The notes under the pieces were generated by a model. The model saw nothing but the letters and a program-made list of their open reading frames with translations. It made no database searches and was not told where the DNA came from. Of a DNA stretch of 34,973 bases, positions 1-34,973 are shown in pieces; position 1 is the stretch's first letter; every line of letters starts with the position of its first letter. The position numbers and the translations under genes are program-made. Origin of the DNA: Actinomycetota bacterium (GTDB lineage: Bacteria; Actinomycetota; Actinomycetes; Actinomycetales; Microbacteriaceae); the NCBI GenBank assembly GCA_020161315.1, contig JAIUOH010000033.1, forward strand, positions 1 to 34,973, written 5' to 3'.

Positions 1-277
1 CCGCCACAACCATCGTTGGTTGCGGGTGAAAGCAATCCTCAGCGAAGTCCCGCCAGAGTGCTACCAGATGCACCCACGAGTGCAACCAGATCGACCCACG
101 CCTGCTACCGACAAGCTCGGCTAAACACAAATTCGGGTCACAACCGCACGGTGCGCGGCGGGGTTTTCCGTGCTTTTCTGACCCGAATTTTGAGTGCGGG
201 ATGACGAGGGCACGGCAGTGGGGCACGGGAGTGGGCCGACAGCGGCACGAGAGTGACCGTTGGTTTATTGGTAGGTA
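1..277. other. Gene-free left edge with degenerate repeats
   Basis: I see no convincing gene here; the only open frame (16-204) is short and has no ribosome binding site. The stretch holds an imperfect 22-nt tandem pair (58-79 and 80-101, 18 of 22 identical), a nested hairpin (129-190) and three 13-nt imperfect repeats of the form GGCACGRSAGTG (208-220, 221-233, 243-255). A small hairpin with arms caacca/tggttg lies near position 10. It may be the end of a repeat-rich intergenic region that continues to the left of the window. Confidence 0.5.
129..190. other. Nested inverted repeat (two-tier hairpin)
   Basis: A perfect 12-bp outer stem pairs 129-140 (aaattcgggtca) with 179-190. Inside it a 6-bp stem pairs 146-151 (gcacgg) with 168-173. 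Neither side has a clear T-tract matching a simple intrinsic terminator. It could be a bidirectional terminator for a gene beyond the left edge, a small structured RNA, or a miniature element. Function unknown. Confidence 0.5.
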
Positions 278-324
278 ACAGAAAAGGATCCCTCCCGCAC
301 ACTGCGGGAGGGATCCTTTTCTGT
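278..324. terminator. Perfect 22-bp hairpin, probable original acnA terminator
   Basis: Positions 278-299 are perfectly complementary to 303-324 around the 3-nt loop CAC. The stem ends in AAAAGG/CCTTTT, so each strand has a short T-run at the 3' base and the structure can act in both directions. It lies just beyond the distal copy of the acnA 3' end. This suggests it was the original acnA terminator before the intervening 116 bp arrived. Confidence 0.8.
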
Positions 325-336
325 AGAAGCTAACCC

Positions 337-375
337 TTAGACGAGCGACCGCAGTACGTACTGCAGAATGCCCCC
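337..375 (-). pseudogene. Duplicated acnA 3' end (distal copy)
   Basis: On the minus strand this stretch encodes [12 protein letters not shown] followed by a TAA stop, the same 12 residues that end the intact aconitase, and it has no upstream coding sequence. It matches 457-491 at 32 of 35 bases (341-375). This copy uses the GC-rich codons normal for the genome (GTC, CTC, CGG, CTG). The copy attached to acnA instead has GTA, CTT, AGG and TTG. The distal copy, next to the strong terminator at 278-324, therefore looks like the ancestral gene end. Confidence 0.75.
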
Positions 376-491
376 GCGGCCGACAAGTGAGCAGCGATTT
401 CTCGCTGGTCACCGGCCGCGCCGAAGACGTCTCGGCTTAGGCTCATTCAGACCTATACAAGCGACCTCAATACGTACTGCAGAATGCCCCC
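341..491. repeat. 35-bp direct repeats flanking the segment downstream of acnA
   Basis: The copies are 341-375 and 457-491, 32 of 35 bases identical, offset by 116 bp. The proximal copy is the true end of acnA and the distal copy is a duplicate. The arrangement resembles attachment-site duplication, where an element inserted in a gene's 3' end carries a replacement end. Confidence 0.75.
376..456 (-). other. Structured 81-nt segment between the two acnA 3' ends
   Basis: Read on the minus strand, the segment follows the acnA 3' end (the TAG stop, 453-455, is within it). It contains AATGAGCCT (447-439), CCGAGACG (435-428) in a small GCCGA/TCGGC hairpin, and a large stem. The large stem has an outer 8-bp arm (375-382 with 414-421) and an inner arm of 11 pairs with one mismatch (388-397 region with 402-412), capped by the GNRA loop GAAA (401-398). 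The duplicated acnA 3' end follows. A segment with the same blocks in the same order lies after rnpB at 34748-34843. I do not recognise a described family. Confidence 0.5.
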
Positions 492-3122
492 ATTGCGGTA
501 GTAGTCAGCCTCACCCGGGGTGTCGATGCGAACCACAGCGTCGAACTCGATGACCGAGCCGTCTGCCTTGGTAGCCTTGACCGCAACGGTCTTCGGGGTG
601 ACACCCTCGTTGAGCGCGGTGACGCCCGAGATGTCGAACACCTCAGTGCCATCGAGGCCCAGGCTGTCTGCGCTCTCGCCAGCGGGGAACTGCAGCGGCA
701 GCACACCCATGCCGATCAGGTTCGAGCGGTGAATGCGCTCGAAGCTTTCGGTGATGACGGCCTTCACGCCCAGCAGGCTGGTGCCCTTTGCCGCCCAGTC
801 GCGCGACGAGCCCGAGCCGTACTCCTTGCCGCCGAGCACCACGAGCGGGGTGCCGGCTGCCTGGTAGTTCTGAGCCGCGTCGTACACGTACGCCTGCGGG
901 CCACCCTCGACGGTGAAATCACGGGTGAAGCCGCCCTCGACGTTGTCGAGCAGCTGGTTGCGGATGCGGATGTTCGCGAAGGTGCCGCGAATCATGACCT
1001 CGTGGTTGCCGCGACGCGAGCCGTAGGTGTTGAAGTCCTTGGGCTCGATGCCGTTCTCGACCAGGTACTGACCTGCCGGGGTCTCAGCCTTGAAGCTGCC
1101 GGCGGGGCTGATGTGGTCTGTAGTGACCGAATCGCCGAGCTTCAGCAGCACGCGGGCCGACGAGATGTCGGTGACGGGCTGCGGCTCTGCCGGCATGCCA
1201 TCGAAGTAGGGCGCCTTGCGCACATAGGTCGACTTTTCATCCCACGCGAAGGTGTTGCCGTCGGGCGTCGGCAGCGAGGTCCAGTGCTCGTCGCCATCGA
1301 AGACGGTGGCGTACTTTGCCTTGAACATGTCGCTGTCGATCGACGCGTCAGCGATCTGCTGCACCTCGACAGGGTCGGGCCAGATGTCGCGCAGGTAGAC
1401 ATCGTTGCCGTCACTGTCTTCGCCAAGCGACTGCGTCTCGAAGTCGAAGTCCATCGTGCCAGCAAGCGAGTAGGCGATGACCAGCGGCGGGCTCGCCAGG
1501 TAGTTCATCTTGATGTCGGGGTTGATGCGGCCCTCAAAGTTACGGTTGCCCGAGAGCACCGCGGTCACCGCGAGGTCGTGATCGTTGACTGCGTCAGAGA
1601 TCTCTTGGTTGAGCGGGCCCGAGTTACCAATGCAGGTCACGCAGCCGTAGCCAACGGTGTAGAAGCCGAGTGCCTCGAGGTCTTTGTTCAGACCCGACTT
1701 CTCGTAGTAGTCGGTAACCACCTTCGAGCCCGGCGCGAGCGTGGTCTTGACCCACGGCTTCGCCTTCAGGCCCTTGGCCGCAGCGTTACGCGCGAGAACG
1801 CCAGCCGCGAGCATCACCGAGGGGTTCGAGGTGTTGGTGCACGAGGTGATCGAGGCGAGAGTGACAGCGCCGTGATCGAGCTCGAACTCGCGCCCCTTCT
1901 CGTCCTTCACCTTTGCGGGGTTCGAGGCCTGCGCGTAGTTCTTGAGGTCGGTCTCGAACTGCGACTTCGAGTTCGACAGTTCGATGCGATCCTGCGGGCG
2001 CTTCGGGCCGGCGATCGACGCGACGACGGTCGAGAGATCAAGCTCGAGGTACTCGCTGAACTCTGGCTCGTTCGACGGGTCGTGCCACATGCCCTGGGCC
2101 TGGTTGTAGGCCTTGATGAGCGCGAGCTGCTCGTCGCTGCGGCCGGTGAGGCGCAGGTAGTCGAGGGTCACGTCATCGACCGGGAACATCGCGGCGGTCG
2201 AGCCAAACTCGGGGCTCATGTTGCCGATGGTGGCGCGGTTTGCGAGCGGCACCGAACCGACGCCCTCGCCGTAGAACTCGACGAACTTGCCGACCACACC
2301 GTGCCCCCGCAGCATCTGGGTAATGGTGAGCACCACGTCGGTCGCGGTCACGCCGGCGGGAATCGAGCCCGAGAGCTTGAAGCCGACGACGCGCGGAATC
2401 AGCATCGAGATGGGCTGGCCGAGCATTGCGGCCTCTGCCTCGATGCCGCCGACGCCCCAGCCGAGCACGCCGAGGCCGTTCTCCATGGTGGTGTGCGAGT
2501 CGGTACCGACGCAGGTGTCGGGGTACGCGAAGAGTTGGCCATCGATCTCACGGGTAAAGGTCACGCGCGCAAGGTACTCAATGTTGACCTGGTGCACGAT
2601 GCCGGTTCCGGGCGGAACCACCTTGAACTCGTCGAAGGCGCCCTGCCCCCAGCGCAAGAACTGGTAGCGCTCGCCGTTGCGCTGGTACTCGATCTCGACG
2701 TTGCGCGCAGCAGCCGAGGCCACGCCGTAGACGTCTGAAATCACCGAGTGGTCGATAACCATCTCGGCGGGAGCCAGCGGGTTGATCTTGTCGGGGCTGC
2801 CACCGAGGTCGACGACTGCCTCACGCATGGTGGCGAGGTCGACGACACAGGGCACACCCGTGAAGTCCTGCATGATCACGCGCGCGGGCGTGAACTGAAT
2901 CTCGGTGTCGGGCTCTGCGTTTGCATCCCACCCGCCAAGAGCCTCGATGTGCTGCTTCGTGACGTTCGCGCCGTCTTCGGTGCGAAGCAAGTTCTCGAGC
3001 AATACCTTCAGGCTGTACGGCAACCGCGCGGCGCCCTCAACCTTGTTGATGTCAAAGATCTGGTGCGACTTGCCGCCCACCTCAAGGGCAGTTTGCGCGC
3101 CGAAACTATTGAGAGATGCCAT
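453..3122 (-). CDS. acnA: Aconitate hydratase (AcnA type)
   Basis: Aconitase isomerises citrate to isocitrate through cis-aconitate in the cytosolic TCA cycle, using a [4Fe-4S] cluster. The 889-aa product has the usual AcnA length and two-part layout. The cluster cysteines lie in [12 protein letters not shown] and [14 protein letters not shown]. The C-terminal swivel domain carries [18 protein letters not shown], and the [13 protein letters not shown] segment is typical of the bacterial/IRP-like class. I chose the ATG at 3122 because GGAG sits 5 nt upstream; a GTG at 3128 in frame would overlap that site. Upstream lie a -10-like box and a palindrome (3141-3166), so the gene has its own promoter and is not simply read from DUF3159. 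The last codons (AGG, CTT, GTA, TTG) are unusual for this genome, and the gene end is duplicated at 337-375. Confidence 0.97.
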
Positions 3123-3140
3123 GACCACTCCGTTCGAATT

Positions 3141-3166
3141 TATCTCGATGTCAAGATAATTCTATA
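3141..3166 (-). promoter_or_regulatory. acnA: acnA promoter with overlapping palindromic operator
   Basis: On the minus strand TATAGAAT (3166-3159) is a good -10 box. Directly after it lies an 18-nt inverted repeat of the form TATCTYGAYRTCRAGATA (3158-3141), where arm mismatches are all transitions. The expected transcription start near 3152 falls inside the repeat, which suits a repressor. I cannot name the regulator; it does not resemble the corynebacterial AcnR site as I recall it. No good -35 is visible. Confidence 0.5.
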
Positions 3167-3224
3167 CCTTCCAGGCGGAAAGAGGATCGCCGCACCGCCA
3201 GGCACGCAAGCGCCCTACGGCGTG

Positions 3225-4004
3225 TCATTCATCTGATGAGCTTGACGAGGCCTCGCCTGCACCCCTCGATGCAACCTCGTCGTCGGCTCCGTCTTCTGTT
3301 GCGGGCGGGCCGACCATCGCGCTCACGCGTTCGAGCAGCAACCAGGTAAAGAGCACCGCGAGCGCAAACAGCGGCACACCCATAACCAGGCGAGCAACGC
3401 CGAGCGCGCCCACCTCATCGGCGAAGAAAAGTGGCAGCTGCACGGCAAGACGTGCGGCAAAAACGACGATCCAGACGAGCGTGACCACCACTGCAGCCCG
3501 CTTGAGTGCAGGCACTCCCCGCCACTCGGTCATCGATCCTCGGAACATGCCAAACAGCAACCCCACGAGCGGCCAGCCGATGAGCAGTGAAATCGTGTGC
3601 GCCAAGATCCAAGCGCCGTTGATGAAGAAACCGGGCACGAAGTAGCTGCTGCCCTCGCCAGAAAACATCACAGCCGCGGCACAGATGACAACGCCAATCA
3701 CGCCCGAGAGCGCCGCCGTCAGGGGCTCCTTGCGGCTGAGTCGCCACACCAGCGCGCCCGCTGCAAGCACTAGCGGAGCGACCGCCGAGAGGCGCGCATC
3801 CGCGGTGATGACAAACATCACGAGATACACCGTGGCAGGCAGCAACGACTCAACGACACCGCGCCAGCCACCGATGGCAGCGAGCACGCCGCCCGCGCTG
3901 ACCGCTTGGCCCGACATGCCGGCTTCGACGACTTTGCCGAGCCCGCCACCGAGGTTCTTACGTTGCGCCGAGTCTTCTGGCTGCTCGGGCATCGATGAGG
4001 TCAC
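3225..4004 (-). CDS. DUF3159 family membrane protein
   Basis: This 259-aa protein is a polytopic membrane protein of the actinobacterial DUF3159 family; no reaction is established. After a polar N-terminus (about 1-40), hydrophobic segments occur near residues 52-68, 75-85, 95-110, 125-150, 168-188 and 198-223. The tail is acidic and Ser-rich. The GTG start overlaps the TGA stop of DUF3710 in the sequence GTGA, so translation is probably coupled. Order dut-DUF3710-DUF3159 is a conserved actinobacterial neighbourhood, which supports the assignment. In some relatives an OB-fold gene and TrkA-type potassium genes lie here; they are absent in this window. Confidence 0.85.
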   Translation of the reverse strand: MTSSMPEQPEDSAQRKNLGGGLGKVVEAGMSGQAVSAGGVLAAIGGWRGVVESLLPATVYLVMFVITADARLSAVAPLVLAAGALVWRLSRKEPLTAALSGVIGVVICAAAVMFSGEGSSYFVPGFFINGAWILAHTISLLIGWPLVGLLFGMFRGSMTEWRGVPALKRAAVVVTLVWIVVFAARLAVQLPLFFADEVGALGVARLVMGVPLFALAVLFTWLLLERVSAMVGPPATEDGADDEVASRGAGEASSSSSDE

Positions 4005-4660
4005 GCCGCGGTCGTTCCCGTGGGGTTCTGCGCGACTCCTGCTGGCACCTGCAGTTGCAGCAACTCGCTTGGAGGCATCGGCTGATCGCCGCGCACCACG
4101 ACCATGTCACGGAAGAGCTCGATCACCTTGGCGCGCGCCTGGGCATCTTCTGCTGCAGCGCCCATAATGACGCCGCGCAGCATCCAACGGGGGCCGTCTA
4201 CCGCCACGAAGCGCACGGTTCGAGTGCCGCCTCCCTGCTCCTCAGGAACGGGCGACACCGCAACGAGCTCGGGGCCAAGCTCACCCTCGGCTTCTTCGAT
4301 TCGGGCACCCTGCGACGTGAGCTGAGTCGAGATGTCATTACGAACCTGATGCCAAAGACCCGTGGTCTTCGGAGCCGAAAACGCCTGCACCTGGAGGAGC
4401 GAGCCCTCGAAGTCGAGGGTCACCGCGACGACGCGCTTAGCGCGCTCGTCTACCTCGAGGCGAAGCTGCAGGCCCTCGCGAGGCGCAACCTTGATGCCGC
4501 CGAAGTCAACGTAAGGGCGCATCGTCGGCACCTCAACAAGATCGAAAGGGCCGGCCGTTTCGCGGTCGGCGGGGGCCGACTTTGAAGAGTCGATCTCGGC
4601 TACGGTCTCTGACTGGGCAAGCTCAAGCTCGTCTGAAGCGTTCGAAGTCTCGTCGCTCAT
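4001..4660 (-). CDS. DUF3710 domain protein
   Basis: This 219-aa soluble protein has an acidic N-terminus (1-35), then the DUF3710 core. Recognisable landmarks are GPFDLVEVP (about 37-45), VDFGGIKV, LQLRLEVDE, SLLQVQAFSAPKTTGLW and DGPRWMLRGVIMG, ending in VVVRGDQPMPPSELL. The function is unknown; conservation next to dut suggests a cytosolic housekeeping role but nothing more. The ATG at 4660 is preceded by GAAAGAAG. Its stop overlaps the DUF3159 start by 4 nt. The 69-nt gap to dut contains only a short GCGC/GCGC hairpin and no clear terminator, so the three genes are likely one operon. Confidence 0.88.
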   Translation of the reverse strand: MSDETSNASDELELAQSETVAEIDSSKSAPADRETAGPFDLVEVPTMRPYVDFGGIKVAPREGLQLRLEVDERAKRVVAVTLDFEGSLLQVQAFSAPKTTGLWHQVRNDISTQLTSQGARIEEAEGELGPELVAVSPVPEEQGGGTRTVRFVAVDGPRWMLRGVIMGAAAEDAQARAKVIELFRDMVVVRGDQPMPPSELLQLQVPAGVAQNPTGTTAA

Positions 4661-4729
4661 GGTGTGTTGCTTCTTTCGTTTGCGGCCACACGCGCTGCTG
4701 GCGCGGACCCGATGTGTCTGAGGTAAATC

Positions 4730-5179
4730 TTAAGCTTGATCTCGCACGCCAGTCGAACCAAAACCGCCTTCACCGCGCGCGCTCGATTCAAGATCTTGCA
4801 CCGGCGTGAACACTGCTCGCGACACGGGCATGACGATCAGCTGCGCAATGCGATCGCCCGGGGCAATCTCAAAGGCCTCGCGCGGGTCGAGGTTGATCAG
4901 CGGCACCTTGATTTCGCCGCGGTACCCAGCATCGATGGTGCCCGGAGAGTTCACGATCGAGATGCCGTGCTTCACCGCGAGGCCGCTGCGAGGCACCACA
5001 AAGGCTGCGTAACCCTCAGGAAGCGCGAAGCGAAGGCCAGTGCCCACGAGTGCGCGCTCCCCCGGTTCAAGCACGAGCGACTCGGTGCTTCGCAAATCTG
5101 CGCCGGCGTCACCGGGCTGTGCGTACGAAGGAATCTGTGCGTCTTCGCCCACAATAGGAACTTCAATAACATCGCTCAC
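4730..5179 (-). CDS. dut: dUTP diphosphatase
   Basis: dUTPase hydrolyses dUTP to dUMP and pyrophosphate, which keeps uracil out of DNA and supplies thymidylate synthesis. The 149-aa chain is typical of the trimeric family. All five motifs are present: GDAGADLRS (motif 1), PRSGLAVKHGISI (2), GTIDAGYRGEIKVPLINL (3, with the base-stacking Tyr), GDRIAQLIV (4), and the C-terminal glycine-rich RGEGGFGSTG (5). The start is GTG at 5179; a -10 box (TAGCCT) ends only 6 nt before it, so the transcript is probably leaderless. It heads the dut-DUF3710-DUF3159 run and is divergent from DUF3093. Confidence 0.97.
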   Translation of the reverse strand: MSDVIEVPIVGEDAQIPSYAQPGDAGADLRSTESLVLEPGERALVGTGLRFALPEGYAAFVVPRSGLAVKHGISIVNSPGTIDAGYRGEIKVPLINLDPREAFEIAPGDRIAQLIVMPVSRAVFTPVQDLESSARGEGGFGSTGVRDQA

Positions 5180-5185
5180 CCAGAC

Positions 5186-5191
5186 AGGCTA
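5186..5191 (-). promoter_or_regulatory. dut: dut -10 box, probable leaderless promoter
   Basis: Minus-strand TAGCCT lies 6 nt before the GTG start of dut, so transcription should begin at the start codon. No Shine-Dalgarno sequence is present and no good -35 box is visible. Confidence 0.55.
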
Positions 5192-5210
5192 GCGGATGCC
5201 GGGCGACTGG

Positions 5211-5216
5211 GATAAT
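5211..5216 (+). promoter_or_regulatory. DUF3093 -10 box, probable leaderless promoter
   Basis: GATAAT ends 6 nt before the ATG at 5223 and no Shine-Dalgarno sequence intervenes. Transcription should begin at the start codon. The box sits back to back with the dut promoter in a 43-bp divergent gap. Confidence 0.55.
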
Positions 5217-5222
5217 AGAAGC

Positions 5223-5690
5223 ATGAGCAACAACTCCACTTCCAGCTATCGCGAACGACTCTGGCCCTCACCCGGCTTGCTGATTGCGTTGCTGTTGTTG
5301 CTGCCGGCGGTTGCGATGGTGATGACACCGATCAATGCGGCGTTTGCGATTCCAACCGCAGTGGCAGCCTACGCACTGATCGCGGGCTCGCTGGTAGTCA
5401 TGTCGCCGACAGTGCAGGTTGCCGAAGGATTCTTGAGCGCAGGCAGCGCCCGGGTGCCTGTCTCGGCGCTCGGAGAGGTGCAGGTGCTCGACGATGAGGC
5501 ACTGCGCAAGACCATCGGCCCGGGTGCCGACGCACGCGCCTTTCTGCTCGTGCGCGGCTTCATCCATCGCGGCCTGCGCATCGAAATTGTCGACGCAAAT
5601 GACCCAACACCCTACTGGGTGCTCACAAGCAGAAAACCCCAGCGCTTCGCCGATGCAATTGCAACGGCGAAGGCCGGGGTCAAGGTCTAG
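5223..5690 (+). CDS. DUF3093 family membrane protein
   Basis: The 155-aa protein has two adjacent hydrophobic segments (about residues 19-36 and 40-60, rich in Leu/Ala/Val) followed by a cytosolic domain of about 90 residues containing GSARVPVSALGEVQVLD and a C-terminal PYWVLTSRKPQRFADAI. This fits the DUF3093 family of actinobacterial PH-like membrane proteins; the function is unknown. An upstream in-frame ATG at 5196 exists, but the -10 box at 5211-5216 would lie inside that frame, so I prefer 5223. It is convergent with DUF4193, with 3 nt between the stops. Confidence 0.85.
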   Translation: MSNNSTSSYRERLWPSPGLLIALLLLLPAVAMVMTPINAAFAIPTAVAAYALIAGSLVVMSPTVQVAEGFLSAGSARVPVSALGEVQVLDDEALRKTIGPGADARAFLLVRGFIHRGLRIEIVDANDPTPYWVLTSRKPQRFADAIATAKAGVKV

Positions 5691-5693
5691 CGC

Positions 5694-5981
5694 TTAGGCG
5701 CACTCAGCGCAAACAGGCCCCAGCTTGCTCTCGTGATCGAGCTGCGAGCGGTGACGCACCAAGAAACAGTTCACGCAGGTGAACTCATCGTCTTGCTGCG
5801 GCAGCACCACAACGTCGAGCTCAAGATCAGACAGATCTGCACCAGCGAGCTCAAAACCCGGGTTGTCGGCGTCTTCCGAGTCGATCGAAGACGCCCCCTT
5901 CGTGGGCACGCGCTCTTTGAGGGCCTCGATCGATTCTGACTCGTCGTCAGACTTCCGGGGGGCGTCGTAATCGGTAGCCAT
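5694..5981 (-). CDS. DUF4193 zinc-ribbon-like small protein
   Basis: This 95-aa acidic protein ends in a treble-clef-like segment with two CxxC pairs (FTCVNCFLV and GPVCAECA) separated by a basic stretch RHRSQLDHESK. It probably binds one zinc ion. The N-terminal half is polar and probably disordered. DUF4193 is conserved across actinobacteria beside sepH and dut, but its role is not known to me. AGGAG lies 4 nt before the ATG. It is divergent from sepH; the 232-nt gap between them must hold both promoters. Confidence 0.9.
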   Translation of the reverse strand: MATDYDAPRKSDDESESIEALKERVPTKGASSIDSEDADNPGFELAGADLSDLELDVVVLPQQDDEFTCVNCFLVRHRSQLDHESKLGPVCAECA

Positions 5982-6213
5982 GCTCTCCTACGCTTCTTCT
6001 CAAAAACTCTCGAACTGCGGCCATAGTTTGCCGCAAGAACCCCCCTCGGCGCAAACTCATTACCCGTGAATATGCTGAGCGCGAACCGCGATCCCACGTA
6101 TTTAGCCAGCAAGCGGCGAACAAGTGCCGCGAATTTTCGCAACCATCCGGCTCAATGTGGCGCTGACCCCCGTGAACATGGCACGCTGGGTGTGGAGTGC
6201 GGAAGGAACAGCA

Positions 6214-7452
6214 ATGGATGAATTGCGGGTAGTACGGCGCGAGGACCAGTCGCTAATCGTTGCAAACGAGGCGGGCGATGAATACCGCTTGGTGATCGAC
6301 GGCAGCGTGCTCGCTGACCTGCGCCACCTGGCACGCCAGAGCACCGGCGCAGCGCGCATTAACCCGCGCGAAATCCAATCGCTGGTGCGCGCCGGCAAAA
6401 GCCGAGCCGAGATCATGGAGCTTACCGGCGCCGAAGAGAGCGACATCGAGCGCTACGAAGAGCCGGTGCTCGCTGAGCGCCGCTTCATACTCTCGACCGC
6501 GCAGGCGGTGCCCGTGCGCACTAGCCCCTCGGAGCCGAGCGAAGAGAACTTTGGCGCGGTGATTGCCGAGCGCCTCATCGGCTTGGCCGCGCAGAAGATT
6601 CTTTGGTCGTCGTGGCGCGACGAAGAAGCAGGCTGGATGATAGGGCTTGAATTCGTTTCGCGTGACGTCTCACACCGCGCTGTTTGGACGTTTGAGCATC
6701 GCAAGGGCGTGCTTTCTCCGATCACCCCCGACGCAGTTTCTCTGTCGCGACAGGGCGACGTCGGTGATCGCCTCATTCCGAAGCTCCGTGCGGTCGATGC
6801 CTCGGGCGAAAAGGATCGCTTTGACTCTGACGCGTTTGATCGCGAGGGGCTGCTCGGCATCGAGAGCGAACACGAAGCCACCGACGATGCGGCCACGCCG
6901 TCTATCGATGCGGTGACCAGCGACGACACGATTCCTGCACAGGCATCGACTCCGATGAGCCCCGGAACCGAGGCAGCCGTGCGTGCGGGCCACCCGTCGA
7001 CCGCGTCGATTCCGGTAGTGAGCCCCGAGGACGAGTTTGCGAGGCGTCGCGAGATTGACCAGCGTGCAATCAAGACGCCCGAGCCAGAGACCCACGACCT
7101 CGGTCAAACCGCAGACCTGCTCGACGCGCTGCGCCGCCGCAGGGGTGCGCGCGACGCCGACTCGGCTCAGCAACCAGCTGAACACCCAGCAGATGAGCAA
7201 GCCGCCGCACCCGTGCAGCAGCTGCCACTGAAGGGCCTCGACTGGCGCGCTGTTGAACCGGAGACGCAGCGCGACGAACCGCAGCCCGAGGCTTCAGGTG
7301 CTCCCAATGCGGCACCCACGGAAGCCACCCCGCAACAGCCCGCACAAGACAAAAGGCAGGGCGAATCGGCGAAGAACGGCAAACGTCGCGCTTCGATTCC
7401 AAGCTGGGATGACATTCTCTTCGGCACGCGAAGCGAAGAAGACCCGAACTAG
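6214..7452 (+). CDS. sepH: Cell division protein SepH (DUF3071)
   Basis: SepH binds FtsZ and stimulates its assembly during septation in actinobacteria. The 412-aa protein starts with MDELRVVRREDQ and has the DUF3071 domain over roughly residues 1-170, including a helix-turn-helix-like segment (NPREIQSLVRAGKSRAEI). The region from about 175 on is low-complexity, acidic and Pro/Gln/Ala-rich, and ends in a short conserved-looking patch (RRASIPSWDDILFGTR). That architecture matches the Streptomyces protein. The start at 6214 has GGAAGG 7 nt upstream; the longer frame from 6124 lacks such a site. The gene is convergent with the phosphatase gene, with stops directly abutting at 7452/7453. Confidence 0.9.
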   Translation: MDELRVVRREDQSLIVANEAGDEYRLVIDGSVLADLRHLARQSTGAARINPREIQSLVRAGKSRAEIMELTGAEESDIERYEEPVLAERRFILSTAQAVPVRTSPSEPSEENFGAVIAERLIGLAAQKILWSSWRDEEAGWMIGLEFVSRDVSHRAVWTFEHRKGVLSPITPDAVSLSRQGDVGDRLIPKLRAVDASGEKDRFDSDAFDREGLLGIESEHEATDDAATPSIDAVTSDDTIPAQASTPMSPGTEAAVRAGHPSTASIPVVSPEDEFARRREIDQRAIKTPEPETHDLGQTADLLDALRRRRGARDADSAQQPAEHPADEQAAAPVQQLPLKGLDWRAVEPETQRDEPQPEASGAPNAAPTEATPQQPAQDKRQGESAKNGKRRASIPSWDDILFGTRSEEDPN

Positions 7453-8694
7453 CTATACGCTCCGCGAGTCGGCCAGCGCAGCAACTGCGCCTGCGAACCC
7501 GGTGCCGTCGAGCGCGCCCCCGAGCGCAAGGGGCACGCCGCGCTCCTCATCGCTCACACTGCCATGCTGCCCCACCATCTCATGCACTGCGGGGTCATCC
7601 GTGGTGAGCATGAACGCAGCCTGGCCGCGCGCCGCAATGAGCACCTCGCCCAGGCGTTCGGCGATCCCGTGCGCCACGTCACCAAACCAGCCAGCCTCGA
7701 TCGCCTCATCACGAGTACCAACCCAGGCCAGCTTGCCGAGGGCGCTCTGAACCTCGGCCGCTACCGGGGCCGCATCGGCGCCATCGCGCAGGTAGAGCGA
7801 TCGCATGCGCGGCTCTCCCCCGATCAGCTTGACCTGGCTCGTATCGATGAGATTATCAAGCAGCATGCGCTTCTCTCGCGGCACGTCTACGACACCGTGG
7901 TCTGCGGTAACGATGACCCCGACGTCACCCGGCAGGCTGCGCAGTAGGTCTTGTAGCGCAGCATCGAGCTGCTCGAGACGCAGCAGCCATTTGTCGCTCT
8001 GCCAGCCCTCGTTGTGGGCGACTTTGTCGAGCTCATCGACATACAAGTACGCGAGCAGAGGATCATCGCCTCGCACCAGGCGCGAGGCGATACTGAACCG
8101 GTCGGCGATGGTCTGCCCGCCGTGGTACTCGGTGCCCGTCAGAATCGCTTCGGTGAGGCCGCCGCTTGCGTGCGCGGGCCTGCCGATTGCTATGGCCCGG
8201 GCGCCGATACGCGGCGCAAGAGCGAACAGCGGTTCAGAACGCTGCCAAGCCCTGCGGTCCTCGATACCTGCCCAGTCTTTGAGCGTCGTCACCAGCCCAA
8301 GCTCGGGGTGTCTAATCTTGTACCCGATGAGCCCGTGCTGGCCCGGCAGCGTGCCCGTGGTGAGCGTCGTGAGCGCGGCGCCTGTGGTTGACGGGATCAC
8401 GGTTTCGATGCGTCGGGTGGGCAGCGACGTGAGCGTGCGCGCGTGGCCGGCGGCCGCCTTGAGGTTCGCTTGACCCAGCCCGTCGACCACGATAAGCACG
8501 ATCGAGCGAACTGCGGGCAGCCGCCCCTCGGCGAGAGCGGCCTGCTCTTCTGGCGATCCTCGAAGAATCTTCGCGTCTTGCAGCAGCGAAACTGGATCGA
8601 TACCGGCCGAACGCGCCATCGAAGCGATCGCTGTCGGAAGAATCGCGGCCAGCCTCGCGCCGTTGTCGGTGGGCGTCGGTAGCATGAAATCCAT
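7453..8694 (-). CDS. Alkaline phosphatase superfamily / nucleotide pyrophosphatase family protein
   Basis: The 413-aa protein has the PF01663 type I phosphodiesterase/nucleotide pyrophosphatase fold signatures. These are an N-terminal metal-binding Asp in [12 protein letters not shown], the nucleophile region [14 protein letters not shown] with GQHGLIGY, a second metal site in [12 protein letters not shown], the ADHG motif in VTADHGVVD, and a late metal-binding His in [10 protein letters not shown]. It should hydrolyse phosphodiester or phosphate bonds; the substrate cannot be told. I see no signal peptide, so it is likely cytosolic. The ATG at 8694 has GAGGA 5 nt upstream; an in-frame ATG at 8724 would extend it by 10 residues. 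It is divergent from parC. Confidence 0.85.
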
Positions 8695-8747
8695 CGTATT
8701 CCTCGCGCTGCCATGAGCGCGCACTCAGAAGGGCATTGCACCAGATC

Positions 8748-11189
8748 GTGACGGAGCAGAAACCACTCGAACGCATCGAAGACATCGATATTCAGTCAGA
8801 GATGGAGTCGTCGTTTCTTGAGTACGCATACTCGGTGATTTACTCTCGCGCTCTGCCCGATGCGCGTGACGGCCTCAAGCCCGTGCAGCGGCGCATTCTC
8901 TACATGATGACTGACATGGGGCTGCGCCCCGAGAAGGGGCATGTCAAGAGTGCCCGCGTTGTCGGCGAGGTTATGGGCAAGCTGCACCCACACGGTGACT
9001 CATCGATCTACGATGCGCTCGTGCGCCTCGCACAGTCGTTCGCGTTGCGTTTGCCCCTCGTCGATGGGCACGGCAACTTCGGCTCGCTCGATGACGGGCC
9101 CGCCGCCTCGCGTTACACCGAGGCGCGCCTCGCGGGCGCCGCTCTTGCGATGACTGGTTCGCTTGACGAAGACGTGGTCGACTTCGTGCCGAACTACGAC
9201 AACCAGCTCATGCAGCCCGAGGTGCTGCCCTCGGCAATTCCGAACCTGCTCGTCAACGGCGCTTCTGGCATTGCGGTCGGTATGGCCACAAACCTCGCAC
9301 CGCACAACCTGATCGAGGTGGTCGAGGGCGCGAAGCATTTGCTGACGCACCCCGACGCCACTGTCGACGACCTCATGGAGTTTGTGCCAGGGCCCGATTT
9401 GCCCGGCGGCGGCATCATCGTCGGCCTCGACGGCGTGAAAGACGCCTATCGCACCGGCCGCGGTGCGTTTCGCACTCGGGCAAAGGTGTCGGTCGAGCAG
9501 CTCGGCCCTCGCCGAACAGGCCTCATTGTCACCGAGCTGCCCTATCTCGTCGGCCCTGAGCGCGTCATCGAGAAGATCAAGCAGGGCGTAGAAGCGAAGC
9601 GCCTCTCGGGCATCAGCGATGTAGCAGACCTCACCGATCGCAAGAACGGCCTGCGCCTGGTCATCACGTTGAAGACCGGGTTCAGCCCTGAGGCAGTGCT
9701 CGAGCAGCTGTACCGAGTCACCCCGCTTGAAGACTCGTTCAGCATCAACTCGGTCGCGCTCGTTGACGGCCAACCCCAGACGCTTGGCCTGCGCGAACTG
9801 CTGCGCGTATTCGTTGACCACCGGCTCTCGGTGGTGCGCCGCCGCAGCGAGTATCGGCTGCGCAAGCGCCGCGAGCGTCTGCACCTGGTTGAGGGACTGC
9901 TCATCGCGATCCTCGACATCGACGAGGTCATTCAGCTCATTCGAACGAGCGACGACGCCGAGTCGGCACGTGGCCGCCTCATGCAAGTCTTCGACCTGAG
10001 TGAGGCACAAGCCGAGTACATTCTCGAGCTGCGCCTGCGACGCCTCACGAAGTTCTCGCGCGTCGAGCTCGAGGCGGAACGCGATCAGCTGCAGGCCGAA
10101 ATCGAGGCGCTGCTGCTCATTCTCGGCGACGATGCACGCCTACGCGCCGTGGTGTCGGACGAGCTTGATGAGGTTGCCGAGGCATATGGCACCCCGCGCC
10201 GCACCGTGCTCACGGGCGCCGTGGCTCGCCCCGCACGTTCATCGGCGGGGTCTGCTGCATCGCTCGAGGTTGCAGACACACCGTGCACCGTGCTGCTCTC
10301 TGTAACGGGGCGCGCGCTTCGTCTCGATCGCGACCCCTCTGCTGAGGGCGACGGGCCAGCTCGCGCGGCTTCGCGTGCCACGAAGCACGGGGCGGTGCTC
10401 GCCTCGGTCGATGGCACCGTGCGCGGCGAACTCGGCGCGATCTTGAGTGACGGCACACTGCACCGCTTCACTCCTGTCGATCTTCCACTTGTGCCCGCCG
10501 CGTCGATCGCGTTTGCCGCGGGAGTGTCACTGGCCGCTTACATCGGCATCACCGACAAGAAGCTGCGCGTCGTGGGCATCGTGCCGCTCGAAGCTGCCGA
10601 GCCCGTCGGGCTTTTCACCGAGCAGGGCGTGGTCAAACGCGTCGTGCTGACCGAACTGCCCGCGCGCCCCGACTTCGAAGTGATCGGCCTCAAGAAGGGC
10701 GATAGCGTCGTGGCGGCGTTTGCCGCACCCGACGGATATGAGTTCGCATGCGTTGCGAACGATGCGCAGCTGCTGCGCTTCGCCGCCTCGTCGGTGCGCC
10801 CGCAGGGCCGACCCGCGGGCGGCATGGCCGGCATGAAGCTCGGCGCCGATGCGCGAGTCATCTTTGCCACCGCAGTCGCTGAGGGCACCGAGGCGCAGGT
10901 TGTCACCGTTGCCGACAGCTCGCTGACGCTGCCCGGTACAGATGTCGCCACCGCGAAGGTGAGCGATTGGGCGGAGTTCCCGGCGAAGGGTCGCGCTACG
11001 GGCGGCGTGCGCGCTCAGCGCTTTCTGAAGGGCGAAGACCAGCTGGCGTGCGCTTGGGTGGGCGCGGGCGAGCCACGCGCACTGGCCGCAGACGGTGCAG
11101 CGCGCAAGCTGCCTACCGAGTTGGGTCGCCGTGACGGCTCGGGCGTGCCGATCGACGGCGCGGCCGCCTACGTGGGCGTCGCTCCGTAG
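8748..11189 (+). CDS. parC: DNA topoisomerase IV subunit A (ParC type)
   Basis: The A subunit cuts and rejoins DNA to decatenate chromosomes, with ParE supplying ATP. Landmarks, counted from the GTG at 8748, are the QRDR segment [11 protein letters not shown] (about 80-90), the active-site tyrosine in AASRYTEAR (Tyr123), the coiled-coil/tower region (about 330-470) and a C-terminal beta-pinwheel (about 500-813). I see no GyrA-box (QRRGGRG type), which argues for topoisomerase IV over gyrase. The start is uncertain. TTG at 8736 gives 817 aa but lies only 2 nt after AGAAGGG, and the GTG lies 14 nt after it; homologues usually begin like [12 protein letters not shown], so I favour the GTG. The partner parE faces it across a shared terminator. 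Confidence 0.9.
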
Positions 11190-11204
11190 GCGTCTCGGCC
11201 AGTA

Positions 11205-11242
11205 GGCATAGCTGGCCGGCAGCCGCGCCGGCCAGCTATGCC
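11205..11242. terminator. Bidirectional hairpin between parC and parE
   Basis: A perfect 16-bp GC-rich stem (11205-11220 with 11227-11242) has a 6-nt loop, AGCCGC. It lies in the 60-nt gap between two convergent genes. There is no T-tract, which is common for actinobacterial terminators. Confidence 0.75.
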
Positions 11243-11249
11243 GGGTTGG

Positions 11250-13343
11250 CTACGCGTCGATGCGCTCGCGATCGAGGTCGTCGGCGTTCTCGATGATGAA
11301 CTCCTTACGCGGCGCGACGTCGCCGCCCATGAGCAGCTCAAACACCTGAGACGCGTCGTGCGCGTCTTTCATGTTGACACGGCGCAGGGTGCGGTGTTCG
11401 CGATCCATCGTGGTCTCGGCCAGCTGGTCTGCATCCATCTCGCCGAGACCCTTGTAGCGCTGAATCGGCTCGACGTACTTCTTGCCGCGCTTGCGCAGGT
11501 CGGCGAGCAGCGTCTGTAGCTCTTTTTCGCTGTAGGTGTAGATCACGTCGTTCGGCTTGCGGCCCGCATTTTGCACGATCACGCGGTGCAGCGGCGGCAC
11601 GGCCGCATAGACGCGGCCGGCCTCGAGCATGGGCCGCATGTAGCGGAAGAACAGCGTCAGTAGCAGCGTGCGAATGTGCGCGCCGTCGACGTCGGCGTCG
11701 CTCATCAGAATCACTTTGCCGTAGCGCACCGAGTCGATATCGAAGTCGCGCCCCGAGCCAGCCCCAATCACCTTGATGATCGAGCTGCACTCGGTGTTGC
11801 CGAGCATTTCGGCGACCGAGGCCTTCTGCACGTTCAAGATCTTGCCGCGAATCGGCAGCAGCGCCTGAAACTCGCTGTCACGGGCGGGCCTTGCGGTGCC
11901 GAGCGCGCTGTCGCCCTCGACGATGAAGAGTTCGGTTTCGGCGACATCGCGCGAGCGGCAGTCGATGAGCTTTGCGGGCAGCGATGAGCTCTCGAGCGAG
12001 CTCTTGCGCCTCGCGGTGTCGCGCTGCGCTCGCAGAGCGATGCGCGACTTCATCTCGGCGACCATCTTCTCGAGTAGCGACGCCGCCTGGGTCTTCTCGT
12101 CACGCTTGGTCGAGTTGTAGCGTTCTTCGAGCCCCTTTGCCACGGCCTTTGCAACGATCTGGCGCACGGCCGCGGTGCCGAGCACCTCTTTCGTCTGCCC
12201 TTCGAACTGCGGCTCGGGCACGCGCACAGTGACGACGGCGGTGAGTCCCGTCAGAATGTCGTCTTTCTCGGGCTTGTCGCTGCCTGCCTTGAGCTTGCGC
12301 GCGTTCTGCTCGATCTGCTTGCGGAAGAACTTCGTCAACCCCTGCTCGAAGCCGCTCAGGTGCGTGCCGCCCTTGGGCGTCGAGATGATGTTCACGAAGC
12401 TCTGAATCTCGGTGTCGTACCCCGTGCCCCAGCGCATCGCGATATCTACCTCGCAACGCCGCTCGACCTCGCGAGATACGAGCCCGCCCGATACTTCGTC
12501 CATCACGGGCACTGTCTCGGTGAAGGTGCCCTCGTCGGTCACTCGCCAGGTCGACGTGAGAGCCGCGTCTACGGCGAGGTAATCAACGAACTCGCTGATG
12601 CCACCCTCGTATTGAAAGCGGTGGATCGGCGCCTCCCCCGACTCCCCCAGCGATTCGACGCGCTCATCGAGAATTTCAATAGCAAGCCCCGGCACCAAAA
12701 ACGCGGTCTGTCGCGCACGCGCAACAAGCGACTCGGGCTCGAAGCGGGCGGTGGCAAGAAAGATCTGCGGGTCGGCCCAGTAGCGCACACGCGTGCCTGT
12801 AACGCCTTTCTTCACCTTGCCGATCTCGCGAAGCGTCGAGGCATCTTCGAAGGGCGTGAACGCACTGTCTGGGGTGTCGCCCGCGAAGACTCCAGGCTCG
12901 CCGTGCCTGAACGACATGGCCCAGGTCTTGCCGTCACGGTCGACCTCAACGTCGAGGCGCGATGAGAGCGCATTCACGACGGATGCGCCGACGCCGTGCA
13001 GACCGCCAGACGAGGCATAGCCGCCACCACCAAACTTGCCGCCCGCGTGCAGCTTCGTGAACACGAGCTCGACACCAGTGAGCCCACTCTTGGGCTCAAC
13101 GTCGACGGGCACACCTCGGCCCCGATCGCTCACCGTCACGCTGCCGTCGGCGTGAAGCCTGATGCCAATCTCTTCACCGTGCCCGGCGAGCGCCTCGTCG
13201 ACCGAGTTGTCGATGATCTCCCAGAGGCAGTGCATCAGGCCACGCGAATCGGTCGTGCCGATGTACATGCCCGGGCGCTTACGAACCGCCTCGAGGCCCT
13301 CGAGTACGGTGAGGTGGCGTGCGGAATAGCTCGACTCTGCCAA
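11250..13343 (-). CDS. parE: DNA topoisomerase IV subunit B (ParE type)
   Basis: ParE is the ATPase subunit that drives strand passage with ParC. The 697-aa chain has the GHKL ATPase domain with EIIDNSVDEALAGHG, RGRGVPV and GGLHGVGASVVNALS. The transducer domain follows, then the TOPRIM domain with FIVEGDSALGTARPARD, LLPIRGKILNVQKA and the metal-binding SDADVDGAHIRTLL. It ends in the conserved RYKGLGEMDADQLAETTM region. The start is a TTG at 13343, 8 nt after AGAAAGGGG, giving MAESSYSARHLTVLEGL; an upstream ATG at 13397 would add 18 unlikely residues. Being a TTG start it may be translated modestly. It is divergent from the DUF7455 gene. Confidence 0.93.
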   Translation of the reverse strand: MAESSYSARHLTVLEGLEAVRKRPGMYIGTTDSRGLMHCLWEIIDNSVDEALAGHGEEIGIRLHADGSVTVSDRGRGVPVDVEPKSGLTGVELVFTKLHAGGKFGGGGYASSGGLHGVGASVVNALSSRLDVEVDRDGKTWAMSFRHGEPGVFAGDTPDSAFTPFEDASTLREIGKVKKGVTGTRVRYWADPQIFLATARFEPESLVARARQTAFLVPGLAIEILDERVESLGESGEAPIHRFQYEGGISEFVDYLAVDAALTSTWRVTDEGTFTETVPVMDEVSGGLVSREVERRCEVDIAMRWGTGYDTEIQSFVNIISTPKGGTHLSGFEQGLTKFFRKQIEQNARKLKAGSDKPEKDDILTGLTAVVTVRVPEPQFEGQTKEVLGTAAVRQIVAKAVAKGLEERYNSTKRDEKTQAASLLEKMVAEMKSRIALRAQRDTARRKSSLESSSLPAKLIDCRSRDVAETELFIVEGDSALGTARPARDSEFQALLPIRGKILNVQKASVAEMLGNTECSSIIKVIGAGSGRDFDIDSVRYGKVILMSDADVDGAHIRTLLLTLFFRYMRPMLEAGRVYAAVPPLHRVIVQNAGRKPNDVIYTYSEKELQTLLADLRKRGKKYVEPIQRYKGLGEMDADQLAETTMDREHRTLRRVNMKDAHDASQVFELLMGGDVAPRKEFIIENADDLDRERIDA

Positions 13344-13510
13344 GGCGGCGGCCCCTTTCTGGTGTGACCTGTTAACCCTAGAACGAACCACCGACATTGC
13401 CCCTGAAACGCGCCGCCTATCGCGAGACCCCGCGGGCTACGCGGTCAGCGAAACCGTGCGGCGCTGCAAACAAACTCCAGGTAAACGTGGTTTGATTGAG
13501 GCACGAGAAG

Positions 13511-13547
13511 AAATCGAGGTACCGCTTTACGCGGAATGCCTCGATTT
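13511..13547 (+). promoter_or_regulatory. Hairpin in the leader of the DUF7455/ATP-grasp operon
   Basis: A perfect 9-bp stem (13511-13519 aaatcgagg with 13539-13547 cctcgattt) encloses a second 4-bp stem (ccgc/gcgg). It is followed by TTTT and, 14 nt later, by GAGGGAGG, the ribosome binding site. It could be an attenuator or a structure that shields or stabilises the leader. No peptide or ligand motif is evident. Confidence 0.4.
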
Positions 13548-13573
13548 TAACCCAAGAGATGAGGGAGGCAGCC

Positions 13574-13801
13574 ATGACTACGCTGGAACAGGATCGCGCA
13601 GAGACCGCAGCTGCAGCAGACCGCCCCATCACCGGCCTCGACCGCTGCGACAGCTGCGGTGCGCAGGCCTACGTGCGCGTGGTGCTCAGCGGTAGCGAAC
13701 TGCTCTTCTGCGGCCACCACGCGAAGAAGCACGAGGCCAAGCTGCGCCCAATGGCCGAGGTGTGGCACGACGAGACCTCGCGTCTCGTGGACGCTCGATG
13801 A
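13574..13801 (+). CDS. DUF7455-like small Cys/His protein
   Basis: The 75-aa protein has a probable zinc-binding pattern: CDSCGAQAYVR followed after about 20 residues by LFCGHHAKKHE, giving Cys-x2-Cys and Cys-x2-His-His. Proteins of this type accompany primary sigma factor loci in actinobacteria; the function is unknown. GAGGGAGG ends 5 nt before the ATG at 13574, so the longer frame from 13496 is unlikely. Its TGA overlaps the ATG of the ATP-grasp gene in ATGA, so the two are translationally coupled. Confidence 0.8.
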   Translation: MTTLEQDRAETAAAADRPITGLDRCDSCGAQAYVRVVLSGSELLFCGHHAKKHEAKLRPMAEVWHDETSRLVDAR

Positions 13802-14814
13802 GCCAGCTCGGCCTCGGCAGGCGCTTTAGCTACCTGATTGACCGCGCCAAGGCGCTCGACACGGGGCGGCTCTGGAAGCTCGCTGGCACCATCGGCAAAG
13901 ATGCGCGCAAACCGCGCCTGGTGATCCTCGCCGATCTGCTGTATTGCTCGGCAACCTACGAAATCGCGTTTCAGGATTACCAGGACTGGGATTTTTACGA
14001 CCTCAAGCGCGCCGAGCGCCGCACCTTTATGAGCCACCCCAAGTCGAACCACTTGGCACTGAAGCTCAACGACCGCGCGTTTAGCGGCAAGTTCGCCGAC
14101 AAGTCTCGCTTCAACAAAGAGTTTGCGCCCTATGTTGGCCGTGAGTGGATCGATATTCGCGAGGCTGACGCCAAGCAGATTGAAGAGTTCGTCACTCGCC
14201 AGGGTGCTGTGATGGCCAAGGTGCCCGACAGCCTCGGCGGCATCGGCATCGGCAAGCGCGAAGCGGCCGAAATCACCGACTACGAGGCCTTTCGCAACGA
14301 GCTCCTCGAGGGCCGACAGTTCTTGCTCGAGCAGCTGATCCCCCAACACGCTGAGATGTCGCGCCTCTGCCACACGAGCGTGAACACCCTGCGCATCGTC
14401 AGCTACTTCGACGGCGACGAGGTGCACGTGCTTGCGCGCGCGCTGAAGATCGGCAATGGTGGCGCGGTCGACAACTTCAGCCACGGCGGCATGTACACCA
14501 TGCTCGATGAGCAGGGCGTGGCGCGTTACGCCGCATTCGACGGCGATAACCGTACCTTCACCGTGCACCCCGTCACCGGTACGTCGATCGTTGGTTTTCA
14601 GGTGCCACTGTTCGACGAGGTGCTGCGCTTCGTCGACGAGATTGCCCGCGTCATTCCCCAGGTGCCCTACGTGGGCTGGGATATCGCCGTTACTCCTGAC
14701 GGCCCGGCGGTCATCGAGGGCAACTACAACTCCGGCGTGTTTCAAACCAAGCCGAGCGTCTCGGGTGTTCGCACCGGCCTACTGCCCCACTACCGCGAGG
14801 TTATTGGCTTCTAA
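13798..14814 (+). CDS. Sugar-transfer-associated-type ATP-grasp protein
   Basis: This 338-aa protein resembles the ATPgrasp_ST family (PF14397). ATP-grasp enzymes join a carboxylate to an amine or similar nucleophile through an acyl phosphate. Visible landmarks are GAVMAKVPDSLGGIGIGK (nucleotide-binding lysine and glycine loop, about 135-155), FLLEQLIPQH (the hinge), SVNTLRIVSYF, VDNFSHGGMY, and the metal-binding end YVGWDIAVTPDGP.VIEGNYN. The product is not known. The start overlaps the upstream stop (ATGA), so I reject the longer frame from 13762. The gene ends 44 nt from the end of the convergent GatD-like gene. Both sit beside the MurT-like ligase, which suggests, but does not prove, a shared role in the cell envelope. 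Confidence 0.8.
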   Translation: MSQLGLGRRFSYLIDRAKALDTGRLWKLAGTIGKDARKPRLVILADLLYCSATYEIAFQDYQDWDFYDLKRAERRTFMSHPKSNHLALKLNDRAFSGKFADKSRFNKEFAPYVGREWIDIREADAKQIEEFVTRQGAVMAKVPDSLGGIGIGKREAAEITDYEAFRNELLEGRQFLLEQLIPQHAEMSRLCHTSVNTLRIVSYFDGDEVHVLARALKIGNGGAVDNFSHGGMYTMLDEQGVARYAAFDGDNRTFTVHPVTGTSIVGFQVPLFDEVLRFVDEIARVIPQVPYVGWDIAVTPDGPAVIEGNYNSGVFQTKPSVSGVRTGLLPHYREVIGF

Positions 14815-14858
14815 GCTTCGGTAGCGATCAGGCTACGCAATTACATGCGCGACGAGGA

Positions 14859-15617
14859 TCAGGCCTGCACCTGTTCAAACGCAAACCAGCTGCGGGCCTG
14901 CTGAAAGCGCCGCAGGCGAAGCTCATACGCACGCGTCGCGTACTCCTCGTGCGCGAGCGTCGGCTCGGTATTCGGGTCGATCATGCTGAGCAGCGCTCGC
15001 GTCAAATACGGGTTCGTCGTGAGCAGGGGCCCGATCAGCGAGGTGCCAATAAAGTTGCCCACGCGCACGCCCTCTGTCGAGGTGTTAGTGTTGCGCCCGA
15101 TCCCGCGCGATGCGGTCAAAAAACCGGGCAGCTCGTCGCCGCCGTGCAGCATCGAAAACTGTGATTTGTAACCGATCACGGGGTGTTCGTTCCCAACCTC
15201 GGCAACGGTGCCCATGACCTTGCCGTTGTACCTGCCGGTCATGTGCACGGTCGTCTCGAAGTCGAAAATGCCGACACCCGAAACGTCATAGCCCATGGCT
15301 TCGTTGCTGATGCGAGCACCCAGGGTCTCAATCGCGTTGTGAGTGAAGAGGCTGGGGGCGCTGCCCGCGACGCGATCGCGCAGCGCCGAGGCGTATGGCC
15401 GCAGCCGCTCGATCACCTTGAGCTGCCCCTGCTCGGTGAGCGGGCCGAGATAGAGCAGGTCAACGCGTTCCTGTGTGAACGCCGGCCGCTCAGTGAGGCT
15501 CGTGCGAATCACCCGAGCATCGGGTCGGCACTGCGCAAGGTAGTCAATGTTGAGGGTATCGCCGTGCAGATTGGCTATCTCTGGGTAGAGCATCTCAATG
15601 ACTGGTGCGCCGCTCAT
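14859..15617 (-). CDS. GatD-like glutamine amidotransferase homologue lacking catalytic residues
   Basis: The 252-aa protein aligns along its length with GatD, the glutaminase half of the MurT/GatD complex that amidates lipid II. By alignment to S. aureus GatD recalled from memory, the nucleophile Cys94 in LTICGGYQFLG is replaced by His93 in LFTHNAIETLG. The catalytic His189 in GTYLHGPILPKN is replaced by Ile195 in GTSLIGPLLTTN. The GGGSDREQ loop has become GPLTEQGQ. Structural positions around them (GVGIFDFET, VIGYKSQ, GPLLTTNP) are kept, and the reading frame is full length, so this is an intact protein that should not hydrolyse glutamine. Its ATG overlaps the stop of the MurT-like gene in ATGA, the arrangement of canonical murT-gatD. 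A scaffold or substrate-binding partner for the MurT-like ligase is the likeliest role. Confidence 0.75.
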   Translation of the reverse strand: MSGAPVIEMLYPEIANLHGDTLNIDYLAQCRPDARVIRTSLTERPAFTQERVDLLYLGPLTEQGQLKVIERLRPYASALRDRVAGSAPSLFTHNAIETLGARISNEAMGYDVSGVGIFDFETTVHMTGRYNGKVMGTVAEVGNEHPVIGYKSQFSMLHGGDELPGFLTASRGIGRNTNTSTEGVRVGNFIGTSLIGPLLTTNPYLTRALLSMIDPNTEPTLAHEEYATRAYELRLRRFQQARSWFAFEQVQA

Positions 15618-17015
15618 GCGTTGTTCCTTGGAGTCTCGGCTTCACGGGCAAGCACGCGCTCTCGAAGCCGCGCCTGCACCTTGCTGCCGGTGCGCACCGC
15701 GTTGTGTGGTGCGTAGGTGTTACCGATGAAATCGATACCGTCGAGATCAACCAGCTCTGCTGTCTCTACCTCGGATTCAACCGTCACGATGCGCGACGGG
15801 TCGACGCCGGCGATCGCGAGACGCAGCGCGTGGTCGTAGCGGTGCCCGCCACCCACAACAATCTGCTCGATCTGCTCGTCTGCAAGATAGTCGTAGTCGG
15901 CATCGTAGATCCACGCTGTGTTCTCAACCTCGTACGGGTTGTCATGTTCGCCGTCGATCGTGAGCACGATGGCCTTTTTGCCGGGAAACTCTGCGAGGTA
16001 CGCAAACGCGCGCGAGCAGGCCGTACCGACAAGGCCCTTCGCCAGCTGCCTCACCAGGAGCACGCTACCCAGCTGCTCCTGGTCGAAACGCGTGACGGGC
16101 GGCGCGACGTGTTCGAGTACGCTCGCGATGCGTTCGAGCGGCAGCTGTAACGCATCGAGCGCGGCAACCACGGCGATCTCGTTGTAGATATTGACGATGT
16201 TGTCGTTGACGAGAGCAACGTCGAGCGCTGCGCCACGCACGTCGAGCTGCACGCGCTTCGCCTCCGTGTCGATCGCAGTGATGCGGTACTCGGCATCGGG
16301 CGATCGGTAGCCGCAGTTTGCGCAGCGCGCTCGGCCGATGTGGTTGAAACGCCACGAATCCCACTCAAGCAGGTGGTCACACTCTCCGCACGCCATCGCA
16401 TCGAGCGCTACGCCGTGCGGGTCGTGGCCGTCGCCCGGCATGGGGTCGATTGAAAAGAACCGCCTCGGGTTCTCGTTGTGCCCGAGCCGAGAAGCGATCT
16501 GATCGTCGGCATTCAAAATGAGCGTGGTCTCTGGTGAAAGCTCTGATTCGAGCACCCACTTGATGTAGCCGGGGTGCGCATTGCGCTTAATCGAGTCGCG
16601 AGTGAGGTTGGTGCACAGCAACACGTCAGGTTTCAGCCCGGGCAGCACGAGGCGCCCCGAGCGCTCGTCGAGCTCGATCACGGCGATGTCGGCCTTCGAG
16701 CGACCCCAGACCGTGAGCGCCGAAGTCAGCGCAACCGAGATACCCTCGATGAGGTTCGAGCCGATGCGGTTTGTCGCGACGACAAGCCCCTCGGCCTCAA
16801 GCGCATCGCTCAGCATATTGGTGACCGAGGTCTTGCCGTTAGTACCGGTGACCGCGATCACCCGCGCTGGCTTTGTGACATTCGTCATGAAGCGAGGATC
16901 AACGCGAAGCGCGAGGCGACCGGGCACGTGCGTGCCCTCACGCCCCAGCAAGCGCAGCCCCCACGACGAGACCTTAATGGTCCAGATCGCGAGGAGCGTG
17001 CGGAACGGTGGGAGT

Positions 17016-17032
<17 letters not shown>
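15614..17032 (-). CDS. MurT-like Mur ligase (DUF1727), divergent paralogue
   Basis: MurT uses ATP to activate the D-Glu alpha-carboxyl of lipid II. This 472-aa homologue keeps the P-loop GTNGKT (63-68), the acidic IELDE (119-123), the zinc-ribbon cysteines Cys215, Cys218, Cys237 and Cys240, and the WIYDADY segment of DUF1727. It differs at signature sites: RDQxDRxGE became [13 protein letters not shown] became GLVG, and the Asp that completes the GatD triad (S. aureus Asp349, in DTSW, from memory) is Asn371 in NTAW. A basic N-terminal helix with a hydrophobic face (about 8-30) could touch the membrane. The GTG start at 17032 lies inside rpoD (17-nt overlap); a TTG at 17023 is an alternative. 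ATP-dependent ligation at lipid II with a nucleophile other than ammonia is my inference. Confidence 0.8.
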
Positions 17033-18329
<1,297 letters not shown>

Positions 18330-18545
18330 GCGGCCGCCTCTCTCGTTCGAGTGTCAATCGTGACCGGCACGATCGTTAGAAACGACGCGTATACCGGCAA
18401 AACCCGTGTCAAGCCCCTTCGTTTTCTACGGAGAGAAAACAGGTGAGCCCGACCGGGTTACAAACACCCATTATTGCACGAACTCGAGAGTTCTTTCGCG
18501 ATTACCGGGCCAATAAATCTCGCGCCTGGCGAACACAGGCCGAGG

Positions 18546-19466
18546 TTACTCGCCGACCGTGCCTTCATCTCGATATTGCGCAAGAAACTTCTCAAGCTCG
18601 CTCGCGAGTTGATCGGCAGTCGGAATAGCCCCGTCTTCACCCACGAGGGCCGACTTGGCGTTCTGATCTTCCATGTACGCGTCGTAGCGCGCCTCGAGCC
18701 CGCGAAGCATCTCACCCGACTCATCGTTTTCGGCTACCTGCTTGTCGACCTGCGCATGAAATGCGCGCGTTTGTTCGCGCAGCTCATCGGTCGAGAAAAT
18801 GAGCCCGGTAGCGGCCATCACGCTATCGAGCGCGAAGAGCAACGCGTCTGGGTATTCGTTGCTGGCGAGATAGTGCGGTACGAGGATTGCAAAACCCACG
18901 ACCTCCTCACCCAGGCTGTGCAGTCGATACTCAAGCAGGTGTGTCACCGATGCAGGGAGCTTCGTGGTCGGCTTCCAGACCGAACGCTCTTCAATAAGGT
19001 CGTCCCTGGTTCCGCTCACAGTTGCGCGCAGCGGCCGCGTGTGGGGCACCGGCATCGGAATCGCGTGAGACCACACGGTCACCGACACCTCGAGCTCGGC
19101 GACAAGCTCAAGCACCGCGTCGATGAACTGCTCCCAGCGAAAATCTGGTTCGAACCCGCTCAGCAGCAGGAACGGGCTACCCAGCTGATCGTGGCACAGC
19201 GAGAGTGAGAGCTCTTCGGGTGCGTAGTCGACGAAGTGATCCTCATCAAAAGTAATCAGTGGCCTGCGGGCGCGGTAATCGAGCAGCAGATCGGTATTGA
19301 AACGCACCAGCTCCTCGGGCTCGCTGCGATCCCAGAGAAAGGTGTCGAGTTGCGTCATCACTCCGCCCGGGTCGCTGATGCCGCTGAGCGTCACAATGAG
19401 CGGCAGCCCCTTGGGCACTCGCGCACGGCGCTCGGCGTACTCCGCAGAGAAAATCGATTCGTTCAC
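18546..19466 (-). CDS. PAC2 (proteasome assembly chaperone 2-like) family protein
   Basis: The 306-aa protein shows the actinobacterial PAC2 family pattern (PF09754): LPLIVTLSGISDPGGVMTQL near the N-terminus, a FNTDLLLDYRARRP segment, then LLLSGFEPDFRWEQFIDAVLELV and VTVWSHAIPMPVPHTRP. The C-terminal third is helical and acidic. The cellular role in bacteria is not settled. Actinobacterial members resemble proteasome-assembly chaperones in fold, but nothing in this window indicates a proteasome. The start is GTG at 19466 with a -10 box only 6 nt upstream. It is divergent from lpd and transcribed towards rpoD. Confidence 0.85.
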   Translation of the reverse strand: MNESIFSAEYAERRARVPKGLPLIVTLSGISDPGGVMTQLDTFLWDRSEPEELVRFNTDLLLDYRARRPLITFDEDHFVDYAPEELSLSLCHDQLGSPFLLLSGFEPDFRWEQFIDAVLELVAELEVSVTVWSHAIPMPVPHTRPLRATVSGTRDDLIEERSVWKPTTKLPASVTHLLEYRLHSLGEEVVGFAILVPHYLASNEYPDALLFALDSVMAATGLIFSTDELREQTRAFHAQVDKQVAENDESGEMLRGLEARYDAYMEDQNAKSALVGEDGAIPTADQLASELEKFLAQYRDEGTVGE

Positions 19467-19472
19467 ATCTCC

Positions 19473-19478
19473 ATCCTA
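19473..19478 (-). promoter_or_regulatory. PAC2 gene -10 box, probable leaderless promoter
   Basis: Minus-strand TAGGAT lies 6 nt before the GTG. The GGAG between them is too close to the start codon (2 nt) to be a normal ribosome binding site. Confidence 0.5.
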
Positions 19479-19574
19479 CGAATGAGAAGTCGTTCTCTCC
19501 CGCAGCTGAGTCACGCCCTCAGCGAACCCCTAAGGCGCGGCGCTTTCATCGCCCGAAGGGCTCACCCCTGGTAG

Positions 19575-19580
19575 TAGGCT
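19575..19580 (+). promoter_or_regulatory. lpdA: Probable -10 box of lpd
   Basis: TAGGCT is the best -10 candidate in the lpd upstream region and would give a leader of about 55 nt. No convincing -35 is seen. Confidence 0.35.
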
Positions 19581-19641
19581 TAAGTTCGTACGCCCGCCCA
19601 ATCTCTGCGGGTGAAAGTCGCGACACCGAGGGAGACCCCAC

Positions 19642-21015
19642 TTGGCTGACCAGCAGTTTGACATCGTTGTACTTGGCGGCGGCAGCGCCGGCTATGCGAC
19701 CGCGCTTCGAGCGAAGCAGCTCGGATTCAGCGTCGCGCTGATTGAAAAGGAAAAGCTGGGCGGCACTTGCTTGCACCGCGGCTGCGTGCCGACCAAGGCG
19801 CTGCTGCACTCGGCAGAGATTGCAGACGTGGCCCGCGAGGGCGCGAAGTACGGTGTGAACTCGGGCGTTGAGAGCATCGATATCGCAGGTGTGCTCGGGT
19901 TCAAAGATAACCTGGTGGCCGGCAAGTTCAAGGGCCTGCAGGGCCTCATCAAGGCAAACGGCATCGCCGTCATCGAGGGCGAGGGCCGCCTGGTGGCACC
20001 CAACACCGTGCGCGTTGGCGGCGACGACATCATCGGTACGCACATCGTGCTTGCGACGGGTTCGTACTCGCGCTCGCTGCCCGGCCTCGAGATCGGTGGC
20101 CGAGTCATCGCGAGCGAGCACGCACTCGAGCTGCAAGAGGTGCCAAAGCGCGTCGCCATTCTCGGCGGCGGCGTGATCGGTGTCGAGTTCGCGAGCGTCT
20201 GGCGCTCATTTGGCGCAGAGGTCACGATTATTGAGGGCCTGCCCCACCTCGTTCCGAACGAGGAAGAGTCGATCTCGAAGCAGCTCGAGCGCGCGTTTAA
20301 GAAGCGCGGCATCGGCTTCAAGCTCGGCGTGCGCTTTCAGTCGGTCACGCAAGACGACAGCAGCGTCACCGTCACCCTCGAGAACGGCGAAACCGTCGAG
20401 GCCGACTACCTGCTCGTCGCAGTTGGTCGCGGCCCAGCAACCCAGGGCCTTGGCTTCGAAGAGGTTGGCGTCAACATGGATCGCGGCTTCGTACTGACCG
20501 ACGAGCGCCTCGCAACGAACGTTCCCGGCGTCTACGCGGTTGGCGACATCGTTCCCGGCCTGCAGCTCGCGCACCGCGGCTACCAGCAGGGCATCTACGT
20601 TGCTGAGCAGATCGCTGGTTTGAGCCCCGCGCTGATCGAAGACGCAAACATTCCAAAGGTGACCTACTGCGACCCAGAGATTGCCTCGGTCGGCCTCACC
20701 GAGGCAAAGGCCGCAGAGAAATACGGCGCAGAGAACATCGTGTCGTACGAGTACAACCTGGCTGGTAACGCGAAGAGCTCCATCCTTGGCACCTCGGGAT
20801 CGGTCAAGGCCGTGCGTGTGAAGGAAGGCCCCGTTGTCGGCGTGCACATGATCGGTGCCCGTGTTGGCGAGCTCGTCGGCGAGGCGCAGCTCATTGTGAA
20901 CTGGGAGGCCTACCCCGAAGATGTGGCCCCACTGGTGCACGGTCACCCGACCCAGAACGAAACCATTGGCGAGACCATGCTGAAGCTCGCCGGTAAGCCG
21001 CTGCACGCGATCTGA
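19642..21015 (+). CDS. lpdA: Dihydrolipoyl dehydrogenase (E3)
   Basis: E3 reoxidises dihydrolipoyl groups on E2 and passes electrons to NAD+, serving the pyruvate and 2-oxoglutarate dehydrogenase complexes in the cytosol. The 457-aa protein has the FAD-binding VVLGGGSAGYATA, the redox disulfide in GGTCLHRGCVPTKALLH (Cys43, Cys48), the NAD-binding VAILGGGVIGVEFASVW, the second FAD motif (VYAVGDIVPG) and the catalytic His-Glu pair in VHGHPTQNETIGE. The start is TTG at 19642, 6 nt after GAGGGAGA. The gene is 45 nt from sucB and the two are surely co-transcribed. Confidence 0.96.
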   Translation: MADQQFDIVVLGGGSAGYATALRAKQLGFSVALIEKEKLGGTCLHRGCVPTKALLHSAEIADVAREGAKYGVNSGVESIDIAGVLGFKDNLVAGKFKGLQGLIKANGIAVIEGEGRLVAPNTVRVGGDDIIGTHIVLATGSYSRSLPGLEIGGRVIASEHALELQEVPKRVAILGGGVIGVEFASVWRSFGAEVTIIEGLPHLVPNEEESISKQLERAFKKRGIGFKLGVRFQSVTQDDSSVTVTLENGETVEADYLLVAVGRGPATQGLGFEEVGVNMDRGFVLTDERLATNVPGVYAVGDIVPGLQLAHRGYQQGIYVAEQIAGLSPALIEDANIPKVTYCDPEIASVGLTEAKAAEKYGAENIVSYEYNLAGNAKSSILGTSGSVKAVRVKEGPVVGVHMIGARVGELVGEAQLIVNWEAYPEDVAPLVHGHPTQNETIGETMLKLAGKPLHAI

Positions 21016-21060
21016 TCGCGCGACACGAAGAATATTTGAGAACGATCGGAGAAATGCACA

Positions 21061-22758
21061 ATGAGTGAATCGGTAGTGCTCCCCGCACTGGGTGAGAGCG
21101 TGACCGAGGGTACGGTTACCCGCTGGCTGAAGAACGTCGGCGATCGAGTAGAGGTCGACGAGCCGCTGCTCGAGGTCTCTACCGACAAGGTTGACACCGA
21201 GGTACCCTCACCCATCGCTGGCGTGCTTGAAGAGATTCTGGTGCAAGAAGACGAGACCGCCGAGGTCGGCGCGGTGCTCGCTCGCATCGGCGACGGCAGC
21301 GGCGCAGCAGCTCCCGCGGCACCCGCAGCTGAGGCGCCCGCGGCACCCGCAGCTGAGGCGCCCGCGGCGCCCGTCGCTGAGGCAGCCGCAGCTGCACCCG
21401 CGCCCGCAGCTGAGGAAGCTCCGGCTGCTCCCGCAGCTCCAGCCGCAAGCGGCGATTCGCAAGATGTCGTGCTCCCCTCGCTCGGCGAAAGCATCACCGA
21501 AGGCACCGTGACTCGCTGGCTCAAGAGCGTCGGCGAGCAGGTCGAGATCGACGAGCCGCTGCTTGAGGTCTCGACCGACAAGGTAGACACCGAGGTGCCA
21601 TCGCCTGTCGCTGGCATTCTGCAAGAGGTGCTCGCGGCAGAAGACGAGACCGTTGAGGTTGGTGCCGTGCTCGCGCGCATCGGCAGCGGTGCACCCGCTG
21701 CCCCGGTTGCTGCGCCCGCGGCAGCTCCCGCACCGGCGGCCGCTCCCGCGCCTGCTGCTGCACCAGCGGCTGCCCCGGCAGCAGCACCTGCCACCGCGCC
21801 GGCCGCTCCTGCCCCAGCGGCAGCACCCGCAGCCGCTGCCGAGCAGAGCTCAGCAAACTACGTCACTCCGATCGTGCGCAAGCTCGCGGCTGACCGCGGC
21901 GTCGATCTCGCGACCGTTCGCGGCACCGGCGTCGGCGGTCGCATTCGCAAGGAAGACGTGCTTGCTGCGGTAAAGCCCGTCGAGGCACCGTCAGCAGCAG
22001 CCGCACCCGCAGCGAAGGCAGCGGCTCCTGCCGAGGTGTCGCCGCTGCGCGGCACCACTCAGCCAATGAGCCGTCTGCGCAAGGTCATCGCTCAGCGCGC
22101 GGTCGAGTCGATGCAGGCAACTGCGCAGCTCACCACCGTGGTGAAGGTCGATGTAACCCGCGTTGCTCAGCTGCGCGAGGCGAAGAAAGCCGAGTTCCTC
22201 GAGAAGACCGGCACAAAGCTCTCGTTCATGCCGTTCTTTGCTGCAGCAGCAGCCGAGGCGCTGCGAAGCTTCCCGATCATCAACGCAACGGTAGATGGTG
22301 ACTCGATCACCTACCCTGCCACTGAGAACATCAGCATCGCTGTCGACACCGAACGCGGCCTGCTCACCCCCGTGGTGCGCGACGCCGGTGACAAGACGCT
22401 GGCCCAGCTCTCGCAAGACATCGCTGATCTCGCTGCTCGCACCCGCGACAACAAGCTCACTCCCGACGAGCTTGCAGGCGGCACCTTCACCCTCACCAAC
22501 ACCGGCTCGCGCGGCGCACTGTTCGACACGCCGCTCGTATTCCTGCCCCAGGTTGCCATTCTCGGCACCGGCGCGGTCGTGAAGGAGCCGGGCGTGGTGA
22601 GCACCCCCGAGGGTGACGCAATCGCGATTCGCTCGACGGTCTACCTCGCGCTCTCGTACGATCACCGCATCGTCGACGGTGCAGACGCCGCTCGCTTCCT
22701 AAGCCAGGTGAAGGCTCGCCTCGAGGCCGCAGACTTCGAGGGTGTGCTCGGCATCTGA
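21061..22758 (+). CDS. sucB: Dihydrolipoamide acyltransferase (E2) of 2-oxoacid dehydrogenase complexes
   Basis: E2 carries acyl groups on lipoyl-lysine arms and transfers them to CoA. The 565-aa chain has two nearly identical lipoyl domains (about 2-77 and 134-207; lipoyl lysines Lys43 and Lys174 in [10 protein letters not shown]), each followed by long Ala/Pro linkers. The E3/E1-binding domain (about 262-300, [17 protein letters not shown]) and the catalytic domain follow, ending with [17 protein letters not shown], which has the active-site His. In actinobacteria such an E2 may serve both pyruvate and 2-oxoglutarate dehydrogenase, so sucB is the customary name, not proof of specificity. 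The ATG at 21061 is preceded by GGAGAA. Confidence 0.93.
21313..21384 (+). repeat. 24-bp tandem repeats in the first Ala/Pro linker of sucB
   Basis: Three units (21313-21336, 21337-21360, 21361-21384) encode PAAPAAEA-type peptides. The first two are identical and the third is diverged. They make a flexible linker whose length can change by slippage without breaking the frame. Confidence 0.85.
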
Positions 22759-23216
22759 CTCAGTTCCTGCTGAAGTAACACAAGATCGGCAGGCGGCTCC
22801 AGTGTGAGCCGCCTGCCGATCTCGTATTTGAGCATTTCATAAGGCGTCAGCGGCTCCCAGCCACCCTGCGACCACTGATCCACCGCTTCCTGCACCGACT
22901 CAGTCAGAAACTGGGCGGCTTCGTCACCTCCCCACGCCACCAGTAGCCGGCCCACCGTTGAAAGCGGCACCCCAAGCACGTGGCAACAGTTGTCGTGGCC
23001 CACACGCAGGTGCCTACGCAGGGCCGCTCTGTGACGCATGCGGTCTCGCACCCCTGCAGGGCGGCGTAGCAATCGCCCGTTCGTCACCACGATGTCACGC
23101 GGCCGGAGTCCGCCAATGCATCTGCCCGAATGGCGCACAAGCCCCGCATACCGGCACAGTTCAAGGAGACGAAGCGCGCACTGTAGAGCGCTGCAGGTAG
23201 CGACTTGATGAGGCAT
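22662..23216 (-). CDS. Hypothetical protein, reality uncertain
   Basis: An open frame of 184 aa fills the gap between sucB and the DUF4191 gene, but its last 97 nt run antisense through the sucB 3' end and through the sucB terminator. I do not recognise it. The middle (about residues 58-135) looks protein-like, with a helical stretch [18 protein letters not shown] followed by [13 protein letters not shown]; the N-terminus is Arg/Cys-rich. Third-position GC is lower than in neighbours and the ATG has no properly spaced ribosome binding site. It may be a shorter gene, a decayed insert or not a gene. In many actinobacteria lipB and lipA occupy this place. Confidence 0.3.
22783..22822. terminator. 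Terminator after sucB
   Basis: A perfect 17-bp stem (22783-22799 with 22806-22822) has a 6-nt loop, CAGTGT. It lies 24 nt after the sucB stop. There is no T-tract on the plus strand. The same bases also lie in the uncertain minus-strand frame at 22662-23216. Confidence 0.75.
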
Positions 23217-23324
23217 CTTTCCAGTCTGTAGCCTCGAAAAGCAGAATATGAGTTACTCACAGAATCGATGATTCTCTCTGCAGAACCCAGCCTGTGAAAG
23301 GCAAATCAATGCAATGAGGCAGGG

Positions 23325-23330
23325 TAGGCT
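23325..23330 (+). promoter_or_regulatory. DUF4191 gene -10 box, probable leaderless promoter
   Basis: TAGGCT ends 7 nt before the ATG at 23338, with no Shine-Dalgarno sequence between. Confidence 0.55.
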
Positions 23331-23337
23331 AGAACCT

Positions 23338-24039
23338 ATGGCAAAAGACAAGAAGCCGGGTGCGCCGAAGCCTCCCGGTCGCATCAAGCAGATGGTGCAG
23401 ATCTACCAGAACACCAAGCAGTACGATCGCAACATCACGCTGATCTTGGTGCTCTGCTTCGTGGCGCCGGTTGCGCTCGCGGTCGTGGCTGCACTCGTGT
23501 TCAACAACAACATCTTTGGCTGGATTCTCTGGCCGCTCACCGGCATCCTTGTCGGCATTCTCGTGGTCATGATCGTGCTCGGCCGCCGCGCAGAGAGCGT
23601 CGCCTACGCTCAACTTGAGGGGCGCGCCGGGGCGGTTGGCGCCGTAATCAACGGCGCACTGAAACGTTCGTGGCGCGGCAGCGAGGTGCCGGTACGCATG
23701 ACGAAGCAGCAAGACGCAATCTACCGCGTCGTTGGGCGCGGCGGCGTCGTACTGATTGCAGAGGGCAGCCTCTCACGCACCAAGTCGCTTACCGACCGCG
23801 AGACAGTGAAGCTCAAGCAGGCGCTTCGCGGCGTCAAGATCTCGACCATCTACGTCGGTGCCGACGAGGGCGGCGTGCCGCTCAACAAGCTCGCTCGTGA
23901 GCTCAACAAGCTAAAGCCCGTGCTCAACCGCCGCGAGATCGCCGACGTCTACAACCGTCTTGTCTCTCTCAAGGCCGACCCCGTCGGAATTCCGAAGGGC
24001 ATGGATCCGTACAAGGCGCGCCCGCAGCGCGGCCGGTAG
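23338..24039 (+). CDS. DUF4191 family membrane protein
   Basis: The 233-aa protein has a basic N-terminus, two adjacent transmembrane segments (about residues 33-53 and 58-80) and a cytosolic domain with AYAQLEGRAGAVGAV, WRGSEVPVRMTKQQDAIYRVVGRGGVVLIAEG and a basic C-terminus. This matches actinobacterial DUF4191, normally found beside lipA and upstream of an RDD gene and glnA. The function is unknown. The in-frame ATG at 23314 would place the -10 box inside the gene, so 23338 is preferred. A strong terminator follows. Confidence 0.9.
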   Translation: MAKDKKPGAPKPPGRIKQMVQIYQNTKQYDRNITLILVLCFVAPVALAVVAALVFNNNIFGWILWPLTGILVGILVVMIVLGRRAESVAYAQLEGRAGAVGAVINGALKRSWRGSEVPVRMTKQQDAIYRVVGRGGVVLIAEGSLSRTKSLTDRETVKLKQALRGVKISTIYVGADEGGVPLNKLARELNKLKPVLNRREIADVYNRLVSLKADPVGIPKGMDPYKARPQRGR

Positions 24040-24041
24040 CA

Positions 24042-24083
24042 ATACAAAAAGAGGGAGAGCTTCGGCTCTCCCTCTTTTTGTAT
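24042..24083. terminator. Bidirectional intrinsic terminator with UUCG loop
   Basis: A perfect 19-bp stem (24042-24060 with 24065-24083) is capped by TTCG. The stem has AAAAAG at the 5' side and CTTTTTG at the 3' side, so T-tracts exist on both strands. It ends the DUF4191 gene and the convergent RDD gene. Confidence 0.92.
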
Positions 24084-24098
24084 ACTGCTTCGTTTGCT

Positions 24099-24533
24099 CT
24101 AGCCTCGCACCAGCACCGTGCCGGCAATCTTGTCGTGAAACCCGCGCTGATCACTGTCCCAGACAAGCACAGGGATCACCAGCAGAATCAGCAGGGTGCG
24201 CACCACCGGGCGCCACCAACCGATCCAGCCACCGGCGATGGGTACCACGCGCATCCCCATGACTCGGTGACCAACCGAACCACCGATGGTCGGAACGAAC
24301 ACGATCTGCATAAGCGCAAAAATGCCGAGGGGCACAAACGCTGCCGCCGATCCCTCGACGGGAACCAACAGGCCAAGCAGTGACGCGATCGCCCAGTCAA
24401 TAATGATGGCGGCAAATCGTCGCCCGATCCGGGCAACCGAGCGTGGGCCGCTCTCTGGAAGCCCCAGCCGCTCCCCCGGCCACTTACTCGGTTCAAGATC
24501 GCCAAATCGCTGTGGTTGCTGAGGTGAAGGCAT
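24099..24533 (-). CDS. RDD family membrane protein
   Basis: This 144-aa protein has the RDD-domain pattern. The first helix contains ARIGRRFAAIIIDWAIA (the Arg and Asp that name the family), two further hydrophobic helices follow (about residues 68-90 and 108-125), and it ends with DSDQRGFHDKIAGTVLV. RDD proteins are small transmembrane proteins of mostly unknown function; some act as ion exchangers. The ATG at 24533 has a -10 box 7 nt upstream and no ribosome binding site, so the longer frame from 24677 is rejected. It is divergent from glnA. Confidence 0.88.
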   Translation of the reverse strand: MPSPQQPQRFGDLEPSKWPGERLGLPESGPRSVARIGRRFAAIIIDWAIASLLGLLVPVEGSAAAFVPLGIFALMQIVFVPTIGGSVGHRVMGMRVVPIAGGWIGWWRPVVRTLLILLVIPVLVWDSDQRGFHDKIAGTVLVRG

Positions 24534-24540
24534 GATCTCT

Positions 24541-24546
24541 ATTCTA
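24541..24546 (-). promoter_or_regulatory. RDD gene -10 box, probable leaderless promoter
   Basis: Minus-strand TAGAAT lies 7 nt before the ATG of the RDD gene. Confidence 0.55.
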
Positions 24547-24613
24547 CGAAATCGCCGCAACCGCTTGCTCAGAGAACGCCCCGGTGCCACGCGCGATAAT
24601 TCTTCGGCAAAAG

Positions 24614-24651
24614 TAACACGCTCGAAACAAACTTCACACGCTGCCGAAACG
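24614..24651 (+). promoter_or_regulatory. glnA: GlnR-type operator upstream of glnA
   Basis: The sequence reads GTAAC-n6-GAAAC-n6-CACAC-n6-GAAAC with exact 6-nt spacings, which fits the actinobacterial GlnR box (gTnAC-n6-GaAAc, twice) as I recall it. It ends 61 nt before the glnA start. GlnR, an OmpR-type regulator of nitrogen genes, would be expected to activate glnA from here under nitrogen limitation. The regulator gene is not in this window. Confidence 0.7.
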
Positions 24652-24712
24652 CGCGTGCCGTAACCTGTGTAGTGCACAGCGGTAAATCCGCGATCGTATA
24701 ACGAGGAGCAGC

Positions 24713-26137
24713 ATGTTCACGACACCACAAGAAGTGATCGATTTCATTAAGGAGACCGACGTCAAGTTTCTTGACATCAGGTTCACTGACCTTCCGGGTG
24801 TGCAGCAGCACTTCAATATTCCTGCCGCAACGGTTGATCTCGATTTCTTCGAGGTTGGGCAGATGTTCGATGCCTCGTCGATTCGCGGTTTTGCGGGCAT
24901 CGCAGAGAGCGACATGCAGCTGATCCCAGATGTCACCACCGGCTACATCGATCAGTTCCGCGCAGAGCGCACCCTCGTGCTCGTGTTTGACATCTTCAAC
25001 CCGCGCACCGGCGAGATCTACGCACGCGACCCTCGCCAGGTCGCGAAGAAGGCCGAGCGCTACCTCGCTTCGACCGGCATCGCCGACACCGCATTCTTTG
25101 CACCAGAGGCCGAGTTCTACATTCTCGACTCGGTGCGCTACCAGACCACCCCGCAGCACACGTTCTTCGAGATCGACTCAGAGGAAGCGTACTGGAACTC
25201 GGGTCGTAAGATCGAGGGCGGTAACCTCGGCAACACCACCCCCCTCAAGGGCGGCTACTTTCCCGTATCACCCGTCGACAAGCAGGCAGACCTGCGCGAC
25301 GACATCTCGCTGCGCCTGATCGAGGCCGGCCTGCACCTCGAGCGCTCGCACCACGAGGTTGGCTCGCCCGGCCAGGCCGAGATCAACTACCGGTTCGACA
25401 CCATGGTCGCCGCGGCCGACGACGTGCTGAAGTTCAAGTACATTGTGAAGAACACGGCGGAGCTGTGGGGCAAGACCGCCACCTTCATGCCGAAGCCTGT
25501 ATTCGGCGACAACGGCTCGGGCATGCATACCCACATGTCGCTCTGGAAGAACGGCTCGCCGCTGTTCTATGACGAGAACGGCTACGCCGGCCTCAGCGAC
25601 ATCGCACGCTGGTACATCGGCGGCATTCTGAAGCACGCACCCGCGCTGCTCGCGTTCACGAACCCGACCATCAACAGCTACCGCCGCCTGGTAAAGGGCT
25701 ACGAGGCACCAGTGAACCTCGCCTACTCGGCAGGCAACCGCTCGGCCGCCGTGCGTATTCCGCTGACCGGTTCAAACCCGAAGGCAAAGCGCATTGAGTT
25801 CCGCGCACCCGACGGTTCGAGCAACCCCTACTTCGCCTTCGCTGCTCAGCTCATGGCTGGCCTCGACGGTGTGCGCAACCGCATCGAGCCGATGGCGCCA
25901 ATCGACAAGGATCTCTACGAGCTGCCCCCTGAGGAGGCAAAGAACATTCCTCAGGTGCCCGGCTCGCTCGAAGAGGCACTCGCGGCGCTCGAAGCAGACC
26001 ACCAGTTCTTGCTCGAGGGCGACGTTTTCACCGAGGATCTCATCGAGACCTGGATCAAGCTGAAGCGCGACACCGAGATCACCCCCATGGCGCTGCGCCC
26101 GCACCCGTACGAGTTTGAGCTCTACTACGGCGTGTAA
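24713..26137 (+). CDS. glnA: Glutamine synthetase, type I-beta
   Basis: The enzyme makes glutamine from glutamate, ammonia and ATP and is the main ammonium-assimilating enzyme. The 474-aa chain matches the dodecameric GSI-beta class. Landmarks are [11 protein letters not shown] and DASSIRGF near the N-terminus, [11 protein letters not shown] (metal ligands), [33 protein letters not shown] (ATP/glutamate site), [18 protein letters not shown] and [14 protein letters not shown]. The adenylylation tyrosine is Tyr402 in [11 protein letters not shown], so GlnE nearby can control it. GAGGAG precedes the ATG at 24713. A GlnR-type box lies upstream and a strong terminator follows. Confidence 0.97.
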
Positions 26138-26156
26138 CTAGCACCCGCGACATCAT

Positions 26157-26204
26157 GCGTTCGGTCCCGGATTACCGCAAGGTTTCCGGGACCGAACGCT
26201 TTTT
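26157..26204 (+). terminator. Intrinsic terminator of glnA
   Basis: A 15-bp perfect stem (26157-26171 with 26185-26199) is followed by TTTTT (26200-26204), a classical Rho-independent terminator on the plus strand. Confidence 0.93.
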
Positions 26205-26217
26205 CGTATTCGGTGAA

Positions 26218-27915
26218 CTACTTCTTGAACGCTACGTCGAAGCTGTATTGGCTGCCATCACTCAGGGTGAGTACAAATCTGCCTGTCTGCTTCGCCATGC
26301 TCTTGGCGGTCTTCCAGACGTAGGTGTAGATGTCGCTCGCTGGGTCGTATTGCAGCCCGCTCTTGCCTGCCGTGACGGTATCGAGTACCTCGCCGCTGGG
26401 GTTTGTCACTGTACCGCTCGCCACAAACTGCGCCGAGGCAATGATCTCGAGCCCTTGGTCACCGTTCAGCGAGAACTTTACCGGGACCGCCTGGCCGGCT
26501 TTCGCGACGTTTACTCCATCGGCCGATACTGGATCGAGGAAGCCAGAGAATTCAAACCCGCTCTTTTCTGGGTACCCGAGCGTGAACGGCGAGAAACTCG
26601 TCGTCTCACCGCAAACTTGGCCGGGGCCAGAAGTGGTAGTAATGTCTACCCACTTCGGTTCATCACCAGTGTCGAAGTGAAAGAGGTGCGGCAGAGGGTC
26701 GGTGAGTTCATGAGAGATACACACCGTAGCTGTGCCGTCAAACTCTTCCGAGGCACTGAGATGGTAGTAGATCGGTGGTTCGCTCGTAAGCGCGAACCCG
26801 CTCGGCTCTGGGCCTGTAGCGCTCGCTGTGACCGACACCTCAGCGGGCGCCGCGCTACCGCCAAACGACAGTGCGAGTGTTGTTGCACCGACCGTTACCG
26901 AACCGCTGCCACCAGCAGTATTCGCCGTGGTTGAGTTCGGTGGATCCTTGACCACAAAGTCGTCCCAGGTGCCGGCCGGCCAGTATCGTTCGGCCCGCAC
27001 ACCAGCTACGAGTTGATAAGGCACGCTCTCGTCACCGGGCATAGGTCGCATAGTCTCTGGCACCACGACGTAGCCAAGCAAGGTGCCATCAGCAGCGACG
27101 GTTGCCGTTCCGAGCGAGACAGCGTCGGTCAGCAGAGAGCCGCCGAGAATCTGAAAGAACGCGTAGTTATTGTTCGGCATTGCCCAGAATTCAAGGGTCT
27201 CACCCGGAGTCAACCCGCTTGCCCGTACAGACGTCGCAACGCCTGCAAAAATTTCGGGTGTGCTACCGCCACTTGAGATCGTCAAACGTTTTCCCATCGC
27301 TGCAGACAGATTAGAGAGGTCAACTGCATCGTCAAAGTTTGCGCCCACGAAGCGACCGGGTGTCGTGATGCTGGCAAGCGCAGTTGCCCCGGGTGGAGTT
27401 CCGAGGTCTGGCGGAGCATCGAGTTGGTAAAGCTCGATGGTGTGCCCCGACCACGCCGGCATTCCGTAGACCCACGGAATATTGGTATCGACAAGACTCT
27501 CGCCCGGTTCAATCTTCTGCACAAACATTTCGCCGAGGCCGTCGGCGAAAAACTCTTCGAAAGGGCCCCACTCTTGCGGAACCCAAAGCCGGTTGATCTG
27601 CCCCTGCGTCACAAGATCCGTACCAAACCCAACGTAGATGGCCTCTCCTGTTTCATTGATCACGTTGGGGCGATAGACCGGCGCGGAGTCTTTGAATTCG
27701 ACTCCCGACTCAAATGCCGAGAATTGCGAATCGGCCCTTTCCCAGGTCGCGGTCACGCCCTCTGGGGTGGTGGCAGAAGACACTGGCTGCCAGTCGAGCG
27801 GCGGTGGCTCGTCGGCGTGGGCAGGCGCAATCGCACCGAAAAGGATCAGCCCGGCAACAGCCAGGATGCTTGTCAGCGGGCGAGCCACCCTGCGGCGGCG
27901 ATACTGTGGTTCCAT
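26218..27915 (-). CDS. Secreted protein with PxKF-like C-terminal domain
   Basis: The 565-aa protein begins with a Sec signal peptide: basic MEPQYRRRRVARP, a hydrophobic core, and a likely cleavage after AHA (about residue 34). The mature part is Thr/Gly/Ser-rich and beta-like. The last about 100 residues (GFLDPV..VNVAKAGQAVPVKFSLNGDQG, then a YTYVWKT segment and FVLTLSDGSQYSFDVAFKK) resemble the PxKF-type domain repeated in actinobacterial secreted proteins. I see no LPXTG anchor and no catalytic motif, so a released or loosely held surface protein is likely. GAGG lies 7 nt before the ATG. The gene separates glnA from glnE, which are adjacent in mycobacteria, and its codon use looks less GC-rich than its neighbours, so it may be an acquired insertion. 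Confidence 0.75.
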   Translation of the reverse strand: MEPQYRRRRVARPLTSILAVAGLILFGAIAPAHADEPPPLDWQPVSSATTPEGVTATWERADSQFSAFESGVEFKDSAPVYRPNVINETGEAIYVGFGTDLVTQGQINRLWVPQEWGPFEEFFADGLGEMFVQKIEPGESLVDTNIPWVYGMPAWSGHTIELYQLDAPPDLGTPPGATALASITTPGRFVGANFDDAVDLSNLSAAMGKRLTISSGGSTPEIFAGVATSVRASGLTPGETLEFWAMPNNNYAFFQILGGSLLTDAVSLGTATVAADGTLLGYVVVPETMRPMPGDESVPYQLVAGVRAERYWPAGTWDDFVVKDPPNSTTANTAGGSGSVTVGATTLALSFGGSAAPAEVSVTASATGPEPSGFALTSEPPIYYHLSASEEFDGTATVCISHELTDPLPHLFHFDTGDEPKWVDITTTSGPGQVCGETTSFSPFTLGYPEKSGFEFSGFLDPVSADGVNVAKAGQAVPVKFSLNGDQGLEIIASAQFVASGTVTNPSGEVLDTVTAGKSGLQYDPASDIYTYVWKTAKSMAKQTGRFVLTLSDGSQYSFDVAFKK

Positions 27916-28025
27916 GACGATGCCTCGACTTCGTTGTCTCTGATGGCTGCCCCGAAGCGCAGCACGATGCGGCGAGCATACGTCTTCGACTCACAGATAG
28001 CGTCAGGGATTTTCACGTATTTCTG

Positions 28026-28057
28026 CATAGCCGATCAGAAACATAGCCGATCAGAAA
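28026..28057. repeat. Two tandem copies of a 16-bp unit
   Basis: catagccgatcagaaa occurs at 28026-28041 and again at 28042-28057, immediately before the glnE stop. The last bases of glnE (ttagccgggaaa, 28064-28075) are loosely similar, so the unit may have arisen from the gene end. Confidence 0.9.
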
Positions 28058-28063
28058 CCGGTG

Positions 28064-31000
28064 TTAGCCGGGAAACGGTACCTGATCGCTGTACCCAAAG
28101 AACTCGCGCTCGAACACCGCACGTGCGCGACGGCTGGCACTGAGCCACTGCTCCTCGAGCTCGGTGGTGTGCCCCTCGGGCATGCCGAGAATTCCTGCGA
28201 TGCCCTCAAGCTCGGTGCGATCAGCGGGCAGCGTATCGCTCGCGCGACCACTCCACAGCTTGAGCGCAGAGCGAATGCGGCTCGCAAGCACCCACGCCTC
28301 TTTGAGCTTTGCGCGATCCTCGTCGCTGAGCAGCTCTGCCGCAACCGCAGCATCGAGCGCATCTAGTGTCGAAGTGGTGCGTAGCGCCGAGTGCGCGGCG
28401 CCGTGCTGCAGCTGCAATAACTGCACGAGCCACTCGACATCGCTGATTCCACCCGGGCCGAGCTTCAGGTGTCGCTTCGGCTCGGCACCGCGAGGCAGCC
28501 GCTCGGCCTCGACCCGCGCCTTGATGCGGCGCACCTCTCGCACGTCGTTCTCTGAGAACTGCGCGGGGTAACGAACGCTGTCGGCGAGCTCAGCGAAGTC
28601 GAGCCCGAGCGCGGCGTCACCAGCGGCGGGCCTCGCTCGAATCAGCGCCTGCGCCTCCCACGTCACCGACCAGCGCTCGTAGTAGGCGCGATACGCATCA
28701 AGGCTACGCACGATGGGCCCGTTCTTACCCTCGGGTCTGAGGTCGAAGTCAAGATCGACCGAGAAGCGAGGATCGGCCACGAGCCTGCGAAGTTCGGCCA
28801 CGATACGCTCCGCCTGCTTGCGGGCCTCGCCGAGCTGCTGTTCGTCAGAGTCAGCGGGGGCACGGTACACGGCAAGCAGGTCAATATCGCTCGAGAAGCC
28901 CATCTCGCGCCCGCCAAACCGCCCCATGGCGATGAGTGCAAGCTCAGCCCCGGGCTCGCCTGCTGCACCAGACCCGCGAAGCGCGAGCAACAGGCCGTCG
29001 AGTAGCGCGGTGTGAGCAGCGTCGAGACCGGCGGCCACAGCCGCATCGTCAATGACGAACACGAGCCGCCCAAGCGCGAGCCTGAGCACCTCTCGGCGGT
29101 GCACCGCGCGCAGCGCCTCGGCCGCATCGTCGACGCTGTTGCGCCGCGAGGCGAGCGAGCGCATCTCTTCGAGCAGCACCTCGAGCGGCACCGGCTGCAG
29201 CGCGTCATCGTTCTCTAGCCAGGCAACCGCCTGAGGAATCGACTCGAGCAGCTCAGCCGCAAACCGCGACCCCGAAAGCACCCGAGTAAGCCGCTCGGCG
29301 GCCTCGGTACCGTCGCGCAGCAGCCTGAGATACCAGGGGCTGTCGGTGTTTGCCTCGGTCACCCTGCGGAACGCGAGCAGACCATAGTCTGGGTCTCGCC
29401 CCTCAGAAAGCCACTGCAGCAACACCGGCAGTAGATTGCGCAGAATACGTGCCGAGCGCGAGCTGCCGCGAGTGAGCGCGGTGAGGTGCCGCATCGCCCC
29501 CTCCGGGTCTCGAAACCCGATGCCGTGCAACCGGGCCAGGGCCTCGGCACTGCCGAGCGCAAACCCCTCGCCCGGCAAGGCGGCAACGGCATCGAGCAGC
29601 GGGGCATAGAAGATCTTGAGGTGCAATTCGCGCACTTCGTTTCGCACACCTCGCCACAGCTGAGCGAGCGCGTCACCGCTATTTGCCAGGCGCGAGGATC
29701 GCGCGATCACCCGTAACCCGTCTTCGTCTCGGGGCATGAGCGCCGTGCGCCGCAGATCGCGCAACTGCAGACGGTGCTCAAGCAGGCGCAACGTGCGATA
29801 GTCGGCGGCGAGCCTCTCGCCGTCTTCGCGCGCCACGTAGCCGCCGCTCACGAGCGCACGCAACGACGGCAGGGTACCGGCGAGGCGCAGTTTTTCGTCG
29901 TACTGCCCGTGCACCAGCTGCAGCAACTGCACGCTGAACTCGATATCGCGAAGGCCGCCAGGCCCGAGCTTCAACTGCACCTCGAGCTCGTCGGCATCAA
30001 TATGCTCGGTCACGCGCTCGCGCATGCGCTGCACCGAGCCGACGAAGTCTTCGCGGCCGCCCGAGGCCCACACCATCTCGCGAGTCTGCTCGACGAACTC
30101 ACCACCGAGTTTGAGGTCTCCGGCGGCCGCTCTTGCTTTCAGCAGCGCCTGAAACTCCCAAGTCTTCGCCCAGCGTTCGTAGTATGCCAGCATCGAGCCG
30201 AGCGTGCGCACGAGCGCGCCCTGTCTGCCCTCTGGCCGAAGGTTCGCGTCGACCTGCCACAGCGGGGGCTCGCTCGCTGGGTCGTGAATTGCCCGCATAG
30301 TCTCGGCCGCGAGCTGAGTGGCGATCCTCATCGCCACGTCGGGGTTGAGATCGTCGTCAGCCGCTGCCACGAACATGACATCGACATCGCTTACGACGTT
30401 GAGTTCTTCGGCACCGCACTTGCCCATCGCCACGATCGCCAGGCTCACAGCCTCGAGCCGTTCGGCAGCGACGGGCGAACCACCGGCCGCTCCGGCTGCA
30501 AGCGTGGCCCGCGCAACCGCGAGGCCCGCCTCCAGCGCGGCGTCGGCAAGGTGCGAAAGCGATGCCGCGACCCCCTCAAAGGCGTCACGGGCACGCCCGG
30601 CGAGGCCAGCCATGAGGTCGTAGAGCATGAGCTCGGCAAGCAGCTCTCGGTATCGCACACGCAGCGCAGTTGCTCCGGCTTCGGCGGCGAGCGTTGCCGC
30701 AGGCCGTGTCGACGCTGGATCAGCCCCGACCGCAAGCAACATCTCTGTGCGCGCAGCTGCACTGCCGATGACGCGCCCCTCGCTCGCAAGAAGCTCGCGC
30801 AAACGAGATGGGTTGCGAACGAAGAACGAGCCGAGTGCTGGCGAAGCACCAAAGAGCAAGCAGAGACGCTTGCCGTCTGCATCGGCGAGCCCGTCAAGCA
30901 TGCCGGGGTGCCGCTCGCGCAGCTCGGTAACCCGAGCCAATGCAACATCGGGATCGCCGCTGAGCGAGAAGGCCTCGAGCAGCGTCGACACAGACACATC

Positions 31001-31105
31001 GGCAAGCTCACTCAGTGCAGTAATTGAGGTGCGGGCCTCTGAAAGCTCAAGAAAGCCCGCACGAGCAAAATCGCCGAGTGACTGCTGCCTCTGTAGCCGT
31101 GGCAT
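28064..31105 (-). CDS. glnE: Bifunctional glutamine synthetase adenylyltransferase/adenylyl-removing enzyme
   Basis: GlnE adds AMP to and removes AMP from the regulatory tyrosine of glutamine synthetase according to nitrogen status. The 1013-aa length and the two nucleotidyltransferase halves are typical. The N-terminal half has MGKCGAEELNVVSDVDVMF (deadenylylation site) and the C-terminal half has MGRFGGREMGFSSDIDLLAVY (adenylylation site), both with the G-x-D-x-D pattern intact. Each is followed by a WEFQALLKARAAAGD- or WEAQALIRARPAAGD-type segment and a LGPGG(L/I)xDxE motif. It starts with ATG 15 nt after the glnA2 stop and is probably co-transcribed with it. No strong ribosome binding site is visible. 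Confidence 0.96.
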   Translation of the reverse strand: MPRLQRQQSLGDFARAGFLELSEARTSITALSELADVSVSTLLEAFSLSGDPDVALARVTELRERHPGMLDGLADADGKRLCLLFGASPALGSFFVRNPSRLRELLASEGRVIGSAAARTEMLLAVGADPASTRPAATLAAEAGATALRVRYRELLAELMLYDLMAGLAGRARDAFEGVAASLSHLADAALEAGLAVARATLAAGAAGGSPVAAERLEAVSLAIVAMGKCGAEELNVVSDVDVMFVAAADDDLNPDVAMRIATQLAAETMRAIHDPASEPPLWQVDANLRPEGRQGALVRTLGSMLAYYERWAKTWEFQALLKARAAAGDLKLGGEFVEQTREMVWASGGREDFVGSVQRMRERVTEHIDADELEVQLKLGPGGLRDIEFSVQLLQLVHGQYDEKLRLAGTLPSLRALVSGGYVAREDGERLAADYRTLRLLEHRLQLRDLRRTALMPRDEDGLRVIARSSRLANSGDALAQLWRGVRNEVRELHLKIFYAPLLDAVAALPGEGFALGSAEALARLHGIGFRDPEGAMRHLTALTRGSSRSARILRNLLPVLLQWLSEGRDPDYGLLAFRRVTEANTDSPWYLRLLRDGTEAAERLTRVLSGSRFAAELLESIPQAVAWLENDDALQPVPLEVLLEEMRSLASRRNSVDDAAEALRAVHRREVLRLALGRLVFVIDDAAVAAGLDAAHTALLDGLLLALRGSGAAGEPGAELALIAMGRFGGREMGFSSDIDLLAVYRAPADSDEQQLGEARKQAERIVAELRRLVADPRFSVDLDFDLRPEGKNGPIVRSLDAYRAYYERWSVTWEAQALIRARPAAGDAALGLDFAELADSVRYPAQFSENDVREVRRIKARVEAERLPRGAEPKRHLKLGPGGISDVEWLVQLLQLQHGAAHSALRTTSTLDALDAAVAAELLSDEDRAKLKEAWVLASRIRSALKLWSGRASDTLPADRTELEGIAGILGMPEGHTTELEEQWLSASRRARAVFEREFFGYSDQVPFPG

Positions 31106-31120
31106 TGCTTCTGTGCGGTG

Positions 31121-32461
31121 CTAAATCGTGCCGAGCATGGTGCTCAGTTCGAACGGGGTCACCTGCTGGCGGTAGGCATCAACCTCTTGGCGCTTCTCAC
31201 GAATGAGGTAGGAGAACACCTGCTCCCCCAGAGTCTCTGCGACGAGTTCGCTGCGCTCCATCACCGCGAGCGCGTGTTCGAGGCTCTGTGGCAGCGGGTC
31301 GAAGCCCATCGCGCGGCGCTCGGCCTCGCTCAGGGTCCACATTGAGTGCTCGGCCTCTGCTGGCAGCTCGTACTCTTCTTCGATGCCTTTGAGTCCCGCC
31401 GCAAGCATCACCGAGAACGCGAGATACGGGTTTGCAGCGCTGTCCATTGCGCGGTACTCGACGCGGGCACTGCTGCCCTTGCCTGGCTTGTAGAGCGGCA
31501 CACGCACGAGCGCGCTGCGATTCAGGTGCCCCCAGCTCAGGTACGAGGGCGCCTCGTCACCACCCCAGAGTCGCTTGTACGAGTTCACGAACTGGTTGGT
31601 CACCGCGGTGAACTCGGGGGCGTGCCGCAAGAGACCCGCGACAAAGCGGCGCCCGGTCTGCGAAAGCTGGTACTTTGCGCCCGGGTCATAGAACGCGTTG
31701 CGGTCACCCTCGAAGAGCGAGAGATGCACGTGCATACCGCTTCCCGGTTGACCGACGATTGGCTTTGGCATGAACGTTGCGTGCACGCCCTGGGCAATTG
31801 CCACCTCTTTCACGACGGTGCGGAACGTCATGATGTTGTCTGCCATGGTGAGTGCATCTGCGTAGCGCAAGTCGATCTCGTTCTGACCGGGGCCGCCCTC
31901 GTGATGGCTGAACTCGACAGAGATGCCCAGTTCTTCAAGCATGTTGACGCTCTCGCGTCTGAAGTCGTGCGCGGTGCCACCCGGCACATTGTCGAAGTAC
32001 CCAGCGCGGTCGACAGGAACAGGCTGGCCGTCTTGCCCAAGCTCCTGTGACTTCAACAGGTAGAACTCGATCTCGGGATGCACGTAGAAGCTGAAACCCA
32101 GTTCTGCTGCCCGCGCAAGCGAGCGCTTCAGCACGTGGCGCGGGTCTGCAGCAGCCGCTTCGCCGTTCGGCGTCGCCAGGTCACAGAACATGCGCGCGGT
32201 CGGGTCGGTGCTGCTGCGCCAGGGCAGCAGCTGAAATGTCGAGGGGTCTGGCATCGCGAGCAAATCGCTCTCGTACGCACGCGTCATGCCCTCGATCGCG
32301 CTGCCGTCAAAGCCGACACCCTCACTAAACGCGCCCTCAACCTCAGCCGGAGAAAGCGCAACCGATTTCAGTGTGCCCGCCACGTCGGTAAACCACAGAC
32401 GCACGAACTTCACACCGCGCTCTTCGATGGTGCGAAGAACGAAATCACGCTGCTTACTCAC
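31121..32461 (-). CDS. glnA2: Glutamine synthetase-like protein, GlnA2 type
   Basis: The 446-aa protein belongs to glutamine synthetase type I and matches the actinobacterial GlnA2 position next to glnE. Landmarks are FDGSAIEGMTR, YVHPEIEFYLL, VEFSHHEGGPGQNEID, ATFMPKPIVGQPGSGMHVHLS, RVEYRAMDSAANPY and the C-terminal TPFELSTML. The usual adenylylation tyrosine region reads HSMWTLSEAE, without Tyr, so GlnE cannot control it at that site. In Streptomyces GlnA2 is a gamma-glutamylpolyamine synthetase, so glutamine synthesis is not certain here. The GTG start at 32461 follows GGAGG by 5 nt. The stop precedes glnE by 15 nt. Confidence 0.92.
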   Translation of the reverse strand: MSKQRDFVLRTIEERGVKFVRLWFTDVAGTLKSVALSPAEVEGAFSEGVGFDGSAIEGMTRAYESDLLAMPDPSTFQLLPWRSSTDPTARMFCDLATPNGEAAAADPRHVLKRSLARAAELGFSFYVHPEIEFYLLKSQELGQDGQPVPVDRAGYFDNVPGGTAHDFRRESVNMLEELGISVEFSHHEGGPGQNEIDLRYADALTMADNIMTFRTVVKEVAIAQGVHATFMPKPIVGQPGSGMHVHLSLFEGDRNAFYDPGAKYQLSQTGRRFVAGLLRHAPEFTAVTNQFVNSYKRLWGGDEAPSYLSWGHLNRSALVRVPLYKPGKGSSARVEYRAMDSAANPYLAFSVMLAAGLKGIEEEYELPAEAEHSMWTLSEAERRAMGFDPLPQSLEHALAVMERSELVAETLGEQVFSYLIREKRQEVDAYRQQVTPFELSTMLGTI

Positions 32462-32520
32462 TTCGGCCTCCTCAGGCTTCTGGTTGACCCCAGACTATCG
32501 GCAGCGTACGACAAATCTAC

Positions 32521-32724
32521 TCAGTCGTCGCGCTCGTCTTCTTCGCGAATGCGGCGCGCTCGCTCGGCCACGATCTCGGGCGCGCGCTGCGCCTCCTCAC
32601 GCGTTGCAAACGGGCCTAGGCGATCAATCGACAGCGATTGCGGCCCCTCTTCGACTTCGCCGCTGCGGGTGTTGTACCAGTAAGTCTCGGCGGGATCCTC
32701 GATGCCCCAATCTCGTTTGCTCAT
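32521..32724 (-). CDS. Small conserved protein (SPOR-like tail)
   Basis: The 67-aa protein begins MSKRDWGIEDPAETYWYN and has GPFATREEAQRAPEIVAERAR, a pattern like small actinobacterial proteins with a SPOR-like fold. It has no signal peptide; the C-terminus is highly charged. The function is unknown. The ATG at 32724 follows AAAGGTG by 6 nt, so the in-frame GTG at 32733 is not preferred. It is divergent from map and precedes glnA2 by 59 nt on the same strand. Confidence 0.78.
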   Translation of the reverse strand: MSKRDWGIEDPAETYWYNTRSGEVEEGPQSLSIDRLGPFATREEAQRAPEIVAERARRIREEDERDD

Positions 32725-32759
32725 GTACCGCACCTTTCGCGTGATTCATATCTGGCTTC

Positions 32760-32765
32760 TAGACT
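32760..32765 (+). promoter_or_regulatory. map: map -10 box, probable leaderless promoter
   Basis: TAGACT ends 6 nt before the ATG of map. The identical TAGACT box lies 6 nt before the predicted 5' end of RNase P RNA at 34369, which supports a start of transcription at the map ATG. Confidence 0.6.
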
Positions 32766-32771
32766 TAGCGT

Positions 32772-33641
32772 ATGCCTTTCGACGCACAAGAGCACCTCAT
32801 TCCCGGCAAAGTTTCCCCTCGCCTCGAGGTGCCGCAGCACATTGCTCGGCCCCCGTATGTCGGCCTTGATGCACCCCCCAAGTACACGGGAGACAACACC
32901 TACACCGAGGCCGAGATCGACAAGATCCGGGCAGCGGGCCGCATCGCCTCGCGCGCAATCGACGCGGCTTCGGCTGCGATTCGGCCAGGTGTGACCACAG
33001 ATGAGCTGGATCGCATCGCCCACGACTATGTCATCTCGCAGGGCGCATACCCTTCGACGCTCGGCTACCGCGGCTTTGCAAAGTCGTGCTGCACCTCGGT
33101 CAACGAGGTGATCTGCCACGGCATTCCAGACAACACCGTGCTGCGCGAGGGCGACCTCATCAACATCGATGTAACCGCCTACAAAGACGGCTACCACGGC
33201 GACCTCAACCGCACATTTCGCGTCGGTGAGGTTTCAGCTGAGGCAGATCAGTTGATCACTCGCACCGAGCAGGCGCTTATGCGCGGCATCAAGGCAGTTG
33301 CGCCGGGCCGCGAGGTCAACGTGATCGGTCGCGTCATCGAGACCTATGCCAAGCGATTCGGCTACGGCGTGGTGCGAGATTTTACCGGACACGGTGTGGG
33401 CGCAGCGTTTCATACGGGGCTCATCATTCCGCACTACGACTCGGCACCGCTCTACAACGACGTCATCAAGCCCGGCATGGTGTTCACGATCGAGCCGATG
33501 CTGACGCTCGGCACCCACGAGTGGGATATGTGGCCCGACGGCTGGACGGTCACGACTCGCGATAAGTCACTGACCGCCCAGTTCGAGCACACCATTGTCG
33601 TGCGCGAGGGTGGCGTTGAAATTTTGACGCTCTCCGACTAG
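32772..33641 (+). CDS. map: Methionine aminopeptidase, type I
   Basis: The enzyme removes the N-terminal methionine from nascent proteins in the cytosol. The 289-aa chain has an N-terminal extension of about 45 residues before the catalytic domain, common in actinobacteria. The metal ligands and their surroundings are visible: NIDVTAYKDGYHGDLNRTF (two Asp), DFTGHGVGAAFHTG (His), GMVFTIEPM (Glu) and AQFEHTIVV (Glu). The GYRGFAKSCCTSVNEVICHGIPD segment is the usual substrate pocket. The transcript is probably leaderless. The stop abuts the convergent SDR-like gene. Confidence 0.97.
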   Translation: MPFDAQEHLIPGKVSPRLEVPQHIARPPYVGLDAPPKYTGDNTYTEAEIDKIRAAGRIASRAIDAASAAIRPGVTTDELDRIAHDYVISQGAYPSTLGYRGFAKSCCTSVNEVICHGIPDNTVLREGDLINIDVTAYKDGYHGDLNRTFRVGEVSAEADQLITRTEQALMRGIKAVAPGREVNVIGRVIETYAKRFGYGVVRDFTGHGVGAAFHTGLIIPHYDSAPLYNDVIKPGMVFTIEPMLTLGTHEWDMWPDGWTVTTRDKSLTAQFEHTIVVREGGVEILTLSD

Positions 33642-34283
33642 TTAGTACGCGACGGTGAAGCGTTTGTGGTGATGCGCGGGTGTCGCGATCTCATCTGCGA
33701 TCGCGACACCAAAGTCTGCGCCGCTGATGTCTGAGTTGCCGTCAGCGTCAGTCAGCAGCACGTCGCCGCCAACTCGGTACTCGCCGCGAAATTCGCCCGG
33801 GTTGTAGGCACCGAAGCCGCCCGGAGGGCTCACGAAGAACCAGTCAACTGAGTAGCCCGATGCGCGCAGATCTTCGAGCACGCCTGCCATTTCGAGGGCT
33901 TCTTCGAGGTAGTCCTCAGGAAACCCCGATTCGACCACGAGTGGGCCGCCCTCTGACACGTGCAGCGAGCCGGCACCACCGATCACTCCAAGTCGCACGC
34001 CAGCTTTGCCTGCGAGGGTTGCGAGCTCCTTGATTGCGGGGCGAGCCTGGCCGAGCATGTTGCCGCGCGGAGACACCGCAACCACCACAACGTCGCTGCC
34101 GTTCACCGCTTTTTCGCGATCCGCTTGCGACAGAATCGACCCTTGCTCGTAGCTCACACCGGCGATCTGCATCGCGACCTCGCTGCGGTTCACACCGCGC
34201 ACTTCGAAGCCCCGCTGCACCGCTGCCTCAGCGATGTGCGATCCAGCGTAGCCGCCTGCTCCGATTACTGTAACCCTGGTCAT
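33642..34283 (-). CDS. NAD(P)-binding oxidoreductase, NmrA/SDR-like
   Basis: This 213-aa protein starts with the Rossmann motif VTVIGAGGYAGSHIAEAAVQRG and continues with VRGVNRS, VVVVAVSPRG, LGVIGGAGSLHVSEG and YSVDWFFVSPPGGFG, as in NAD(P)H-binding atypical SDR proteins. The substrate is unknown; these often act on or sense small metabolites or redox state. GAAAGGGG lies 6 nt before the ATG. Its last codon abuts the map stop (33641/33642). It is divergent from rnpB. Confidence 0.85.
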   Translation of the reverse strand: MTRVTVIGAGGYAGSHIAEAAVQRGFEVRGVNRSEVAMQIAGVSYEQGSILSQADREKAVNGSDVVVVAVSPRGNMLGQARPAIKELATLAGKAGVRLGVIGGAGSLHVSEGGPLVVESGFPEDYLEEALEMAGVLEDLRASGYSVDWFFVSPPGGFGAYNPGEFRGEYRVGGDVLLTDADGNSDISGADFGVAIADEIATPAHHHKRFTVAY

Positions 34284-34356
34284 GTTCGACCCCTTTCGTG
34301 TGCATCAGTCGATTGGTGCAACCGATCGCGTTGCGCGGCTATTCCCGCGACCTCGC

Positions 34357-34362
34357 TAGACT
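34357..34362 (+). promoter_or_regulatory. rnpB: rnpB -10 box
   Basis: TAGACT lies 6 nt before the first paired base of the RNA. A weak TTGCGC (34331-34336) lies 20 nt upstream of it. Confidence 0.55.
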
Positions 34363-34368
34363 TGAGGC

Positions 34369-34747
34369 GAAACGGGTCGGCGGGCGGTCGCGTCGCGGTG
34401 CTTCGGCATTCGCGCCGAGGAACGTCCGGGCTGCACAGAGCAGAGTGGTGGGTAACGCCCACCCGGGGCAACCCGCGAGAAAGTGCAACAGAGAGAAGAC
34501 CGCCAGTGTGGGCTCGCCTACGCTGGTAAGGGTGAAAGGGTGGTGTAAGAGACCACCGGCGCTCGTGGTGACACGGGCGGCCAGGTAAACCTCACTCGCA
34601 GCAAGGCCAGGCAGAAGACGTTGACGCTGCTCGCTGAGTCTTCGGGTAGGCCGCTAGAGCCTGTCGGCAACGGCAGGCCGAGAGAGATGACCGCACAGAC
34701 TGGTTCGCCAGTTGGACAGAACCCGGCGTATAGCCGGCCCGTTTCCT
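34369..34747 (+). ncRNA. rnpB: RNase P RNA, type A
   Basis: RNase P RNA is the catalytic subunit that trims the 5' leader of tRNA precursors. The conserved 5' core GAGGAACGTCCGGGCT and the 3' core GACAGAACCCGGCGTA are both present. The ends pair: 34369-34381 is complementary to 34733-34745 (helix P1) with one G-U pair. The length of about 379 nt is usual for the class in actinobacteria. GGTGAAAGGGTGGTG and GGTAAACCTC are typical of the specificity domain. The exact 3' end is estimated. Its last 22 nt are duplicated 118 bp downstream. Confidence 0.95.
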
Positions 34748-34865
34748 TGTCTCTAATGAGGCTTTACAGAGCGACCCCGAGACGGGCTCGCCGCCAAGTC
34801 GCGCAAAGGCCAGAAATGGCCTTTGTTCCTAGCGACGCGCGCAGCGTACAGCCGGCCCGTTTCCT
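34726..34865 (+). repeat. 22-bp direct repeats: rnpB 3' end and its downstream copy
   Basis: Positions 34726-34747 (end of rnpB) and 34844-34865 are 21 of 22 identical, offset by 118 bp. The proximal copy completes helix P1 and is functional. Confidence 0.8.
34748..34843 (+). other. Structured 96-nt segment between the two rnpB 3' ends
   Basis: In order the segment holds AATGAGGCT (34755-34763), CCGAGACG (34777-34784) in a CCC/GGG hairpin, then a large stem. The stem has an outer arm GTCGC/GCGAC (34798-34802 with 34832-34836) and an inner perfect 8-bp arm (34805-34812 with 34817-34824), capped by GAAA (34813-34816) and followed by GTT. The inner hairpin could itself be the rnpB terminator. 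The same blocks occur in the same order downstream of acnA (376-456). Confidence 0.5.
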
Positions 34866-34873
34866 ACAGCTCT

Positions 34874-34973
34874 CTAGGGCGTGTCTCCTATATGCGTAGC
34901 CAGGTCAGGATCGCTGCGATCACGACCCCTGCACGGTACGTGACCGCGAGTTTGTCGTAGCGTGTCGCGAGTC
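34874..34973 (-). mobile_element. End of an IS5-family-like insertion sequence (runs off the window)
   Basis: The transposase 3' end lies 8-14 nt inside a likely terminal repeat that begins near 34878 (GGGCGTGTCTCC). CTAG just before it is a plausible target duplication. The other end is outside the window, so neither the repeat pair nor the target duplication can be confirmed. Confidence 0.65.
34888..34973 (-). CDS. IS5-family-like transposase, C-terminal fragment (cut by window edge)
   Basis: The frame ends LATRYDKLAVTYRAGVVIAA, then ILTWLRI and a TAG stop. LATRYDKLAxTYRAxVVLAAIxIWLR is the usual end of IS5-type DDE transposases in actinobacteria. Only the last 27 or so residues are present; the rest lies to the right. 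Confidence 0.75.
   Translation of the reverse strand, partial: LATRYDKLAVTYRAGVVIAAILTWLRI

Follow-up and report, generated by a model that had tools for sequence, protein, structure and literature searches.

The enzyme pair MurT/GatD amidates the alpha-carboxyl of D-Glu at position 2 of the stem peptide. B-type peptidoglycan is a hallmark of the Microbacteriaceae, and there the same carboxyl bears the interpeptide bridge. This raises the question which reaction is carried out by a MurT/GatD-like pair encoded in a genome of this family, on a stretch of 34,973 nucleotides that was analysed as a whole (the window). An initial annotation had described the MurT-like gene as one with an intact ATP site and rewritten motifs, had read the loss of the catalytic triad as a co-evolved change in both partners, and had proposed that the complex may ligate a diamino acid or glycine at D-Glu. 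We compared the pair with its known relatives, surveyed its occurrence and phylogeny, and analysed the genes that surround it (Table 1).

Table 1. Position of the MurT/GatD-like pair and neighbouring genes in the window.
Feature	Position	Strand	Remarks
parE-like topoisomerase subunit	11250..13397	-	downstream slot border
small zinc-finger-like protein	13496..13801	+	in most slots
ATP-grasp ligase (PF14397)	13762..14814	+	convergent with GatD; 142 bits, gathering threshold 31.4
GatD-like partner without glutaminase triad	14859..15617	-	252 aa; overlaps MurT stop; predicted fold that of S. aureus GatD
MurT-like ligase (W class)	15614..17032	-	GTG start, 472 aa; PF08353 63.7 bits, PF08245 49.3 bits
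sigA-like sigma factor	17016..18329	-	upstream slot border

The MurT-like ligase and its partner

Profile search identified both the MurT_C domain (PF08353) and the Mur ligase middle domain (PF08245) in the window MurT. The ATP motifs are intact (GTNGKT at 63-68, IELDE at 119-123) and the zinc ribbon is kept with its four cysteines (215/218/237/240); together with the Mg2+ glutamate and the MurT_C domain these are the features of a MurT protein. If the motifs are compared with those of S. aureus MurT, RDQxDR, NPAG and Asp349 are absent: RDSIKR (145-150) stands where RDQxDR is expected, GLVG (333-336) replaces NPAG, and Asn371 aligns with the aspartate of DTSW, which is S. aureus Asp349. The motifs as initially annotated were thus confirmed residue by residue. 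A second MurT in the same genome is ruled out, as the profile search of the genome returned no further MurT_C match and hence no separate canonical copy. The pair falls well short of the NCBIfam equivalog cut-offs, scoring 167.9 and 161.9 (cut-off 800), 34.2 (450) and 32.6 (400).

The rewritten motifs are shared by relatives. RDSIKR and GLVG are invariant in the window MurT and nine further sequences of 50-59% identity (ten rows of what we call the W class), the nine relatives all reading KGLVG, which is an argument that the changes are due neither to chance nor to sequencing error. The third motif reads ENTAW in seven of the nine relatives, ENVAW in G029 and EMTAW in G032. Predicted structures of the window MurT and GatD have a mean pLDDT of 86.1 and 89.6, respectively, and find solved MurT and GatD chains as best structural matches; MurT residues 146-151 and 363-371 fall below 50, so that confidence is low in the loops containing RDSIKR and Asn371. 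We further report that in one W-class MurT (L047) a serine has replaced one of the zinc cysteines (CPVS), and that the reading frame of another (L050, genome G009, 86% complete) is broken near the C-terminus.

The partner of the MurT-like ligase has now been located. Its predicted fold is that of GatD, and it is paired with the MurT gene as a GatD should be. In the alignment to S. aureus GatD the glutaminase residues Cys94 and His189 are not present, their places being taken by His93 and Ile195. With Asn371 in the ligase, all three triad residues are therefore lost across both subunits, as had been noted for the third of them.

A loss of this kind could mean a relaxed, decaying amidotransferase without function, a reading to which the missing triad and the broken G009 frame lend some colour. 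In relatives, however, both genes are under purifying selection, with a dN/dS of 0.12-0.20 for GatD in four pairs, which argues that the triad loss is not decay. The invariance of class-specific motifs, the two clades of the MurT tree and the repeated exchange described below speak against it as well. We therefore count decay as ruled out by the selection observed in relatives, leaving it at most a very slim chance.

Mutants of S. aureus give a hint towards the consequences. According to an excerpt of PMC6113224, lipid II amidation is abolished or severely reduced by MurT D349N and by GatD C94S, the former being the same Asp-to-Asn change that the W class carries. Excerpts of PMC3266927 state that a complex with GatD C94G no longer uses glutamine, is still active with NH3 at pH 8.5, and that MurT alone has no activity. 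Glutamine use is accordingly not expected of the window pair, but a dead GatD can still serve as a required partner. Judged from its sequence, the window pair is a real and conserved MurT/GatD-like ligase of a putatively non-glutaminase kind.

The same C94G complex, which amidates lipid II with NH3, is also the starting point of the main rival explanation, namely that the pair still forms D-isoglutamine from free ammonia with GatD as a scaffold. We regard this as unlikely. In B-type walls the carboxyl in question bears the bridge, and RDQxDR, NPAG and the DNAAD loop have been rewritten and then conserved within the class, which is more than a scaffold GatD requires.

Classes and phylogeny

To determine how widespread the variant is, we used a sample of 150 Microbacteriaceae genomes, the window genome included. 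A MurT_C match was found in 103 of them, which by score and sequence divide into 10 W, 3 odd, 17 canonical (class C) and approximately 73 class D sequences, residues being read at the fetched loci and the remaining class D assignments resting on score. Three genomes hold both a class C and a class D MurT. Class D is divergent and devoid of the zinc ribbon; in most of the rows read it keeps the match to Asp349 and has lost Cys94. Joint loss in both partners is therefore not a general rule, and the initial idea of a co-evolved change holds for the W class, where both partners share the change and decay is ruled out, but not beyond. The odd class includes two loci (L053, L054) with highly divergent MurT/GatD pairs that lack the triad.

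We counted the residues of GatD in 134 sequences, one per genome, drawn from 179 open reading frames with a match after removal of duplicates and of weak and short matches. Cys94 occurs in none of the 71 GatDs of the Cys-less classes (0/54 D, 0/10 W, 0/4 W-like from Clostridia, 0/3 odd) and in all 63 comparison sequences (28/28 from other families of the order, 17/17 canonical Microbacteriaceae, 18/18 named others). Glycine takes its place in 44 of the 54 class D sequences. The match to His189 is kept in 19 of these 54, and in 26 of the 28 rows from other families of the order, the other two being gaps at locus ends.

On the MurT tree (93 rows) the W class, the pairs from Clostridia metagenome-assembled genomes and the odd pairs form one clade (support 99/94) beside Bacillota sequences. 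Class D forms a separate clade (100/100) among actinobacterial sequences. We conclude from this tree that the Cys-less state arose at least twice.

The W variant was found in nine of the 149 other Microbacteriaceae genomes. Its low frequency in the family rules out the window variant as the general B-type enzyme of the Microbacteriaceae: it is rare and patchy, and other members have class D, a CofE-like gene with ATP-grasp ligase, or an empty slot. Nor is it general among congeners; in two of these (G014, G096) the slot is empty and the pair is canonical. If the sample is widened to the order, with 248 genomes of which 18 (the window genome among them) belong to the family, the window genome alone scores in the range of the W class (811 bits); the two matches that follow, with 218 and 199 bits, have canonical residues.

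Gene content between sigA and parE

The slot referred to here is the position between two genes that, going by name, we take to be sigA and parE. W and D pairs sit between them according to tblastn. The same method placed a GatD next to each W or D MurT, G095 being the one exception; there a weak GatD was detected by profile. The small protein of the window slot is presumably DUF7455. The window slot combines the MurT/GatD pair with an ATP-grasp ligase, whose best PDB match by sequence is no better than chance (E 0.054).

Slots without a W or D pair often hold a CofE-like protein (PF01996) together with a single or a double set of relatives of the window's PF14397 ATP-grasp ligase; often a split alanine-racemase-like pair is added. 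An example is the slot of Microbacterium testaceum (L257, 3721-4419 and 4751-7494) with CofE-like gene, ATP-grasp gene, and racemase as separate C-domain and N-domain genes. We surveyed 107 genomes, chosen by earlier matches, for which the fetched stretch included both sigA and parE. A W or D MurT is present in 50 slots, a CofE-like gene in 41, an odd MurT together with a CofE-like gene in one, and neither in 15. ATP-grasp genes accompany 39 of the 41 CofE-like slots, six of the ten W slots and one of the 40 D slots; racemase-like genes occur in 26, none and 16 of these, respectively. The single mixed case (G123) contains an odd MurT/GatD pair, the CofE-like gene and a racemase.

Over the family sample, a strong ATP-grasp match was obtained in 27 of 150 genomes, comprising six W genomes, one D genome (G018) and 20 without a convincing MurT. 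Seventeen of these were fetched with both borders, and in all 17 the gene lies between sigA and parE. Among the 248 order genomes it occurs in eight (E<=1e-25, own included), all of them Microbacteriaceae. Ten of the 15 empty slots (L297-L314) belong to genomes with a canonical pair elsewhere, Aurantimicrobium being among these, and in the other five (G019, G049, G051, G119, G121) a MurT_C match is absent.

As the 107 genomes had been picked by earlier matches, the genus g85, which we take to be Microbacterium, the genus of M. testaceum, served as an unbiased test. Its 119 genomes contain a class D pair in 21 cases and a CofE-like gene in 98; none has both and none has neither, with one of the 21 CofE-negative genomes being assigned by elimination. 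A strong ATP-grasp match is found in 97 of the 98 CofE-like genomes and in none of the 21 D genomes, weak matches of 28-32% in G417 and G257 not being counted. As Fisher values take no account of kinship, the slot content was also traced along a parE tree (101 rows, made by a quick method and with many open forks); it changed approximately 27 times, and supported branches force at least seven changes for class D.

This exchange is the more important finding compared to the single pair. In the slot, members of other amide-ligase families can stand in for W and D pairs, a pattern that fits amino acid ligation, as initially proposed for the complex. Every g85 genome has either the D pair or the CofE-like gene, which also argues against the formation of D-isoglutamine from ammonia. 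Two ligase families replace each other repeatedly at a single position next to ATP-grasp and racemase-like genes, and no g85 genome has both; the simplest common job of the slot ligases would thus be the interpeptide bridge of the B-type wall, a synthesis to which PF01996, PF14397 and split alanine racemase domains are suited.

One might also suppose that the slot enzymes modify a different carboxylate, of another stem residue or of a teichuronic or secondary polymer. The 15 empty slots among the 107 Microbacteriaceae and the naming of PF14397 for sugar-transfer contexts point in this direction. MurT relatives of known function, however, act on D-Glu2 of lipid II, and the alanine-racemase-like genes present in 43 of the 107 slots suit D-diamino acids, so that we consider a different target improbable.

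Wall types and distant relatives

The bridge of Microbacterium contains glycine. For the M. testaceum clade an excerpt of PMC10757982 gives D-Orn with one named exception, and describes wall diamino acids as varying inside some Microbacterium clusters. A D-diaminobutyrate bridge is given in excerpts for Clavibacter (PMC9603630, PMC5358740) and Rhodoluna lacicola (PMC4156110). The genomes of C. nebraskensis (G034) and Rhodoluna (G010) have a class D pair and no ATP-grasp gene, as expected for a bridge of one residue. Glycine on the alpha-carboxyl of D-Glu is known even from an A-type wall, that of Intrasporangium, according to an excerpt of PMC3035309.

Regarding the amino acid donor, a W-like MurT in an Oscillospiraceae metagenome-assembled genome is preceded, 28 bases upstream, by a gene for diaminobutyrate transaminase that scores 575.8 bits against a cut-off of 438 (L064, 2407-5056). 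Nine of 49 Microbacteriaceae genomes pass the TIGR00709 cut-off for this enzyme, including Clavibacter, G014 and G096. No match over the cut-off was obtained in any of the ten W genomes, nor in Rhodoluna with its wall D-diaminobutyrate.

Outside the family, a search of 396 Actinomycetota genomes returned nine W-like pairs next after the window's own (430-473 bits), all from another class and all nine Cys-less; the MurT of three of them is 31-38% identical to that of the window. Nineteen loci of that class were read: the nine W-like ones and G874, a different Cys-less pair, six that keep the cysteine and three that were unreadable. At three loci of another actinobacterial class (L325, L326, L327) Cys-less GatD and MurT domains lie on a single open frame of 751-771 aa.

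Atopobium parvulum, the peptidoglycan of which is of type A4alpha (PMC3035223), possesses a Cys-less pair (MurT 34%, GatD 38% identity to the window) as its only match at E<=1e-50, a point in favour of the ammonia explanation. Given the empty ones, the slot is not universal in the Microbacteriaceae, and distant pairs of the W-like kind also occur outside B-type walls. The confinement that the initial annotation implied is partly contradicted by the distant relatives, though not by the close variant, wall types being known for few hosts; its proposal of ligation at D-Glu fits the slot exchange, with the Atopobium pair and the empty slots speaking against a strict link to B-type walls.

Proposed function and significance

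Compared to the lipid II isoglutaminyl synthase MurT/GatD of S. aureus and S. pneumoniae, the window pair shares the two-gene organization, the Mur ligase middle domain, GTNGKT, the Mg2+ glutamate, the zinc ribbon and MurT_C, and differs by the missing Cys/His/Asp triad and the replacement of RDQxDR, NPAG and DNAAD. We propose that the pair probably attaches the amino acid with which the bridge begins to the alpha-carboxyl of D-Glu in B-type peptidoglycan without glutamine, GatD being structural. Like other Mur ligases, MurT would form an acyl-phosphate, here at the alpha-carboxyl of D-Glu2 of the lipid-linked precursor, and the amino group of the first bridge residue would attack in place of ammonia, with glycine, Orn, Lys or diaminobutyrate as candidates. 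GatD would stay as an obligatory structural partner, and the adjoining ATP-grasp ligase may add the next residue. The catalytic core is that of MurE and other amino-acid-adding Mur ligases, to which the proposed chemistry, an acyl-phosphate attacked by an amino acid, is alike. Which group accepts the amino acid, which donor supplies it and in what order the steps run is inferred.

A bridge made in two steps is suggested by the place of the pair, which is that of the CofE-like gene, and by the ATP-grasp gene kept beside it in the window. Evidence against the proposal comes from the four of the ten W slots that have no ATP-grasp gene, from the distant Cys-less pairs outside the family, from the two congeners with an empty slot, and from the W genomes, none of which passes the transaminase cut-off. 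The CofE-like F420-0:gamma-glutamyl ligase (PF01996) shares with the pair the place after sigA, the membership in an amide ligase family and, in g85, the mutual exclusion; it belongs to a Pfam family different from PF08245/PF08353, and its role in the slot is a presumed one. Asl is an ATP-grasp D-aspartate ligase that builds the interpeptide bridge of A4-type walls. The PF14397 protein of the window has the ATP-grasp type in common with it, and may by likeness act on a bridge.

Taking the slot as a whole, we lean, if only by a little, towards regarding it as the missing locus of the B-type (2-4) bridge, with modules that set the wall type: MurT with pseudo-GatD, or the CofE-like enzyme, for the first residue, the ATP-grasp ligase for the second, and the split racemase for the D-isomer. 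A Mur-type amino acid ligase with a dead amidotransferase would then have two or more origins, one of them in a lineage to which Clostridia and the class of Atopobium also belong.

In the open-licence literature searched, no enzyme proposed for joining the B-type bridge to D-Glu was found, and the slot makes this question directly testable. The pair represents a case, found twice, in which a glutaminase subunit has probably become a structural partner and the ligase has changed its nucleophile. If the proposal is true, the wall type would become readable from the genome, and the exchange of genes at one place could explain the patchy occurrence of Orn, Lys and diaminobutyrate types within one genus.
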